From an uncultured Verrucomicrobiota bacterium (GTDB lineage Bacteria; Verrucomicrobiota; Kiritimatiellia; CAIVKH01), in contig CALMUP010000008.1 in NCBI GenBank assembly GCA_937872895.1, positions 132,976-196,975 of the forward strand: 64,000 nucleotides of DNA, given 5' to 3'. The stretch's first letter is position 1. Every line of letters begins with the position of its first letter. The notes beneath the pieces are model-generated. The model saw nothing but the letters and a program-made list of their open reading frames with translations. It ran no database searches and was not told where the DNA came from. Made by a program: the position numbers and the translations under genes. Below are positions 1 through 64,000 of this stretch, piece after piece.

Positions 1-1
1 T

Positions 2-154
2 CATTTCGGTTCACAATCAACCTTCGTTCGCCACTACAAGGGGTTGATGACGGAAGCGGAGGCAAAAGCGTTCTGGTCGATCACACCGGAAGCCATTGCG
101 GGGGCCGGTAAGGTCATCAATCAAACCGAGAACACCGAGAGGGCCACGGCATGA
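2..154 (+). CDS. Tyrosine recombinase/integrase, C-terminal fragment (5' end outside window)
   Basis: An open frame enters from the left edge and ends at TGA 152-154, giving about 50 residues. The stretch FVRHYKGLMTEAEAKAFWSI matches the tail of phage-type tyrosine recombinases, where HY(R/K)G.. carries the nucleophilic tyrosine and is followed by an acidic helix ending in FW.I. The catalytic Tyr would be in RHYKG, near base 34. The stop overlaps the ATG of the next gene (ATGA), so the two are probably co-transcribed. The rest of the enzyme (Arg, Lys, His boxes) lies outside the window. Identification rests on this short tail only, so family level is as far as it goes. Confidence 0.6.
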   Translation, partial: HFGSQSTFVRHYKGLMTEAEAKAFWSITPEAIAGAGKVINQTENTERATA

Positions 155-891
155 GCAAGCGAACCACGCGGGCGCTGTTCATGGATTACTGGCATGCGCC
201 CGATCCGGCCGGCCGTACCCTGATCGACACCCTTGTCGCCATCGAGGCGAAAAGCCCGAACGGGGAACGCTACCGCCGCCTCTGTCGGAACTACCGGCCG
301 AATACAACCTGGCTTGCCGACGACCACGAACTTGCGGACTGTCTGCCCGCCGCCTATCGGTGCGACCTCGAGGGCATCCGTACGTTGAACATGGAGATCC
401 CCGGCATCATCTATGAAATGCCGTCCATCGTGGCGCACCTTCAATCCCTGTCGGCCGTTGCCTTTCGCTCGCATGGCCGTGACGCTACCCGAGCCCGCAT
501 CCGCATCCGGGCGATCACCTGCCCGGTTGATCCCCGTCGCAATTCAACGCCGATCACCCGCCACACCGCCCGGTTGATTCAATTTGTGGCCGAGGATTTT
601 TGTCTGGTCCGCGCCCTCTATGACCGGGAGCGCAAGGAAAATGGCATCGAACACGCCGCCGCAGTGAAGGCGATCACGGACACCCTGCCGGGTATCGCAT
701 CGAAGTACATCACCGCCATCTGTCGGCCTGGCGCACGTATCAACGCGATCGTGTGCCAACGTGTCGGGGAGATCACCGGAACCGGAGGCCGTGGAGAAAA
801 AACGGCATGGCTGAAACATAACCGCCGATACTGGAAAACCATCGCCACCGATGCCCGAGAAAAAGCGTCCGGTATCGTGCTGCACTACTGA
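151..891 (+). CDS. Hypothetical protein of integrative element
   Basis: 246 residues starting at an ATG that overlaps the upstream recombinase stop by 4 bases. I do not recognise the family. It has no signal peptide or membrane segment, is rich in Arg and Thr, and has a basic C-terminal third (RRYWKTIATDAREKASG), which would fit a nucleic-acid-associated or structural role but proves nothing. Position between a recombinase and an HTH/replication module makes it an element-borne accessory gene. A perfect 10-bp hairpin follows its stop. Confidence 0.6.
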   Translation: MSKRTTRALFMDYWHAPDPAGRTLIDTLVAIEAKSPNGERYRRLCRNYRPNTTWLADDHELADCLPAAYRCDLEGIRTLNMEIPGIIYEMPSIVAHLQSLSAVAFRSHGRDATRARIRIRAITCPVDPRRNSTPITRHTARLIQFVAEDFCLVRALYDRERKENGIEHAAAVKAITDTLPGIASKYITAICRPGARINAIVCQRVGEITGTGGRGEKTAWLKHNRRYWKTIATDAREKASGIVLHY

Positions 892-895
892 CCAC

Positions 896-928
896 CGGGG
901 ACGTTAAATGCTGCGGTAAACGTCCCCG
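896..928 (+). terminator. Hairpin after the 151-891 gene, possible terminator
   Basis: CGGGGACGTT (896-905) pairs perfectly with AACGTCCCCG (919-928) around a 13-base loop, starting 5 bases after the stop of the preceding gene. No T-run follows, so it may act as a factor-dependent terminator or a 3'-end stabiliser rather than a classical intrinsic terminator. Confidence 0.4.
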
Positions 929-1005
929 CACGGCACGACGCCGCCACGCCCTAGTGGTACACCATCATCAACGAAATGCGCCGAAGTAGGCGCAAGGAGC
1001 AGATG

Positions 1006-1209
1006 ATGAGTGAACCAAAATTGACTGACGGATACCTGAACCGGATCGAGGCCGCGAAATACCTGTCCGTGTCGCCACGGACCATTTCCGACCTGCAACG
1101 CCGCCGGTTGATCCCCGTGGTGAAGATTGCCGCGAAGTGCGTCCGCTACAAGCGGAGCGACCTGGACCGCGCCATGCGGGGGTTGACGGTTGAGGCGGTC
1201 GGGCTGTGA
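1006..1209 (+). CDS. Excisionase-family helix-turn-helix protein
   Basis: 67 residues. The start is set at ATG 1006 because AAGGAG at 994-999 sits 6 bases upstream; in-frame ATGs at 1003 and 976 are alternatives. The core YLNRIEAAKYLSVSPRTISD followed by a wing-like LIPVVKIAAKCVRYKRSDLD is the AlpA/excisionase pattern (MerR-like HTH_17): a first helix-turn-helix reading 'EAAKYLSVSPRTIS', then a conserved RY+.SDLD tail. Such proteins bind att or promoter DNA to direct excision or to switch element genes on. It overlaps the following replication ATPase by a GTGA junction, so the two are translationally coupled. Family call is firm; the exact role is inferred. Confidence 0.8.
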   Translation: MSEPKLTDGYLNRIEAAKYLSVSPRTISDLQRRRLIPVVKIAAKCVRYKRSDLDRAMRGLTVEAVGL

Positions 1210-3098
1210 GTACCACGGCACCGCCCGAAAAGAAAAAACCCCGCGCCGGGAAAGCAACAGGGCAAAGCACGAACTCCGGAAACCGTACCACACCCGGCGC
1301 CGGGGCGCAAGTTGGGTCCCCGGTCTATGACGAAAGCCTGATCCGGGAGGCCGGGGATTGCCGCCGATTTTGCCGCGAAAAGTTGGGCTACAGGCCCACC
1401 GAAATCAAAGGCGAGTTGGAGCGATACGACCACCACGGTTCTGCGTTGCGCGTCAACGGTCAATCCTTCGTTGCCGAGGACGGAACAACCGGCGACTTGA
1501 TCGACCTGGCCACCATGACCTACAACGGCGGGATTCGGCATGAAGCGGTCCGGGACTTGGCGTCCTGGTTGAACATCGCGCCGGTTCGGGCCGGGAAAAC
1601 GTGGGACTTCGACGCCCCCTTGCCGAGCATGAAGGCGACCACGCCACCACCGGCCGCGCCTCCGGTTCGGTCCGATGAAGTCGAGGCCGCGCTCCTCGGG
1701 GCCGCGCTGGCTGACCCGGCCGACGCTGAACGCATCCGCGACCTCGGGGTTGTGCCTGGCTGGTTCTATGAGCCGGACCACGCCGTCCTGTTTCGTGCCA
1801 TCGTGGATTCACCGAACGGCATCGCGCAAGTGATCGAAGCTCTACGCAAGGGCGGGCATGGACGGTTGGCCGATTCCCTGCACACCCTGATTGACCACGC
1901 CGCGACCGCGACCGCGATCCGTTGGCACGTGGACAAACTGCGGGAGGCTTACCACCGCCGCCAATTGATCGACTTGGCCATGTTGCTACGTGAGAAGGCG
2001 CATGAAGGCGACTTGACGACGCTTCTCGAATCGGTCCGCGATCACCTCGACCGGATCGACGGAGCCGAGGGCGTTTCGGCCGACTTCATCGCGGCCGCGA
2101 AGTTGCTGACCACCGAGCCGCCCCCGGCCGACCAGATCATCCGCGACTTGCTGGACGCTGGCGACAAGCTGGCATCCATCGCCGCCAGCAAGACACGCAA
2201 AACGTTCCTCATGCTTCAACTGGTTATCGCGGTTTCCACTGGCGGGATGTTCGCCGGCCTGGAGATCCCCACGCCGCGCCGCGTCCTGTATGTCAACCTG
2301 GAGATTCGGGGCCACCACTTCCACCGCCGCCTGAAGCGGTTGGCCGCCCGACTGAAGGCCGACGCCGCCTTGCTGGGGAAAAATCTTTTCGTGGTGAACG
2401 TCCGCGACCGACAACCACCCTCGATCACCTTGCGCGAAATCGAAAAAATCGCGGTGAAGGTCGGGGCCGAACTGATCGTCACCGACCCGATCTACAAGCT
2501 GCACCATGGCGACGAAAACGCCGCCGCCGATATGAAGCCGCTCCTGGCCGACTTCGACGCGCTGACGCGGAACACAGGGGCCGCTGTGGCCTACGTACAC
2601 CATGACGCCAAGGGCACCGTTGGCGACCGCAAGGCGGCCGATCGCGGGGCCGGATCGAACGTGATCGGCCGGGACTATGACGCCGCCCTGATCCAATCGC
2701 CGCACCGAACGGATGCCGAGGCCGTCGTGGTCGAGTTTGTCGCACGAAACTACGCACCTCGGGATGCCGTGGTGTTGCGTTGGTCGGATGGAGCCTTTGA
2801 AGTTGCCGAGGAGTTGGAGGCGACCAAGGAAAGCACCGCCGGCGGCCGCACGTCCGCGCCATCGAAGGCGGTCGAGGAGTATGTCGATCGTGCATTCCGG
2901 ATTGTGGTCAGGAAACCGCTGCCCGCGACGATATTTCACGACAAGCTGAAAACGGAACTCGGACTGTCGGAGCAACGGGCAAGGGCGCTCACCCACCACC
3001 TGATTGAGTCCGGCACCCTAGCCAAGTCGAAGCGCCAAGGCATGGGCGGGCCTATCCTGGTAGGCGCACCCGGGGCCATCGCGGAGGTGTCTAAATGA
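1206..3098 (+). CDS. RepA-like replication ATPase with DnaB-N-like segment
   Basis: 630 residues from GTG 1206, overlapping the HTH gene stop. Residues about 50-125 resemble the end of a CHC2-type primase domain (SFVAEDGTTGDLIDLA) without cysteines. Residues about 155-290 resemble the helical DnaB N-terminal domain (VEAALLGAALADPADAERI). Residues about 315-530 form a RecA-fold ATPase of the plasmid RepA/AAA_25 type: ASKTRKTF near 328 stands at the Walker A place, VLYVNLEI and LIVTDPIYKLH (Walker B, Asp) follow, then AYVHHDAKG. The C-terminus looks like a winged helix (ALTHHLIESGTLAKSK). The P-loop lacks the usual G.. start, as in many element RepA relatives. It probably loads or drives replication of the element from the repeats just downstream. 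Confidence 0.75.
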   Translation: MSTTAPPEKKKPRAGKATGQSTNSGNRTTPGAGAQVGSPVYDESLIREAGDCRRFCREKLGYRPTEIKGELERYDHHGSALRVNGQSFVAEDGTTGDLIDLATMTYNGGIRHEAVRDLASWLNIAPVRAGKTWDFDAPLPSMKATTPPPAAPPVRSDEVEAALLGAALADPADAERIRDLGVVPGWFYEPDHAVLFRAIVDSPNGIAQVIEALRKGGHGRLADSLHTLIDHAATATAIRWHVDKLREAYHRRQLIDLAMLLREKAHEGDLTTLLESVRDHLDRIDGAEGVSADFIAAAKLLTTEPPPADQIIRDLLDAGDKLASIAASKTRKTFLMLQLVIAVSTGGMFAGLEIPTPRRVLYVNLEIRGHHFHRRLKRLAARLKADAALLGKNLFVVNVRDRQPPSITLREIEKIAVKVGAELIVTDPIYKLHHGDENAAADMKPLLADFDALTRNTGAAVAYVHHDAKGTVGDRKAADRGAGSNVIGRDYDAALIQSPHRTDAEAVVVEFVARNYAPRDAVVLRWSDGAFEVAEELEATKESTAGGRTSAPSKAVEEYVDRAFRIVVRKPLPATIFHDKLKTELGLSEQRARALTHHLIESGTLAKSKRQGMGGPILVGAPGAIAEVSK

Positions 3099-3107
3099 CC
3101 ATTCCCC

Positions 3108-3220
3108 ATATTCGACGGTCGGGCCGCCATATTCGACGGCACGAAGTAGCCAATAAAATCAGCATATTCGACATATTCGACACCCCTGCTTTATTCGCCA
3201 CCATCGGATATATATTCGAC
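3108..3220 (+). repeat. Iteron-like ATATTCGAC direct repeats, candidate replication origin
   Basis: The 9-mer ATATTCGAC occurs five times on the + strand at 3108-3116, 3129-3137, 3164-3172, 3173-3181 and 3212-3220. Copies 1-2 are 21 bp apart, about two helical turns, and copies 3-4 abut. A weaker TTATTCGCC lies at 3191. The stretch is A+T-rich compared with its surroundings and starts 10 bp after the RepA-like gene. Iterons next to a rep gene are the classical plasmid/phage origin layout; origin function is inferred. Confidence 0.55.
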
Positions 3221-3246
3221 ACACACGCTATCTTTATAGCGTGTGT
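3221..3246 (+). other. Perfect 11-bp inverted repeat beside the iterons
   Basis: ACACACGCTAT (3221-3231) and ATAGCGTGTGT (3236-3246) are exact reverse complements separated by CTTT. It directly abuts the last iteron copy. Such a cruciform could be a nick/unwinding site, an operator for the neighbouring genes or a transcription terminator for the replication gene; the T-run is absent. Confidence 0.5.
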
Positions 3247-3282
3247 CAAATGTATATGGGCGCTGTCGGAGATAGCCTGACC

Positions 3283-3516
3283 ATGCGCCGGAAAGCACAC
3301 CGCCCCGGCTTGCTGGACGTGGCCGCCCGGATGCCGCCGCTTCACCACAACCCCGAAGGCAACTACGCCCCGTGGCGGTCCGAGGTTGTCACCTGGCTAT
3401 TGTGCCAACCGGAGATCCAACAACACGTGTTCAACCTGGCCGCTGGCCGCCGCCTGATCCAGTACGACCGCGCAACCGGCCTGTGGGTTGGCCGGGACCG
3501 GAGGGGCGACACTTGA
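3283..3516 (+). CDS. Small hypothetical protein of integrative element
   Basis: 77 residues from ATG 3283 (GGAG lies 11 bases upstream; ATGs at 3250 and 3256 are in-frame alternatives). The sequence has a tryptophan-containing core (APWRSEVVTWLLCQPEIQQH) and ends LIQYDRATGLWVGRDRRGDT. I do not recognise it. Codon use is like the flanking element genes and the frame is open with few alternatives, so it is probably real. It follows the putative origin. Confidence 0.45.
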   Translation: MRRKAHRPGLLDVAARMPPLHHNPEGNYAPWRSEVVTWLLCQPEIQQHVFNLAAGRRLIQYDRATGLWVGRDRRGDT

Positions 3517-3661
3517 ACCACTTCGTACCTGAACCCGTTTGTTCAGGAGGGCGTCGGCGTTTTTCCATTCGCCGGCAAGTCAGCGGTCGGGATGGGGGCC
3601 GTTGACACCTTGTCTGAAACGCCACCACCAACCACCCGGACGCCGGGTAGAAAGGAACACC

Positions 3662-3916
3662 ATGACGACGCCAACAAACATTCCGACCGTTGCGGAGCGG
3701 GAACTCGAGTTGGAGCATATCGCCGTAGCGCGATGCATTGTGAAAACTGGATTCTTCCCGAACCAGCGAGCGGTCGAGAAGGAAGTCACGCTGCTGATGA
3801 ATGAATCCATGCGCGATGACAAAGCGATCCCTCGCTACACGCGGGAAGTCGCCACCACCTGGCTGCGCGCTCGCGGCTTGACCGTGCCGAAGGCCGAACC
3901 CGACCGGCCGAAGTAG
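3662..3916 (+). CDS. Small hypothetical protein of integrative element
   Basis: 84 residues. The start is ATG 3662, preceded by AAGGA at 3652-3656; a longer in-frame start at 3539 has no ribosome site. The protein is hydrophilic and predicted helical (ERELELEHIAVARCIVKTGF, then PRYTREVATTWLRARGL). No family recognised. A strong hairpin lies shortly after its stop. Confidence 0.5.
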   Translation: MTTPTNIPTVAERELELEHIAVARCIVKTGFFPNQRAVEKEVTLLMNESMRDDKAIPRYTREVATTWLRARGLTVPKAEPDRPK

Positions 3917-3929
3917 CCGCAACACCCGG

Positions 3930-3963
3930 CCGGGGGCAAGGTGCAGAGTTGCCTTGTCCCCGG
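3930..3963 (+). terminator. Strong hairpin after small ORF, possible terminator
   Basis: CCGGGGGCAAGG (3930-3941) pairs with CCTTGTCCCCGG (3952-3963) with a single mismatch and a 10-base loop. It sits 13 bases past the stop of the 3662-3916 gene. The following bases are G-rich, not T-rich, so intrinsic termination would be weak. Confidence 0.4.
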
Positions 3964-4100
3964 CATAGGGGGGGATGGGCGCAGAGCCGCCTACCATACC
4001 CCGCCGTATGGGTCCCCCTGCACGAATTGGACAGCCTACCCCTCTTGGTGATAGTTGGTTATCATGTGTTTATTAGCCTGCCCTTCCGTCAAGTGTTCAT

Positions 4101-4146
4101 GCCGTATCACGGTATAACACGGATTGACACGTCGTAACACGTTGTG
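4101..4146 (+). repeat. 10-bp phased ACACG repeats upstream of the recombinase operon
   Basis: Four consecutive decamers, 4101-4110, 4111-4120, 4121-4130 and 4131-4140, each end in (T/A)CAC or ACAC and continue with GG or GT (GGTATAACAC, GGATTGACAC, GTCGTAACAC). The exact 10-bp register puts the shared bases on one face of the helix. They overlap the promoter of the recombinase operon, so they may be operator or recombinase/Xis arm sites. Other parts of 3964-4100 show only a short TGATA/TATCA inverted repeat. Confidence 0.4.
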
Positions 4147-4153
4147 CTAAATG
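4124..4153 (+). promoter_or_regulatory. Predicted sigma-70-type promoter for the recombinase operon
   Basis: TTGACA at 4124-4129 is followed, after 18 bases, by TAAATG at 4148-4153, preceded by TG at 4145-4146 (extended -10). It faces the small ORF at 4228 and the recombinase. It overlaps the phased ACACG repeats, which suggests repression by an element-encoded regulator. Confidence 0.4.
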
Positions 4154-4227
4154 CACTTGCGACGATTTTATTGTTGATTCTCGGGGCGCGCTTGTTCGAT
4201 CATGGATTCATGAAAGGAACCCGCACC

Positions 4228-4437
4228 ATGACCACACGCACCGCCGCACCCGCAACGTATCCGACCTTCGCCGCCCTTCGCCGGGGCCACGTCAACGCCC
4301 TCCGGGGGAACATCCATCAAAGCGCGATCCTGCTGGACGCGCTCGAGGGCGACCTCGGGCCGACACCGGCCACCCGGAAAGCCACCCGCGCCCTTGCCGC
4401 CCTCGCCGCCGCGGTCAACGACATCCGGGCCAAGTGA
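4228..4437 (+). CDS. Small hypothetical protein coupled to the recombinase
   Basis: 69 residues from ATG 4228, with AAAGGA at 4213-4218 upstream. A longer frame from GTG 4144 would add a hydrophobic stretch (ALATILLLILGARLF), but its start would lie on the -10 box, so I prefer the short form. The protein is Ala/Thr/Arg-rich with a helical middle (GHVNALRGNIHQSAILLDAL). Its stop overlaps the GTG start of the recombinase (GTGA), indicating translational coupling. Function unknown; small proteins in this place often modulate recombination direction. Confidence 0.45.
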   Translation: MTTRTAAPATYPTFAALRRGHVNALRGNIHQSAILLDALEGDLGPTPATRKATRALAALAAAVNDIRAK

Positions 4438-5312
4438 TCGACGCCTTTGTTGATGCCGTCTTGTTCGACAGTGGCACGACCTCGGCCACGGCGAAGGCCT
4501 ACGGCGCCACCCTTCGCCGCCTGGGCCATTGGGCGGCCGCCCGGGGGCGCACCTTGGCCGACCTCGACCGGCACGACCTCCGGGCCTACCTGGACGACTT
4601 GGGGCGCGCCGGTCTGAAGGCAAGCCACCGCGCCGGGGTTGCCGGGACGCTTCGACGCTTCTTTGCCTGGGCGCACGACACCCGGCACGTGGCGAACAAT
4701 CCGGCGGTTGGGATCCAATCGCCGCGCATCGGCCGGCGGTTGCCGCGGGCGATCCCTCGGGACCGGATCGAGAAATTGTTGAGCGCACCCGATACGGCGA
4801 CGCCCGCGGGCATCCGGGACCATGCCTTGCTGGCCATGCTCTATGCGACCGGATGCCGCGTGTCGGAGCTGGTCGGCCTGGGCCTTCACGATTTGGACCT
4901 CGCCACCAGGACGGTAAAAGTTTGTGGCAAGGGAGGCCACGAGCGGCTTTGTCTGTTCGGCCACCACGCCGCCCGCGCCCTGGCCGACTGGCTGGCCGTT
5001 CGGCAATCCTTCAATCCGCACCGGATGGAGCGGTCTCTGTTCGTCGGCCGTCGCGGTCGGGGGATGGACCGCCGCCGCGTCTGGGCGCTCGTCCGCGATC
5101 ACGGCCGCGCTGCCGGGATCGGGGATGTTTGGCCGCACCAGATGCGCCATTCATGCGCAACGCACTTGCTCGAGGGGGGCGCAGACCTCCGGGTCATTCA
5201 AACGCTGTTGGGGCATCGGTCTCTTTCGACCACCGCCGTCTATACCAGCGTGTCGGCCGAACGCCTCCGGGCCGTGATCGACCAGTACCACCCGCGCCGG
5301 TCCACCGCCTGA
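4434..5312 (+). CDS. Tyrosine recombinase/integrase of the element
   Basis: 292 residues from GTG 4434. The N-terminal SAM-like core-binding domain (about 1-90) is followed by the catalytic domain with all expected boxes: Arg in TGCRVSEL, Lys in CGKGGHERL, HxxR in PHQMRHSCATHL, His in LLGHRSLSTT and the nucleophile in AVYTSV. The whole resembles XerC/XerD rather than the larger phage lambda-type Int. It cuts and rejoins DNA through a 3'-phosphotyrosine. Placed 215 bp before a tRNA-Leu gene, it is well placed to integrate the element there. It lacks the additional alpha-I2 patch that marks integron integrases, so it is not IntI. The stop leads into an att-like spacer. Confidence 0.9.
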   Translation: MIDAFVDAVLFDSGTTSATAKAYGATLRRLGHWAAARGRTLADLDRHDLRAYLDDLGRAGLKASHRAGVAGTLRRFFAWAHDTRHVANNPAVGIQSPRIGRRLPRAIPRDRIEKLLSAPDTATPAGIRDHALLAMLYATGCRVSELVGLGLHDLDLATRTVKVCGKGGHERLCLFGHHAARALADWLAVRQSFNPHRMERSLFVGRRGRGMDRRRVWALVRDHGRAAGIGDVWPHQMRHSCATHLLEGGADLRVIQTLLGHRSLSTTAVYTSVSAERLRAVIDQYHPRRSTA

Positions 5313-5526
5313 CCTTGCCACGACCGGCACCGCGCCCGCCTGGGCCGTTTTACGCGGTCCACGGTGAACGAGCGTTCACTTACCGGGTGAATCTGTTGAC
5401 ATGCTGTTGACAAAAAAGCCGCCTAAATGGTCAATTATGCGCCACCATGCGCCAAGTGTGGTACGATGGAGAAAAGCCGCAAAACAGCCTAAAAATAAGG
5501 GAAATATGCGGTTTTTCGATCAAATC
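5313..5526. other. Recombinase-tRNA spacer with short direct repeats (candidate att region)
   Basis: This spacer holds two CTGTTGACA copies 11 bp apart (TTGACA at 5396-5401 and 5407-5412) and two ATGCGCCA copies between 5437 and 5454. Short phased direct repeats beside a recombinase gene suit recombinase or Xis binding. The tRNA promoter must also lie here; GTACGAT near 5461 is a possible -10. No gene is seen. Confidence 0.35.
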
Positions 5527-5607
5527 GGGCACGTGGTGAAATGGCAGACACGCAAGACTTAGGATCTTGTGCCGCAAGGCGTGGGGGTTCAAGTCCCTCC
5601 GTGCCCA
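5527..5607 (+). tRNA. tRNA-Leu (anticodon UAG)
   Basis: An 81-base cloverleaf: acceptor GGGCACG (5527-5533) pairs with CGTGCCC (5600-5606), discriminator A at 5607. The anticodon arm CAAGA-CTTAGGA-TCTTG has UAG at the wobble-to-third positions, reading CUA/CUN leucine codons. GGTTCAAGT gives the T-loop, and a short variable arm (class II) is present. CCA is not encoded (AGGATC follows), so it must be added by the CCA-adding enzyme. It lies immediately right of the recombinase and is the likely integration target. Confidence 0.93.
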
Positions 5608-5624
5608 GGATCAGTGAAGACACA

Positions 5625-5732
5625 ACGTTCAACTTTCAACATCGAACATTCAATTGCGGATGGTTGATGTATGGATGATGGAAAAATGTCCCCGTTTCGG
5701 TCGTTGAATGTTGGATGTTGAAAGTTGAACGT
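5625..5732. repeat. Heptamer-repeat inverted repeat, locus A
   Basis: Left arm 5625-5653 and right arm 5704-5732 are 29-bp reverse complements with one mismatch, enclosing a 50-bp loop. The right side reads as tandem heptamers of the type GTTGAAT/GTTGGAT/GTTGAAA/GTTGAAC/GTTGGAA (5703-5737). It fills the space between tRNA-Leu and hemW. A second locus of the same family lies at 12,675-12,801. Confidence 0.85.
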
Positions 5733-5749
5733 TGGAAGTTGCATCCCCA

Positions 5750-6904
5750 ATGCCCGGCCTTTATCTCCATATCCCGTTTTGTGTCCGCAAGTGCCTGTAC
5801 TGCGACTTCTACTCCATTCCGACCGGCAAGGGGCCGGTGGCTCGGCGTCTGGGCGATCTGGAGATGGAGCACCAGCCGGGGTTCATCGAGGCGCTGGACC
5901 GCGAACTGGCCGGTGCGCCGGAGGGATTCCAGCCGACCACGGTGTTCCTCGGCGGCGGTACCCCGACCGAACTGTCCGATCGTGACTTCGCGCGGATGTT
6001 CGAGGCGATCCACCGGCGGTTCGACCTGTCCCGGGTGACCGAATGGACCTGCGAGTCGAACCCCGGCACGCTGACCGAAACCAAGATCGACCTCATGCTC
6101 GCCGCCGGCGTGAACCGGGTGTCCCTCGGTGTGCAGTCGCTGACCCCGTCCGTGCTCGAGTTCGTCGGACGCATCCACTCGTGCGAGGAGGCGATCGAGG
6201 GGTATGAGCTGCTGCGCCGCAAAGGGGTCCGCAACATCAACCTGGATTTCATGTACGGCATTCCCGGCCAGACCCTGGCCATGCTGGAGCAGGACCTCGC
6301 CCGCGCGGTGGCCCTCGGCCCCGAGCACATCGCGTGCTACTGCCTGATCTTCGAGGATGGCACACCGCTGACTGAACTCCGCAACAAGGGCTATCTGAAG
6401 GAAGTGGACGACGATACCGAACTGGAGCAGTACCAACGCGTGCGCGCGATCCTGACCGGTGGCGGCTACGAACACTACGAGATTTCCAATTACGCCCGGC
6501 CCGGTTTCCAGAGTGAACACAACAAGCTCTACTGGAGCGCCGGGGAATACCTCGGTTTCGGACCCTCCGCCCATTCACACTGGCGCGGACGTCGCTTCGG
6601 CAATATCCGCAACCTCGATGAATACAACCGCCGCCTGCTGGCCGGGCAATCGGTCGTGCAGTTCGAGGAGTCGCTCGATCCGGAAGCCCGCGCCCGCGAG
6701 GCGCTGGTGATGTACCTGCGGCTGATGAATGGGGTGTCCCGCGATGAATTCCGCACCCGCACCGGATTCGATTACCGCGACCTGTGCGGCGACACGATCG
6801 ACTGGCTGGCCGGTATCGGGATGCTTGAAAACGAGGGGGATCGCATCAAGCTGACCCCGCAGGGCGTTTTCGTCAGCGATGCGGTCTTCGCGGAGCTCGT
6901 TTAG
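5750..6904 (+). CDS. hemW: Radical SAM haem chaperone HemW (coproporphyrinogen III oxidase-like)
   Basis: 384 residues from ATG 5750; a TTG at 5732 would add six residues inside the repeat and is less likely. The N-terminus LYLHIPFCVRKCLYCDFYS has the CxxxCxxC [4Fe-4S]/SAM motif at Cys10-14-17, with the extra Phe-Tyr typical of HemW/HemN. FLGGGTPTELS and GVQSL are the SAM-binding and core strands; the C-terminal HemW domain ends LTPQGVFVSDAVFAEL. HemW differs from HemN in length (about 380) and lacks the HemN N-terminal extension; it is now regarded as a haem carrier/insertase. Stands alone here, ending ahead of a hairpin. Confidence 0.88.
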   Translation: MPGLYLHIPFCVRKCLYCDFYSIPTGKGPVARRLGDLEMEHQPGFIEALDRELAGAPEGFQPTTVFLGGGTPTELSDRDFARMFEAIHRRFDLSRVTEWTCESNPGTLTETKIDLMLAAGVNRVSLGVQSLTPSVLEFVGRIHSCEEAIEGYELLRRKGVRNINLDFMYGIPGQTLAMLEQDLARAVALGPEHIACYCLIFEDGTPLTELRNKGYLKEVDDDTELEQYQRVRAILTGGGYEHYEISNYARPGFQSEHNKLYWSAGEYLGFGPSAHSHWRGRRFGNIRNLDEYNRRLLAGQSVVQFEESLDPEARAREALVMYLRLMNGVSRDEFRTRTGFDYRDLCGDTIDWLAGIGMLENEGDRIKLTPQGVFVSDAVFAELV

Positions 6905-6912
6905 ATTGATGT

Positions 6913-6976
6913 GAACAGGAGACGCAGAGGGCGCGGAGAAAACAGGTCTTCTCTGCGGTCTCTGTGCCTCCTGTTC
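6913..6976. repeat. CAGAG-type inverted repeat between convergent genes
   Basis: GAACAGGAG at 6913-6921 and CTCCTGTTC at 6968-6976 begin two arms of about 28 bp that are imperfect reverse complements (ACGCAGAGG.CGCGGAGAA against the other arm). It lies exactly between the convergent hemW and the thioredoxin-like gene and could serve as a two-way terminator. Repeats built from GCAGAG/GCGGAG words recur between genes of many environmental bacteria. Confidence 0.7.
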
Positions 6977-6985
6977 AAGAACCGC

Positions 6986-7543
6986 TTATTTCCACTTGAT
7001 GCTGCAACCCATCGGGTTGGTCTGCGCCTTCGGGACCGGCTTGCCGGCCAGCGCGGCGTCGAGGGCGTCGCGCAGGTCGTGGTGCTTCACCGCCGTCTCG
7101 TCCTTCCAGTTGTCGTCGATGCGGCCTTCGTAGATGAGCGAACGATGCGTATCGAAGACGAACAGGTGCGGGGTGCAGACCGCGCCGTAGGCCTTGGCCA
7201 CGGATTGCGGTTCGTCGTACAGGTAGGGGAACGGGTAGCCTTTCTCTGTTGCACGCTTCGCCATCTCGGCAAAACTGTCGGCCGGATACTTCGTCGCATC
7301 GTTGGCGGAGATCGCGACGAAGGCCACGCCCTTCTGCTGGTAGGTCTTCGCGAGGCGGATGAACCGGTCCTCGACGCCGAGCGCATAGGGACAGTGGTTG
7401 CAGGTAAAGGCGACGACCAGCAGGTTCGCCGACGCGAACGAGGTGAGGGTATAGGTCTTCCCATCGGTCCCCGGCAGGGAAAAGTCCGGTGCCGGCGCAC
7501 CGAGGGGCAGGGTTTCAGTTCCGCTTTGGGTGATCAGGACCAT
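6986..7543 (-). CDS. Thioredoxin-fold protein of AhpC/TSA type
   Basis: 185 residues, start ATG at 7543 on the minus strand. PAPDFSLPGTDGKTYTLTSF is the peroxiredoxin/TlpA opening and FTCNHCPYA places a CxxC at Cys48-51 at the tip of helix 1. AVCTPHLFVFD carries the cis-Pro. The length and CNHCP motif fit a thiol oxidoreductase family common in Verrucomicrobia and Planctomycetes, usually annotated thioredoxin family protein. No signal peptide, so cytoplasmic. Redox reduction of thiols or peroxides is the likely job; substrate unknown. Confidence 0.8.
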   Translation of the reverse strand: MVLITQSGTETLPLGAPAPDFSLPGTDGKTYTLTSFASANLLVVAFTCNHCPYALGVEDRFIRLAKTYQQKGVAFVAISANDATKYPADSFAEMAKRATEKGYPFPYLYDEPQSVAKAYGAVCTPHLFVFDTHRSLIYEGRIDDNWKDETAVKHHDLRDALDAALAGKPVPKAQTNPMGCSIKWK

Positions 7544-7675
7544 GGTCTTCTCCGTTGTTTTCCGAACTATACCGCGGACAGAAAGGATGCCAAGGCCGTC
7601 CGGCGGTTTTCCATGGATTGGAAAGGGTTACCGGGGAGTTGTCCAAGCATTGGACAGAAATGCGGGGCAAAAAAA

Positions 7676-7751
7676 TGGAGCGAGCGAAGAGATTCGAACT
7701 CTCGACATTCACCTTGGCAAGGTGATGCTCTACCAACTGAGCTACGCTCGC
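7676..7751 (-). tRNA. tRNA-Gly (anticodon GCC), CCA encoded
   Basis: Minus-strand cloverleaf of 76 bases: acceptor GCGAGCG/CGCTCGC, D-arm AGCTCAGTTGGTAGAGC, anticodon arm TCACC-TTGCCAA-GGTGA (GCC), T-arm GAGAGTTCGAATCTCTT, discriminator U as usual for bacterial glycine tRNA, then CCA encoded in the DNA. An open frame over this gene on the plus strand is an artefact. Confidence 0.96.
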
Positions 7752-7848
7752 ACCAGAAAGTGACGCGACTATGCCAATCGACCCCGGTCAGGGCAAGTGT
7801 TTTTTTCAGATTCGATGAATCAACCGTTTTGGAGCGGAGGGAATGGTT

Positions 7849-8766
7849 TCAGGGCGTGCTTGCGTTGATTTCGGCTTCGACGGCGTCGGCTTGTTTGATG
7901 ACGGCGTCGATGTCGGCGTCGGTCGGGGCCGGTTCAGTGGCGGGGTTTTCGTCGGGGGCGTCGGGGGTCGGGGCGGCGGGTTCCTCGGCAACCGAGGCTT
8001 CGGTGCCCGGTTCGATGGTCGCGGGTTCGGCGGCCTCCTCGACGGCGAGGCTGGCGGTCATCGCGTTCAGGCGTTCGATGGTCTGCTGGATCAGCGCCTT
8101 CTGCTCCTCCTTCGAACGGATCTTCGCTTCCTTGATCGCCTCGCGTTCGGCGCGCAATTCGATTTCCTTGTCGGTCAGCTGGCGGGTTTTCTCCTCGAGC
8201 ACGGTGCGGACTTCGCCGCGGACCTCATCGCGTTCGGCGCGCACGGCCCCGAGTTGCTCCTCGACCTTCTGGATCACGGCGGAATGGGACTGGCGGGTGG
8301 CCATCAGTTCCTGTTCGACGCCTTGGGAGAGGCGGGACTGTTCCTCGCGGGCGTTCATGACTTCGCTGCGCACGCCGTCGAGGGTCGCAACCTGTTTCTG
8401 GGTTTCCTCGGCGATGGTCTGGCTGGTTTCGGCGAGGCGCTGGTCGACCAAGGTCAGGTTTGCGGTGGTGACCTGTTCGTGGCGCGCCGACTGGCGCATC
8501 AGGTAGGCGAGGCCGGCGGCGATCACGACGACGATCAGGCAGCAGACGATCACGTAGCGGCTGAGGATGCCCTGGCGTTTCAGGGCGGTGTGCATCTGGG
8601 CGATGGCGCGTTCCTGTCGTTCGGATTCACGCTGGCGCAGCTCGGTCAGCTTGCGCAGTTGCATGACGGCCTCGTTCAGCACTTCGGCCGAGACTTCGAC
8701 CTTGTTGCTCGATGCAGGAATTATCTCGGCGGGTTGATCAGGCGAAGGGGTCTGGTTGTCGTTCAT
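7849..8766 (-). CDS. Single-pass membrane protein with long coiled coil
   Basis: 305 residues from ATG at 8766 (GGAAGGAAC upstream); a longer frame to 9042 has no ribosome site. Residues 1-70 are polar and helical, 71-90 (YVIVCCLIVVVIAAGLAYLM) are one transmembrane helix, then residues about 95-240 form a charged heptad coiled coil (EEQSRLSQGVEQELMATRQS, KEIELRAEREAIKEAKIRSK). The last 60 residues are an acidic, Pro/Ala-rich tail. No enzymatic motif. Such proteins can act as envelope tethers or stalk-like scaffolds. It is divergently arranged with dprA. Confidence 0.7.
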   Translation of the reverse strand: MNDNQTPSPDQPAEIIPASSNKVEVSAEVLNEAVMQLRKLTELRQRESERQERAIAQMHTALKRQGILSRYVIVCCLIVVVIAAGLAYLMRQSARHEQVTTANLTLVDQRLAETSQTIAEETQKQVATLDGVRSEVMNAREEQSRLSQGVEQELMATRQSHSAVIQKVEEQLGAVRAERDEVRGEVRTVLEEKTRQLTDKEIELRAEREAIKEAKIRSKEEQKALIQQTIERLNAMTASLAVEEAAEPATIEPGTEASVAEEPAAPTPDAPDENPATEPAPTDADIDAVIKQADAVEAEINASTP

Positions 8767-8939
8767 GGCCGTTCCTTCCGGGGTAAAACAGGTGTACGTT
8801 CGCTTCCTGAAGATACGACGGAGATGTGAACGGGGAAAGGAGAAAGTGTCACACCGACAAGGTACGATATCGGTTGATTTCCGTTTTTTACTTGCCCAAT
8901 CCGCGCGGCTTCCTTCATACATCCGGGCTTTTTGATCCC

Positions 8940-10073
8940 ATGATCCAGGCATTTTCCAGCCGCGAGGCGTACATCGCCCTGAACATGCTGGACCAGATTG
9001 GTCCGGTGCGCACGCGCAAGTTGATCGCCGCCCTCGGTTCACCGGAGGCGGTGTTCACGGCGGATGCGGCGACGATCGGCCGGATCCCCGGTTTCGGGCG
9101 CGAGCTCGCGGCGTCGATCGTCGAGGGTGGGGCGAAGATGAATCCCGCCGAGGAGGAGCAAAAGGCCGCGCGTTCCGGGATCCGGCTCGTCACCTTCCTC
9201 GATCCCGACTACCCGGCCGCCCTGAAGGAGATCCATGACCCGCCGCTCGTCCTCTATATAAGGGGCACGCTGGACAAGGCGGACCGCCACGGCCTGGCCA
9301 TCGTCGGCACGCGGCACGCTTCGCATTACGGGGCCTCGGTGGCGGACCGGCTGGCCTACGGCTTGGCCAAGGCGGGCTTCACGATCATCAGCGGTTTGGC
9401 GCGCGGCATCGACACGGTGGCGCACCAGTCGGCGATCAAGGCGGGCGGGCGTACCCTCGCCGTGCTGGGCAGTGCGATCGACCAGTTGTATCCGCCGGAG
9501 AACGCGGAACTCGCCGAGCGGATCAGCACCCAGGGGGCGGTGATCAGCGAGTACACGATGGGGCGTCCGCCGGACCGGCAGACCTTTCCTTACCGGAACC
9601 GCATCGTTGCCGGGATGTCGCTTGGCACGATCCTGGTCGAGGCGGGCGAAAAAAGCGGTGCGGTCATCACCGCGCACACCGCGCTGGAACAGGGACGTCA
9701 GGTGTATGCGGTGCCGGGGCGGATCGATTCGCCGGGTTCGCGCGGCTGCCATGCGTTGATCAAGCAGGGGGCGAAACTGGTCGAGACGATCGACGACATC
9801 GTCGATGACCTGAACCTGTTGCTGCCGAAATCGATCGAGCAAAAGGCGCAGGCCCTGCAGCAGGCGCCGGATGTTCCATTGAACGGGGAGGAGTCCGCAG
9901 TGGTCAAGGCGTTGTACCAAGGCGGGTTGCAGGTGGACGAATTGGCGCGGGCGTCGGGTGTCGGCGCCTCGCGGTTGAACGCCCTGTTGTTGGGACTGGA
10001 AATGAAGCGGGTGGTCCGTATACTGCCGGGGCGTCGCGTGGAACTGCGCGACGGCACGGCCCCCGGCGTGTAG
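8940..10073 (+). CDS. dprA: DNA-protecting protein DprA (Smf)
   Basis: 377 residues from ATG 8940; the frame continues upstream but the family begins here. Residues 1-65 are a helix-hairpin-helix/SAM-like segment (IGPVRTRKLIAAL, RIPGFGRELA). The Rossmann-like DprA core follows: AIVGTRHASHYG, FTIISGLARGIDTVAH, TLAVLGSAIDQLYPPEN, then PFRNR-like FPYRNRIVAGMS and the VEAGEKSGAVITAHTALEQG segment. The C-terminus is a winged helix of DML1 type (about 315-375). DprA binds incoming ssDNA and loads RecA during transformation. Placement directly before topA is a common bacterial order. Confidence 0.93.
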   Translation: MIQAFSSREAYIALNMLDQIGPVRTRKLIAALGSPEAVFTADAATIGRIPGFGRELAASIVEGGAKMNPAEEEQKAARSGIRLVTFLDPDYPAALKEIHDPPLVLYIRGTLDKADRHGLAIVGTRHASHYGASVADRLAYGLAKAGFTIISGLARGIDTVAHQSAIKAGGRTLAVLGSAIDQLYPPENAELAERISTQGAVISEYTMGRPPDRQTFPYRNRIVAGMSLGTILVEAGEKSGAVITAHTALEQGRQVYAVPGRIDSPGSRGCHALIKQGAKLVETIDDIVDDLNLLLPKSIEQKAQALQQAPDVPLNGEESAVVKALYQGGLQVDELARASGVGASRLNALLLGLEMKRVVRILPGRRVELRDGTAPGV

Positions 10074-10093
10074 CAAGTGAGGAGCGAGCGATC

Positions 10094-12655
10094 ATGGCAA
10101 AACATCTGGTAATCGTGGAGTCGCCGGCCAAGGCCAAGACCATCAACAAGATTCTCGGCAAGGACTACGTGGTCAAGGCCTCGATGGGCCATGTCCGTGA
10201 CCTGCCGGAGAAGGAGATCGGGGTGGACCTCGAGAAGGGGTTCAAGCCGAAGTACGTCTCCATCAAGGGCCGCGAGAAGGTGGTCAAGGAGCTGAAGGAA
10301 GCGGCAAAGTCGGCCGAACACATCATCCTCGCCCCCGACCCGGACCGCGAGGGGGAAGCGATCGCCTGGCACCTGATGGCGGCGCTGAAGGGCGCGGTAC
10401 CTCCCGAGAATTTCCAGCGCGTGACCTACAACGAAATCACCGCGCCGGCGATCCGCGAGGCGTTCGCCCATCCGCGTTCGATCAACCAGCACAAGGTGGA
10501 TGCGCAGCAGGCGCGCCGGGTGCTCGACCGCATCGTCGGGTACAAGGTGAGCCCGCTGCTGTGGCGGCGCATCCGCGGGGCATCGAGCGCGGGCCGCGTG
10601 CAGTCGGTCGCGTTGCGCATTGTCTGCGACCGCGAGAAGGAGATCCAGAAGTTCGTGCCCGAGGCCTACTGGCTGATGGGGGCGCGGGTGCGCAAGACGG
10701 TCGCTCCGGTCGATCCGTTCGCGATCAAGCTCGCGCGCATCAACGACGACAAGGCGGAAATCAAGTCGGCGGAGCAGGCCGAGGCGATCCGCCGCGACCT
10801 CGAGGGCCGCACGGTCAAGGTATCGGCGCTGGCCCAGCGCGAGATCAGCAAACGTCCGCAGCCGGCCTACATCACCAGTTCGCTGCAGCAGGCGGGCAAC
10901 CGGTTCTTCGGCTTCGCCCCGACGCGCACGATGCGCATCGCCCAGAAACTCTATGAAGGTGTGGACACCGGCAACGGGGTGGTCGGTCTGATCACCTACA
11001 TGCGTACCGACTCGGTCAACATCTCGCCGGTGGCGCAGGAGGCGTGCCGCGCCTTCATCGCCCAGCAGTTCGGCACGGAGTACCTGCCCGAGAAGCCGCA
11101 TTTCTACAAGAGCAAGGGGAATGCCCAGGAGGCGCACGAGGCGATCCGTCCGACCGATGTGGCGCTGACCCCGGACAAGCTCGCGCACGTGCTCGAGCCG
11201 GATGCGCTCAAGCTGTACCGCATCATCTGGCAGCGTTTCGTCGCCTGCCAGATGGCCTCGGCGCGCATCGCCCAGCGCACGGCCGAATTCGTGGTCACCG
11301 GCGGGGCCGCGCCGCTGGCCAACCAGTACCTGTTCCGCGCCTCCGCGTCGGACGTGGTGTTCCCCGGTTACATGAAGGTCACCGGCATCGAGAAGGAAAA
11401 GAAGAACGATGCCGAGGACGTCGAGGGGGAGGACGAGGATATCGCGTTGCCGCCGCTGACCGAGAACGAGGTGCTGGAGCACATCGAGTGGCTCGAAGAA
11501 CGCAAGGAGACCACGCCGCCGCCGCGTTACACCGAGTCGTCGCTGGTCAAGGCGCTGGAGGACAACGGGGTCGGGCGGCCTAGCACCTACGCGCAGACCG
11601 TCTCGACCATCGTCGACCGCGACTACGTCGAGAAGGACAAGCGCACCCTCAAGCCCACGACAAAGGGCATGGCGGTCAATGATTTCCTCGTGCACTACCT
11701 GCCCGACCTGTTCGACATCGGGTTCACCGCGCAGATGGAGAAGGAACTCGACGAGATCGACGAGGGCCATGTCGTCTGGACCGACATGCTCCAGCGGTTC
11801 TATGGCTCGTTCACCGGGTGGGTGGACATGGCGAAGACGCCGCCGGCCGACCTCAACGTGGTGCGCGGCCTGCTCGACCTGTTGCAGGGCGTGAAGGAAT
11901 GGGCCCCGGAGACCAAGCGCGGCAAGAAGACCTACAGCGACAGCAAGTTCGTGCAGTCGGTGCGCGAACAGTTGGAGAAGGGTGATCCGCCGCTGACCGA
12001 CCGCCAGCAGGAGGCGCTGGTCAAGATGGCCTGCCGCTACAAGGAGCAGCTACCCGGGATCGAGGCGCAGTTCGGCGCGCTCGGCCTGGCCGACGAGCTG
12101 GTCAAGTACCACGAGCAGAGCCTGCCGCCGCGACCCGAGACCTTCATCAAGCTCGACCTGGTGCGCAATGTGGAATTCGACCCGCCGCGCAAGGTCGGCA
12201 AGAAGACCTACGACGACCGCGAGTTCCTGTTGTCGCTCGACAACCAGGTGCGCGGGGGCAAGCGGCTCAGCGAGAACCAGGTGCGGTACCTCGACCGGTT
12301 GGTGCTCAAGTATGCGCACCAGATCCCGGATTTCGAGGCGCGCAAGCCGGAGCTGAACCTGGCCGAGACGCCGGCGGCGGAGACCGATCCGCTGGCCGGG
12401 GAGATCCTCGAGCTGCTGGGCCGGATCACCGAATGGAAGGAACCGGTCAAGCGCGGGCTGCGGGTGTGGGACGACAAGGAGTTCTTCCAGTCACTCGACC
12501 GCCAGTTCCGCCAGAAGAAGAGCCTCTCGCCCCGCCAGACCGCGGCGATGCGCAAGATGGCCTCGCGCTATGCCGCGCAGATTCCCGGGTTTGCCGATCA
12601 TGCCGAGCGGCTCAACCTGCGGGCGGGTGGCAAGAAGAAAGCCGACGAGGAATAA
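10094..12655 (+). CDS. topA: DNA topoisomerase I with unusual C-terminal triple repeat
   Basis: 853 residues. The Toprim domain opens with IVESPAKAKTINKILG and has DPDREGEAIAWHL. The active-site Tyr is about residue 302 in LITYMRTDSVNIS. GRPSTYAQTVSTI and the KPTTKGMAVNDFL segment complete the type IA core, ending near residue 580. It relaxes negative supercoils. Instead of C4 zinc ribbons the C-terminus has three related 65-75-residue units at about 591-662, 691-755 and 773-842, each with a K(K/R)(T/G)..DDxxF..S(V/L)..Q...... LT/LS..Q core and ending in YxxQ(L/I)P.F/I. No zinc-finger cysteines occur in this part. It follows dprA by 20 bases. Confidence 0.95.
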   Translation: MAKHLVIVESPAKAKTINKILGKDYVVKASMGHVRDLPEKEIGVDLEKGFKPKYVSIKGREKVVKELKEAAKSAEHIILAPDPDREGEAIAWHLMAALKGAVPPENFQRVTYNEITAPAIREAFAHPRSINQHKVDAQQARRVLDRIVGYKVSPLLWRRIRGASSAGRVQSVALRIVCDREKEIQKFVPEAYWLMGARVRKTVAPVDPFAIKLARINDDKAEIKSAEQAEAIRRDLEGRTVKVSALAQREISKRPQPAYITSSLQQAGNRFFGFAPTRTMRIAQKLYEGVDTGNGVVGLITYMRTDSVNISPVAQEACRAFIAQQFGTEYLPEKPHFYKSKGNAQEAHEAIRPTDVALTPDKLAHVLEPDALKLYRIIWQRFVACQMASARIAQRTAEFVVTGGAAPLANQYLFRASASDVVFPGYMKVTGIEKEKKNDAEDVEGEDEDIALPPLTENEVLEHIEWLEERKETTPPPRYTESSLVKALEDNGVGRPSTYAQTVSTIVDRDYVEKDKRTLKPTTKGMAVNDFLVHYLPDLFDIGFTAQMEKELDEIDEGHVVWTDMLQRFYGSFTGWVDMAKTPPADLNVVRGLLDLLQGVKEWAPETKRGKKTYSDSKFVQSVREQLEKGDPPLTDRQQEALVKMACRYKEQLPGIEAQFGALGLADELVKYHEQSLPPRPETFIKLDLVRNVEFDPPRKVGKKTYDDREFLLSLDNQVRGGKRLSENQVRYLDRLVLKYAHQIPDFEARKPELNLAETPAAETDPLAGEILELLGRITEWKEPVKRGLRVWDDKEFFQSLDRQFRQKKSLSPRQTAAMRKMASRYAAQIPGFADHAERLNLRAGGKKKADEE

Positions 12656-12674
12656 GGCGTGGCACGAGATTGGT

Positions 12675-12801
12675 GATTCAACTTTCAACTTCCAACATTC
12701 AACGTTCAACATGCACTGTTCGCGGGCGAAAAAAGATCATCTGTTGGAAGCTGAGTGTTGAACGTTGGAAGTTGAACGTTGGACGTTGTACGTTGAATCT
12801 T
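12675..12801. repeat. Heptamer-repeat inverted repeat, locus B
   Basis: The left arm, from 12,675 to about 12,711, holds five heptamers in TTCAAC orientation. The right arm (about 12,744-12,801) holds eight in GTTGAAC orientation (GTTGGAA, GTTGAAC, GTTGGAC, GTTGTAC, GTTGAAT). The arms are imperfect reverse complements around a loop of about 30 bases. It fills the gap between topA and xerC and reaches the possible start region of xerC. Same family as 5,625-5,732. Confidence 0.85.
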
Positions 12802-12828
12802 ACCTCTTCATGCAAGCCCGATCCCGCG

Positions 12829-13767
12829 ATGGCGGCCTTCACCGTGCACCTGCGCGGCGAACGCGACGCGTCCGAGCACACCATCACCAACTACCTGATG
12901 GATGTGCGCCAGTTCATCGCGCTGCAGTGGGGCGCCGATGCGGCACCTCCGTTCGACTGGAAGGGCGTTGACCGGTTCGCCGCGCGGCGTTTCCTCGTCC
13001 ACCAGCAGAAACACGACCGGGCGGCCACGACCACGCGGCGCAAGCTGTCGAGCCTGCGTTCCTTCTACAAGTTCCTGATGCGCGAGGGCCATGTGCCGGG
13101 CAATCCGTTCAGCGGCCTTGTCCTGCCCAAGTTGTCGCGCCGCCTGCCCAAGCTGCTCAGCGTGGAGGAGGTCGGGCGGTTGCTCAACGCGCCGTTCCTG
13201 ATCGAGGTCGAGGAGGGCGGGGCGCGGCCGGGCACGTGGGGGCGGTATGCCCGTGACCGCGATGTCGCGATCCTCGAACTGCTGTACACCACCGGGGCGC
13301 GGTTGAGCGAGATCGCCCTGCTCGCCGAGGACCAGCTCGACCTGGCCACCGGGGTCATGATCGCGCGGGGCAAGGGCAAGAAGGAGCGGATGTGCCCGCT
13401 GGGCAGTCCGGCGATCAAGGCCCTGCGCCGCGCCCTCGAGGCGCGGGACGGCGTGTGGGCCGGGTGGGGGCGGGCCGGGCGTCCGCCCGCCTTGTTCCTC
13501 AACAAGAACGGGGGGCGGCTCACCCCGCGCTCGATCGAGCGGATGATGAAAAAGTACCTCGTCCACGCGGGGTTGAACCCGGCCTTGTCGCCGCATGCGC
13601 TGCGCCACAGTTTTGCCACCCATCTGCTCGATGCCGGGGCCGACCTGCGCAGCGTGCAGGAGCTGCTCGGCCACGCCAACCTGTCCACCACGCAAATCTA
13701 CACGCACATTACAGTTGAACGTTTACGCGAAGTATACGACAAAGCGCATCCGAAGGCCCGCTTATGA
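12829..13767 (+). CDS. xerC: Tyrosine recombinase XerC/XerD
   Basis: 312 residues from ATG 12829; TTG 12793 in frame would add twelve residues inside the heptamer repeat. The SAM-like N-domain (about 1-95) precedes the catalytic domain: Arg in [11 protein letters not shown], Lys in [34 protein letters not shown] and the nucleophile in IYTHI. The pair XerC/XerD resolves chromosome dimers at dif; which paralogue this is cannot be told from one copy. A 25-residue insert ([18 protein letters not shown]) lies before the catalytic Arg. Its stop overlaps the waaA start by 4 bases, an unusual partner. Confidence 0.88.
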
Positions 13768-15080
13768 TCTGGATCCTGTACAACCTGTTGTTCGTCCTGG
13801 TGTTCCCGCTGCTGCTGCCGCATTACCTGCTGCGCATGCGCAAACGCGGGGGGTATGCGCGCGATTTCGGCCAGCGGCTGGGCCGCTACAGCGACGACAC
13901 GCTGCTGCAGCTTGGCGGGGAGCGCCGGATCTGGATCCATGCGGTCAGCGTGGGCGAATTGTATGTCGCGTTGCGGCTGATGCAGGAGTGGCGCGAGCGC
14001 GAGCCGGGCGTGTTGTTCGCGCTGACCACGACGACCTCGACGGCCTACGGCATCGCCCAGCGGGAGCTGTCGGCGCCGGACGTGGTGTTGTATTTCCCGG
14101 TCGATTTCCCGCCGGTGATGAAACGCGCCTTCGACGTGATCAATCCGCGCGCGGTGGTCCTGGTCGAGGTCGAGTTGTGGCCGAACCTGATCCGCATGGC
14201 GCGGGCGCGGGGGGTCCCGATGCTGCTGGTCAACGGGCGGATCAGCGACCGGTCGTTCAAGGGCTACCAGCGGTTGCGGATGCTCACGACGCGCCTGCTG
14301 CCGGAGTTCGAGCTGATCGGTGCGCAGTCGGAGGAGGACCGGCGCCGGTTCGTGCTGCTCGGGGCGGATCCGCGGCTCACCTTCAACTTCGGCAGCGCGA
14401 AGTACGATGTCGCCCTGGCCACGCCGGTCGGGGAGGGCGAACGCACGCTCGACCTGATGCGCTATTCGGGCATCACGCCGGACCAGCTGGTCCTGCTCGG
14501 CGGGTCCACCTGGGAGGGCGAGGAGGATGCGATGGTCGACCTGTACCGCGGGCTCAAGACGCGGTACCGCAACCTCGTGCTGCTGCTCGCGCCGCGCCAT
14601 GTCGAGCGGGTACCGGCGATCATCGAGCAGCTCAAGCCGCGGGTCGGCAAGATCGTGCGGCGTTCGACGATCAAGGAACGTCCGGCTATCCTGCCCGCGT
14701 CGCCGCCGGACGTGTTCCTGATCGACACCACCGGGGAGCTCAAGCACTTCTACGCGCACGCCGACATCATCTTCATCGGCAAGAGCCTCACCCAGCACGG
14801 CGGCCAGAACATCATCGAGCCGGCCCTGTACGGCAAGCCGGTGGTGGTGGGTCCGAACATGGAGAATTTCCCGGCGATCATGGAGGATTTCCTGCGCGAG
14901 GGGGCGGTGGTGCAGGTCAAGGACCTGCAGGGCTTGCGGCGCGCGGTGGACGACCTGTTGTGCGCGCCGGCCAAGCGCGAGGAGATCGGGGTGGCGGCCC
15001 GCGGGGTGGTCGAGAAGAACGCCGGTTCGCTGGGCGTGTACCTCGACCGGGTGCTCGAGTCCGGGGTGATCGGGCGTTAA
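13764..15080 (+). CDS. waaA: 3-deoxy-D-manno-octulosonic acid (Kdo) transferase
   Basis: 438 residues, start overlapping the recombinase stop (ATGA). An N-terminal hydrophobic helix (LYNLLFVLVFPLLLPHYLL) anchors it to the inner membrane. WIHAVSVGELYVALRL is the family motif with the catalytic Glu; YFPVDFPPVMKRAFD, NGRISDRSFKGY and GGSTWEGEE, then IIEPALYGKPVVVGPNMENF with the sugar-nucleotide-binding EPALYGKP, follow in the GT-B order. The length matches WaaA/KdtA (about 420-430). It adds Kdo from CMP-Kdo to lipid IVA. With lpxA and the O-antigen ligase it shows LPS synthesis. Confidence 0.93.
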   Translation: MIWILYNLLFVLVFPLLLPHYLLRMRKRGGYARDFGQRLGRYSDDTLLQLGGERRIWIHAVSVGELYVALRLMQEWREREPGVLFALTTTTSTAYGIAQRELSAPDVVLYFPVDFPPVMKRAFDVINPRAVVLVEVELWPNLIRMARARGVPMLLVNGRISDRSFKGYQRLRMLTTRLLPEFELIGAQSEEDRRRFVLLGADPRLTFNFGSAKYDVALATPVGEGERTLDLMRYSGITPDQLVLLGGSTWEGEEDAMVDLYRGLKTRYRNLVLLLAPRHVERVPAIIEQLKPRVGKIVRRSTIKERPAILPASPPDVFLIDTTGELKHFYAHADIIFIGKSLTQHGGQNIIEPALYGKPVVVGPNMENFPAIMEDFLREGAVVQVKDLQGLRRAVDDLLCAPAKREEIGVAARGVVEKNAGSLGVYLDRVLESGVIGR

Positions 15081-15099
15081 CGCGGAGGCGGGGGGAGCG

Positions 15100-16929
15100 A
15101 TGGCGGAACCTTCAGGAGCGTTTTCCAACGAATACTACGCGCGGTACCAGCGGATCAAGCAGGCGGGCAAACCGTCGGGCCGGGTCAACCCGGAGCGCTT
15201 GAAGCAGAATGCCCTGTCGGCCCCGGCGGGGTGGATCGAGCAGCCGAAGGACTTCGACTGGCTGGAGAAGAACATCCCGTGCCAGGCGGCCTGTCCGGCC
15301 GGTACGGACATTCCCGGTTACCTCGATGCGGTGGCCCATGGCCGTTACGACGAAGCCTACCTGATCAACCTGCGCGACAACGTGTTCCCGGCGGTGCTCG
15401 GCCGCGTCTGCACGCGCCCGTGCGAGCCGGCCTGCCGGCATGGCTGGGAGGGATTGGGCGAGCCGGTGGCGATCTGTTTCTCCAAGCGCTCGGCGGCGGA
15501 TTTCCTCGCGCGCAGCGAACCGGTGGTGCTGGCGAAGATGTTTCCGGACAGCGGTCGACGGGTCGCGGTGATCGGGGCGGGGGCGGCGGGATTGGCCGCC
15601 GCGCGCGAGTTGGCCTTGCTCGGTCATGCGGTCACGGTCTTCGAGCAGTACGACGAGCCGGGCGGGATGATGGTGCAGGGGATTCCCGAGTTCCGCCTGC
15701 CGCGGGCGCTGGTGCGCCGGGAGATCGATCAGGTGGTCCGGACCGGCGTGCAGATCCGGTGCGGGGTATCGGTCGGCCGCGATGTCGCAATGGACGAGCT
15801 GGTCGCGCAGCACGATGCGGTCATTGTCGCGGCCGGGGTGATGCAGCCGGAGAAGCCGTCGTTGCCGGGGGTGGACCTGGCCGGCGTGGACACGGGACTG
15901 CCGTTCCTGCGGCGGGCCAACCGCGGCGAGGCGGTGACGGTTGGTCGCCGGGTCGTGGTCATCGGCGGCGGTTTCACCGCGGTCGATTGCGCGCGCATGG
16001 CGCGGCGGCTCGGGGCGGAGGAGGTGCGCATGGTGTACCGGCGCACCGAGAAGGAGATGTACATCACGCCGGGCGAGGTCGAGGAGATGCTGCACGAGGG
16101 CATCCAGTTCCAGACGCAGGCGATGCCGGTGGCGATCTTGGGCGATGCGGCGGGCCGGGTCACCGGGGTGCGCTTCGCGCGCACGGAGCCGGAGGCACCG
16201 GAGGCGGATGGACGGCGCGGGTTCCGCGCGGTCGAGGGGTCGGCGTTCGAGCTGGAAGCCGATACCGTGCTGATGGCCACCGGACAGCGCCGGGACGATG
16301 GCTGGCTGGGTGCGGCGGGGTATGCGCCGGTGCCGGGCCGGCATGTCACCGCGCACGGGAAGGTCTTCATCGCCGGGGATTTCCTTGGCGGGGCCGGGTC
16401 GTTGATCGAGGCGGTGGCGAGCGGCAAGGCCTGTGCCCGGGTGGTTGACCAGCGGCTCAGCGGGACGGTGCGGGTCAAGGAGCTCGGGTTGGTCGAGGCG
16501 GCGGAGTCGACCGGCCGGACCCGGGCGATGGATGCGATCCCGCGGCAGCCAATGCCGGTGCTCGCCGAGGCGGCCCGTACCCGCACGGCCGAGGTCGAGA
16601 CGGGGTATGGCGACGAGGCGGCGCGCACCGAGGCGTCGCGCTGCTACCTGTGCCATTACAAGTTCGAGATCGATAACGACCTGTGCATCTATTGCGACCG
16701 CTGCCTCAAGGTCAAGCCGGTCGAGGGTTGCATCGTCAAGGTCAAGAACCTGATCCACGACGCGGAGGGCCGGATCACCGGATACGTTCCCTCCACGGGT
16801 AGCAAAGATTACAACATGCTGTATATTGACCAATCACAGTGCATCCGGTGCGGGGCCTGCCGGGACGTCTGCCCGGTGGAGTGCATCTCCCTGCAGAAGG
16901 TGTCGCGCAAGAGCGTGTGCATAGGATAA
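15100..16929 (+). CDS. GltD-like FAD/NAD(P) oxidoreductase with C-terminal ferredoxin domain
   Basis: 609 residues. Residues about 60-125 form the GltD-type N-terminal FeS domain (CQAACPAGTDIPGYL, CTRPCEPAC). The first dinucleotide fold is VAVIGAGAAGLAAARELALL near 150 with the GGMMVQGIPEFRLP FAD segment; the second is VVVIGGGFTAVDCARMARRL near 280. After the flavoprotein core the C-terminus carries further cysteines: CYLCHYKFEIDNDLCIYCDRC and CIRCGACRDVCPVECI, a ferredoxin-like pair of clusters. Related proteins pass electrons between NAD(P)H and ferredoxin-type carriers (GltD, NfnB families). No glutamate synthase large subunit is adjacent, so the substrate is unknown. It follows waaA by 19 bases. 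Confidence 0.82.
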   Translation: MAEPSGAFSNEYYARYQRIKQAGKPSGRVNPERLKQNALSAPAGWIEQPKDFDWLEKNIPCQAACPAGTDIPGYLDAVAHGRYDEAYLINLRDNVFPAVLGRVCTRPCEPACRHGWEGLGEPVAICFSKRSAADFLARSEPVVLAKMFPDSGRRVAVIGAGAAGLAAARELALLGHAVTVFEQYDEPGGMMVQGIPEFRLPRALVRREIDQVVRTGVQIRCGVSVGRDVAMDELVAQHDAVIVAAGVMQPEKPSLPGVDLAGVDTGLPFLRRANRGEAVTVGRRVVVIGGGFTAVDCARMARRLGAEEVRMVYRRTEKEMYITPGEVEEMLHEGIQFQTQAMPVAILGDAAGRVTGVRFARTEPEAPEADGRRGFRAVEGSAFELEADTVLMATGQRRDDGWLGAAGYAPVPGRHVTAHGKVFIAGDFLGGAGSLIEAVASGKACARVVDQRLSGTVRVKELGLVEAAESTGRTRAMDAIPRQPMPVLAEAARTRTAEVETGYGDEAARTEASRCYLCHYKFEIDNDLCIYCDRCLKVKPVEGCIVKVKNLIHDAEGRITGYVPSTGSKDYNMLYIDQSQCIRCGACRDVCPVECISLQKVSRKSVCIG

Positions 16930-16940
16930 GGAGAACGAAC

Positions 16941-17447
16941 ATGAAGGGTTGGATCATGGGAGTGTTGGCATGGATCGCCGGGGTGGCTCCGGCGTTGGCG
17001 TTGGGGGTGGGGGACAAGGTGCCGGAGATCGCGGTGCCGTCGACCTCGGGCAGCACGGTCACGGTGGGCGCCCCGGGTGGCGGCTGGCGCGTGGTGTATT
17101 TCTATCCCAAGTCGTTCACGCCGGGTTGCACCTCGCAGGCCTGCGGGTTGCGCGACCAGTACCAGGATTTCGCCACGCGCGGGGTGGCGATCTACGGGGT
17201 CAGCACCGACGACCTCGACAAGCAGAACAAGTTCAAGGCCGAGCATAAACTGCCGTTCGACCTGCTCGCCGACAAGGACAAGGCGTTGAGCGAGGCGTTC
17301 GGGGTGGTCGGCATGATGGGCTTCAGCAAACGGGTCACCTTCATCATCAATCCCGAGGGCGTGGTTACCGACGTCATCGATTCCGTCTCCGTCTCCAGCC
17401 ACGCCAACGACGTGCTCGCGCTGCTCCAGCAGCGGATGAATCCATAG
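16941..17447 (+). CDS. Bcp-type peroxiredoxin with signal peptide
   Basis: 168 residues from ATG 16941 (AAGGAG at 16928-16933). MKGWIMGVLAWIAGVAPALA is a cleavable signal peptide, so the enzyme acts in the periplasm, unlike cytoplasmic Bcp. The peroxidatic site is SFTPGCTSQACGLRD, with Cys in TPGC and a second Cys five residues later as the resolving residue of Bcp-type atypical 2-Cys enzymes. YGVSTDD and the FIINPEG(V) segments follow in order. It reduces H2O2 and organic peroxides; the electron donor in the periplasm is unknown. It follows the GltD-like gene by 11 bases, so it may share an operon. Confidence 0.88.
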   Translation: MKGWIMGVLAWIAGVAPALALGVGDKVPEIAVPSTSGSTVTVGAPGGGWRVVYFYPKSFTPGCTSQACGLRDQYQDFATRGVAIYGVSTDDLDKQNKFKAEHKLPFDLLADKDKALSEAFGVVGMMGFSKRVTFIINPEGVVTDVIDSVSVSSHANDVLALLQQRMNP

Positions 17448-17873
17448 CGCGCGCCCCGAGCGGGCGGCGCGGAAGGGGTTTCGGGTGTCAGGTTTCGGTG
17501 TTCGGGGGAGGATTGATGCCGGTTTGTGCCTTGTGTGCATGATCTCTGCAACCCGGAATCGAGGATGGAACCGCTGATAGCGCGGATAGTCGCGGATGGT
17601 TTCATCTAATGATTTCTTCGGTACGATCTGAAGGTTTTGCGGAATCCTCAAGGTCTCGATAAGAAAACCCTTCACATCTGCGTTATCCGCGTAATCCGCG
17701 GTTCAACAATTGCTTTTTCGAGGTCGTTGTCAGTGCCCCCACCGCGTGGACGGTTTGGCGTTCGTCGGTCGGTTAGGAATCGATGAGAAACCTCGGGCTG
17801 GTCGTTTTTGCTTTCCTGCGCTCGGGTACCCGGTAAGCTGGTAAGCCAAGTTCGCATCCCAAGGAATGTGCCG
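17448..17873. other. Intergenic region with repeat remnants, no gene seen
   Basis: About 425 bp. It starts with a G+C-rich palindromic patch just after 17,447, then a GTTTCGG/GTGTTCGGG-type word repeat at about 17,477-17,508, then the 29-bp inverted repeat listed separately. The AAGGA Shine-Dalgarno of the next gene is at 17,861-17,865. No convincing ORF or RNA is visible. Confidence 0.6.
17569..17703. repeat. GCGGAT-type imperfect inverted repeat
   Basis: Left arm 17569-17598 and right arm 17675-17703 are imperfect reverse complements of about 29 bp, both built from CGCGGAT words (AACCGC.GAT..CGCGGATA), enclosing about 76 bp. The arrangement (long stem, 50-80 bp loop) parallels the heptamer locus at 5,625 but the sequence family differs. 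Confidence 0.75.
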
Positions 17874-19739
17874 ATGAACGACCCCGTAAACCGCAAGCTG
17901 TTCAGTTTGCCCCAGCCGTACGAGGATCCGTTCCGCAAGCGGATCTTCTCGGTCGTTGGCGGCGCGATTGAAAAGGTGCTGGCGATCGACAAGATCAACC
18001 ACATCTACTTCAGTGCGGCGGATGCGGTGCCAGAGCAGGGTTCCACGCATTTCGCCGACCGGATCCTCGACACCATGGAGGTCGACTACGATGTGTCGGA
18101 GAGCGACCTCGAACGCATCCCGCGCACCGGGCCGGTGGTGGTGGTGGCCAACCATCCGTTCGGCGGGTTGGAGGGGTTGATCCTCGCCTCGCTGCTCAAG
18201 TCGGTGCGTCCGGACGTCAAGTTGATGGCGAATTTCCTGCTCGAGCGGATCCCGGACCTGCGCGACTTCTTCATTTTCGTCGATCCGTTCGGGCGGGCCG
18301 GTTCGGCCAAGGCGAACATCAAGCCGCTCAAGGAGACCATGGCCTGGTTGCGCGGCGGCGGCATGCTCGGGGTGTTCCCGGCCGGCGAGGTGTCCAGCAT
18401 GCAGGTCCGCAAGGGCGCGGTGGAGGATCCGCCGTGGAGCGCGACGATCGCGCGGATCGTGCAGAAGGCCGAGGTCCCGGTGTTGCCGGTGTACTTCGTC
18501 GGCACCAACAGCCTGATCTTCCAGATGCTCGGATTGGTGCATCCGCGCTTGCGCACGGCGATGCTGCCCAAGGAATTCGTCAACAAGCAGAACAAGGTCA
18601 TCCACATGCGGGTCGGCAACCTGATCCCGCACAGCAAACTGGCCGGGTTGGGCGAGCAGGAGTTGATCGACTTCCTGCGGGTGCGCACCTACCACCTCAA
18701 GAACCGCAAGGACACGGCCGGGCAAAAAAAAAGACGCCTGCACCTGCCGGTGAGGATCACCCGCCCAAAACCTGAACACGAACCGGTGGTGGCGGCGGAA
18801 CCGACGGAGGTCCTGGCGGCCGAGTTGTCCGGCTTGCCGCCAAAGCAGAAGCTGCTGGAAAGCGGGTCGATGGAGGTCTATTACGCCGAGGCGCGGCAGA
18901 TCCCGCACCTGCTGCGGGAGATCGGCCGGCTCCGCGAGATCACCTTCCGCGAGGTCAACGAGGGCACGGGGTTGTCGATCGACCTCGACCGGTTCGACGA
19001 CTACTACGTCCACGTCTTTATCTGGCAGAAGGAGAAGCGCGAGGTGGTGGGGGCGTACCGGTTGGGCAAGTCCGACCGGATTTTCGAGGCGCTCGGCAAG
19101 AAGGGGCTCTACACCAGCACCTTGTTCAAGTACCGCAAGAAACTGCTCAAGAAGATCAGCCCGGCACTGGAGATGGGTCGTTCGTTCATCCGCCGCGAGT
19201 ACCAGCGCAGCCACGCCGCGTTGCCGACCTTGTGGAAGGGGTTGGCGCACTACATCGCGGCCAATCCCGAATACAAGATCCTGTTCGGGCCGGTCAGCAT
19301 CAACAGCGAGTACCAGACCACCTCGCGGCAGTTGCTGGTCAGTTTCCTCAAGCAGAACGAATCCTTGCCGGACCTGGCCAAGCTGGTCAAACCGCGGAAG
19401 CCGATGCGGGTCAATCCGATCCGGAAGTGGAACTTGCGCAAGGTCAAGACCTCGGTCAAGGACCTCGACGATGTCGAATCGCTGATTGCCGACATCGAGT
19501 CCAACCTGACCGGGGTGCCGATCCTGTTGCGCCAGTACCTGCGGCTGGGCGGCAAGTTGCTCGCGTTCAACATCGATCCGGACTTCAGCTACGTGCTCGA
19601 CGGGTTGATCCTGGTCGATCTCACCAAGACCGAGCCCAAGGTGCTCGACCGGTACATGGGCCGGGACAAGCGCGATGCCTTCCTGGCTTACCACGGGGTC
19701 ACGCTGGCGTCGGTCCCGGCCGGCAAGGGGGAGGCGTGA
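17874..19739 (+). CDS. Two-domain acyltransferase: PlsC-type plus OlsB-like GNAT
   Basis: 621 residues from ATG 17874 (AAGGA 8 bases before). Residues about 60-290 form a PlsC/LPLAT domain: VVVVANHPFGGLEGLI is the acceptor motif, with Glu where many homologues have Asp, followed by FIFVDPFGR and GVFPAGEVSS. Residues about 330-600 are an OlsB/hemolysin-type N-acyltransferase domain (EVYYAEARQIPHLLREIGRL, REITFREV.EGTG, VVGAYRLGKSD, EMGRSFIRREYQRS). A PlsC-GNAT combination in one chain recalls OlsF, which makes ornithine lipids from ornithine without separate OlsA and OlsB. The lipid made here is inferred. Followed by a coupled membrane protein. Confidence 0.75.
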   Translation: MNDPVNRKLFSLPQPYEDPFRKRIFSVVGGAIEKVLAIDKINHIYFSAADAVPEQGSTHFADRILDTMEVDYDVSESDLERIPRTGPVVVVANHPFGGLEGLILASLLKSVRPDVKLMANFLLERIPDLRDFFIFVDPFGRAGSAKANIKPLKETMAWLRGGGMLGVFPAGEVSSMQVRKGAVEDPPWSATIARIVQKAEVPVLPVYFVGTNSLIFQMLGLVHPRLRTAMLPKEFVNKQNKVIHMRVGNLIPHSKLAGLGEQELIDFLRVRTYHLKNRKDTAGQKKRRLHLPVRITRPKPEHEPVVAAEPTEVLAAELSGLPPKQKLLESGSMEVYYAEARQIPHLLREIGRLREITFREVNEGTGLSIDLDRFDDYYVHVFIWQKEKREVVGAYRLGKSDRIFEALGKKGLYTSTLFKYRKKLLKKISPALEMGRSFIRREYQRSHAALPTLWKGLAHYIAANPEYKILFGPVSINSEYQTTSRQLLVSFLKQNESLPDLAKLVKPRKPMRVNPIRKWNLRKVKTSVKDLDDVESLIADIESNLTGVPILLRQYLRLGGKLLAFNIDPDFSYVLDGLILVDLTKTEPKVLDRYMGRDKRDAFLAYHGVTLASVPAGKGEA

Positions 19740-20047
19740 AGCCTTCGGACGTGTTCGGCATCGTGGTGCGGACCTTCGGGTTGTACCTGATCATCTGGGG
19801 GTTGTGGAACATCCTCTCGCTGGCCATCGAGGTGGTTTCCCTGCTGGCCGCCCTGATCAACGACGAATCGCTCGACCTGCTCACCAAGCTCTACTACCTG
19901 CTCTCCGGAACCGGCGCTACCCTGGTGGGATTTTTCCTGCTGGCCCGGGCGGATGCGGTGGTGCGGTGGGCCTACCGGCACGACCGGCCGGTGGTCCTCA
20001 AACCGCCCGCGCCACCGCCGCGCGATCCAACCGATCCCGTCATCTGA
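19736..20047 (+). CDS. Small two-helix membrane protein
   Basis: 103 residues from GTG 19736, overlapping the acyltransferase stop (GTGA). It has two hydrophobic helices (VFGIVVRTFGLYLIIWGLWN and LYYLLSGTGATLVGFFLLAR) and a Pro-rich cytoplasmic tail (PPAPPPRDPTDPVI). No known family recognised. Coupling to the acyltransferase suggests a membrane-lipid-related or anchoring role, which is only inference. Confidence 0.6.
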   Translation: MKPSDVFGIVVRTFGLYLIIWGLWNILSLAIEVVSLLAALINDESLDLLTKLYYLLSGTGATLVGFFLLARADAVVRWAYRHDRPVVLKPPAPPPRDPTDPVI

Positions 20048-20152
20048 ACAACAGTCGAAGACAGGTGTTTTCGACGAAACAGATCGTGGCGTGACGAAAC
20101 GAAGAGCGCCGATAAAGTTCAAGTCGGAATACACTGTTCGAGATGATGGCAT

Positions 20153-20344
20153 CGTAATGGATCCTGGGAGGACCCGGATCGACTTCAAGTTCCCGCGAGA
20201 ACACAGGGCGAACCACGATCTATGCTGATCGGGAAAATCGCGGAAAAGCATTGGTTGGCTATTTTCACCTATCGCAAAGAACGTGTACGCATCGTTTCGG
20301 TCCGTCGATCTCGGACAGATGAGGTGAATGCCTATGAAAACTGA
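20153..20344 (+). pseudogene. brnT: BrnT-type toxin, 5'-truncated remnant
   Basis: Reading the frame that ends at TGA 20342-20344 gives WEDPDRLQVPARTQGEPRSM, then LIGKIAEKHWLAIFTYRKER and a VRIVSVRRSRTDEVNAYEN end. This is the C-terminal two thirds of BrnT toxins (WEDPDR.EVPART..EPR, GKHW.AI.TYR..R.RI.SVRRSR..E). Upstream the frame meets TGA at 20144-20146 and no start codon precedes ATG 20222. The expected N-terminal part (F..D..KS..N..KHGI.F..A) is absent, apart from a frame-shifted scrap. It overlaps brnA by 11 bases, the normal brnTA layout. I read it as a broken toxin, unless the 40-residue piece from 20222 is made. Confidence 0.72.
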
Positions 20345-20564
20345 GGAATTCGACAAAAAGTTTGATAAACGTGAGGACCTATCAAAGTACTTGGATTTCT
20401 CCAAGGCGACACGTCCCGGCCGAGAGCAGAAACGGGTTAACGTCGATTTCCCGGTTTGGATGATTCAGTCTCTCGATCGCGAGGCTACACGCTTGGGAGT
20501 ACCTCGACAGTCCATCATCAAAGTATGGATTGCGGAGAGACTCGAAGAAAAAGCACACGCTTGA
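20334..20564 (+). CDS. brnA: BrnA-family antitoxin
   Basis: 76 residues. ATG 20334 is chosen because GAGGTG at 20321-20326 is 7 bases upstream; ATG 20328 is an alternative that adds two residues. The body is the BrnA pattern: a charged N-terminus (EEFDKKFDKREDLSKYLDFS), then a ribbon-helix-helix DNA-binding end (KRVNVDFPVWMIQSLDREAT, VPRQSIIKVWIAERLE). BrnA neutralises BrnT and represses the operon. The partner toxin upstream is truncated, so this may be an orphan antitoxin protecting against related toxins or a decaying remnant. A hairpin follows. Confidence 0.8.
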   Translation: MKTEEFDKKFDKREDLSKYLDFSKATRPGREQKRVNVDFPVWMIQSLDREATRLGVPRQSIIKVWIAERLEEKAHA

Positions 20565-20587
20565 ACAAGAGAATGCAACGTGTGCCG

Positions 20588-20617
20588 GCAGAGCACACCC
20601 GAATCGGGTGGCTCTGC
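20588..20617 (+). terminator. Hairpin after brnA
   Basis: GCAGAGC (20588-20594) and CACCC (20596-20600) pair with GGGTG (20606-20610) and GCTCTGC (20611-20617), with one bulged A and a five-base loop. It stands 24 bases past the brnA stop. No T-run. Confidence 0.4.
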
Positions 20618-21037
20618 GGCTGGTCGTTGATTTCAAGTCGGCTCTAGAGCATGGGTGGGAATCTGAAGGCAGGCGTCAGGCCGCGTGGTGGCGCCGGGCG
20701 AGCGGGGTGAGGGCTTGTGTTTCGGAGGTCGGGTGGCCGTCGTCATGGGTGAGTGCCCGGGTACCGCGGCAGCGCGAACACCCAGCGCGTTGGGGGCCAT
20801 ACGTTCCAACGTGGAGGGGCGGGCCTGCGGTGCGGGATGGAGGTCTGAAGCGAGAGCAGAACCCGTGTCGATATGGGTGTAGAAGTGGGTGTACGAGTAG
20901 GTGGGTTCGTTGTCGTAGTCGCACACCCACTCGTACACGCATATCCTTGTCGGGCCGTCCGTTCGCGACCTTTTACACTTGCGGCGGCCTACAGGCTGGC
21001 CTATGTTAGCCCGCTTTGATTTCAGGAGCCCCAGATC
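20618..21037. other. Intergenic region before tig, with one inverted repeat
   Basis: About 420 bp without a credible gene. GTGTACGAGT (20889-20898) and ACTCGTACAC (20929-20938) are exact reverse complements with a 30-base loop; GGGTGT/GTGGGT words cluster around them. The trigger factor promoter must lie in the last 100 bp; TTTTACACTT near 20,970 is the most A+T-rich patch. CAGGAG lies near 21,023-21,028, close to the tig start. Confidence 0.5.
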
Positions 21038-22348
21038 ATGAACATACACGTTGAGGTCGTTGGACCTTGCCGCAAACAAGTCAGCATTGAAGTGCCTGCC
21101 GAGCAGGTGCAAACCACGATTTCCGAGATTGTTAGCGGGTATCAGCGCTATGCGCGCATCCCCGGTTTCCGCGTCGGCAAGGCCCCGGTGGACCTGGTCA
21201 AGCGCCACTTCCGCAAGGACATCCTGAAGGAAGCCAAGGAACGATTGATCCCGGGCGGCTACCAGGCGGCCCTGCAGCAGGAGAAGCTGAAGGTGGCGAA
21301 CGTGATCGACGTGACCGAGTCCGATCCGGTGGAAGGCAAGCCGTTCGGCTTCCAGATCACCGTGGACGTCGTCCCTGATTTCGAGCTGCCCGCGTACAAG
21401 GGCATCCGCGTCGAGGCCCAGCCGGCCGACGTGACCGAGCAGGCGATCGACGAGGTGGTTGACCGGATGCGCGACCGCATGGCGAGTTTCGTGGCCGAGG
21501 AAGGCCGGGTGGCCGGGAAGTCCGACCGCGTCATGGTGAACTACACGGCGACGGTGGACGGGCAGCCGCTGGATCTCGGCAACAGCAACCTCGGGGTGCT
21601 GGCCAAGGCGGAGAATTTCGGCGTGATCCTCGATCCGGAGTACAGCTTCATTCCCGAGTTCGTGGACGGGCTGACCGGGGCCAAGGCGGGCGAGCACCGC
21701 ACCGTGGTGGCGAACTTCGACGAAAAGTTCGTCGAGAAGTCGCTGGCCGGCAAGCAGGCCACCTACGCGGTGGAGGTCCTGGCGGTCGAACGCAAGCAGC
21801 TTCCGGAATTGACCGAGGAGTTCCTCAAGACGATGGGTGCCGAGTCGGTGGCGGCGATGCGCCAGCGCATCAAGGACGACCTGGCGCGGATGAAGAGCTC
21901 GCAGGAGGAGCGCCGGGTGCAGGACGAGATCTGCAAGAAGCTGCTCGAGGAGACGGTGATGAACCTGCCCGAGTCGATCGTGCAGCGCCGCACCGCCGAG
22001 GAAGTGTACGACGTGGTCGAGTACAACTCGGAGCGCGGCGTGGACCGCGAGGTCATCGAGCAGAACCGCGAGCAGATCTTCGCCAACGCGGCCAAGACCG
22101 CCGAGGAGAAACTGAAGATCCGCTACATCCTGCTCAAGATCGCCGAAGCCGAGAAGATGACGGTCACCGAGGCCGAGATCGACGGCTTCATCCGCACCAT
22201 GGCCCTGCGCGAACGCAAGGACCCGGCCAAGGTAAAGGAGAACATCGTCAAGAACAACCGGCTGGCCGATGTCCGTGACGACCTGCTGGCCTCGAAGTCG
22301 CTGAAGATGCTGGCCGACCTGCAGAAACCCCAGGCGGCGGCGGTCTGA
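21038..22348 (+). CDS. tig: Trigger factor
   Basis: 436 residues. The N-terminal ribosome-binding domain has the signature [16 protein letters not shown] near residues 45-60 (consensus GFR.GK.P). A PPIase domain (about 155-235) includes [17 protein letters not shown], and the long helical C-terminal chaperone domain (about 250-430) follows. It binds L23 at the ribosome exit tunnel and holds nascent chains. Followed by clpP and clpX, the classic tig-clpPX order, which links folding and degradation. Confidence 0.96.
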
Positions 22349-22374
22349 ACCGTTCCATAGACAAGGAGCATTCC

Positions 22375-22986
22375 ATGAACAATTCCGTGTTGGTTCCGAT
22401 GGTGATCGAGCAGACCGGCCGCGGCGAGCGCGCCTTCGACATCTATTCGCGCCTGCTCAAGGAGCGCATCATCTTCATCGGCACGCCGATCAACGATGAC
22501 ATCAGCAACCTGGTCATCGCCCAGATGCTGTTCCTGCAGAGCGAGGACGCCGAGAAGGACATCAACCTCTACATCAACTCGCCGGGCGGGTCGGTCACCG
22601 CCGGACTGGCCATCTACGACACGATGCAGTTCGTGAAGTGCCCGGTGACGACCTACTGCGTCGGCCAGGCGGCCAGCATGGGCGCGGTGTTGCTCGCCGC
22701 CGGTGCGCCGGGCAAGCGGTTCGCGCTGCCCAATGCGCGCATCATGATCCACCAGCCGTGGGGCGGGGCGCAGGGGCAGGCGACGGACATCAGCATCCAG
22801 GCCCAGGAGATCCTGCGCTTGCGCGACCGGCTGAACGAGATCCTCGCGCACCATTGCGGCAAGTCGGCCGCGGACATCAGCCGCGACACCGACCGCGACA
22901 ATTTCATGTCCTCGGAGGAGGCGAAGAAGTACGGGTTGATCGACTCGGTGCTCGCGCGTTCCGCCCCCGAGAAGAAGGACAAGTAA
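22375..22986 (+). CDS. clpP: ATP-dependent Clp protease proteolytic subunit
   Basis: 203 residues. [20 protein letters not shown] is the usual opening. The catalytic Ser is at 101 ([19 protein letters not shown]) and His at 126 ([13 protein letters not shown]); the Asp lies in the YGLID segment near 176. INSPGGSV forms the oxyanion loop. It forms the tetradecameric barrel gated by ClpX, encoded 4 bases downstream. Confidence 0.97.
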
Positions 22987-22989
22987 GGA

Positions 22990-24252
22990 ATGTCCACCCG
23001 GGCGGAACAACCGAAGTGCTCGTTCTGCGGCAAGGCGCAGACCGAGGTCGAGAAACTGATCGCCGGTCCGGGCGTGCACATCTGCGACCAGTGCGTGGAG
23101 TTGTGCGGGTCGCTGCTGAACCGGGAAGGTGCGGAGACCCGCCGCACCCGCAAGCCGAAATCGGCCGAGGTCGCGGTGCCCAAGCCGCACGAGATCAAGG
23201 CCGCGCTCGACCAGCATGTCATCGGCCAGGACCACGCCAAGAAGGTCCTGTCGGTCGCGGTGCACAACCACTACAAGCGGATCCGGCACAGCCAGGGCGG
23301 GAACCTCGGCGACGACGTGAAGATCGAGAAGAGCAACGTGCTGCTGATCGGTCCGACCGGCAGCGGCAAGACGCTGCTGGCCAAGACGCTGGCCCAGATC
23401 CTCGACGTGCCGTTCAGCATGTCGGATGCGACGACGCTGACCGAGGCCGGGTATGTCGGCGAGGACGTGGAGAACATCCTGCTGCGGCTGCTCCAGTCCT
23501 GTGAATTCAATGTCCAGCGGGCCGAGATGGGGATCATCTACATCGACGAGATCGACAAGATCTCGCGCAAGAGCGACAACCCGTCGATCACCCGCGACGT
23601 GTCGGGCGAGGGCGTGCAGCAGGCGCTGCTGAAGATCCTCGAGGGCACGGTGGCCAGCGTGCCGCCGCAGGGAGGTCGCAAGCACCCGCAGCAGGAATAC
23701 ATCAAGCTCAACACCGACAACATCCTGTTCATCGTCGGCGGCGCGTTCATCGGGCTGGAGAGCATCCTCAAGCGGCGGCTCGGCAAGAGCGTCATCGGGT
23801 TCAACGGGGAATCCGGGGCGGCGAATCCGGCGGCCCGCGGTCCGGGTCTCGTCCGCGTCGAGCCGGAAGACCTGGTCGCGTTCGGGTTGATCCCGGAATT
23901 CATCGGCCGTTTGCCGGTGGTGTCGATGCTGGAGGCGCTAACCGAGGACGATCTGGTGCGGATCCTGACCGAGCCGAAGAACGCGATGACCAAGCAGTAC
24001 GCCAAGCTGCTCGGCATCGAAGGGGTTTCGCTGTCCTTCACCGACAGCGCGTTGCGCGAGATGGCGCGGATCGCGTTGCAGAAGGGCACCGGGGCGCGCG
24101 GCTTGCGGGCGATCCTCGAGCACATCATGCTCGACATCATGTACGAGATCCCGATGAAGGCCGACTTGAAGGATGTCCGGATCACCAAGTCCATGGTCAG
24201 CGACCAGCGTGCGTCGATGGGGTTGGATGATTCCACCCTCAAGATTGCCTGA
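22990..24252 (+). CDS. clpX: ATP-dependent Clp protease ATPase subunit ClpX
   Basis: 420 residues. The C4 zinc-binding domain has Cys10, 13, 32 and 35 ([14 protein letters not shown]). Walker A is [15 protein letters not shown], Walker [11 protein letters not shown], and [20 protein letters not shown] carries the sensor/Arg-finger region with the C-terminal small domain after it. The IGF-type ClpP loop appears as VIGFNGE. It unfolds tagged substrates and feeds ClpP. The end overlaps nothing; the next gene starts 28 bases later. Confidence 0.97.
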
Positions 24253-24280
24253 CGGCGCGCGGCGTGGCATCATGGCCACC

Positions 24281-25816
24281 ATGAAGCGCATCCTCTCCCT
24301 GCTGGTGGCCGGATGGATGGGAACCGTGCCGGTTTCCGCCCGCCTGGTCGAACTGACCATCCTCCACACCACCGACCTGCACGGACACCTCTGGCCGACG
24401 GCGACCTACGAGGGGCAGGCCGATGTAGGCGGGCTGCTGCGGTGTGCGGCCCGGATCGGGCAGGTGCGGGCGGAGGTGCCGAATGCCCTGTTGATCGACT
24501 GCGGTGACACCTTCCAGGGGGCGCCGGAGAGTTACCTGACCGAGGGGCGCCTGCTGATCGATGCGCTCAACGTGTTGACCTACGATGCGTGGGTCCTGGG
24601 CAACCACGAGATCGACTGGGGGCCGAAGCTGCTGCGGGCGCGGCACGACCAGGTGGAGGTACCGTTCCTTGCCGCCAATCTCGGGTTTGCCTCGGCCGAG
24701 GCCAACTGGTTGCCGAAGATCCAGCCGTTTGTCATCCGCGAGGTGGACGGCATCCGCGTCGCGATCATCGGCCTGACCACGCCGGGGATTCCGCGCTGGT
24801 CGCGGCCGCACCTGCTCGATGGGGCGTTGTTCCGCCGATCGGTGGAAACCCTCGGGGCCATCCTGCCGCAGGTCAAGGCGGAGCGGCCGGATGTGATCGT
24901 CGTGGCGGTGCACCAGGGGTTCCGCAACCGCGGGGATGATTTCGCCAACGAGATCCGGGCCATCGCGGCGGCGTTTCCCGAGATCGATGTCCTGCTCGGC
25001 GGGCACACCCACACGCCGGTCGAGGACATGCGGTTCGGGCCGGTGCTGTACAGCCAGGCCGGTTACTACGGCATCTGGCTGGGCCGGGTGTCGCTGACCT
25101 ACGACACGGTGCGCAAGGCGGTGGTGGAGAAGAAGGGTGCGCTCGAGTTGATGGATGCGTCGGTGCCGTACCACGAGGGCTTGCTGGCGCGGTGGAGCAA
25201 CGACCTCGCGGCGGCGGCCGCGCAGCTGGACGAGCCGTGGACGGACTGGCCGGAGCGCCTGGATCCGGCGCCGGATGCGATCGGCCGGTCGTCGATGCAG
25301 CAGGTTATCGCGGCGGCGATTGCCGGGGCCAGCGGGGCGGATTTCGTCCTGCACGGGAGTCTGGACGACAAGCCGCTCGAGCCGGGGCCGTTGCGCCACC
25401 GCGATGCCTGGCGGATCGTGCCGTATGAAAACACCATCGGTGTGGTATCGCTCACGCCGCAGGAGATCCGGGAAATCCTCGCCGACAACCATGCGCGGCC
25501 GCTCGGGCCGATGTCGCTGGGGCCGTACGGTTTCACGTACGAAGTGACGGCGGGGCCGGGTGGGCGGCCGGTCATCGGGGAATTGCGCGACCTCGAGGGC
25601 AAGCCGCTGCATGCGCGCAAGCGCTACCGGGTGGCGATGAACAGCTACGTGCTGGCCTCGGGCGGTGAGCGCAATTTGGCGGCGCGGCGGTTGGCGGATC
25701 AGCCGGAATCGCGCCTGGAGTTGCTGCCCCAGGATACGCGGCGGATGGTGGTGGATTTCATGCGAAAGCAGGCGGCCAAGCGGGTGATCGCGGAGGAGCC
25801 GGTCAACGCGCCATGA
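24281..25816 (+). CDS. Secreted 5'-nucleotidase / metallophosphoesterase
   Basis: 511 residues from ATG 24281; ATG 24272 three codons earlier is equally possible. MKRILSLLVAGWMGTVPVSA is a signal peptide. The calcineurin-like domain (about 22-300) has all metal ligands in order: HTTDLHGHL, DCGDTFQG, LGNHEIDWG, VAVHQGF and GGHTHTPVED. The C-terminal 5'-nucleotidase domain (about 330-500) has YENTIGVVSLT and YVLASGGERN. It hydrolyses nucleotides in the periplasm for salvage or phosphate supply. The substrate-specificity loop cannot be judged. Stop overlaps the next ATG. Confidence 0.88.
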   Translation: MKRILSLLVAGWMGTVPVSARLVELTILHTTDLHGHLWPTATYEGQADVGGLLRCAARIGQVRAEVPNALLIDCGDTFQGAPESYLTEGRLLIDALNVLTYDAWVLGNHEIDWGPKLLRARHDQVEVPFLAANLGFASAEANWLPKIQPFVIREVDGIRVAIIGLTTPGIPRWSRPHLLDGALFRRSVETLGAILPQVKAERPDVIVVAVHQGFRNRGDDFANEIRAIAAAFPEIDVLLGGHTHTPVEDMRFGPVLYSQAGYYGIWLGRVSLTYDTVRKAVVEKKGALELMDASVPYHEGLLARWSNDLAAAAAQLDEPWTDWPERLDPAPDAIGRSSMQQVIAAAIAGASGADFVLHGSLDDKPLEPGPLRHRDAWRIVPYENTIGVVSLTPQEIREILADNHARPLGPMSLGPYGFTYEVTAGPGGRPVIGELRDLEGKPLHARKRYRVAMNSYVLASGGERNLAARRLADQPESRLELLPQDTRRMVVDFMRKQAAKRVIAEEPVNAP

Positions 25817-27012
25817 GCGAGTCCCGGCTAGATCGGTGGGTGGGCGGGTGCCTGTTGCTGACGGCATTGCTGCTGCCGTTGTCGCTGGTGCTGGTGCAGC
25901 CGGTGGTCTACCTCGGCTCGGTGCTGGCCATCGCGGCGTGGTGGCGCACACCGCGTGCGGCGCGGCCGCGGTACGGGTTCGGCCCGTACATCCTGGTGTT
26001 CCTCGCCTTCGTGGTGGTGACCAGCCTGGCGGGCATCCGGCCATCGACTTCGATCGGGAAATGGAACCGGTTCCTGGTGCTGGCCCTTGCGTGGTCGGTG
26101 CCGTGGATGGTCAGCCGTCTGCCGCGCGAGGCGGGACAGGTGTGGATCCTGAAGATGGCCGGGATGTTCATGATCGGTATCGGATTCAAGGCGGCGTACG
26201 ACCTGGTGCGGGTGCCGGTGCTGGTATCGATGGATGTGCCGTTGTTCCTCGCCGGCAACATGCGGGATCCGCAGTTCTACATGGTCGGATTATGCCTGGT
26301 CGCCGGGTTGGTGCTGGGCGGGGCGTGGTCGATGCGGTATCCGCCGACCGCGGCGGCGTTGCTGTTCAGCGCGGCGGGGTTGCTAATCCATTTCAAGCGC
26401 GGAGCGTGGACGGCAACGCTGGGCGGGTTGGTGGTGATTGCGCTGGTCAGCCGACGGTGGAAGCCGGTGGTGTGGTCGGCGGCGGTGCTCGCGGTGGTGC
26501 TGTTGTCGCCGGCGGTGCGTGAGCGGGTCGGGCAGATCGGGCGGGAGTTCGATATCGAGCGCGGCGGGCGGATGTTGTTGTGGACGGAGGTAGGGCCGGC
26601 GCTGATAGCCGAACATCCGTTCGGGGTCGGCTGGAAGGCGGTGAAGCACGAGGATTTCCTCGCGGTGTCGGATCGGGTCGAGCCGCGGTTGAACCACCTG
26701 CACAACAATCTCATGCAGGTCACGCTCGAACTGGGCTGGCTCGGTGTGCTGGCGTGGACGGCGTGGATGGTTGCCATCGGGCGGACGGCGTGGCGGGCAT
26801 GCCGGCCGGCGGCTGGCGTGGCGGCGGACCCGGTGCGTGCGGGTCTCGGGTTGGGGGTGTTGGGGGCGTTTGCGGCGATGATGTTCAACGGGTTGGTTGA
26901 ATACAATTTCGGGGACAGCGAGATCTTCATGATGCTGATGGTGCTGATGGGGTGGGCGGCGGCGTTGGGATTGCTGGAGGCGAAGCCGCGGGATCCGGCC
27001 GTTTCGCCGTGA
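25813..27012 (+). CDS. O-antigen ligase/polymerase-family membrane protein
   Basis: 399 residues, start overlapping the nucleotidase stop (ATGA). About ten to eleven hydrophobic helices run through the chain. The Wzy_C domain lies about 185-380 with the large periplasmic loop after residue 240 (GREFDIERGGRMLLWTEVGP, then GVGWKAVKHEDFL and LNHLHNNLMQVTLELGWLG). The HLHNN motif is the family's key periplasmic His segment. Such proteins ligate O-antigen to lipid A-core (WaaL) or polymerise O-units (Wzy); sequence alone does not separate the two. It is one of several envelope genes in the window. Confidence 0.8.
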   Translation: MSESRLDRWVGGCLLLTALLLPLSLVLVQPVVYLGSVLAIAAWWRTPRAARPRYGFGPYILVFLAFVVVTSLAGIRPSTSIGKWNRFLVLALAWSVPWMVSRLPREAGQVWILKMAGMFMIGIGFKAAYDLVRVPVLVSMDVPLFLAGNMRDPQFYMVGLCLVAGLVLGGAWSMRYPPTAAALLFSAAGLLIHFKRGAWTATLGGLVVIALVSRRWKPVVWSAAVLAVVLLSPAVRERVGQIGREFDIERGGRMLLWTEVGPALIAEHPFGVGWKAVKHEDFLAVSDRVEPRLNHLHNNLMQVTLELGWLGVLAWTAWMVAIGRTAWRACRPAAGVAADPVRAGLGLGVLGAFAAMMFNGLVEYNFGDSEIFMMLMVLMGWAAALGLLEAKPRDPAVSP

Positions 27013-28169
27013 AGGGGGCGTGGCATCTCGGGGTGGTGGCGGGGATCCCGCTGCGCCTGCATTGGAGTTTCTTCCTCGTGCTGGTGTGGTCCGGATCCCT
27101 CGGCTACCGGGCGGCGGGGTGGGATGCGGTGGTCTATTCGGTCACACTGACCGTGGTCTTATTCTTGTGTGTTTTCCTGCATGAACTTGGCCATGCCCTC
27201 GCGGCGCGGAGGTACGGGGTCGGGACGCGCAGCATCACCTTGTTGCCGATCGGCGGGGTGGCGGCGTTGGAGCGGATTCCGGAGCGGCCGCGGGAGGAAC
27301 TGGTCATCGCGCTGGCGGGGCCGCTGGTCAATGTGGTTATCGCGCTGGTCCTCATCGGCTGGATGGGGTGGCCGGACGAGGCACGGTTTGCCCGGCTCGG
27401 TTCACGTGACTGGGGTGAGTTCCCCGACATGGTCTTGCTGCTCAACTTGATCATGATCGGGTTCAACCTGATCCCGGCGTTTCCGATGGATGGTGGCCGG
27501 GTCTTGCGGGCGATTCTGGCTACGGTCATGCGGTATCCGCAGGCCACATCGGTGGCTTCCGTGATCGGTCAGGGATTTGCGGTGGTGATGGTGGTGGCCG
27601 GCTTTTCTTATAATCCGTTCCTCTCGCTGATCGGGGTAATGGTGTTCCTGGGGGCGCGGGCAGAATCGCGGGTTGTGCACCTGCGATCGGCGTTATCCGG
27701 ATTGACAGTTCGAGACATCATGGTCGTGCCGCCGCCGGTGTTATCGCCGGGGTCGTTGATCGAGGAATGTATCGATGGTTGGCGTCAGCACGGGCACCGG
27801 GATTTCGTGGTCGTGGACGATGGCCGGGTGGTCGGGGTGCTGGATGATGCAACATGGCGGGCGCATGCGCTGGATGTCGAGCGCGGGTGGCCACTGTGCC
27901 GGATCATGGTACGTCCGGTGGTGATGGTGCGTCCGGATATGCCGTTGATTTCGCTGTGTGACCTGGTGCGTTCCGGGCAGCAGGAACTTTATCCGGTGGT
28001 CGTGGGGGCGGAGTTGATCGGCCTGGTCAGTCGCGCCAGGGTCCGGGCTATCATGGAGCAGGGCTGGATGGTTCAACCAGTGGGCCACCGGGCGGTTGAG
28101 GATGCACCGGTGGTTCAGCGATCGGAAACCGGTGCCGGGCGCGACCGGTCATGGTTGGATGTCGGGTGA
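27009..28169 (+). CDS. Site-2 protease (M50) with CBS domains
   Basis: 386 residues from GTG 27009, overlapping the ligase stop. Residues about 1-215 form the six-helix M50 core: CVFLHELGHALAARRYG carries HExxH, and NLIPAFPMDGGRVLRAIL the third ligand Asp. Residues about 235-355 form a CBS pair (TVRDIMVVPPPVLSPG, VRPDMPLISLCDLVRSG). This S2P group (group III, SpoIVFB-like with CBS) cleaves membrane-bound regulators within the bilayer, with CBS sensing nucleotides. The target is unknown. The 3' end overlaps the convergent CCA gene by 21 bp. Confidence 0.88.
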   Translation: MKGAWHLGVVAGIPLRLHWSFFLVLVWSGSLGYRAAGWDAVVYSVTLTVVLFLCVFLHELGHALAARRYGVGTRSITLLPIGGVAALERIPERPREELVIALAGPLVNVVIALVLIGWMGWPDEARFARLGSRDWGEFPDMVLLLNLIMIGFNLIPAFPMDGGRVLRAILATVMRYPQATSVASVIGQGFAVVMVVAGFSYNPFLSLIGVMVFLGARAESRVVHLRSALSGLTVRDIMVVPPPVLSPGSLIEECIDGWRQHGHRDFVVVDDGRVVGVLDDATWRAHALDVERGWPLCRIMVRPVVMVRPDMPLISLCDLVRSGQQELYPVVVGAELIGLVSRARVRAIMEQGWMVQPVGHRAVEDAPVVQRSETGAGRDRSWLDVG

Positions 28170-29555
28170 GGCGCGCAGGGTGTCGAGGTGTTGATCCAGC
28201 CAGGCCTCGGCGGTAATGCGATCCGAAAACGAACCTTCCAGTTGCTGCTCGTAGATGGATTTCAACACGCGGCCGAGATGGGGGCCGGGCGTGAGGCCGC
28301 GTTGCATCAGGTCCTTGCCGGTGATCAGGGGGCGGGGCAGGGCGGGTTCGGTGGTGAGGGTATCGCGAAACGTACGGATCTGATCGTAGTGGTCCAGCGA
28401 ACCGTGGCTCGACAGGCAGTCGATGCGGTGCAGTTCCAATTCCAGGGGAAAGGTCGGGGCGCCGACCCATTTACGCAGGGTGGCGGCGCGCATCTCGGGA
28501 ACGGCGGCGAAACGCATGTGGTTGCGCACGGCGATCACCACGTCATCGATCAGCTGGTTCGGGCAGCGGAAGCGGCGCAGGATATCGGCGGCCATGATCG
28601 CGCCTTGCTCGTCGTGTCCGAAAAATCGGATGCGTGGATTTCCCTGGCGGTCGGGCTGGATGGAGAACGTCGCGGGTTTCGCGACGTCATGCATCAGGAT
28701 CGACCAGACCAGGGCCGGGGTGCGTTCCTTCATCGTTTCCAGCATCAGGCAGACATGCTCGAACACATCGCCTTCGGGGTGGTAGTCGGGTGGTTGTTCC
28801 ACGCCGTGCATGGCCTCCACTTCGGGAAGGATGACGGCGAGGATGCCGGTGGCGGAGAGGCGTTTCAGGGCGGTGCCGGGGTGGGGTGCTTCCATCAGGG
28901 TGCGGATCAGTTCATCGCGGATGCGTTCCGGGCTGATGGCGCGGAGGTCGTCGGCGTGGTCGCGCATCGCCTGCAGGGTGGCGGGGTCGATGTCAAATTC
29001 CAGTACCGAGGCGAAGCGGATGGCGCGCAGGATGCGGAGGTGATCCTCGGCGAACCGTTCGGCGGGGATGCCGATGGCGCGGATCAGGCGGCGTTCGAGG
29101 TCGGCGAGGCCGCCGACGTAATCGATCACCTCGCCGGAGGCGGGGTCGTAGAACATGCCGTTGATGGTGAAGTCGCGGCGCCGGGCATCCTCATCGGGGG
29201 TTGTGAAACGGACCGATTCGGGGCGGCGGCCGTCGCGGTACGGGCCTTCGGTGCGGAAGGTGGCGACTTCGAAGGGGCAATCGTCGATAATCACCTGGAC
29301 GACGCCGAAAGATTTCCCGAAGCTGCGGGAATCGGGGAAGAGGGACTCCACGCGGTTGGGCGGGGCATCGGTCGCAATGTCGATGTCGTGGACGGGGCGG
29401 CCGATCAGCAGGTCGCGGGCGAAACCGCCGGCGAAGTAGGCCTGATGGCCGGCGGAGCGCAGGGAGGTAACGACCTGTGAGGCGGCGTCACGGATGGTGG
29501 GCGGGACCAGCGAGGCGTCCAGCGTGACCGGCTTTCTCGTGGGCGATCCGGACAT
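28149..29555 (-). CDS. cca: CCA-adding tRNA nucleotidyltransferase / poly(A) polymerase family
   Basis: 468 residues. The class II nucleotidyltransferase head has AYFAGGFARDLLIGRPVHDI followed by DIATDA (catalytic DxD), then DEDARRRDFTINGMFYD (RRDFTINA motif C-like) and the neck FAEDHLRILRAIRFA. An HD domain follows (VFEHVCLMLETM, SILMHDVAKP, HDEQGAIMAADILRRF). The tail is the RNA-binding body. It repairs or adds tRNA 3' CCA; this organism needs it because its tRNA-Leu lacks an encoded CCA. CCA-adding versus poly(A) activity cannot be told with certainty from sequence. Confidence 0.85.
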   Translation of the reverse strand: MSGSPTRKPVTLDASLVPPTIRDAASQVVTSLRSAGHQAYFAGGFARDLLIGRPVHDIDIATDAPPNRVESLFPDSRSFGKSFGVVQVIIDDCPFEVATFRTEGPYRDGRRPESVRFTTPDEDARRRDFTINGMFYDPASGEVIDYVGGLADLERRLIRAIGIPAERFAEDHLRILRAIRFASVLEFDIDPATLQAMRDHADDLRAISPERIRDELIRTLMEAPHPGTALKRLSATGILAVILPEVEAMHGVEQPPDYHPEGDVFEHVCLMLETMKERTPALVWSILMHDVAKPATFSIQPDRQGNPRIRFFGHDEQGAIMAADILRRFRCPNQLIDDVVIAVRNHMRFAAVPEMRAATLRKWVGAPTFPLELELHRIDCLSSHGSLDHYDQIRTFRDTLTTEPALPRPLITGKDLMQRGLTPGPHLGRVLKSIYEQQLEGSFSDRITAEAWLDQHLDTLRASPDIQP

Positions 29556-29561
29556 GCCTCA

Positions 29562-30512
29562 TCAGGCGCGCGTACCGGGCCGGGTATGGCCGGCCGAGGT
29601 GCCCCGTGCGGTGCCGCGGTTGGTCCCGGATTGGGTATCCGAGGCATGTTGGATGCCATGCCGGGTTGGACTCGCCCGTTGGGACGGACTACGGCGGGCG
29701 ATGTGCTGGGCGCAAAAGCGGACGAGATCATCACGGTCGACGGGAGAGATGTACGATGCGCGGGTCGAGTCATGCAATTCAATGCGCACCAGGTGGTGCG
29801 CCGAGGTAGCATAGTAATAGCCACTGTTCATGACCGTGGATCCATTGATCCGCGAGAGGGAGTGGATGCGCTGGAAGGCAATGGGTTTCGCATAAAACCA
29901 TCCTTCGATGACCAGTCCTTCGTTGCTGGCGAGGTAGCGGCGGGGCGGATAGACGAGCGGATACAACTGCAGAGTCAGGCGGAAAAACGAGGCATCTATG
30001 GCGGCCGGGGTGTTGATCTCCCACGAGGTGGTGTCGAAGTTCAGCATGTAACGGTAGGTCCTTAGTCGGGCCAGCAAGGCAACGAACAATCCGACCACGG
30101 CAACCAGCGTAGCGGCTTGTGCCGAGCTTCCGTCGATAAAGTTAAACGCAGTCTTCTCCAGGTTGCCCACGTCCGCCGTGCGTATGTAGGCGATGTAGGC
30201 GAATGCGCAGGGCGAGAGCAGGTGGAGCGGGGTCGCGGTGATCTTTCCCGTCTCCATCAAGGTAAAGGCCAAGTGGAAGATATAGAGTGCGACCAGTCCC
30301 AGCGAAAGCAGGAAGCCAAACTGGGTGCTCAAATTCTGTCGGCCAACGTCCATTGCGGTGTTTGCAACTTGCGTCGCTGCCGTGGGTTCGGCGGCGCCGT
30401 AATGATGCAGGTAGTATGGAATCAGTAGCGACGATAGGAATAAACAAAAAGTAATAAGTTCCAATTCCCACGGATAACCGGGGCGATTCCACTGACTGCG
30501 ATCCTTGCTCAT
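29562..30512 (-). CDS. Membrane protein with C-terminal PH-like domain, unknown function
   Basis: 316 residues with start ATG at 30512 (AAAGGGA precedes); the frame extends further but without a ribosome site. Four to five hydrophobic helices occupy residues about 12-160 (ELITFCLFLSSLLIPYYLHH, FGFLLSLGLVALYIFHLAFT, AATLVAVVGLFVALLARL). The C-terminal part (about 175-275) reads as a small beta-rich domain of PH type (YPPRRYLASNEGLVIEGWFY, FQRIHSLSRINGSTVMNSGY). The last 45 residues are basic and low complexity. No named family recognised. Tail of the gene lies 7 bases from the CCA gene, same strand, so they may be co-transcribed. Confidence 0.55.
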   Translation of the reverse strand: MSKDRSQWNRPGYPWELELITFCLFLSSLLIPYYLHHYGAAEPTAATQVANTAMDVGRQNLSTQFGFLLSLGLVALYIFHLAFTLMETGKITATPLHLLSPCAFAYIAYIRTADVGNLEKTAFNFIDGSSAQAATLVAVVGLFVALLARLRTYRYMLNFDTTSWEINTPAAIDASFFRLTLQLYPLVYPPRRYLASNEGLVIEGWFYAKPIAFQRIHSLSRINGSTVMNSGYYYATSAHHLVRIELHDSTRASYISPVDRDDLVRFCAQHIARRSPSQRASPTRHGIQHASDTQSGTNRGTARGTSAGHTRPGTRA

Positions 30513-30656
30513 GGTATCCCTTTCCAGCGTTCGGTATCGGTTGCCGGATACTTCAGCGAACACCATAATCGGGAAGTTGAAGCGGTACAAGGGGAATAGG
30601 TGACTCGTAGTACTTCCGGGATTGCTCCGATACGATGGTTCGTGTACACCAGCGAC

Positions 30657-31166
30657 ATGAACCGACTCACATCCTATTTCCTGCTTGGTGTGCTCATGGT
30701 CCTGTCGGCGTGCAAGCCGGCGGCCGATCGTCAATCCGCCGTTTCTGCAGTGCGGTCGACTTCCGATGCGCCGGTTACCTCATCGAAGGTATCCGGAATG
30801 CTGACCCCGGTTTCGGGGGGAGACCCGGTCGATCTCTTTCAGTTGCCGGGGCAAGCGACGGTGCTGGTCTTTTTTGCACCTTGGTCCGACAGCGCTGCGG
30901 CGACACTTGCATGGATGACCTCGGCATCCTTGCCGGGCGTTGAGCTAGTTCCGGTCGTGCTGGATCGGGCGGGATCCTCGCCGGTTCCTGAAATCGACGG
31001 ACATGTCGTTTACCGCGCCGATGAAGATCTGGCCGCCGGTTTGGGCGTACGGGCCTTGCCAACTGCGGTACGGATCGAAGCGGGCCGGGTGGCAGCACGG
31101 TGGGCTGGTTTACCGTCGTTCACCGGAATAACGGCGACAGCCATCTCGCCGGTTCCAGGTAGCTGA
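30657..31166 (+). CDS. TlpA-like thioredoxin-fold lipoprotein lacking the CxxC motif
   Basis: 169 residues from ATG 30657. MNRLTSYFLLGVLMVLSACK has a lipoprotein signal and lipobox LSAC, so the mature protein begins at Cys18-19. The fold resembles TlpA/thioredoxin: DLFQLPGQATVLVFFAPWSD then ELVPVVLDRAGS and ALPTAVRIEAGRVAARWAG with the cis-Pro (LPT). At the active site WCxxC is replaced by WSDSA, so it cannot do disulfide exchange. It may be a structural or binding relative. Divergent to the membrane protein at 29,562-30,512. Confidence 0.6.
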   Translation: MNRLTSYFLLGVLMVLSACKPAADRQSAVSAVRSTSDAPVTSSKVSGMLTPVSGGDPVDLFQLPGQATVLVFFAPWSDSAAATLAWMTSASLPGVELVPVVLDRAGSSPVPEIDGHVVYRADEDLAAGLGVRALPTAVRIEAGRVAARWAGLPSFTGITATAISPVPGS

Positions 31167-31275
31167 ACCGGTTGCCTGTTGTGCTGCAATCCCTTGTGAT
31201 TTCTGCTGGCGGAACCCGGCCGTTCCGTGTAACGTTTCGCCCTTCGTATTTACGTAACTGATTGGGAGACAAACC

Positions 31276-33789
<2,514 letters not shown>

Positions 33790-33799
33790 GGCTGAACCG

Positions 33800-34441
33800 A
33801 TGATCGAGCTCCCCACGGTTTCCACCGCGTATCTGTGGTTTGACACCGAGTATTCGTCGCTCGATCTCGGCCGGGCCCGGTTGCTGCAGGTCGCGATGGT
33901 CATGACCGATGTTCACCTGCAGCGGATCGCCCCGGTGTCGGAGGACGTGAACCTGTTCATCCGGCTGCCTGACGGCGAGCAGGTCAGCCCGTGGATCACC
34001 GAGAACATGCCCGGCCTGGTGGCGCGCTGCCGCTCGGACGCCGCGTGCCCGGTGGAGGAGGCGGACCGGATCCTCGCCGCCACCATCGACCGCCACGTGG
34101 TGGTGCCGCTTGGCGACGACAAGAAGAAGCCGATCCTCGCCGGAAACAGCATCCACGCCGACTGGTTCCTGCTGATGAAGTACCTGCCGCAGGTGCGCCA
34201 GCGCATCCACTACCGCCACCTCGACGTGACCACGCTTAAGCTGCAGTGGCAGGATCATGCCCTGGGTGAGAAGTTCGAGAAGGATGACGTGGCCCTGGTG
34301 CGCAGGCAGTTTCCCGGTCTCGTGGTCAACGAGGACAGCCGGTTGCACGACGCGTACTACGACTGCCAGGCCTCGGCCGCCGAACTCGCCTACTACCGCA
34401 AGAAGCTGTTCAAGCGTCCTCCCGCCGCGGCCAAGCCATGA
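33800..34441 (+). CDS. Oligoribonuclease-like DEDDh exonuclease
   Basis: 213 residues. YLWFDTEYSSLDLGRARLLQVAMV carries ExoI D-E (Asp in WFDTE), GNSIHADWFLLMKYLP the second Asp (H-ADWF), and EDSRLHDAYYDCQAS the final H...D of motif III. HYRHLDVTTLKLQ matches oligoribonuclease (the 'DVST' position). It degrades 2-5 nt RNA or pGpG. Somewhat longer than E. coli Orn (181) through inserts near residues 60 and 100. Overlaps dus by 4 bases. The function call is at family level. Confidence 0.75.
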   Translation: MIELPTVSTAYLWFDTEYSSLDLGRARLLQVAMVMTDVHLQRIAPVSEDVNLFIRLPDGEQVSPWITENMPGLVARCRSDAACPVEEADRILAATIDRHVVVPLGDDKKKPILAGNSIHADWFLLMKYLPQVRQRIHYRHLDVTTLKLQWQDHALGEKFEKDDVALVRRQFPGLVVNEDSRLHDAYYDCQASAAELAYYRKKLFKRPPAAAKP

Positions 34442-35583
34442 ACAGCGACCAACCGCTTCCGCTGGCCCGCCCGCTTGCCTGGGGCAGCCTGCAACTGCCC
34501 AACCGGACGGTGCTCGCCCCGCTGGCCGGCGTGACCGATACGCCGTTCCGCCGCATCTGTGCCGACTACGGTGCGGCGTTGACCTACGTGGAGATGCTGG
34601 TGTCGGTCGCGGTGATCTACAAGAGCAAGCGGACCTGGGAGATGCTGAACCGGCATCCGAGCGAGCAGCGCGTCGGTGTGCAGCTCACCGGCCGCAACGT
34701 CGAGGAGGTTGCCAAGGCCGCGGCCATCCTCGACCAAGAAGGATTCGACACGATCGACATCAACATGGGGTGCCCGGTCCGCAAGGTCGTGCACTCCGGT
34801 TCGGGCAGCGCGTTTCTGAAGGATCCGGAGCGGATCTCCGAGACCCTGCGGCAGGTCAAGGCGCTGGTCACCCGTCCGCTTAGCGCAAAGTGCCGGATCG
34901 GGTTCACCAAGGAGGCGCTGAACATCACCGAGGTCGCCCCGCGCATGGCGGCCGCCGGGTGCGACGGCATTACCATCCATGGCCGCACCCGCGATTGCAC
35001 CTACGCGGCTCCGGTGCAGTATGACCAGATCCGTGCCGGCGCGGAGGCCGCTCGCGCGGTCAATCCCGCGATGCCGGTGCTCGGCAACGGCAATGTGTTT
35101 GATCGCCAGACCGCGCAATTGATGCTCGACCGGACCGGGGTCGATGGCGTGATGGTCAGCCGCGGTTCGCTCGGCAACCCGTGGCTGTTCGCCGAGCTGA
35201 CCGATCCCTCGTTCAAGCAACCCACCATCGGCGAATGGCTCGACGGGGTGTTGCGTCATTTCGACTACCACAAGGAGTTCTACGGCGACACCGAGTACTC
35301 GGCCCGGCTGATGCGCAAGCACCTGATCTGGTACGCCAACGGTTTCCCGTACTGCGCGGCCTTGCGCGGGTTCTTCAACGGGGTGACGTCGCTGGCCGAT
35401 GCCAAGGCGGAGCTGACCCGGTATGCCGCGCAATACCCTGCCGACCTGCGGCGGTACGACGACGGCGCCATGTCCCGGATGTTCAAGGAGGATCCCAAGT
35501 ACCAGATGGACCGCGAGATCGACCGCGGCGTCGGCACGGACGGATTGGATGGCTCGATGAGCGAGTCGACGCCCTGCCACTAA
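34438..35583 (+). CDS. dus: tRNA-dihydrouridine synthase
   Basis: 381 residues, overlapping the exonuclease stop (ATGA). NRTVLAPLAGVTDTPFRRIC is the FMN-barrel opening; NMGCPVRKVVHSGSGSAFLK carries the catalytic Cys; ITIHGRTRDCTY and PVLGNGNVFDRQTAQ and GVMVSRGSLGNPWLF complete the Dus pattern. It reduces specific uridines in the tRNA D-loop with NADPH. The subtype looks closest to DusB by length and motifs. A 40-residue C-terminal extension is polar and unassigned. Confidence 0.88.
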   Translation: MNSDQPLPLARPLAWGSLQLPNRTVLAPLAGVTDTPFRRICADYGAALTYVEMLVSVAVIYKSKRTWEMLNRHPSEQRVGVQLTGRNVEEVAKAAAILDQEGFDTIDINMGCPVRKVVHSGSGSAFLKDPERISETLRQVKALVTRPLSAKCRIGFTKEALNITEVAPRMAAAGCDGITIHGRTRDCTYAAPVQYDQIRAGAEAARAVNPAMPVLGNGNVFDRQTAQLMLDRTGVDGVMVSRGSLGNPWLFAELTDPSFKQPTIGEWLDGVLRHFDYHKEFYGDTEYSARLMRKHLIWYANGFPYCAALRGFFNGVTSLADAKAELTRYAAQYPADLRRYDDGAMSRMFKEDPKYQMDREIDRGVGTDGLDGSMSESTPCH

Positions 35584-35599
35584 CATTGAAGGAGTACCC

Positions 35600-36493
35600 A
35601 TGAAGAAACTGTTGAAATTTATTCTCGTCGTCGTCCTGCTGCTGGTCATTGCCCTCGTGTTCTTTGCCGGGCCGGTGGTAAAGAATGCCGTCAACCAGGC
35701 CGGCCCCGGCATCATGGGCGTCCCGGTCACCCTCGGTGATGCGAAGGTCTCCCTGCTGCAGGGCCGGATTCACTTGAAGGATCTGGTCGTCGGGAATCCG
35801 GAGGGATTCAAGACGGACAACCTGTTCGCGATGGGCGCGCTCAACGTCGAGATCGACATGGCCAGCCTGTTCACCGACACCATCGTGGTCCGCGAGATCG
35901 CGGTCATCAGGCCCGAGGTGACCTACGAGATGACCTTGTCCGGAAGCAACGTCGGTGCGCTGCAGGAGCAGATGGCGGGTGATGCGGAACCGGCCACGGA
36001 CGCGCCGGTGGAGGAAGAGGCACCGGCTCCGGCGGACGAGGCGAAGGCGGGCAAGAGGGTCATCATCGAGAAGTTTGTGCTGAACGAGGGCCAGATCAAC
36101 CTCAGCCTGCCGGCCATGATGGGCACGGCGGTGCCGTTGCCGTTGCCGCCCATCGAATTGACCGATATCGGCAAGGAGAAGCCCGAAGGCTTGACCGATG
36201 TGATCGGGGACATCTTCAGTGCGATCTTCGGTGCGGTCACCAAAGTGGTCACGTCTTCGGGCAAGTTGCTCGGCGACGGAGTCAAGGCGGTTGGTCAGGG
36301 CGCTGCGGCGGTGGGTGGTGTGGCCGTGGACGGAGTGACTGCGGTGGGTGGTGTGGCCGTCGATGGCGCGGCTGCCGTCGGTGGTGCAGCCGTCGGCGCC
36401 GGCAAGGCGGTTGGCAAGGGTGTTGCAAATGCCGTGGGCGGGGTCTTGAACGTGTTGGGTGGTTCGGGTGACGAAGGCGAAAAGAAGGAATAA
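35600..36493 (+). CDS. AsmA-like anchored protein with Gly/Ala/Val repeat tail
   Basis: 297 residues, 17 bases after dus. An N-terminal transmembrane helix (FILVVVLLLVIALVFFAGPV) precedes an AsmA-type segment (VTLGDAKVSLLQGRIHLKDLVVGNPEGFKT cut to strands, FKTDNLFAMGALNVEIDMAS, TIVVREIAVIRPEVTYE). An Ala/Glu-rich linker follows at about 125-155. The last 60 residues are a low-complexity chain of AAAVGGVAVDGVTAVGG type, encoded by near-identical tandem DNA. AsmA-like proteins help move lipids to the outer membrane; the role here is inferred. An ATG start and AAGGAG-type ribosome site agree. Confidence 0.65.
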   Translation: MKKLLKFILVVVLLLVIALVFFAGPVVKNAVNQAGPGIMGVPVTLGDAKVSLLQGRIHLKDLVVGNPEGFKTDNLFAMGALNVEIDMASLFTDTIVVREIAVIRPEVTYEMTLSGSNVGALQEQMAGDAEPATDAPVEEEAPAPADEAKAGKRVIIEKFVLNEGQINLSLPAMMGTAVPLPLPPIELTDIGKEKPEGLTDVIGDIFSAIFGAVTKVVTSSGKLLGDGVKAVGQGAAAVGGVAVDGVTAVGGVAVDGAAAVGGAAVGAGKAVGKGVANAVGGVLNVLGGSGDEGEKKE

Positions 36494-36519
36494 TCCGCGT
36501 TTCGCGGGGGAGTTGCGTG

Positions 36520-36861
36520 ATGAAGAAATGGTTGGCGGTAGTAGTATTGGTTCTATCGGCCGGTCTGGCTTCAGCTGAAAAAGCGGGTGTCAAGGTGGCG
36601 GAGCTCTCCGCCGGGGGCGACGCCAAGGAAGTCAAGGTCGAGCAACAGGTCTCGAAGGTTGTGATCACCTGCACCGAAGGCAGTGTGATCATCAACACGG
36701 TGGTCGTGCGCAACGGCAGCCAGGCAACGCCACACAAGGTCGGCGCGCGCATCAACAAGGGCGAGACGCAGCAGATTACCGTGGGCGATCGGGTGGATTG
36801 CACCGGCTTGCGGATCAGCGACGACGGTCGCGGTACCTACGTGGTGCGCGTCAAGAAATAG
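36520..36861 (+). CDS. Small secreted protein, unknown function
   Basis: 113 residues. MKKWLAVVVLVLSAGLASAE is a signal peptide cleaved after ASA. The mature part is basic and beta-rich (EVKVEQQVSKVVITCTEGSV, IINTVVVRNGSQATPHKVGA, RGTYVVRVKK), like small DUF2541-type periplasmic proteins. GTG 36517 in frame is a less likely start. It follows the AsmA-like gene by 26 bases and its end overlaps the convergent gene by 11 bp. Confidence 0.65.
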   Translation: MKKWLAVVVLVLSAGLASAEKAGVKVAELSAGGDAKEVKVEQQVSKVVITCTEGSVIINTVVVRNGSQATPHKVGARINKGETQQITVGDRVDCTGLRISDDGRGTYVVRVKK

Positions 36862-37591
36862 AAGCGGCGGAACGGTTCGCCATCGCGAGCGTATCGGCCT
36901 CGATGGCGGCCTTGTCGCTCAACGGCCCGGGAAACGGCAGGAATGCCCATCCCGGGCCTTTTTTCTGATCCGCGCCGTAGCCATCCACCCCGGCGATGCG
37001 TCGTTCCGGCTGGATGTTCCGGTTGGCCAGAGCGAGCAATTGTTCCTCCTCGCGCGCATTCAGCGGATTGCGCCGGGCCAGCGCGGCAGCGTCGAGGTGG
37101 ATGCGTTGGCCGGAGAACAATTCGAAACAGGCCTGCTCGGGGATCAGTCGGTAGAGCCGGTTCGCCCCGCGCGGATAGTGTTCCATCAGTACGTCGAAGT
37201 AGCGGTGATGGCGGTCGAGGCTGTCGTGGTCGCCCGGGTCGACCAGGGTCAGCAGGCCGGTCAGGATCAGGATGCTGTGTTCGTTGCCCTCGGCGTCCAC
37301 CCGGTGCGGGAGGCGCAGGGTCATCGTGGTATTGGTCAGGATCAGGTGGTGGTGCGGGTTCGGGCTGCTGTAATGCAGGAGCGGGTGACCGCGCCGGTCG
37401 AGGCAGTAGGGGACATCGACACAGAACGCATACCGTGCGCAGCCGCCGGTGGCCATGGCGAGGGTCGCCTCGAACCGGCTGCGCAGCAAGGCGTGGGCCT
37501 GGCGCATCCGTTCCTCGGGCGCAAGTTCGAGGTATTGCTCTGGTGAAAAGTGATCCACCCCGTTACGATAAAACCGAAACCTACGGAACAC
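36851..37591 (-). CDS. Possible HugZ-like (FMN-binding split barrel) protein
   Basis: 246 residues from GTG at 37591 on the minus strand; GTG at 37558 is an alternative. The pattern ALLRSRFEATLAMATGG, then HYSSPNPHHHLILTNTTMTL, GLLTLVDPGDHDSL, FDVLMEHYPRG and PEQACFELFSGQRIHLDAAA follows the order of HugZ/pyridoxamine-phosphate-oxidase-like proteins: split-barrel strands, a D..... YL..HP-like helix and the FxLxxxxxxxGxF-like end. Many positions deviate, so this is a weak call. It would bind haem or FMN. The start region overlaps the psuG promoter area, implying divergent transcription. Confidence 0.45.
   Translation of the reverse strand: MFRRFRFYRNGVDHFSPEQYLELAPEERMRQAHALLRSRFEATLAMATGGCARYAFCVDVPYCLDRRGHPLLHYSSPNPHHHLILTNTTMTLRLPHRVDAEGNEHSILILTGLLTLVDPGDHDSLDRHHRYFDVLMEHYPRGANRLYRLIPEQACFELFSGQRIHLDAAALARRNPLNAREEEQLLALANRNIQPERRIAGVDGYGADQKKGPGWAFLPFPGPLSDKAAIEADTLAMANRSAASIS
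36924..36964 (+). terminator. Intrinsic terminator for the dus-AsmA-secreted protein operon
   Basis: GGCCCGGG (36924-36931) pairs with CCCGGGCC (36951-36958), with an inner GGC/GCC pair in the loop, followed by six T (36959-36964). It acts on the plus strand, 63 bases after the stop at 36,861. It lies inside the 3' coding part of the convergent gene, so its sequence serves both. Confidence 0.8.
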
Positions 37592-37596
37592 AACCC

Positions 37597-38493
37597 ATGA
37601 AGCTCATCTATCATCCCGACGTGGACCACGCGCTGAAGGCGGGTCGACCGGTCGTCGCGCTCGAAAGCACCCTGATCACCCACGGCCTGCCGCGGCCCGA
37701 CAATGCGCGGGTGGGGCGGTTGCTCGAGCAGACGGTGCGCGAGGCGGGGGCGGTCCCGGCGACGATCGCGATCCTCGACGGGGTTCCGCACATCGGGTTG
37801 GACGGGGAGCAACTCGATCGACTGGCCGGTACCGACGGTGTGCGCAAGTGCAGCCTGCGCGACCTGCCCATCGCACTCGCGCGGGGCGAACACGGCGGCA
37901 CCACGGTGGCAACCACGATGTACTTCGCCAGGGCGGCCGGCATCGCGGTATTCGCCACCGGCGGGATCGGCGGGGTGCACCGCGGGCATCCGTTCGATGT
38001 CAGCAACGACCTCGAGGCGCTGGGCACGATCCCGGTGGCGGTGGTCTGTGCCGGGGCCAAATCCATCCTCGACCTGCCCCTCACCCTCGAAGTGCTCGAA
38101 ACCAGGGGGGTGCCGGTGGTGGGATTCCGCACGGACACCTTTCCGGCTTTTTACACGCGCAGCAGTGGATTGCCGATCGATGCGCGGTGTGAGACGGCGG
38201 GGGAGATTGCCGCGATCATCCGGCAACGGAACCAGCTCGGTTTGATGCAGGCCGTGCTGGTGGCCAATCCGGTGCCGGAGGCGGAGGCCCTTCCGGCGTC
38301 GCTCGCGGAGGCGGCGATCGCCCAGGCCCTGGCCGATGCGGAAGCCCAGGGGATCAAGGGCAAGGCGGTCACGCCGTTCCTGCTCGCGCGGGTCAGTGCG
38401 TTGACCGAGGCGAAAAGCAAAAGCGCCAACCTCGCCCTGCTGGTCAACAACGCCCGGCTCGGAGCACAAATCGCCAAGGCCCTGGTTGTGTAA
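37597..38493 (+). CDS. psuG: Pseudouridine-5'-phosphate glycosidase
   Basis: 298 residues from ATG 37597. VVALESTLITHGLPRPDNAR is the near-invariant N-terminus. VRKCSLRDLPIALARGEHGG includes the active-site Lys, and TTVATTMYFARAAGIAVFAT follows. FATGGIGGVHRG, VVCAGAKSILDLPLTLE and EVLETRGVPVVGFRTDTFPAFY complete the family. It splits pseudouridine 5'-phosphate into uracil and ribose 5-phosphate. The usual PsuK kinase partner is absent nearby. The integron cassette array begins 8 bases after its stop. Confidence 0.95.
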   Translation: MKLIYHPDVDHALKAGRPVVALESTLITHGLPRPDNARVGRLLEQTVREAGAVPATIAILDGVPHIGLDGEQLDRLAGTDGVRKCSLRDLPIALARGEHGGTTVATTMYFARAAGIAVFATGGIGGVHRGHPFDVSNDLEALGTIPVAVVCAGAKSILDLPLTLEVLETRGVPVVGFRTDTFPAFYTRSSGLPIDARCETAGEIAAIIRQRNQLGLMQAVLVANPVPEAEALPASLAEAAIAQALADAEAQGIKGKAVTPFLLARVSALTEAKSKSANLALLVNNARLGAQIAKALVV

Positions 38494-38661
38494 TACAACT
38501 GTTCTGCAGGAAGACCGATGAGCTCAATCGACAGAGCACAATTGAAAGAGGCTGGGGAATCTGGTTGTGGCGGATCGCCGTTATACAGGTCACGTGCTGG
38601 CAAGTAATGCCTCACGACAAACAACTACCCGTGAGAATGATTTGAAGAGTCTAAGCCTTTG

Positions 38662-38799
38662 ATGAATTACGACAAGAGGTCCGCCGATACGGCGGCCCTC
38701 TTGAAGGGGTCAAAAGGTGTTAAAGTCATGACGACGTCAGAAAAGACACAAGATGCTGAAAGTGGCCAAGATAGACTGTACAGGTACAAGATTGTCTAG
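38662..38799 (+). CDS. Possible 45-residue peptide in cassette 1
   Basis: ATG 38662 to TAG 38799 reads MNYDKRSADTAALLKGSKGV then a polar tail ending LYRYKIV. No ribosome site is convincing, and the strong 38674-38702 hairpin would cover its first codons, so translation is doubtful. Listed because it is the longest plus-strand frame in the cassette. Confidence 0.25.
   Translation: MNYDKRSADTAALLKGSKGVKVMTTSEKTQDAESGQDRLYRYKIV
38674..38702 (+). terminator. Hairpin inside cassette 1
   Basis: AAGAGG (38674-38679) and CCGCCG (38681-38686) pair with CGGCGG (38690-38695) and CCTCTT (38697-38702), one mismatch, loop ATA. Strong enough to end transcription coming from psuG; only a short T stretch follows. 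Alternatively a structured RNA element of the cassette. Confidence 0.45.
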
Positions 38800-38840
38800 G
38801 TGTTTACTGGTTAAAAACTGAGTAGGAAAGAAGTCGAAAT

Positions 38841-38903
38841 GCAGAACACGTATCGCCAGGTTGACGCGGCGAAGCGCCGCGCACCTGCGATTTGTCGTTA
38901 TGC
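38841..38903 (+). other. attC site 1 (cassette 1 / cassette 2 junction)
   Basis: R'' GCAGAAC at 38841-38847 and R' GTTATGC at 38897-38903. Between them ATCGC-C-AGGT pairs with ACCT-GCGAT, leaving an extrahelical C, then CGCGGCG-AAG-CGCCGCG forms the apical stem. Unpaired spacers ACGT and TTGTC separate the boxes from the stem, as in canonical attC. Confidence 0.85.
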
Positions 38904-38919
38904 TGCTAAGAATATCCAC

Positions 38920-38948
38920 TTGACACCTGTAACGCCACTGGTTACATT
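38920..38948 (+). promoter_or_regulatory. higBA promoter with overlapping operator
   Basis: TTGACA (38920-38925), 17-base spacer, TACATT (38943-38948). The spacer and -10 contain the inverted repeat TGTAAC (38928-38933) / GTTACA (38941-38946), a likely HigA operator. The expected start of transcription falls near the higB ATG (38955), so the mRNA would have almost no leader. The promoter is inside the cassette. Confidence 0.7.
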
Positions 38949-38954
38949 CTGTCC

Positions 38955-39233
38955 ATGATCAAAAGTTTCCGTCACCGTGGACTCGAGCGATATTTCACTA
39001 AAGGTAGCAAAGCCGGAATTCAGGCGAACCACGAAAAGCGAATCCGTTTGATCCTGGCGAGACTTCATGCCTCGACCTCACCGCGAGATATGTATCTACC
39101 CGGCCTACGACTGCATGAATTGACGGGCGATCGAAAAGGAACATGGTCGGTCAGCGTGAGCGGAAATTGGCGCATCACATTCCGATTTGTCGGGGAAGAT
39201 GCCGAAGTTGTTGATTACGAGGACTATCACTAG
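38955..39233 (+). CDS. higB: HigB-family toxin (RelE/ParE superfamily)
   Basis: 92 residues from ATG 38955. IKSFRHRGLERYFTKGSKAG, then RLHASTSPRDMYLPGLRLHE and GTWSVSVSGNWRITFRFVGE followed by VDYEDYH is the HigB/'plasmid maintenance system killer' pattern. The C-terminal YEDYH end holds the catalytic-type Tyr/His of this mRNase fold. HigB cleaves mRNA in the ribosomal A site; HigA blocks it. First gene of cassette 2, ahead of higA by 12 bases, toxin-first order as usual for higBA. Lower G+C than the chromosome. Confidence 0.92.
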   Translation: MIKSFRHRGLERYFTKGSKAGIQANHEKRIRLILARLHASTSPRDMYLPGLRLHELTGDRKGTWSVSVSGNWRITFRFVGEDAEVVDYEDYH

Positions 39234-39245
39234 AGGAGACAGAAC

Positions 39246-39533
39246 ATGAGAATGCACAATCCACCCCATCCCGGAGAAGTATTGCGCGATTTGTGCCTTG
39301 AGCCGTTAGGCATCTCTGTCACCGATGCCGCCGACGCTCTTGGCGTAAGTCGCAAGACCCTTTCTTCGATTCTGAATGGTCGAGCAGGAATCAGCCCCGA
39401 GATGGCCATTCGCCTTGCCAAGGCTTTCGACACGAGTCCTGAGAGTTGGCTCAATCAGCAGATGCAGTTTGACCTTTGGGAGGCCGAGCAACACACAAAG
39501 CACCTGAAGGTTCACAAACTGAATGCAGCATAA
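39246..39533 (+). CDS. higA: HigA-family antitoxin
   Basis: 95 residues from ATG 39246 (GGAGA upstream; ATG 39252 is possible). [20 protein letters not shown] is the HigA opening, then a HTH_3 domain: [20 protein letters not shown] and [20 protein letters not shown]. It binds HigB and represses the pair at the promoter palindrome. Its TAA stop lies inside the R'' box of attC2, so no bases are wasted between gene and recombination site, as in compact integron cassettes. Confidence 0.93.
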
Positions 39534-39581
39534 CATGTGGCTGGTGGGGACACTTCGTGCCCCACAGCCTTTTCGTTCGAG
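39528..39581 (+). other. attC site 2 (cassette 2 / cassette 3 junction)
   Basis: R'' GCATAAC at 39528-39534 and R' GTTCGAG at 39575-39581. The stem is GGCT-G-GTGGGG-A-CAC pairing with GTG-CCCCAC-AGCC around TTC, leaving two extrahelical bases (G and A) on one strand. Unpaired spacers ATGT and TTTTC flank the stem. Length 54 bp. Confidence 0.85.
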
Positions 39582-39588
39582 AAACAAG

Positions 39589-39936
39589 ATGAAGGCACTG
39601 ACAACAATCTGTATCGCAACGCTGCTCATCGCCGGGTGCCGTTCTGCCGGCACGGAAATCAGTCGAGACAACCTTGAGCAGGCGTTTATTCTTAACTCGT
39701 CGCGCACATTCATAGGTTATTACTACCTTGGCACCGACGATGCGCATCATCATTTCGTGGCAAGGTGGCAATATCAGCCCGATCGATATTTCTGCATACT
39801 CAAGGATCACTTGCCCGTGTCAGTCGAACACCCGATTTCAGACAAAGGTATAGAGCTGTTTCTGGTTGCGACGACAAACCTTCCGCTTAATGAGTTTTGC
39901 AAGATAGGGAACAACAAGATTTACATAACAAAATGA
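39589..39936 (+). CDS. Small lipoprotein of cassette 3
   Basis: 115 residues from ATG 39589, 8 bases after the attC2 boundary. MKALTTICIATLLIAGCRSA carries a lipobox (LIAGC). The mature part has a Tyr-rich piece (FIGYYYLGTDDAHHHFVARW) and the sequence YFCILKDHLPVSVEHPISDK. No family recognised. Typical of integron cassettes, many of which carry secreted or surface proteins without known function. No clear ribosome site. Confidence 0.65.
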   Translation: MKALTTICIATLLIAGCRSAGTEISRDNLEQAFILNSSRTFIGYYYLGTDDAHHHFVARWQYQPDRYFCILKDHLPVSVEHPISDKGIELFLVATTNLPLNEFCKIGNNKIYITK

Positions 39937-39938
39937 AT

Positions 39939-40000
39939 CTCGAACATGCGCCCCAGGCATTGCGTCAAGGACGCCGCGCACCTGAGGTTTGGCGTCGGGC
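39939..40000 (+). other. attC site 3 (cassette 3 / cassette 4 junction)
   Basis: R'' CTCGAAC at 39939-39945 and R' GTCGGGC at 39994-40000 (a C in place of the second T). Apical stem GCGTC-AAG-GACGC; then CAGG pairs with CCTG and CC with GG around a mismatched position. Its right half GCCGCGCACCTG.G.TTTG.CGT is nearly the same as in attC1, as expected for sites of one integron lineage. Confidence 0.78.
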
Positions 40001-40020
40001 TGCTTAAACACATCAACTGT

Positions 40021-40713
40021 ATGAATAAAGCGATCGCCTTGCTTGGTGAATACACCCCGACATTTCCACCGCACGCGTCGACCAATGCGGCTATTGAGCA
40101 TTCTCGAAACATGCTGGGTTTGGATGTAGTCGCAAACTGGGTTTCAACCGAGGATATCGACACTACGCTGTTTGAACGCTACTCCGGCATATGGGTAGCG
40201 CCGGGGAGTCCATACAAGTGCATGGAGAAAACGCTTTGGGCCATTCGTTATGCGAGGGAAAACAACATCCCTTGTTTGGGCACATGCGGCGGTTTCCAGC
40301 ACATGGTGATCGAATATGCCCGTAACGTCCTTGGGTTCAAGGACGCTCAACACGCCGAATACGATCCTTATTCCTCCCGTCTTTTTATTTCACGATTGTC
40401 CTGCTCACTGGTTGGTCGCGAGATGATGCTTGAATTTGCACCGGGGTCTCACGTTGCCGGAATTTACGAACGTTTATCCGCTCGTGAGCGCTATTATTGT
40501 GATTTTGGGGTTAATCCAGAGTACATTCGTGCATTGAATCAAGGTCCGCTGAGAATTTCCGGTTCCGACACCGAGGGAGACGCCCGCATCGTCGAGTATC
40601 CCGGACATCCATTTTTCATCGGTACGTTATTCGTACCCCAGATGCGTTCCAGACCAGAAGCGCCACACCCTTTGGTATCGAACTTTCTCTTGGCTATCCG
40701 AGGCGCAGCCTGA
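40021..40713 (+). CDS. CTP-synthase C-terminal-like glutamine amidotransferase relative
   Basis: 230 residues from ATG 40021. NKAIALLGEYTPTFPPHAST, then GIWVAPGSPYKCMEKTLWAI and PCLGTCGGFQHMVIEYARNV with the nucleophile-type Cys match the class I amidotransferase domain of CTP synthase. EYPGHPFFIGTLFVPQMRSR is the last region: CTP synthase has ..QFHPE there, but here FVPQ replaces it, so the catalytic His and Glu are missing. The family is annotated elsewhere as CTP synthase C-terminal-related protein. Its stop TGA lies inside the attC4 R'' box. It has no partner synthetase domain. A standard glutaminase activity is unlikely. Confidence 0.75.
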   Translation: MNKAIALLGEYTPTFPPHASTNAAIEHSRNMLGLDVVANWVSTEDIDTTLFERYSGIWVAPGSPYKCMEKTLWAIRYARENNIPCLGTCGGFQHMVIEYARNVLGFKDAQHAEYDPYSSRLFISRLSCSLVGREMMLEFAPGSHVAGIYERLSARERYYCDFGVNPEYIRALNQGPLRISGSDTEGDARIVEYPGHPFFIGTLFVPQMRSRPEAPHPLVSNFLLAIRGAA

Positions 40714-40768
40714 CCTGCGCCTCCAGCACCACGCCCGAAGCGGGCGGTTCTGCGGCTTGGCGCTCATC
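40708..40768 (+). other. attC site 4 (last cassette / rlmN junction)
   Basis: R'' GCCTGAC at 40708-40714, overlapping the amidotransferase stop. R' is degenerate, GCTCATC at 40762-40768, as expected where a cassette abuts flanking DNA. Apical stem CGCCCG-AAG-CGGGCG; then GCA/TGC and GCC/GGC pair further out. The right spacer CTTGGC resembles TTTGGC of attC3. It touches the rlmN stop (40764-40766). Confidence 0.65.
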
Positions 40769-41786
40769 CCGTCGCGCCGGCCAGTTGTCCGCAGGCGGCG
40801 GCGATGTCATCCCCGAGTGACCGGCGCAACGTGACCTTGAACCCTTCCTGGCGCAGGGCCCTGGCGAAGGCCTCGCGCGCGGTGGCGCTCACCGGCTCAA
40901 ACCCCGAGCCGGGGTGGGCATTGAATTGAATCAGGTTGATATGGACCTCCTTGCCGCGCAGGTAGTCGATCAGGGCGGCGAGGTCGTCGGCTCCGTCGTT
41001 CACGCCCTTCAAGAGCACGTATTCGACCATCAGCGGGTAAGGGTGTCCAACCTCCGGAAACGCGTCGCGCAGCCGTTCCAGGGTCTGGGACTTCCCGGCC
41101 GGCATCAGGTGTTTCCGGACCTCCTGGCGGGCGCTGTGCAGGCTCAGGGCGAGGTTCACGGTGGGATACCGTTCGCGGAAGCGGGCCATGGCGGCGACCA
41201 TGCCGACGGTCGAGACCATCAGGTGCCGGTCGGCGAGGTAGAACGCGCGGGGATCGCGCAACGTGTCGAGGGCGGCATGTAGGTTCTTTTCGTTGTGCAG
41301 CGGTTCGCCCATGCCCATGAACACCACGTTGCGGAGGGTGCGGCCTTCGTCGCGCACGATGCGCTGGGCGAGGGCGACCTGGTCGAGGATCTCGTCGCGG
41401 GTCAGGTTGCGGGCGAGGCCGAGTTTCGCGGTCGCGCAGAACGCGCAGTTCGCGGCGCAGCCGACCTGCGACGAGATGCACAGGCTGGTGCGGCCGCTGG
41501 CCACGCGCAGGATTACCGCCTCGATCCGGTGACCGTCCACCGTGCGCAGCGCCAGCTTGCTCGCGCCGTCGAGCGTCGAGTCCTGCCGGCTCTCCAGGGT
41601 CAGGCGGGGCAGTGCCACCTCGGCGCGGAAAGCCGCGCGTTGCCGGTCGGGCAGGGTGGCCAGGCAATCCTCCACGGGGAGCGCCTTCTTGAAGAAGGCG
41701 ACCCGGAACCGCTTCAGCGCCGCCTCGTCCAGCCCGTTCCGGCTCGCCCACCGGGCCAGTCCGTCGATGTCGTACACGGAGATCAT
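40764..41786 (-). CDS. rlmN: RlmN/Cfr-family 23S rRNA and tRNA methyltransferase
   Basis: 340 residues with the start set at ATG 41786 (MISVYDIDGLARW), where the family begins; the frame continues 24 codons upstream. The radical SAM motif is GCAANCAFCATA (CxxxCxxC). RNVVFMGMGEPLHNEKNL, STVGMVAAMARFRE and LALSLHSARQEVRKHLMPA with EYVLLKGVNDGADD complete the RlmN pattern. It methylates C2 of A2503 in 23S rRNA and A37 in some tRNAs. The C-terminal Cys is in DIAAACGQLAG. Convergent with psuG across the cassette array. Confidence 0.9.
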   Translation of the reverse strand: MISVYDIDGLARWASRNGLDEAALKRFRVAFFKKALPVEDCLATLPDRQRAAFRAEVALPRLTLESRQDSTLDGASKLALRTVDGHRIEAVILRVASGRTSLCISSQVGCAANCAFCATAKLGLARNLTRDEILDQVALAQRIVRDEGRTLRNVVFMGMGEPLHNEKNLHAALDTLRDPRAFYLADRHLMVSTVGMVAAMARFRERYPTVNLALSLHSARQEVRKHLMPAGKSQTLERLRDAFPEVGHPYPLMVEYVLLKGVNDGADDLAALIDYLRGKEVHINLIQFNAHPGSGFEPVSATAREAFARALRQEGFKVTLRRSLGDDIAAACGQLAGATG

Positions 41787-41936
41787 GCCGGGCAGGATAA
41801 CCGGGGGTGGCCGGACTTGGGAAGGGAAGAAGCGCGCGGGTGGCGTCCGGTTGTGCACCCGTTCTAATCGCTTGATTTATCGGGCTCGGGGGGCCTATTT
41901 TAGCCGCTCATTCCGTAGCACGAAACGAGTACCATC

Positions 41937-44900
41937 ATGTTCAAGCCCGTATCCAACAAAGTGAGTTTTCCGGCCATGGAGGAGGAGATCCTCCGGTTCT
42001 GGGAGGCCGAAGGCATTTTCGAGCGGTCGCTGACGGAACGCGCCGAGGCGAAACCGTTCGTGTTCTACGATGGTCCGCCCTTCGCCACCGGACTGCCGCA
42101 CTACGGCCACCTGCTCGCCGGGACGATCAAGGACATCATACCCCGCTACATGACCATGCGCGGCCATTACGTGCAGCGGCGGTTCGGGTGGGATTGCCAT
42201 GGCCTGCCGATCGAGGCGCTGGCCCAGGAGGCGCTCGGCCTCGCCGGGGCCGGGGCGATCAAGGAAGCCGGGGTCGATGTCTTCAACGAGAAGTGCCGGT
42301 CGATGGTGCAGACCTATGTCAACGAGTGGCGCAAGACGGTCACGCGCATGGGCCGCTGGGTCGACTTCGACAACGACTACAAGACCATGGACCTCTCCTT
42401 CATGGAGACGATCTGGTGGGTGTTCAAGCAGTTGTGGGAACAGAAGCGCATCTACCGCGCCTACCGCATCATGCCGTACAGCTGGAAGCTGACCACGCCG
42501 CTGTCGAACTTCGAGGCGAACAGCAACTACAAGCAGGTGCAGGATCCGGACATCACCGTGCGGGTGCGCATCCGCACCGGCCACGCGCTCGCCGCGGGCG
42601 AGACGCCGCTGTATGCCCTGATCTTCACCACTACCCCGTGGACGCTGCCCGAGAACCTGGCCTTGTGCGTCGGCCCGGACATCGACTACGTCATCGTCAA
42701 GGACCATGCGGGCGGCGAACACTACCTGCTCGCCGAGGCCCGGTTGTCCGCGTACTACAAGAAGCCCGAGGACTACACGGTGGTGGCGACGCTCAAGGGC
42801 AGCGCGATCGCCGGGTGGACCTACGAGCCGTTGTTCGACTACTACCGCGATCACGCCGCCTCGTTCCGGTTCCTCGTCGATGCCTTCGTCAGCACGGGGG
42901 ACGGCACCGGCATCGTGCACCTCGCCCCGGCCTACGGCGAGGACGACTACCGGGTCTGCCGCGCGGCGGGTATCGACCTCGTGGACCCGCTCGACGACGA
43001 GTGCAAGTTCACCAGGGCGATCCCGGAATACGAGGGCCTGTTCTGCAAGGACGCCGACAAGCTGATCATCAAGCGCCTCAAGGACAACGGACAGCTCGTG
43101 CGCCACAGCACGCTGGTCCACAGCTACCCGTTCTGCGAACGCACCGACACGCCGCTCATCTACCGCGCGATCGACGCCTGGTACGTCAAGGTCGAGGACC
43201 TGCGCGACGAGCTGGTCGCGCAGAACGACAAGGTGTACTGGATGCCGGGCTACGTCGGCGAGAAGCGCTTCGGCAACTGGCTCAAGGATGCCAAGGACTG
43301 GAACATCAGTCGCAACCGGTTCTGGGGCTCGTGCATCCCGGTCTGGGTGTCCGAGGACGGCGAGGACATGGTCTGCGTCGGCTCGATCGCCGAGCTCGAG
43401 CGGCTTTCCGGGCAGCGGGTCACCGACCTCCACAAGCACGTGGTCGACAAGATCACCTTCGTCAAGGACGGCAAGACCTACAAGCGCACGCCGGAGGTGC
43501 TCGACTGCTGGTTCGAGAGCGGTTCGATGCCGTATGCCCAGCACCATTACCCGTTCGAGAACAAGGACCGGTTTGATCACTGCTTCCCGGCCGATTTCAT
43601 CGCCGAGGGGCTCGACCAGACGCGCGGCTGGTTCTACACGTTGCTGATCATCTCCACCGCGCTGTTCGGCAAGTCCGCGTTCCGCAACGTCGTGGTCAAC
43701 GGCCTCGTGCTCGCCGAGGACGGCCGCAAGATGAGCAAGCGGCTGAAGAACTATCCCGACCCGATGCACATCCTCACCACCTACGGCGCGGACTCGCTCC
43801 GGTTGTACATGATCCACTCGCCGGTGGTGCGCGCGGAGGACCTGTGCTTCTCCGAGCAGGGCGTGGTGCATGCGCTGCGGCACCTGCTGATCCCGTTGTG
43901 GAACGCCTACAGCTTCCTCGTCACCTATGCGCGGATCGATGGCTGGACGCCCGACAAGTCGGCCGGCCTCCCGCCGTCGGACAACCTGCTCGACCGGTGG
44001 ATCGAGAGCGCGATGGAGCGCCTCAACGAACAGGTCGTCACGGCGCTCGACGGGTACGACCTGCAATCGTCGGTGAAGCCGTTTGTGCAATTTATCGACG
44101 ACCTCACCAACTGGTACATCCGCCGCAGCCGCCGCCGGTTCTGGAAGAGCTCGAACGATCACGACAAACTGCAGGCCTACCGCACGCTCTACCAGGTGCT
44201 GCTGCGGCTATCCCGGATCGCCGCGCCGTTTGTCCCGTTCATCAGCGAGGAGATCTACCGCAACCTGCGCACCCCGAACCTGCCGGACTCGGTGCACCTG
44301 TGCGATTTCCCGCTGGCCCGGGTGGAGGGCCGCAACCGCGAACTCGAGGCGCGCATGGAGGCGGTGCTCGAGGTGGTCAGCCTCGGCCGCCAGTTGCGCA
44401 CCGAGCACAACCTGAAGGTGCGCCAGCCGCTGGCCGGCATCCATGTGGTCAGCCACAAGCAGGACAACATCGAACATGCACAGGCGCTGGAGGAGCTGAT
44501 CCTCGACGAGCTCAACGTCAAGGCGGCCTTCTTCAGCCGGCACGAGACGGCGCTCGCCGACATCACGGCCAAGGCCAACTTCAAGCGGCTCGGGGCGCGG
44601 TACGGGGCCAAGGTCCAGAAGATCAACAACGCGGTGCGCGGACTCGACGCGGCGTCGCTCGACCGGTTGCTCGGCGGGGAAAACCTCGACGTGGCGATCG
44701 ACGGCGAGACGGTCGTGCTGGAGCCGGACGACATCCTGGTCGACCGCAAGCCCAAGCCGGGCCTCGCCGTCGCCGCAGGTTCGCACTTCGTCATCGCCCT
44801 CGACACCCAGCTCAACGACGCGCTCCGCCAGGAGGGGCTCGCCCGCGAGATGGTCAACAAGGTGCAGAACATGCGCAAGACGGCCGACCTCGACATTGCG

Positions 44901-45089
44901 GACCGCATCCATGTCCTCTACCAAGGCACCCCGGAAGTCCATGCCGCACTGGCCGCCCACCAGGACTACCTCGCCAGCGAAGTCCTTGCCGTCAGCTGCG
45001 CCGCAGGGGAGGGTGGGGAGGTCCTGCTGGCCGAGGACGTGGACCTCAATGGCTACCCGTGCCGGGTCAGTATCCGCCGTGCCGGTTGA
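41937..45089 (+). CDS. ileS: Isoleucyl-tRNA synthetase, eukaryote-like (type 2)
   Basis: 1050 residues. The class I HIGH motif appears as PFATGLPHYGHLLAGT (residues about 45-60) and KMSKR as EDGRKMSKRLKNYPDPMHI (near 600). The editing domain has TTTPWTLPENLALCVG. The HYGH form, the EDGRKMSKRLKNYPDP block and the length over 1030 mark the eukaryote-like IleRS found in some bacteria, which resists mupirocin in the lineages tested. The C-terminus lacks the zinc ribbon of E. coli-type IleRS. It charges tRNA-Ile and edits Val-tRNA. Stands alone with its own start. Confidence 0.95.
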   Translation: MFKPVSNKVSFPAMEEEILRFWEAEGIFERSLTERAEAKPFVFYDGPPFATGLPHYGHLLAGTIKDIIPRYMTMRGHYVQRRFGWDCHGLPIEALAQEALGLAGAGAIKEAGVDVFNEKCRSMVQTYVNEWRKTVTRMGRWVDFDNDYKTMDLSFMETIWWVFKQLWEQKRIYRAYRIMPYSWKLTTPLSNFEANSNYKQVQDPDITVRVRIRTGHALAAGETPLYALIFTTTPWTLPENLALCVGPDIDYVIVKDHAGGEHYLLAEARLSAYYKKPEDYTVVATLKGSAIAGWTYEPLFDYYRDHAASFRFLVDAFVSTGDGTGIVHLAPAYGEDDYRVCRAAGIDLVDPLDDECKFTRAIPEYEGLFCKDADKLIIKRLKDNGQLVRHSTLVHSYPFCERTDTPLIYRAIDAWYVKVEDLRDELVAQNDKVYWMPGYVGEKRFGNWLKDAKDWNISRNRFWGSCIPVWVSEDGEDMVCVGSIAELERLSGQRVTDLHKHVVDKITFVKDGKTYKRTPEVLDCWFESGSMPYAQHHYPFENKDRFDHCFPADFIAEGLDQTRGWFYTLLIISTALFGKSAFRNVVVNGLVLAEDGRKMSKRLKNYPDPMHILTTYGADSLRLYMIHSPVVRAEDLCFSEQGVVHALRHLLIPLWNAYSFLVTYARIDGWTPDKSAGLPPSDNLLDRWIESAMERLNEQVVTALDGYDLQSSVKPFVQFIDDLTNWYIRRSRRRFWKSSNDHDKLQAYRTLYQVLLRLSRIAAPFVPFISEEIYRNLRTPNLPDSVHLCDFPLARVEGRNRELEARMEAVLEVVSLGRQLRTEHNLKVRQPLAGIHVVSHKQDNIEHAQALEELILDELNVKAAFFSRHETALADITAKANFKRLGARYGAKVQKINNAVRGLDAASLDRLLGGENLDVAIDGETVVLEPDDILVDRKPKPGLAVAAGSHFVIALDTQLNDALRQEGLAREMVNKVQNMRKTADLDIADRIHVLYQGTPEVHAALAAHQDYLASEVLAVSCAAGEGGEVLLAEDVDLNGYPCRVSIRRAG

Positions 45090-45239
45090 CCGGGCTGAAC
45101 CGCTTGATTTTCAAGCGGATGGCCCGGCTTCCCGCCGGGGGGTGCATTAACATTGACAGGTCCGGACGGTTGTAGTACACCCGCGCCCTCTTATAGCACG
45201 GAACAGCTTCAGGAACCGCGAAAAATCAGGAACGTCATT

Positions 45240-46037
45240 ATGGCCGCCAAAAAGTCCAAACCTGCCAAGAAACCCGCCCCGAAGAAGCCTGCTCCGGCCA
45301 AACGCGTCGCACCGGTGAAAAAGGGTGGCAAAGTGATCAAGAAGCCGGTCAAGCCGGCCGCCAAACCGGCGGCCAAGGCTGCGGCCAAGTCCGTCAAACC
45401 CGTGGTCAAGAAGCAGGTCAAGCCCCAGGTCAAGGTGGCCAAGCCGCCGGTCAAGGCCGCGGTGGCCCCCAGGAAGCCGGCCGCCACGCCCGGCAAGCCG
45501 ATCATCCGCACCGGTCCGTCGATCCAGCCGCGCGCATTCGGGCGTCCGCCGATCTCGGCGATGGGCCGCAACGCCGCCGCGCCGGGCAAGGTCGAGAAGG
45601 CCAAACCGTTGAGCAAGAAGGATCTCGATTTCCACCGCGATCTGTTGCTGAAGCTGCGTGACCGCGTGATCGATGAAATTTCCTTCCTGGCCAACGACAA
45701 CCTGAACCGTTCGGCCAAGGATTCCTCGGGCGACCTGTCGAGCTACAGCTTCCACATGGCCGACCAGGGCACCGACAATTTCGACCGCGAGTTCGCGGCC
45801 AGCCTGCTCAACAACGAGCACGACGTGTTGTACGAGATCGAGGAGGCCCTGCGCCGCATCGATCAGGGCACCTACGGGATCTGCGAGATGAGCGGCCAGC
45901 CGATCGAGCGTGAGCGGCTGAAGGCGCTTCCGTTCGCCCGTTACTCCGTGGCGGTGCAGTCGGAAATGGAACGCGGCAAGCCCCGTTTCCGTCCGTTCCG
46001 CCGCACCAGCAGCATCCAGGGCATCGAAGCGACCTGA
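45240..46037 (+). CDS. DksA/TraR-like regulator with Lys/Ala/Pro-rich histone-H1-like tail
   Basis: 265 residues from ATG 45240. Residues 1-110 are a low-complexity basic chain (AKKSKPAKKPAPKKPAPAKR, VIKKPVKPAAKPAAKAAAKS), like histone H1. Residues about 135-260 form a DksA-type domain: FHRDLLLKLRDRVIDEISFL coiled coil, then DVLYEIEEALRRIDQGTYGI and CEMSGQPIERERLKALPFAR. The zinc finger has one Cys (CEMSG) and lacks the other three, so zinc binding is lost. DksA acts on the RNA polymerase secondary channel; the tail probably binds DNA or RNA. lspA follows 20 bases on. Confidence 0.78.
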   Translation: MAAKKSKPAKKPAPKKPAPAKRVAPVKKGGKVIKKPVKPAAKPAAKAAAKSVKPVVKKQVKPQVKVAKPPVKAAVAPRKPAATPGKPIIRTGPSIQPRAFGRPPISAMGRNAAAPGKVEKAKPLSKKDLDFHRDLLLKLRDRVIDEISFLANDNLNRSAKDSSGDLSSYSFHMADQGTDNFDREFAASLLNNEHDVLYEIEEALRRIDQGTYGICEMSGQPIERERLKALPFARYSVAVQSEMERGKPRFRPFRRTSSIQGIEAT

Positions 46038-46057
46038 TCCACGGAACACGGCACGGC

Positions 46058-46543
46058 ATGCTTCCCCTCCTGACGGCGATGGCCATCACGGTCTCGGACC
46101 AGTGGACGAAGCATGTCGTGCGCGGTGACTTCTACCTCGGCGAATCGCGCCCGGTCATCGAGGGCTTCTTCAACCTGACCTATGTGCGCAATACCGGCGC
46201 GGCGTGGGGCATGCTTGGTGACTACACGCATTTCCTGACCGGCCTGTCGATGGTGTTGCTGGTCCTGATGTTGATCTTCCGCCGCTCGTTCCTGAACGAT
46301 ACCTGGCCGCACCGGCTGGCCCTCGGGTTGATGGTGGGCGGCATCGTCGGCAACATGATGGACCGCATCCGGCAGGGCTGGGTAACCGACTTCTTCGATT
46401 TCTACATCGGCTCCTGGCACTGGCCGTGCTTCAACATCGCCGATGCGGCGATCTGCGTCGGGGTGGGGATCTACATGATCACCGCGTTCTTCGAGCCGAA
46501 GCCCGGTCAGGCCGCGACGACGGCCGTGCCTCCGCCGGCCTGA
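46058..46543 (+). CDS. lspA: Lipoprotein signal peptidase (signal peptidase II)
   Basis: 161 residues, four hydrophobic helices. TYVRNTGAAWGMLGDYTHFL, GGIVGNMMDRIRQGWVTDFF and WPCFNIADAAICVGVG hold the catalytic Asp pair in GNMMDR and FNIADA. It cleaves prolipoprotein signal peptides at the lipobox; lipoproteins with such boxes are encoded here at 30,657 and 39,589. It follows the DksA-like gene and precedes miaA by 10 bases, likely one operon. Confidence 0.94.
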   Translation: MLPLLTAMAITVSDQWTKHVVRGDFYLGESRPVIEGFFNLTYVRNTGAAWGMLGDYTHFLTGLSMVLLVLMLIFRRSFLNDTWPHRLALGLMVGGIVGNMMDRIRQGWVTDFFDFYIGSWHWPCFNIADAAICVGVGIYMITAFFEPKPGQAATTAVPPPA

Positions 46544-46553
46544 TTGGTCCGCC

Positions 46554-47477
46554 ATGGCCCGCCTCGCTGCTCAACCCGCGCTGTACCTGGTCGGCCCCAC
46601 CGCGGTCGGCAAGAGCGACATCGCCCACGAACTAGCCCGCCGCGCCGGGATGGGGGTGATTTCCGCCGATGCCATGATGGTATACCGCGGCATGGATATC
46701 GGGACGGCCAAGCCTTCGCTGGCCGAACGTGCGGGACTGGTCTACGCCGGCCTCGACCTGACGGCACCCGACCAACCGTTCAGCGTGTTTGACTACCTGG
46801 TGAGCATTGGCCGCGAGACGGCGGCGCAGGGACACTGGATGGTCGCGGGGGGCACCGGGTTGTACGTGCGTGCGCTGGCCGAGGGCCTCCACGATGATCC
46901 GGGTATGGATCCCGAGATCCGCAACGAGGCGGAGGCCTTGCTGGCTGCGGAGGGTTTCGAGGCGCTCAAGGCGTGGTGCCGTTCGCGCCTGCCGGGGGTG
47001 GATTCCCAGTTGCCTCCGGGCGATGCGGGCAATCCGCGCCGGTGGATCCGCGCGGTGGAGCGCGGTGGCTGCCGTCCGGTGCGGCGGGTCGAAGCAACGC
47101 CGGGCCGCTGCATCATCGGCCTGCGTCGCGAGCGCACCGACCTGGAGGCGCGTATCGTCCGGCGGGTGGATGCGATGTACCGGGGAGGCTTGCTGGATGA
47201 AGTGACGATGCTGCGGCGGCGGTATCCAGCGTGGTCGAAGACCGCTTCCGCGGCGATCGGCTATGCCGAGGCCGCGGCGGTGCTGGACGGCACGATGCCG
47301 GTCGAGGCCGCGATGGAACGCACCGTCATCCGCACGCGCCAGTATGCCAAACGCCAGATGACCTGGTTCCGTCACCAACTGGCCACGACGTGGATCGAGG
47401 TGGCCGCCGATGAAACCGCTGGATCGGTGGCCACGCGCGTGCTGAACGCATGGGAGCATCATGGGCACGTTGATTGA
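46554..47477 (+). CDS. miaA: tRNA dimethylallyltransferase
   Basis: 307 residues. LYLVGPTAVGKSDIAHELAR is the P-loop, then GVISADAMMVYRGMDIGTAKP, HWMVAGGTGLYVRALAEGL and the tRNA-binding TASAAIGYAEAAAVLDG segment. KRQMTWFRHQ ends the catalytic part. It transfers dimethylallyl to A37 of tRNAs reading UNN codons. It overlaps hflX by 17 bases, keeping the frequent miaA-hflX association. Confidence 0.95.
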   Translation: MARLAAQPALYLVGPTAVGKSDIAHELARRAGMGVISADAMMVYRGMDIGTAKPSLAERAGLVYAGLDLTAPDQPFSVFDYLVSIGRETAAQGHWMVAGGTGLYVRALAEGLHDDPGMDPEIRNEAEALLAAEGFEALKAWCRSRLPGVDSQLPPGDAGNPRRWIRAVERGGCRPVRRVEATPGRCIIGLRRERTDLEARIVRRVDAMYRGGLLDEVTMLRRRYPAWSKTASAAIGYAEAAAVLDGTMPVEAAMERTVIRTRQYAKRQMTWFRHQLATTWIEVAADETAGSVATRVLNAWEHHGHVD

Positions 47478-48780
47478 AACAGCATCCAGCGGCGTCGAGT
47501 CCGTCTTGCTCATCGGCATCTGCCTGAGCAAGTTCGACGACCCGACCGCGCAGGAGTCGCTGCGTGAACTGGCGCAGCTTTGCGAGACGGCCGGGGCCGT
47601 CGTGGTGGACACGCTGGTCTGCCGTATCCATCACCGCAACGCCGGGACCTACATCGGGGAGGGCAAGGCCCAGGAGATCGCCGCGCTGGTGGCCGAGCGG
47701 CGCATCTCCACCGTGGTCTTCGACGAGGAACTGACCCCTGCGCAGGGGCGCAACCTCGAGGCCATCTTCAAGACCAAGGTGGTCGACCGCACCCAGGTCA
47801 TCCTCGACATCTTCGCCCAGCATGCGCGCACCGCCGAGGGGCGCTTGCAGATCGAATTGGCCCAGCTTGAATACCTGCTGCCGCGGTTGCGCCGGATGTG
47901 GACGCACCTTGAACGCCAGCGGGGCGGTATCGGCATGCACGGTCCCGGCGAAAAGCAGTTGGAGATGGACCGGCGTCGCATTGTCGAGAACATCCAGCGC
48001 CACCGCCGCCATCTGGAGGAAGTGCGCAGCCGCCGGTCCGAGCAACGCCGCGGCCGCCGCCGCCACGGCTGGGCGCTGATCTCGCTGGTCGGCTACACCA
48101 ACGCCGGCAAGTCCACCTTGATCAACGCCCTCACCAAGGCCGGGGTGCTGGCCTACGACAAGTTGTTCGCCACGCTGGATCCGACGACGCGCCAGCTCAA
48201 GCTGCCCAACAACCAGCTCGCGTTGCTGACCGACACGGTCGGCTTCATCCGCAAGTTGCCGCACCATCTCGTCGAGTCCTTCAAGGCCACGCTGGAGGAG
48301 GTGGTCGAGGCCGATGTGCTGGTGCATGTCATCGATGCCGCGCACCCGCAGGTGTTCCACCAGATCGACGCGGTCGAGTCGGTGCTGAACGACATCGGGG
48401 TGCACGACAAGGTCATCGTGCCGGCTTTCAACAAGACCGATGATCCGGCGTCGGCCAACAACCTCGTCGCGTTGCGGGCGCGCCTGCCCGGCGCGGTGGA
48501 GATCTCCGCGCTGACCGGTGCGGGGCTCGATGCCCTGCGCATCCACCTGGCCGATGTGCTGCGCAACCGCAGCGAACGTCAGAGCTTGAGAATTCCGCTC
48601 CACGAAGGCAAAGTGCTGGCCATGCTGCAGACCCATGCCGCCATCTATAACCGCGAGTACGTGGACGACGCCGTGCTGATCGACGCCTCGGTGCCGTTGA
48701 CCATGGGCGGGATCACCGCGCCGTTCCGCGCCGACCGCGTGGCGAGCGAGAACGTGGGCGGGGAGCCGGGGCATGATTGA
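47461..48780 (+). CDS. hflX: GTPase HflX
   Basis: 439 residues from ATG 47461. The N-terminal HflX domain has TYIGEGKAQEIAALVAERRI and VVFDEELTPAQGRNLE with RTQVILDIFAQHARTAEGRL. A glycine-rich linker GGIGMHGPGEKQLEMDRR precedes the GTPase: ISLVGYTNAGKSTLINALTK (G1), LDPTTRQLKLP, LTDTVGFIRKLPHHL (G3) and PAFNKTD (G4). It splits stalled or hibernating ribosomes. It overlaps radC by 8 bases. Confidence 0.96.
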   Translation: MGTLIETASSGVESVLLIGICLSKFDDPTAQESLRELAQLCETAGAVVVDTLVCRIHHRNAGTYIGEGKAQEIAALVAERRISTVVFDEELTPAQGRNLEAIFKTKVVDRTQVILDIFAQHARTAEGRLQIELAQLEYLLPRLRRMWTHLERQRGGIGMHGPGEKQLEMDRRRIVENIQRHRRHLEEVRSRRSEQRRGRRRHGWALISLVGYTNAGKSTLINALTKAGVLAYDKLFATLDPTTRQLKLPNNQLALLTDTVGFIRKLPHHLVESFKATLEEVVEADVLVHVIDAAHPQVFHQIDAVESVLNDIGVHDKVIVPAFNKTDDPASANNLVALRARLPGAVEISALTGAGLDALRIHLADVLRNRSERQSLRIPLHEGKVLAMLQTHAAIYNREYVDDAVLIDASVPLTMGGITAPFRADRVASENVGGEPGHD

Positions 48781-49543
48781 GCCGCTCGATAAACCGGTCG
48801 CCGCGCGGATCGTGCAGTACCCGATCAGCGCGCGCCGCATCCGCGACATCCCGGAGGAGCAGCGCCCGCGCGAGACCTTCGCCCGTGACGGCGCGGACCA
48901 GGTCAACGACCGGGTGCTGCTCGCCATCCTTGTCCGCAACGGGATTCCCGGGCACAGCGCGGTGGACATCGCGGACGAACTGCTCAACCGTTTCGGATCG
49001 CTGCCCGAGCTCGCCCGCGAGCCGGTCGAGGAGCTGGCGCGGCTTCCCGGCCTCGGCAAGGTCAAGGCGCAGATCATCAAGGCCGCGCTCGAGCTGGGCC
49101 GGCGTCTGCCGCAGGCCACCGCGCCGGAGCGGGTCGAGGTGCGCACCCCGGCCGATGCCGCGCGGGTGATCGGGCTGCGGGCATCGGGGCTCGAGGTCGA
49201 GGAATTCTGGGTCATCCTGCTGGATACGAAATACCGGCTGCGCCGGCCGCCGATGGCCATCGCGCGCGGCATCCTCGATGCGTGCCTGGTCCACCCGCGC
49301 GAGGTGTTCAAGGAGGCGATCCGCGCCTGCGCGGCCGCGGTGGTGCTGGTGCACAACCATCCGTCGGGTGATCCGTCGCCCTCGCGCGAGGACGTGAAAT
49401 TGACGCGGCAACTGGTCGAGGTCGGCCGCGTGGTGGACATCGAGGTGCTCGACCATGTGATCGTCGGCCAGAAATCCGACCGCAACCCGCAGGGCTTCAT
49501 CTCGCTGCGCGAGTCGGGGCTCGTTTCCTTCTCGGTGCCATAA
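48773..49543 (+). CDS. radC: RadC-like JAB-domain protein
   Basis: 256 residues. The N-terminal part has helix-hairpin-helix (ELARLPGLGKVKAQIIKAAL); the C-terminal MPN/JAB domain has the JAMM motif VLVHNHPSGDPSPSREDVKL. RadC proteins were tied to DNA repair, but their role is unsettled. It overlaps hflX and is followed by lpxA after 1 base. It has an extra charged N-terminus (MIEPLDKPVAARIVQYPISA) not usual in the family. Confidence 0.93.
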   Translation: MIEPLDKPVAARIVQYPISARRIRDIPEEQRPRETFARDGADQVNDRVLLAILVRNGIPGHSAVDIADELLNRFGSLPELAREPVEELARLPGLGKVKAQIIKAALELGRRLPQATAPERVEVRTPADAARVIGLRASGLEVEEFWVILLDTKYRLRRPPMAIARGILDACLVHPREVFKEAIRACAAAVVLVHNHPSGDPSPSREDVKLTRQLVEVGRVVDIEVLDHVIVGQKSDRNPQGFISLRESGLVSFSVP

Positions 49544-49544
49544 C

Positions 49545-50348
49545 ATGAAGATACATCCTTCCGCCATCGTGGATCCCGCGGCCAAGCTCGGCGCGGGGGT
49601 CGAAATCGGACCCGGTGCGGTCGTCGAGGCCGGTGCCGTGCTGGGCGACGGCTGTGTGCTCGGGCCGCATGCGGTGGTGCGACCCTTCGCCACCCTCGGA
49701 CCGGGGTGCCGCGTGCATGCCGGTGCGGTGATCGGCGATACGCCACAGGATCTCGCCTTCAAGGAGCTCGCCAGCCATGTGCGTATCGGGGCGCGCTGCA
49801 CCTTCCGCGAGGGCGTGACCGTGCACCGCGGCACCAAGGAGGGGACGGAGACGGTCATCGGCGACGACTGCTACCTGATGGCGAACAGCCATGTCGCGCA
49901 CAACTGCCGCCTGGGCAACCGGGTCATCCTCGCCAACGGCTCGTTGCTCGGCGGCTATGTCGAGATCGGCGACGGCGCGTTTGTCAGCGGCAATGCGGTG
50001 ATCCACCAGTTCTGCCGGATCGGGCGTCTGGCCATGATCGGCGGGCTGTCCGGGATCAGCAAGGATGTGCCGCCGTTCTGCATGACCCACAGCGTGGACA
50101 TGAACACGGTGGTCGGTCTGAACATCGTCGGCCTCAAGCGCAACGGCTTCACCCCCGAGCAACGCAAGGCGGTCAAGGCCTGCTTCGCGCTGGTCTTCCG
50201 CGAGGGACTCAACACCGCGCAGGCCCGCGAACGGCTGGCTGCACGTGCCGGTGATGCCATTGCCGCCGAGTGGCTGGCCTTCATCACCGGCTCCAGGCGC
50301 GGCCTGTGCAAGTTCGCCGCGCGCGGCGGTACAGCGGACGAGGAGTAG
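49545..50348 (+). CDS. lpxA: UDP-N-acetylglucosamine acyltransferase
   Basis: 267 residues. Left-handed beta-helix hexapeptide repeats (GAGVEIGPGAVVEAGAVLGD) fill the N-terminal 190 residues. The catalytic His is in LMANSHVAHNCRLGNRV. GVTVHRGTKEGTETVIGDD and KDVPPFCMTHSVDMNTVVGL fit LpxA rather than LpxD. The helical C-terminus runs from FTPEQRKAVKACFALVFREG. First step of lipid A synthesis. Located after radC, not in the usual lpxD-fabZ-lpxA-lpxB cluster. Confidence 0.92.
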   Translation: MKIHPSAIVDPAAKLGAGVEIGPGAVVEAGAVLGDGCVLGPHAVVRPFATLGPGCRVHAGAVIGDTPQDLAFKELASHVRIGARCTFREGVTVHRGTKEGTETVIGDDCYLMANSHVAHNCRLGNRVILANGSLLGGYVEIGDGAFVSGNAVIHQFCRIGRLAMIGGLSGISKDVPPFCMTHSVDMNTVVGLNIVGLKRNGFTPEQRKAVKACFALVFREGLNTAQARERLAARAGDAIAAEWLAFITGSRRGLCKFAARGGTADEE

Positions 50349-50350
50349 CC

Positions 50351-51082
50351 ATGCGACGGGGCGGGCGAGGGGTTCTGCTCGGAGTGCTCGTGTTGGCGGT
50401 CTGCGCGTGGCCGGTGCGATCGGACGAGCCGATCCGTTTCGGCTGGAACGAGGAGGGCGTCGCCGTGCAGGTGGTCGACCAGCCGGCCAACCGCGTGCTC
50501 GAGATCATCGGCGCGGCCACGGGAATCCCCGTCGTGCTGGACCCGGCCAACGAGGCACGGCTCGATGGCCTTTACCGCAAGCGCACCCTCGAGGAACTGT
50601 TGCTCGATCTTGCGCCGGGAGTGGTGATCGTGTACCGCTACGATGCGCGCTTGAAGACCGAGGTCATCGACCGGGTCTTCAGCACCTCGCGGGTGGCGGC
50701 CGACATCAAGGAGGCCCAACTGCGCGATCTGGTGGTATCCCGCGAGCGGTTGGCCGAAGGCGTAGTGCCGCTGCCGAACCGGCCGATCCGGTACTCGGGT
50801 ATCGGGGCTTCGGTGCAACCCTCGAGCGACGGTGCGGGCATCTTCCTGCGGCCCTTGTCACCGGGTTCACCGGCGGCACGCGCCGGGATTGCCCTGGGTG
50901 ATCTGGTCATCGCCGTGGACGGCCGGGCGGTCTCGGATTTCGAGGATATCGGCGAAATCGCCGCGGCCATCCGCGGGCCCGATCAGACGGACGTGCATCT
51001 CACGGTTCGATTCCCGGACGGACAGGTGCGCGAGGTCGTCGTGCGCCGCGAGGTCTTCACCTGGGGCGTCATTACCCAGTAA
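50351..51082 (+). CDS. Secreted PDZ-domain protein
   Basis: 243 residues from ATG 50351 (AGGAG at 50341-50345). RGVLLGVLVLAVCAWPVRSD is a signal peptide. Residues about 35-90 (VAVQVVDQPANRVLEIIGAA, GIPVVLDPANEARLDG) resemble the secretin/TonB short N-terminal (STN) fold. Residues about 145-235 are a PDZ domain with the peptide-binding loop (IGASVQPSSDGAGIFLRPLS, GSPAARAGIALGDLVIAVDG). It has no protease domain. It may be a periplasmic adaptor, for example of a secretion or quality-control system. Confidence 0.72.
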   Translation: MRRGGRGVLLGVLVLAVCAWPVRSDEPIRFGWNEEGVAVQVVDQPANRVLEIIGAATGIPVVLDPANEARLDGLYRKRTLEELLLDLAPGVVIVYRYDARLKTEVIDRVFSTSRVAADIKEAQLRDLVVSRERLAEGVVPLPNRPIRYSGIGASVQPSSDGAGIFLRPLSPGSPAARAGIALGDLVIAVDGRAVSDFEDIGEIAAAIRGPDQTDVHLTVRFPDGQVREVVVRREVFTWGVITQ

Positions 51083-51145
51083 CTTTCCCGGTATCGCGGC
51101 TTGTCGTCATCCGGTGGTGCGGCGTACTATCCGGGTGAGGACGTC

Positions 51146-53080
51146 ATGTCGCAACGACCACCATCGGTTTCGATCCGTACCCTGTACGCCATCCTGGTTG
51201 TCCTCGCCATCCTGTTGTCATCCGCCCTGGTCGGGTTGATCATCCAGCGTCAGTCGGCCAAGGCCGCGGTGGCGGCGCAGAAAGTCCTGTTCGCGCACAT
51301 CGCCCATTCCGTATCGGATCACGTGCGCAGCCATTTCGACAACGGGCTCCGGCTGCTGGATGAACTCGCCCACCGGGCCGCCACCGGGGCCCTGGATGTG
51401 GAGGATTCCGGAGCCCTGGCCGCGTATTTCGCGGAACGGCTGCGTTTCCAGCAGCACCTAGCGTGGATTTCCTACAGCGATGACCGAAGCGGGTGCTTCG
51501 CCGGGGCATGGATCGACCGGGCGGATCCGGTTGTCAACACCAGTTGTCCGGGCGAGCAGGGGGGCGTCCCGCAGGAATTCGCGATCGCCGCGGACGGTAC
51601 CCGCACGGGCGTGGTGCGTCCGGTGCGTCCCTACGACCCGCGCGGCCTGGGCTGGTACCGCAAGGCGGCCGGCTCCGCGGACACGGTGTGGACGGACATC
51701 ACGATCTTTCACGAAGGTCGTCCGGGCGTCACGGCGGCGCGGGCATTGCGTGATCCGGACGGCCGGTTGCGCGGGGTCTTCACCGTGGATTTCTTCACCG
51801 AGACGATCAGCGACTTCCTGGCGGCCTCGCAGCCCGGTTCGGATGGTCTCGTCTTCCTGTTCAACGGGGGTGACCACCTCATGCCCAGCGGGGCGGGGGC
51901 CGACGACCTGACCCGGATCGGATGGGCACTCGCGCAGGCGGACGTCCTGGCCGGAGCTTCCGAGACGCGGTTGATGGAGCTGGGTGGCGTGCCGTATTTC
52001 GCCAACTCGCTGCCGCTGCCCGGCGTCATGGGCGGGACCTGGTGGTGTGCGGTGCTTACACCGCGGTCGGAACTGCTGGCAGTGATCGAGCCACACCAGC
52101 GTTTCGCGGCGATCGGGGTGGTGGCGGTGTGCCTCGCCGTCGTGGTGATCGGCTGGCTGATCTCGCAGTGGATCTCCGCACCGTTGCGCCGTGTCTCCAG
52201 GCAACTGCAATCCGTCGCCGAGGGCACCTTCGACCCGCCCGATGCCGGATCGCTCTCAATGATCCGCGAAGTGCGCTACATCCAGCTTGCGGTCAGCCAC
52301 ATGCAGCAGTGCCTGCGTGAACGGCAGGAGATCGAGCGGGCGCGGTTGCGGGCCGAGCAGTTGAGCCGCGACAAGGATGATTTCGCCGCGATGATCTCGC
52401 ACGAGCTGCGCACACCGATCCAGGTCATCCTTGGCTACTCGGAGCTGCTCCAGGCCGAACAGCGCGATGTCAGCCAGGAGACCCGCGATTTCTCGAACTA
52501 CATCTACAACAGTTCCCTGCAATTGCTGGAGTTGCTCAACAACCTGCTCAACCTCTTCAAGCTCGAGTCGGGTCATTACGAGGTCAAGACGGAGCCGGTT
52601 GTCCTCGACCCGCTGGCCCATGCCTGCATCGACAGCTTGATGCTGAAGGCCAAGACCAAGGGCATCGGACTGGTCTTCACCACGTCCGCGCCGAGCCTGC
52701 AGGTGCCGGCCGACCCGGTCATGCTGCGGCAGATCGTGGCGAACCTGCTGACCAATGCGATCAAGTTCACCGACGAAGGTTCGGTGACCGTATCGGTCGA
52801 CCGCGAGGAGGACCGGGCGGTCATCCGGGTGCGCGATACCGGCATCGGCATGTCCGCCGACGAGGTCCAGCGGATCTTCACCCAGTACCAGCAGGCGAAC
52901 CAGACCATTGCCCGGAAATACGGCGGCACCGGATTGGGCTTGTCGATCTGCATCCGGTTTGCCGCCATGCTTGGCGGGGATATCACCTGCCAGAGCGAGG
53001 CGAAGAAAGGCACGTGCTTCACCTTGAAGCTGCCACTTGTGGCGACGAAGGAGGGTGAGGTATGCGCATCGAATGCCTGA
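51146..53080 (+). CDS. Membrane sensor histidine kinase with Cache domain
   Basis: 644 residues from ATG 51146. TM1 is TLYAILVVLAILLSSALVGL, then a periplasmic Cache domain (about 35-310: WISYSDDRSGCFAGAWIDRA, YDPRGLGWYRKAAGSADTVW, GVFTVDFFTETI). TM2 (FAAIGVVAVCLAVVVIGWLI) leads to HAMP (APLRRVSRQLQSVAEGTF). The HisKA motif AAMISHELRTPIQVILGYSE has its phospho-His at about 419, and HATPase_c has LTNAIKFTDEGSV, VRDTGIGMSADE and KYGGTGLGLSICIRF. No response regulator gene is next to it, so the partner lies elsewhere. It overlaps the haem protein gene by 19 bases. Confidence 0.9.
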   Translation: MSQRPPSVSIRTLYAILVVLAILLSSALVGLIIQRQSAKAAVAAQKVLFAHIAHSVSDHVRSHFDNGLRLLDELAHRAATGALDVEDSGALAAYFAERLRFQQHLAWISYSDDRSGCFAGAWIDRADPVVNTSCPGEQGGVPQEFAIAADGTRTGVVRPVRPYDPRGLGWYRKAAGSADTVWTDITIFHEGRPGVTAARALRDPDGRLRGVFTVDFFTETISDFLAASQPGSDGLVFLFNGGDHLMPSGAGADDLTRIGWALAQADVLAGASETRLMELGGVPYFANSLPLPGVMGGTWWCAVLTPRSELLAVIEPHQRFAAIGVVAVCLAVVVIGWLISQWISAPLRRVSRQLQSVAEGTFDPPDAGSLSMIREVRYIQLAVSHMQQCLRERQEIERARLRAEQLSRDKDDFAAMISHELRTPIQVILGYSELLQAEQRDVSQETRDFSNYIYNSSLQLLELLNNLLNLFKLESGHYEVKTEPVVLDPLAHACIDSLMLKAKTKGIGLVFTTSAPSLQVPADPVMLRQIVANLLTNAIKFTDEGSVTVSVDREEDRAVIRVRDTGIGMSADEVQRIFTQYQQANQTIARKYGGTGLGLSICIRFAAMLGGDITCQSEAKKGTCFTLKLPLVATKEGEVCASNA

Positions 53081-53673
53081 TCCTGGCCGGTTGCTTCGCC
53101 GCGCTCGCGGCAACCTCCCTGCCGGCCGAACCGGAGGTCGATCCGGACTTTCCGGAGAAGGCCTTGGCGGCGGAGATCGCGCAGCGGTACGGGCAGGCTC
53201 TCAAGGCCGAACTGGTGGCGGCGATGCAGCAGCGTGGCGTGACCGGGGCGGTGGCGGTGTGCCGCGACCGTGCTCCGGCCATCGCCCGCGAGATCTCGGC
53301 CGAGACCGGCTGGCAAGTCCGGCGCGTCACCCTCAAGCCGCGCAATCCGGCCAGCCAACCCGACGCCTGGGAAACCGCCAAACTGACGTCGGCCGAAATG
53401 GCCCTCGCCGGGGATCCCCCGCGCACGCCGACAGAGTCCGCCATGCGTTTCCCCGCCGACGTGTGCGAAGGACAGGCGGCCGGTACCAACGAGGTCCGCT
53501 ATGTGAAATACCTCTATACCGAACCGGTCTGCCTGACCTGTCACGGAGCGGCGCTCGACCCCGACGTCCAGGCCGCGATCACCGCCGCATATCCCGGTGA
53601 TCAGGCCACCGGCTACACGGTCGGCCAGTTGCGCGGGGCGATCTCGGTGCGCGGTCCGTTGACCGTCCCGTAG
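53062..53673 (+). CDS. DUF3365 (Tll0287-like) periplasmic haem protein
   Basis: 203 residues. ILAGCFAALAATSLPAEPEV is the signal peptide region. QALKAELVAAMQQRGVTGAV then AVCRDRAPAIAREISAETGW and FPADVCEGQ are the PAS-like DUF3365 body, and TEPVCLTCHGAALDPDVQ holds a c-type haem CxxCH. AAYPGDQATGYTVGQLRGAI is the typical end of this family. Often a redox or ligand sensor, free or as the input of a kinase. Overlap with the kinase gene suggests joint work. Confidence 0.88.
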   Translation: MRIECLILAGCFAALAATSLPAEPEVDPDFPEKALAAEIAQRYGQALKAELVAAMQQRGVTGAVAVCRDRAPAIAREISAETGWQVRRVTLKPRNPASQPDAWETAKLTSAEMALAGDPPRTPTESAMRFPADVCEGQAAGTNEVRYVKYLYTEPVCLTCHGAALDPDVQAAITAAYPGDQATGYTVGQLRGAISVRGPLTVP

Positions 53674-53796
53674 GCCCGATTCCGGCCCTTGTCCAGTCCC
53701 TGGACACGTGTAACCAGCGCATTTCCAAGGACTGGAACCAATTTCCACCCGTTGCGGGCTTGCTTTCCCCCCGGAAAAAAAGGATAGTCGCCTTTG
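53674..53796. other. Spacer upstream of the FMN riboswitch
   Basis: 123 bp with the inverted pair TCCAGTCCCTGGACA near 53,690-53,704 and an A-rich piece before 53,790 (GGAAAAAAAGGA). It must hold the ribBA promoter. I find no clear -10/-35 pair, and no gene. Confidence 0.35.
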
Positions 53797-53945
53797 ACCT
53801 TCAGGGCAGGGTGATCCCGCGTTTGCGCGGGAAATTCCCGATCGGCGGTGCAGCCCGCGAACGTCGGCCGGTTCCGGCCGGGGTTGAGCCAGTCAGGTGC
53901 AGGGGCATCCATCTGGCGCCGACAGTATAGTCTGGATAAAAGGAA
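53797..53945 (+). promoter_or_regulatory. FMN riboswitch (RFN element) ahead of ribBA
   Basis: The conserved strands of the RFN element occur in order: ACCTTCAGGGCAGGGTGA at the 5' end (53797 on), AATTCCCGATCGGCGG near 53,830, GCCCGCGA near 53,851, then GAGCCAGTCAGGTGCAG near 53,886, and GACAGTATAGTCTGGAT at 53,921-53,937. It binds FMN. The 3' hairpin CCTCCG-TAC-CGGAGG (53,949-53,963) covers a GGAGG ribosome site, so it likely controls translation start. Confidence 0.93.
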
Positions 53946-53998
53946 GGTCCTCCGTACCGGAGGTGTATTCTGCCCTGATCAGGTCGTTTGAGCGACTT

Positions 53999-55234
53999 AT
54001 GCAAACGACACAGAAGGAAGAGATTGGATCGGGCAACAGCGCCTTCGCGAACCTGGAGGCGGCGATCGCCGCGTTCCGGCAGGGCGAGATGGTGATCGTG
54101 ACCGACGATGCCCGCCGCGAGAACGAGGGCGACCTGATCATCGCCGCCGACAAGATCACCCCGGAAGCGATCAACTTCATGTCCATCCACGGGCGCGGCC
54201 TGATCTGCATTGCCATGGATCCAACCCGCCTGCGCCGGCTCGGCCTGTCCCGCATGATGTCGCACGGGGATGGCGATCAATACCGCACCGCGTTCATGGA
54301 ATCGGTCGACGCCCGCGACGGTGTGACCACCGGGATCAGCGCCTTTGACCGTGCCCGCACCGTGGAAGCGCTGATGAACGACGCCACCACCGCGTCCGAC
54401 CTCAACCGTCCCGGCCACATGTTCCCGCTCGAGGCCATGGCCGGCGGCGTGCTGAAGCGGCCCGGTCACACCGAGGCTGCGGTGGATCTCTGCCACCTCG
54501 CCGGCCTGAAGCCTGGTGGCGTGATCTGCGAGGTGCTGAATGCCGACGGATCGATGGCCCGCGTTCCCGAGCTGAAGGTCCTGGCGAAGAAACACGGCCT
54601 CCGCATGATCACCATCCGCGAGATCATCCAGTACCGCGCGTTGCGCGAGAAGCTGATCGAGCTCGACACCCAGATCAACCTGCCCACCGACTTTGGCGTG
54701 TTCCGCATGTCGATGTACCGATCGCTGATCGACCAGAAGACGCACCTCGCCCTCGTCATGGGGGAGCCGCACACCCGGGAAGCCCCGCTGGTGCGCATCC
54801 ACAGCGAGTGCCTGACCGGCGATGCCTTCGGCTCCCTGCGGTGCGATTGCGGCTCGCAGCTGCACGAGGCCCTGCAGATGATCGGCCGCGAACAGCACGG
54901 CGTCCTGCTGTATTTGCGCCAGGAAGGCCGCGGCATCGGGCTTGAGTTCAAGATCCGCGCCTACGCGTTGCAGGAACAGGGCATGGATACGGTCGAGGCG
55001 AACGAACAGCTCGGCTTCGAGGCCGACGAGCGCGATTACACCATCGCCGCGCAGATGCTGCTCGACCTGAATGTCCGCAAGGTCCGCTTGATCACCAACA
55101 ACCCGCGCAAGATCACCGGCCTCGAGTCTTTCGGCATCGACGTGGCCGAACGGGTCCCGCTGGTCCTGCCCGGAACCGAACACAACGCCCGCTACCTAAG
55201 CACGAAGAAGAAAAAACTCGGGCACTTGCTGTAA
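53999..55234 (+). CDS. ribBA: Bifunctional 3,4-dihydroxy-2-butanone-4-phosphate synthase / GTP cyclohydrolase II
   Basis: 411 residues from ATG 53999. An in-frame GTG at 53963 would add twelve residues and sits on the riboswitch hairpin, so the exact start is open. The RibB half has [20 protein letters not shown] and [14 protein letters not shown]; the RibA half has [20 protein letters not shown] (zinc Cys) and [29 protein letters not shown]. It makes both committed precursors of lumazine. Start of ribBA-ribH-nusB-ftsY; controlled by the FMN riboswitch. Confidence 0.95.
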
Positions 55235-55256
55235 CCAGCGGCATGAACGACGAAGG

Positions 55257-55727
55257 ATGAATACCATGAAGGAAATCACGGGAGAGATGGATGCTGCCGA
55301 CCTGCGTTTCGGCCTGGTCGTCAGCCGGTTCAACGACCTGTTCACCCGCAACCTGCTGCAGGGTGCCATCGATTGCATCCGGCAGCACGGCGGTCGCGAG
55401 GAGGACATCACGGTGATCTGGGTGCCCGGTTCGTTCGAGATCCCGCAGGCGCTCCAGAAGCTCGCCGCATCGGGGCAGTACCGCGCCCTGATCGGCCTCG
55501 GCGTGGTCATTGAAGGCGCGACCAACCACGCCGAACTCATCACCACCAACGTCGCCGCGCAGTGCACAGCCTTGTCCGCCGCGCACGGCATCCCCGTGGT
55601 GGACGGCGTGGTCGGCACGCGCACGATGGAGCAGGCGATGGAGCGGTGCGGCGGCAAGCACGGCAACCGCGGCTGGCAGTGCGCGCTGGTCGCCATCGAG
55701 ATGGCCCGGCTGCTGGGGAAGATCTGA
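55257..55727 (+). CDS. ribH: 6,7-dimethyl-8-ribityllumazine synthase
   Basis: 156 residues. FGLVVSRFNDLFTRNLLQGA, then VIWVPGSFEIPQALQKLAAS and ALIGLGVVIEGATNHAELIT with VTDGV-like VVDGVVGTRTMEQAMERC. The family has FxxxI.. HF-type histidine (here ATNHAE). It condenses the RibBA product with the RibD/RibG pyrimidine. The start is ATG 55257; ATG 55266 is possible. It lies 22 bases after ribBA. Confidence 0.95.
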   Translation: MNTMKEITGEMDAADLRFGLVVSRFNDLFTRNLLQGAIDCIRQHGGREEDITVIWVPGSFEIPQALQKLAASGQYRALIGLGVVIEGATNHAELITTNVAAQCTALSAAHGIPVVDGVVGTRTMEQAMERCGGKHGNRGWQCALVAIEMARLLGKI

Positions 55728-55730
55728 CGC

Positions 55731-56198
55731 ATGAGCAACGGACGTCATGAGAGCCGCATGTGGGCTGTGCAGTTCCTCTTCCAGCGCGACTTCAACCAGA
55801 ACGATCTCGCCGAGGCGCTCGACGACTTCTGGCTGGAACGCAAGGCCGGTCCCGCGCTGCGCACCTTCGCCGAGGAGTTGATCCGCGGCGTCGAGGCGCA
55901 CAAGGCCGACCTCGACCAGCGGATCCAGCAATTGGCCCAGCACTGGAATGTCACGCGCATGGGCGCAGTGGACCGCAATGTCATGCGCGTGGCCCTGTTC
56001 GAGATGCTGCACCGCGAGGATATCCCGCCCGTCGTCTCGATCAACGAGGCGGTCGAGTTGGCCAAGGAACTCAGCGGTGACGAGTCGGGCAAGTTCGTCA
56101 ACGGCATCCTCGACCGCGCCGCCAAGGAGGTCAGCCGTCCCACCCGCACCGTGCGCGCGGTGAACGATCCTTCCCGCACCAAACCGGCCGTGCCATGA
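55731..56198 (+). CDS. nusB: Transcription antitermination factor NusB
   Basis: 155 residues. ESRMWAVQFLFQRDFNQNDL is the N-terminal helix set; QHWNVTRMGAVDRNVMRVAL and VSINEAVELAKELSGDESGK then FVNGILDRAA are NusB signatures. It works with NusE (S10) at boxA to keep rRNA transcription going. RibH-nusB is a very common pair. It overlaps ftsY by 4 bases. Confidence 0.95.
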   Translation: MSNGRHESRMWAVQFLFQRDFNQNDLAEALDDFWLERKAGPALRTFAEELIRGVEAHKADLDQRIQQLAQHWNVTRMGAVDRNVMRVALFEMLHREDIPPVVSINEAVELAKELSGDESGKFVNGILDRAAKEVSRPTRTVRAVNDPSRTKPAVP

Positions 56199-57103
56199 AC
56201 CGCTGGTTCAACGCCCTTGGCCGTACCCGGCAGCAATTCACCTCCGCGTTGAGCCGCCTGTTCGGGCGTACATCCGCCCTCGACGAGGAAACGCTCGAGG
56301 AACTGGAGGCGCGGCTGCTGCAGGCCGACCTGCCGGTGCGGCTGTCGCATGAACTGCTCGATTCGCTGCGCCGCGACGGGGTGGCGCGGGGTTCCGATGC
56401 GCGGGACGTCGTGCGGCGCTCGTTGCGCGAAGCGCTGGGGGAACCCGCCACCTACGATTTCCGCGGGGAACAGGTTCCTCAATGCGTCCTGATGATCGGC
56501 ATCAACGGCTCCGGCAAGACGACCTCCACCGCCAAGCTCGCCTCGCTGGTCCAACGGCAAGGCAAGACCGTGGTGCTCGGCGCGGCCGATACCTTCCGTG
56601 CCGCCGGTTCCAGCCAGTTGAAACTGTGGGCCGAACGGGTCGGGTGCGATGTGGTCACCGGGGCGATGGGGGCCGACGCGGCGGCGGTGGCCTTCGACAC
56701 GATGGACAAGGCGATCGCGAAGAAGGCCGAGGTGGTCATCATCGATACCGCCGGCCGCATGCACACCAAGTTGCCGCTGATGGATGAACTCGAGAAGGTG
56801 GTGCGCGCCGTTGGCAAGAAACTGCCCGGTGCACCGCACCATACCTGGATCGTGCTCGATGCCTCGATGGGCCAGAACGCGATCCACCAGGCCCGGCAAT
56901 TCCACCTGCGCACGCCGCTCACCGGGGCGATCATCACCAAGCTCGACGGCTCGGCCAAGGCCGGCTTCATCTTCGCCATCCGCCAGGAACTCGGCATCCC
57001 CATCCGCTACGTCGGCCTCGGCGAAGGCCAGGACGACCTCGCCCCGTTCGACCCCGACGAATTCGTCGACGCCCTGCTGGGCATCGAGCACTCGACAGGA
57101 TGA
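56195..57103 (+). CDS. ftsY: Signal recognition particle receptor FtsY
   Basis: 302 residues from ATG 56195, with only a short N-terminal part, so it lacks the acidic A-domain of E. coli FtsY. The four-helix N domain (about 1-85) is followed by the G domain: LMIGINGSGKTTSTAKLASL (G1), LGAADTFRAAGSSQLKLWAE, IIDTAGRMHTKLPLMDEL (G3), ITKLDGSAKAGF (G4) and IRYVGLGEGQDDLAPFDP. It docks SRP-ribosome complexes at the membrane. An Arg-rich start (MNRWFNALGRTRQQFTS) may help bind lipid. Confidence 0.94.
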   Translation: MNRWFNALGRTRQQFTSALSRLFGRTSALDEETLEELEARLLQADLPVRLSHELLDSLRRDGVARGSDARDVVRRSLREALGEPATYDFRGEQVPQCVLMIGINGSGKTTSTAKLASLVQRQGKTVVLGAADTFRAAGSSQLKLWAERVGCDVVTGAMGADAAAVAFDTMDKAIAKKAEVVIIDTAGRMHTKLPLMDELEKVVRAVGKKLPGAPHHTWIVLDASMGQNAIHQARQFHLRTPLTGAIITKLDGSAKAGFIFAIRQELGIPIRYVGLGEGQDDLAPFDPDEFVDALLGIEHSTG

Positions 57104-57139
57104 TTTCCGGCAGAATGATGATGCAAAGGATCCTGCTTT

Positions 57140-57946
57140 ATGCCGATCGAGTGCCGCTTTGATGTATGTCCCGCTGATCAGCAATCCTTTTATGGGATTG
57201 ACCATCAGGTAATGCGGCATGTGTTTGATGTGCATAATTTGTTCGGCCGCTTTTGCGATGAAAAAATCTATCAAAAGGCGCTGGTAGAACGGTGTGCTTT
57301 GATCATGCAATCCGTGCTGGAGCAGGCCGAGGTCCTCGTCACGCATCAGTCGTTTATCAAGACATACTACCTCGATATGGTTGTGAATAACGGAGTTGTC
57401 TACGAACTCAAGGTCGCGGATGCGCTTGCAGGTCGCCATCAGAAACAGTTGATCAACTATCTTCTTCTAGCTGGTATTCCGCATGGCAAGCTGATCAACT
57501 TCCGTCCTGGTTCCGTTGAACATCGTTTTGTATCCAGCAGTTTGACTGCTGTTGAACGGCGGAACTGGACATTGGTGGATGAAGGGTGGTCTGGAACGGG
57601 CGCCACTTCGCGCAACTTCCTGATGTTGCTTAAGGATATCCTCTCTGATTGGGGAACCCATCTGGACATCGATTTATACAGGGAAGCGTTGCTTTGTCTG
57701 TTGGGAGGTCCGCCCGCAGGACTGGGATCTGTACCCATTATGGATCAGGGCCGCATCATCGGGCAGCAAAAACTATGCCTTCTTGATGAACAAGCCGGTT
57801 GGCATATTTCCGCGGTTCGGAATCATGTCAGAGGTTATGCTTCGCACTTGGAAAAAATGTTCATGTTAACCAACCTTTCGCGGTTTCATTGGATCAACAT
57901 GAATGGTGGTGCCATCACCATAAAAACCCTCCGGAAATCATTCTGA
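57140..57946 (+). CDS. GxxExxY-like protein with extra C-terminal domain
   Basis: 268 residues. Residues about 15-125 match the GxxExxY (PD-(D/E)xK-3) family: VMRHVFDVHNLFGRFCDEKI then YQKALVERC, KTYYLDMVVNNGVVYELKVA (Asp and E-x-K of the nuclease-like core) and HQKQLINYLLLAGIPHGKLI with LINF. The first motif is degenerate (GRFCDEKIYQ in place of GxxExxY). Residues about 130-268 form an added region not usual in the family (LTAVERRNWTLVDEGWSGTG, VRGYASHLEKMFMLTNLSRF). G+C is visibly lower than in neighbours. It splits ftsY from ribD, a sign of insertion. Confidence 0.7.
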   Translation: MPIECRFDVCPADQQSFYGIDHQVMRHVFDVHNLFGRFCDEKIYQKALVERCALIMQSVLEQAEVLVTHQSFIKTYYLDMVVNNGVVYELKVADALAGRHQKQLINYLLLAGIPHGKLINFRPGSVEHRFVSSSLTAVERRNWTLVDEGWSGTGATSRNFLMLLKDILSDWGTHLDIDLYREALLCLLGGPPAGLGSVPIMDQGRIIGQQKLCLLDEQAGWHISAVRNHVRGYASHLEKMFMLTNLSRFHWINMNGGAITIKTLRKSF

Positions 57947-57964
57947 CCCAATCATTCTGTCGAC

Positions 57965-59071
57965 ATGACTAACGCAAAACAACCGAAGATTGACCAATTC
58001 TGGATGCAGCATGCCATCGACCTGGCCTTGCAGGGCGAGGGGATGACCCGGCCGAATCCGCCGGTCGGTGCGGTGGTCGTCAAGGCGGGGCGGATCCTCG
58101 GCGAAGGTTTCCATCCCCGGGCCGGTGAGCCGCACGCCGAGGTGTTCGCCCTGCGTGATGCCGGGAAACAGGCCCGCGGCGCGACCCTCTACGTGACGCT
58201 TGAACCATGCTGCACCCATGGCCGCACGCCACCGTGCACCGAGGCGATCATCGCGGCGGGGATCCGTCGCGTCGTCTACGGGTGTGTCGATCCGAATCCG
58301 GCCCACGCCGGCCGCGCCGACAAGATCCTCGCCCGGGCTGGCATCACCGTCACCCGGCCCGTGTTGGAATCATCGTGCCAGACCCTGATCGCCCCGTTCG
58401 CCACGCGCCTGTTGCACAAGCGTCCCTACGTCACCCTCAAGTTGGCCTGCTCCCTCGATGGCCGCATCGCCGACCCGCGCGGGAAATCCAAGTGGATCAC
58501 CGGACCCGGAGCCCGCGAGGCCGTGCAGGAGCTGCGTCGGGCGGTTGATGCGGTCATGGTCGGCGCGGAAACCATCCGGGCCGATGATCCTTCGCTGCTT
58601 CCGCGACCCGCCGAAGGCCGTGAACCCTGGCGCGTGGTGATCGCCGGATCACGCCCCTTGCCGCTCAAGGCACGCGTCTTTACCGACGAAGCGCGCAGCC
58701 GCACCCTCGTTTACTCCACCCGGGACTTCGCGCAGGCGGACGCGCTCCAGCGGCAGGGCATCACGGTGGTCCAGGTAGCGGCGGCCCGCGGGAACGTCTC
58801 GATGAAAGCCGTCCTGCGCGACCTCGCGGCCCGCGGGTGCATGCACCTGCTCTGCGAGGGCGGGGGCGTACTGGCCGAAGCGCTGCTCAGGGAAAGCCTG
58901 ATTGATCAATGCTGGATGTTCTATTCGCCCCGTTTTCTGGGGGATGCCGCGACCCCGGGCGTGGCCGGGCGCGGTTGGCAGTTGGATCGTGCCCCCGGTT
59001 TTGTTATGTCACACGTCGAACAACTCGGCGGTGATGTCTTGCTGGTCGCAAAACGTACGCCGATGAATTAA
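57965..59071 (+). CDS. ribD: Riboflavin biosynthesis deaminase/reductase
   Basis: 368 residues. The deaminase part has GMTRPNPPVGAVVVKAGRIL, PHAEVFALRDAG (HAE) and LYVTLEPCCTHGRTPPCTEA (PCxxxGxxPPC zinc site). The reductase part starts near residue 145 (PYVTLKLACSLDGRIADPRG, GAETIRADDPSLLPR, LLCEGGGVLAEALLRESLID). It converts the GTP cyclohydrolase product in two steps. ATG 57965 is 18 bases after the inserted gene; ribE follows after 12 bases. Confidence 0.95.
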   Translation: MTNAKQPKIDQFWMQHAIDLALQGEGMTRPNPPVGAVVVKAGRILGEGFHPRAGEPHAEVFALRDAGKQARGATLYVTLEPCCTHGRTPPCTEAIIAAGIRRVVYGCVDPNPAHAGRADKILARAGITVTRPVLESSCQTLIAPFATRLLHKRPYVTLKLACSLDGRIADPRGKSKWITGPGAREAVQELRRAVDAVMVGAETIRADDPSLLPRPAEGREPWRVVIAGSRPLPLKARVFTDEARSRTLVYSTRDFAQADALQRQGITVVQVAAARGNVSMKAVLRDLAARGCMHLLCEGGGVLAEALLRESLIDQCWMFYSPRFLGDAATPGVAGRGWQLDRAPGFVMSHVEQLGGDVLLVAKRTPMN

Positions 59072-59083
59072 ACGGGGCGAATC

Positions 59084-59692
59084 ATGTTCAGTGGAATCAT
59101 CCAGAAGATCGGCGTAGTGAAGGAAGTGATGCGGCGCAAGGACGGCTCCGGTCGCCTGACCATCCACTGTGAACCGTGGTCACCCGAACTGGTCGTTGGT
59201 GAAAGCATCGCCAACAACGGGGTCTGCCTCACCGTGACGAAGGTCACCGGCCAGGATTTCACCTTTGATCTGCTCGATGAAACCTTCAACAAGACCAATC
59301 TCGGGGACCTGCGGCTCGACGACCTGGTGAACCTTGAGCGCGCCTTGCGCATGGGTGACACCATCGGCGGGCATTTCGTCTCCGGCCATGTCGACGGCAC
59401 CGGTACCACCTCGGCCTGGGAACCGGTCGGACACGATTTCATCTGGCGTATCCAATGCCCGAAGGCGATCACCGATGGGATGGTTCCGAAGGGGTCGATC
59501 GCCATCGATGGCATCAGCCTCACCATCGTTGATTTGAAGGACGGCGAATTCTCCGTCCACATCATCCCGCACACGGTCAGCCACACCAACCTGATCCGCG
59601 TCCACGTCGGCCAGAAAGTAAACCTCGAGACCGACATGCTCGGCAAGTACGTCGCCCGGTTGGTCAAGCAGTCCACACCAACCGGCACCTGA
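59084..59692 (+). CDS. ribE: Riboflavin synthase, alpha subunit
   Basis: 202 residues. MFSGIIQKIGVVKEV is the conserved start. Two homologous barrels follow: SIANNGVCLTVTKVTGQDFT with the DLLDETFNKTNLGDL strand, then GHFVSGHVDGTGTTSAWEPV and SIAIDGISLTIVDLKDGEFS plus IPHTVSHTNLI. The Cys in NGVCLT and GHVDG sites bind lumazine. It dismutates two lumazines to riboflavin. End of the riboflavin cluster, convergent with ureD. Confidence 0.95.
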   Translation: MFSGIIQKIGVVKEVMRRKDGSGRLTIHCEPWSPELVVGESIANNGVCLTVTKVTGQDFTFDLLDETFNKTNLGDLRLDDLVNLERALRMGDTIGGHFVSGHVDGTGTTSAWEPVGHDFIWRIQCPKAITDGMVPKGSIAIDGISLTIVDLKDGEFSVHIIPHTVSHTNLIRVHVGQKVNLETDMLGKYVARLVKQSTPTGT

Positions 59693-59710
59693 TCGGCCTG
59701 CACGCCGCGA

Positions 59711-60514
59711 TTAGAGCTTCCGCGCCGATTGCCGCAGCTTGGGCAGGGTGCCGGCAACCAGCTCCCGCAGGCGGGCCAGTGCGTTTTTCATCGCATCGCT
59801 CGAGTCGGCCAGCATCCGGACCAGCACCAGGTCCGGGGCGGGTTGGGTGATGCCCGTATGGACTTCCGGATCCGACCAGGCCAGCGCCGCCTCCTGCCAG
59901 TCACGCACCGGGAGCCGGTGCGGTGAGGCAATCATCACGTTGGCGAAGTAGCGGGGTGGGGTACCGCGCACATCCGCCAGGCTGTGATCCGAAGGGTTCA
60001 GGTGGTAATGTTCCGCCAGCACCAGCCGATCGTTGATGCGCACGTGCGTCCTCCACGCGATGCGCTCGAAGGCAAAGGCCTCTCCGTGGGCCACCCGGCC
60101 GGGGGCGAGGGTTTCCACGAGGTAAGCGGAACTTCCGGCGGCCAGGTCGATCGTGGTCTCCTGCCGGTAGCGGCAGCCGCGTTGCGGGATGAACAGCTCG
60201 GGCATCCACTCCAGCCAGGCGCCGTCCGCGACGGATATCTGCTGGGTCAACGTGGCTTCCCCCTGCGGCATGGTGTGGATCCGGCTGGCGCTCGGCGAGG
60301 TCAGCAGAACCGATGCCCCCGGCTCGACCCGCACCTCCATGGCCAGATGATCCCCGGCGAACACCCCCGCCGTCGCATTCACCGCCTGCACCAGCAACAC
60401 CTCGCCATCCCAGTAGGGCTTGCTCAAGTGCCACGGGGCAGAAACCTCCTGGTACCCGATTCCACTACGACCATCGGGTTGTAACCGGCATTCGATCTTG
60501 AACGCTCCGCGCAT
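59711..60514 (-). CDS. ureD: UreD/UreH urease accessory protein, orphan
   Basis: 267 residues. HLSKPYWDGEVLLVQAVNAT, GVFAGDHLAMEVRVEPGASV and LLTSPSASRIHTMPQGEATL are the UreD beta-helix opening. LEWMPELFIPQRGCRYRQET is the signature WxPxP.I.F-like segment, and SSAYLVETLAPGRVAHGEAF the next. UreD holds apo-urease for nickel loading with UreF and UreG. No ureABC, ureE, F or G gene is in the window, so it is either an orphan or has partners elsewhere. Convergent with ribE, 18 bases apart. Confidence 0.85.
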   Translation of the reverse strand: MRGAFKIECRLQPDGRSGIGYQEVSAPWHLSKPYWDGEVLLVQAVNATAGVFAGDHLAMEVRVEPGASVLLTSPSASRIHTMPQGEATLTQQISVADGAWLEWMPELFIPQRGCRYRQETTIDLAAGSSAYLVETLAPGRVAHGEAFAFERIAWRTHVRINDRLVLAEHYHLNPSDHSLADVRGTPPRYFANVMIASPHRLPVRDWQEAALAWSDPEVHTGITQPAPDLVLVRMLADSSDAMKNALARLRELVAGTLPKLRQSARKL

Positions 60515-60832
60515 GACGGGTTGGTACCATGTGACCGAGCAGTGGCCAATTACTTTTGTTCAGGGGGAAGCGGCCAAACACGATCTAAACAAACAAGACA
60601 TCAAAACGTTTTATTATTACTAACCAGCTAAATGTGTTTGCGGTTTATCGGGGATACCCTGAATATGGTAGTGGTGATTTCATCAGGTATCATTTCAGGG
60701 AGCAAGCGTGGCCGCCGGTCCACTCGTCATCCGTCCGGTACTTGCCCTGCTTACCAGCAGCGATTGTTGTTTCGTGTGCTGATAGCGAACCGACAGTCAC
60801 CCATCACATGACGTATTTCCGAGGAGTACCCC
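60515..60832. other. Intergenic region ahead of secreted protein cluster
   Basis: 318 bp with lower G+C than its neighbours, such as the stretch ACGTTTTATTATTACTAA near 60,605. It must hold promoters for ureD (leftward) and the secreted protein (rightward). GAGGAGTA at about 60,821-60,828 is the ribosome site of the next gene. No gene seen; short frames at 60,634-61,011 are out of phase shadows. Confidence 0.4.
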
Positions 60833-61891
60833 ATGAAGCAGCCCCGACCATTGATTTCTCGCGTGCGCGTCAATACCAATTGGTTGTCGGGGTTGAGTAT
60901 TGCTCTGGCATTCGTGTGGTCTGTCGGTTTGTCGCACGCGCAATCCGGCCATTTGCGAACGCAGGTCATCGAACTCAATCCCGGATGGAATGCGGTTTAT
61001 CTGGAGGTTGATCCACCGGTATCGAGTCCGGGCGTGTTGCTCGATGGTCTGCCGATCGACGTCGTAGCGACCTTCTCCGATGCCTCCACCGGTGCCCAGT
61101 ATATCAGCAATCCAACCGTGAACATGTTGCAGTCATACGGATGGGCCGTGTGGTATGCGCCGGACCGTTCGGATGCCTTTTTGTCCAACCTGTATTCGTT
61201 GCCCGGGGCAAAATCGTATCTCGTTTTTAGCCGTACCAATGCGACATGGACGGTTTTGGGTAGTCCTGCCCTGGTGCAGGTTGCATGGCAACCGAATGCC
61301 TATACGCTGGCCGGTTTTCCGTTGCTCAAAGGTAGTGAGCCGACGTTTGCGCAGTTCTTCCGTGGATCACCCGCGCACAAGCACAACCGCATTTACCGGC
61401 TGGTGAATGGCCTTTGGCGTCAAGTGGTAAATCCGGCGGCCGAGACCATGAAGGCCGGTGAGGCCTACTGGATCTTCTCGCAAGGACGCTCACGGTACAA
61501 CGGCCCGCTTGACGTCACTACCGGAACCCGATTCGGAGTGGTCCTTGATGCCGTTTCCGGTTCCCAAATCACCTTCAGGAATCGTACCGATCATCCCATC
61601 AGCTATACGGTTGATCATGTGGCATTGCCCGGACAACCAATCCCGTTGAGCACGCCGATCCCTTCGGTTGAAACCACCACCGGCAACACGGGTACAACCT
61701 ACCTCCACTACGAAGCCGGTTCATTTACCCAAACCTTTCCTCCGTTGGCTGGCGGAAAGGCGATTCGCTGGCCAGTAGTGCTTCGCGCCTACGATGCCGG
61801 AACCGGAGCGATGCATTCCCTGCTGAAAATCACCTCGGATCTGGGAACCGTAACCTACCTACCCGTGACCGCTTCGCGCGGCGATGACTAG
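60833..61891 (+). CDS. Secreted protein of 'PGWNAVYLEV' type, unknown function
   Basis: 352 residues from ATG 60833 (GAGGAG upstream). The signal sequence is SGLSIALAFVWSVGLSHAQS, after a 17-residue N-terminal extension. The mature start LRTQVIELNPGWNAVYLEVD then GVLLDGLPIDVVATFSDAST, WYAPDRSDAFLSNLYSLPGA, LAGFPLLKGSEPTFAQFFRG and KAGEAYWIFSQGRSRYNGPL is a pattern I associate with large secreted proteins of Verrucomicrobia/Kiritimatiellota. Function is unknown; it is likely cell-surface or outer-membrane-associated. Overlaps nothing; the next gene follows after 28 bases. Confidence 0.7.
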   Translation: MKQPRPLISRVRVNTNWLSGLSIALAFVWSVGLSHAQSGHLRTQVIELNPGWNAVYLEVDPPVSSPGVLLDGLPIDVVATFSDASTGAQYISNPTVNMLQSYGWAVWYAPDRSDAFLSNLYSLPGAKSYLVFSRTNATWTVLGSPALVQVAWQPNAYTLAGFPLLKGSEPTFAQFFRGSPAHKHNRIYRLVNGLWRQVVNPAAETMKAGEAYWIFSQGRSRYNGPLDVTTGTRFGVVLDAVSGSQITFRNRTDHPISYTVDHVALPGQPIPLSTPIPSVETTTGNTGTTYLHYEAGSFTQTFPPLAGGKAIRWPVVLRAYDAGTGAMHSLLKITSDLGTVTYLPVTASRGDD

Positions 61892-61919
61892 GCAGCTCCG
61901 ATTGAGAAGGAAACCAATT

Positions 61920-63746
61920 ATGCGCGCCACACCATGGAAGTTCCTCGGCTTGCTTGCCGCCACCATCACCCTGAGCCTGTTGGCTGTTCAACCTGGTTTC
62001 GCCCAGGCGAGTCCTTACCGGGGCTTGTGGATTGGTTCGATTTCACTCGACTCCGTGAACGAAGTTCCGGTTCCGCTCGATGCCGCCAACATCCCGATCG
62101 CCCCCGATCCTGAAGTGCCCACGCCGGCATTCGACCGAGCCGACTTGCGCCTGATCATCCATGTAAACGGTGCCGGTCAGGCGTTTCTGCTAAAGGATGT
62201 TGCCATTCTAAACCGTGTGTACGGTCAGATGACCAACAATGCCGCCGTGATGGCGGGTCCGGATGACCTGTCGCTGGTTACTGATCCTCGCCTGTACCCG
62301 GTATTCCCGCCGCAACCGGCCATGCGGTACGCCAGCGCCGCGTTTGATTTCGGTGATGCCGCCGCCACCGATGCCCTTGATGCCCTGGTCGAGGAGGCGG
62401 CCAGTCAAACTGCGGCCTTGACCCTGACCAGCACTGCAGATCTTTCTACGCAGGGTGGGCGGGTGCAATTGCGCAACGATATTGTCGCCGCAGTACAACC
62501 TGATCTCGTTACCATCGTTGAACAGGCCGATGTCGCCGAGGCCTTCGGTCAGTTTATCCAAACCTTCAATTCCGCCGCCTTGTCCGCCATTATCGCCGAC
62601 ACCAGCGATCCGGTTGTTTCCAATTTGCTCACGGCCGCCACCGATTTGCGCGATCAGTCGTTTTACCAGGATTCCCGCGCCATCGACATGGTCAATGACG
62701 TGGTGGCCGCGGTAAATGATGCGGATCCGACCAACCGTTTCACTGCCGCCCATCATACCGCCTCGTCGTACGCCGATACCGCCAATCTGTATCAGCGCTT
62801 CATTGCCGGCGGAACGTTTGGTGACATGATTGCGGCCGCCGCCTCTGAAGCCGCCACCTTGGCGCAGGATGTCGGTGCCACCACTGAATCCGTTGCCCTC
62901 TTGCTCCGTTCCCTGGATGCCTCGGTCGCCGCCCTCAATGCCGCTCTTCTGGCCAAGGTCCCGATGTACACGGATAACCGTTCCGTGGCCGCTGTCGATA
63001 CCGTCCTCCAGTCCATCGCCGAGGCCGCGGTTGACCATGCATCAGAGCCGGTCGGTGACATCGCCGACCTCGCGGAACAGGCCGGCCGCATCGCCCTCTC
63101 CGACATGATCGCCCGCTATCCGTTGCCCACCCAGACCCCGACCCTCGACTATACCGCGTTCGCCACCTCGCCTGCACTCGCGGCGGCGCCTGCCCTTGCT
63201 ATCGCCGCAGCTGCGGATGCCGCGATCTCCGAACGCGCCTTCAACGTCCTGTATACGACGAATTCCGTTTATGCTGCTGCCAAGATCGCCGCCATCAACG
63301 CGCTTTCCGCCGCCTACCGCGACGCCGCACGGGTTATGCGTACGGAACTCCCCCTCGAGGGCGATTTCGCACCCGGCGCCGGAGACAACCGTCCCGTAGC
63401 CAGTCTGCCTCAACCCTCCGACCTTGGCGCCCCGGGCCTGACCGGCCGGGTGTACCTTCCCGCCAACCACCCGACCAACCCGTTCCGCCACCGTCGTCAC
63501 CCGGACCATACCCGCGGCTTCGACATCGAGCGGTTGATCCGGATTGATTTCGACGGACTCTCCGGCGATCCCCTCGAGGCCGCCGGTTACGGCGTTGAAA
63601 GGATCCGCGGCATCTACCGCGAAGAGGTCTTCGGCTTGCACAAGCCACTCGGCCCCGACCCCGTCAACCAGCCCATCGGAATCCGCACCGAGGGCCGCTT
63701 TGAACTCAACCGCATCAGCCTGATCGACTCCCTGAACTCCTTCTGA
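61920..63746 (+). CDS. Secreted Ala-rich protein with conserved C-terminal NPFRHRRHPDH motif
   Basis: 608 residues from ATG 61920 (AGAAGG upstream). RATPWKFLGLLAATITLSLL and VQPGFAQ form the signal sequence. SPYRGLWIGSISLDSVNEVP begins the mature part. The middle (about 150-490) is helical and Ala/Asp/Thr-rich with repeated ATDALDALVEEAASQTAALT type heptads. The C-terminus has HPTNPFRHRRHPDHTRGFDI then YREEVFGLHKPLGPDPV and EGRFELNRISLIDSL, a beta-rich end that recurs in related secreted proteins. Possibly half of a larger protein together with the upstream gene. Confidence 0.65.
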   Translation: MRATPWKFLGLLAATITLSLLAVQPGFAQASPYRGLWIGSISLDSVNEVPVPLDAANIPIAPDPEVPTPAFDRADLRLIIHVNGAGQAFLLKDVAILNRVYGQMTNNAAVMAGPDDLSLVTDPRLYPVFPPQPAMRYASAAFDFGDAAATDALDALVEEAASQTAALTLTSTADLSTQGGRVQLRNDIVAAVQPDLVTIVEQADVAEAFGQFIQTFNSAALSAIIADTSDPVVSNLLTAATDLRDQSFYQDSRAIDMVNDVVAAVNDADPTNRFTAAHHTASSYADTANLYQRFIAGGTFGDMIAAAASEAATLAQDVGATTESVALLLRSLDASVAALNAALLAKVPMYTDNRSVAAVDTVLQSIAEAAVDHASEPVGDIADLAEQAGRIALSDMIARYPLPTQTPTLDYTAFATSPALAAAPALAIAAAADAAISERAFNVLYTTNSVYAAAKIAAINALSAAYRDAARVMRTELPLEGDFAPGAGDNRPVASLPQPSDLGAPGLTGRVYLPANHPTNPFRHRRHPDHTRGFDIERLIRIDFDGLSGDPLEAAGYGVERIRGIYREEVFGLHKPLGPDPVNQPIGIRTEGRFELNRISLIDSLNSF

Positions 63747-63755
63747 GGCCGCATC

Positions 63756-64000
63756 ATGAATGACTCCATCACTTCCCGTGTAGGTTCGGTTATCCGGCTG
63801 ACTGCCGCATGCGCCGCCGCACTCCTGCTCTGGGTGCCCGCCGCCACCGCACAACAGAACGACATGGCCTTTACCGCGACCATCCGGCCGTGGGGCACCA
63901 ACTCCTTTGATATCACCATCCAGAACGATACCCTGGAATCCATCACCGGCTTGTCCATCCTGATGGATGGCACTGATCACAAATTCGCCTACATCTACTC
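63756..64000 (+). CDS. Secreted protein, N-terminal part (cut by window end)
   Basis: About 81 residues from ATG 63756. A signal sequence IRLTAACAAALLLWVPAATA is followed by QQNDMAFTATIRPWGTNSFD and ITIQNDTLESITGLSIL. No family recognised; it begins 9 bases after the previous stop, so it belongs to the same run of secreted proteins. Confidence 0.6.
   Translation, partial: MNDSITSRVGSVIRLTAACAAALLLWVPAATAQQNDMAFTATIRPWGTNSFDITIQNDTLESITGLSILMDGTDHKFAYIY

Follow-up and report, generated by a model that had tools for sequence, protein, structure and literature searches.

What is the function of the short, repeat-bearing segment that directly follows a replication ATPase gene in this uncultured bacterium? 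In the window (the whole 64-kb stretch of DNA that was analysed), a reading made from the sequence only had placed a plasmid- or satellite-type replication origin at this position, inside an integrated element. Based on the analyses described here, the region at 3099-3260 very likely serves a 6.7-kb integrative element as its replication origin, in which iterons would be bound by the element's own Rep protein and a hairpin would serve priming or melting.

The integrated element is real, as the earlier reading had supposed, because it is framed by 41-bp direct repeats and because tRNA-Leu is intact in a same-genus genome. DNA to the left of the window was added (L001) to complete the element, which spans 6,679 bp and is bounded by the repeats (CGGGCACGTGGTGAAATGGCAGACACGCAAGACTTAGGATC) at 5526-5566 and at L001 13823-13863. 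The repeat corresponds to the 5' half of tRNA-Leu as far as the anticodon loop, and in the same-genus genome both the tRNA-Leu and the bases preceding it are uninterrupted. The right-hand copy (attR core, 5526-5566, + strand; its partner is 6,679 bp upstream) coincides with a tRNA at 5527-5607. At 5526-5607, the intact tRNA-Leu now stands behind element sequence, which must provide the tRNA promoter. A search of the genome for a second copy of the element found none. The related elements L044, L045, and L055 carry tRNA repeats on their flanks as well. Further to the right, 5622-5738 contains an extended, imperfect inverted repeat in which TTCAACTTTCAAC/GTTGAAAGTTGAA is abundant, and similar text occurs at about 12690-12800; Rfam returned only weak, chance-like microRNA matches for this repeat, which may be one that is dispersed in the genome.

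The gene order of the element is int1, orf246, an AlpA-like HTH gene, and rep, followed by the origin segment, several small ORFs, and int2 (XerC-like), and the order of int, HTH, rep, and origin is repeated in L044, L045, and L052. The first gene encodes a tyrosine recombinase of 396 aa (PF00589, 1.8e-6) that starts 1,036 bases before window base 1 (L001 13940-15130) and has its 3' end at 1-154 (+ strand). It is followed by orf246 (151-891, +), which belongs to no known family and whose ATG overlaps the int1 stop by 4 nt (ATGA), and by an AlpA/excisionase-like HTH_17 protein (976-1209, +; PF12728, 1.7e-8; phrog_66, excisionase and transcriptional regulator, 9.9e-10) that has a 4-nt overlap with rep (1206-3098, +; 630 aa). 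Both overlaps, int1/orf246 (150-154) and HTH/rep (1206-1209), resemble the int/iolg overlap of PICMI satellites. Downstream of the origin segment lie a small ORF of 77 aa (3283-3516, +; PHROG 16687, of unknown function), with a homologue behind the origin of L053, and int2 (4434-5312, +; 292 aa; PF00589, 1.2e-40). The element therefore has two tyrosine recombinases, int1 at the attL end and the XerC-like int2 at the attR end, and dimer resolution is a possible role of int2.

Rep consists of a low-confidence N terminus, a DnaB-type N-terminal domain (PF00772, 7e-6), an AAA_25 motor (PF13481, 1.8e-31), and a C-terminal winged helix; the Pfam scan recognised no primase domain in it, and a prim-pol domain is also absent. 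When a structural model built with 22 relatives was searched with Foldseek, the best match was DnaB (2r6a, E 4.9e-18), with an alignment that spans the motor and the N-terminal domain. Whole-chain TM-scores were modest (about 0.3-0.45), as would be expected if the domains are flexibly arranged and the N terminus is disordered. At the C terminus, the last 83 residues adopt a winged-helix fold in the AlphaFold model (mean pLDDT 83.5), and their best Foldseek matches were nearly all winged-helix DNA-binding proteins, with weak E-values of at least 0.003. The earlier description of the protein as RepA-like thus applies to the motor domain identified by Pfam, whereas the protein as a whole is, according to the models and Foldseek, a DnaB-like fold plus a C-terminal winged helix. 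The P-loop (residues 326-333, window about 2181-2204) reads ASKTRKT in place of the usual GxGKS/T; S328, K329, and K332 are invariant in the 22 relatives, with the consensus GxSKxRKS. In some relatives, the same motor is preceded by a prim-pol (L016) or TOPRIM primase domain (L034).

Exact matching confirmed the five identical 9-mers of the sequence-only reading, two of them in tandem and two 21 bp apart. All copies of ATATTCGAC are on the + strand, at 3108-3116, 3129-3137, 3164-3172, 3173-3181 (in tandem with the third), and 3212-3220, with start-to-start distances of 21, 35, 9, and 39, and the array begins 10 bp past the rep stop (which ends at 3098). Within the 64-kb window the 9-mer occurs nowhere else; its chance expectation is a mean of 0.28 per 64 kb, and five or more copies arose in 0 of 100 shuffles. 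Genome-wide there are nine copies in 3.87 Mb, the five of the array and four in the rest. When 3099-3300 was Markov-shuffled 20,000 times, no 9-mer occurred four times or more. The element thus carries short direct repeats, both tandem and spaced, beside an initiator gene, although the irregular spacing of the iterons counts against the origin reading. A coding explanation of the repeats was rejected: the 9-mers are split between two reading frames, and the ORF of 61 aa (3095-3280) that would read them is without relatives.

The perfect 11-bp inverted repeat that had been reported against the end of the array was likewise recovered. It forms a hairpin, ACACACGCTAT-CTTT-ATAGCGTGTGT, at 3221-3231/3236-3246 (11/11 complementary, 4-nt loop), whose first base adjoins the end of the last repeat and whose core, CTATCTTTATAG, contains the CTA/TAG loop motif that recurs among relatives (see below). 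The hairpin lies in an A+T-rich patch (GC 40-45% at 3130-3249 vs. about 63-70% in the surroundings), so that the segment with the repeats also holds a candidate melting region. Absent from the earlier reading was an outer inverted repeat of 17 nt (15/17 matching) that brackets the hairpin; its left arm is iteron 5, and its right arm is a degenerate inverted iteron, ACATTTGAC, at 3245-3253 (- strand, two mismatches). Among the hairpins of the window, that at 3221-3246 is the only A/T-cored one of the CTA/TAG type, and Rfam gave no matches in the repeat and hairpin segment.

Relatives of rep were collected by two genome searches and a targeted fetch, and 61 were left after near-identical origins had been removed. 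For each, the 250 bp behind rep were scored against windows at other offsets of the same sequences. The mean number of repeated 9-mer pairs was 2.72 in the post-rep windows, compared to 0.1-0.9 at other offsets, and at least three pairs were found in 36% of post-rep windows vs. 0-6% at every other offset (n = 61). Hairpins whose A/T-rich core is bounded by C-G or G-C pairs (hereafter, A/T-cored hairpins) were present in 26/61 post-rep windows and in 23/1032 others. Each relative has its own repeat and its own stem, and it is the loop core that recurs (CTTTAG/CTAAAG, CTTATAG, CTTATTATAG, and similar): a core starting with CTA or ending with TAG was found behind rep in 23 of the 61, compared to 1/1032 windows elsewhere (Fisher p about 4e-30). 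A version of the hairpin test that allowed one stem mismatch lost the contrast (20/61 vs. 106/1032) and was dropped.

Because the CTA/TAG motif had been defined on the same 61-member data, we made a hold-out set of 65 non-redundant IMG/VR viral contigs, found with a different alignment (two phylum-level relatives used to build this alignment, A3, were also in the discovery set; the scored contigs were new). Repeats were again concentrated behind rep (37/65 vs. 7/969 elsewhere), as were A/T-cored hairpins (28/65 vs. 24/969) and the CTA/TAG core (18/65 vs. 3/969), with CTACG as another common core. Because the sequences are related, the p-values of both sets are too small; this does not affect the contrast between each post-rep segment and the flanks of its own sequence. 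Seven of the viral contigs (L181, L194, L202, L227, L234, L236, and L239) have frequent perfect palindromes of the form TATATACTACGTATATA behind rep, with the core CTACG. Firmicutes phages (L072-L077) have their own repeats behind a primase-helicase gene, e.g., AAAATAGC and GCCGCTAT in L072, L076, and L077; their post-gene segments contain TATATA-rich cores, and the CTA/TAG hairpin was not found in them under the criteria used.

The enrichment is specific to the post-rep position when compared with two control gene families, even though not every relative has clear repeats. For chromosomal dnaB genes from the same class, the downstream segment contained the motif hairpin in 0/28 and repeats in 1/28 cases; for D5-helicase genes, the numbers were 0/10 and 1/10. 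A strict repeat or hairpin was missing, by the criteria used, in about two fifths of relatives or more. Some of this apparent lack reflects degenerate repeats that are visible by eye (L055), whereas L058 and L068 are truly without. Elements with common repeats mainly have alike Rep C termini, a positive relationship that is confounded by common descent. Relatives that keep rep and lack the repeats would have spoken against the earlier proposal; instead, the enrichment of post-rep repeats and hairpins in both the discovery and hold-out sets favours an origin. In total, the comparison covered more than 100 related elements and phages, most of which retain the layout while their sequences differ, and many have one loop motif in common. 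This retention of position and repeats, with divergence of the repeat sequence, supports the view that the segment is a plasmid- or satellite-type origin inside an integrated element. The analysis shows the layout, its specificity to the rep family, the winged helix, and the mobile element.

The same data bear on other explanations. The repeats could form an operator that binds a repressor or the AlpA-like protein and controls the small downstream genes, the hairpin being incidental. The segment does lie between rep and the downstream ORF, and AlpA proteins are regulators; however, a scan found no sigma-70-like promoter there, ATATTCGAC was not found ahead of int1, the HTH gene, or any other gene, and the feature tracks the rep family through phages and elements whose downstream genes differ. 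A dispersed operator would not be confined to one segment, whereas the remainder of the element has no copy of the 9-mer, and we consider this explanation unlikely. It is still less probable that the hairpin is a recombination site for int2, acting in dimer resolution or as a second attachment site. Although int2 is XerC-like and the 11-bp inverted arms recall dif, the spacer measures 4 bp rather than 6-8, the att sites are located elsewhere, and the hairpin is found behind rep whatever recombinases the relatives have, with stems that vary completely and a loop that recurs.

A terminator of the rep operon, with repeats by chance, is scarcely credible: a GC-containing hairpin does follow soon after the stop codon, but no T run follows it on either strand, the terminator scan did not report the hairpin, the recurrent part in relatives is the loop, flanked by iterons, and not a T tail, and chromosomal dnaB genes have no such hairpin behind them. 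Nor is a rolling-circle double-strand origin nicked in the hairpin loop any more credible, given that none of the element's proteins was recognised as an HUH nickase and that Rep is a DnaB-fold helicase, despite the hairpin-loop motif and a frequent loop of the hold-out phages, CTACG inside ACTACGT, which resembles the pMV158 nick sequence.

The replication origin reading places the segment among described systems. SaPI and PICI origins lie directly behind rep and have iterons at an A+T-rich region (PMC6092414), and the element shares with them an origin directly 3' of an initiator helicase gene, short iterons, an A+T-rich segment, and int at one end, as well as an AlpA-type regulator as in Gram-negative PICIs (PMC6092414, PMC7581432). 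In contrast to these systems, its Rep is of the AAA_25/DnaB type, outside the SaPI Rep families, its origin has a hairpin bracketed by inverted iterons, and no packaging or interference genes were recognised in it. PICMI satellites of Vibrionaceae are 6.1 kb in size, encode a DUF3987/DUF5906 primase, and integrate next to fis (PMC10803314). The element resembles them in its size (~6 kb), a second ORF overlapping int by 4 nt (ATGA), an HTH_17 AlpA protein, a replication gene, and a few small unknown ORFs (PMC10803314), and it has the integrase with a specific att site and the AlpA-type regulator of PICIs and PICMIs. It differs in its AAA_25/DnaB-type replication gene, tRNA-Leu site, and second tyrosine recombinase, and a Pfam scan of rep and the other ORFs found no DUF3987/DUF5906 primase, rep comprising AAA_25 and DnaB-N only. 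Because its replication gene comes from a different family and it has no known helper, we do not file the element as a PICMI.

The hairpin has its own counterparts. In pRN1, a stem-loop of variable sequence behind rep is both required and sufficient in cis (PMC4234260); as in the element, it lies just downstream of the replication gene, its stem varies while the structure is kept, and the initiator has a winged helix, whereas the pRN1 stem-loop is 100 nt long without iterons and its protein has an SF3 helicase and a prim-pol domain (PMC4234260). The stem of the element is short, its helicase has a DnaB fold, and its Rep is without prim-pol. In RSF1010, helicase action exposes hairpins for primase, and this IncQ oriV works with a RepA-type hexameric helicase and has iterons as well as single-strand initiation hairpins (PMC4434180, PMC4234260), to which the hairpin of the element may correspond. 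IncQ plasmids use three proteins, with a separate RepC for the iterons and the RepB' primase, compared to one Rep and no primase in the element; neither RepC nor RepB' was recognised among its scanned ORFs. The IncQ2 plasmid pRAS3.2 (L130) contains a hairpin with a CTTTAG core, AGAAGTTCTTTAGAACTTCT, at 2742-2761, 70 bp before three 22-bp repeats at 2834-2899. A second IncQ plasmid (L131) has no such hairpin, and with one plasmid having it and one lacking it there is no IncQ rule. In SCCmec, the C-terminal domain of Cch2 binds repeats behind its gene, and direct and inverted repeats lie directly behind the helicase gene as in the element, although Cch2 is of the D5/Primase_Cterm helicase family and its inverted repeats are dispensable for binding (PMC7581432). 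The probable origin is of a known kind, iterons directly downstream of rep (SaPI/PICI, SCCmec), with a hairpin as in pRN1 or IncQ; what is new is the recurrent loop motif, a putative signal.

In the proposed mechanism, Rep, a DnaB-type helicase, would bind the five ATATTCGAC iterons via its C-terminal winged helix. Initiators of SaPI and SCCmec bind repeats directly behind their own genes. Rep bound to the array and to the two iterons in inverted orientation would then place Rep hexamers on the A+T-rich patch, where the palindrome may extrude or melt. With lower confidence, the hairpin with its CTA/TAG loop may act as a priming entry or start site, like the ssi hairpins of IncQ, or alternatively as a melting dyad from which two helicases depart. 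Since the N-terminal domain of Rep is of the DnaB type and no primase domain is recognisable in the protein, host DnaG would supply the primers. Replication from the origin would begin once Int and the AlpA-like protein have excised the element, probably on phage induction.

The loop motif may have a wider role. We tentatively suggest, with somewhat less than even confidence, that the CTA/TAG loop (CTAAAG, CTATAAG, CTACG) on a variable stem is an origin signal specific to AAA_25-helicase replicons, in which the stem is free and the loop is fixed. It would be retained across elements and phages with prim-pol, TOPRIM, or DnaB-like N-terminal domains, and either the helicase or a primase of the host would recognise it for priming or loading. 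The reader of the motif could be Rep, a primase, or a host factor. An uncultured bacterial lineage commonly carries small integrated elements of this type, which usually go unannotated, and the results provide a rule for finding their origins: the first 250 bp behind an AAA_25 helicase gene should be searched for repeats together with a CTA/TAG-loop hairpin. If the loop is a real signal, there would be a common recognition step behind initiators with quite different primases.
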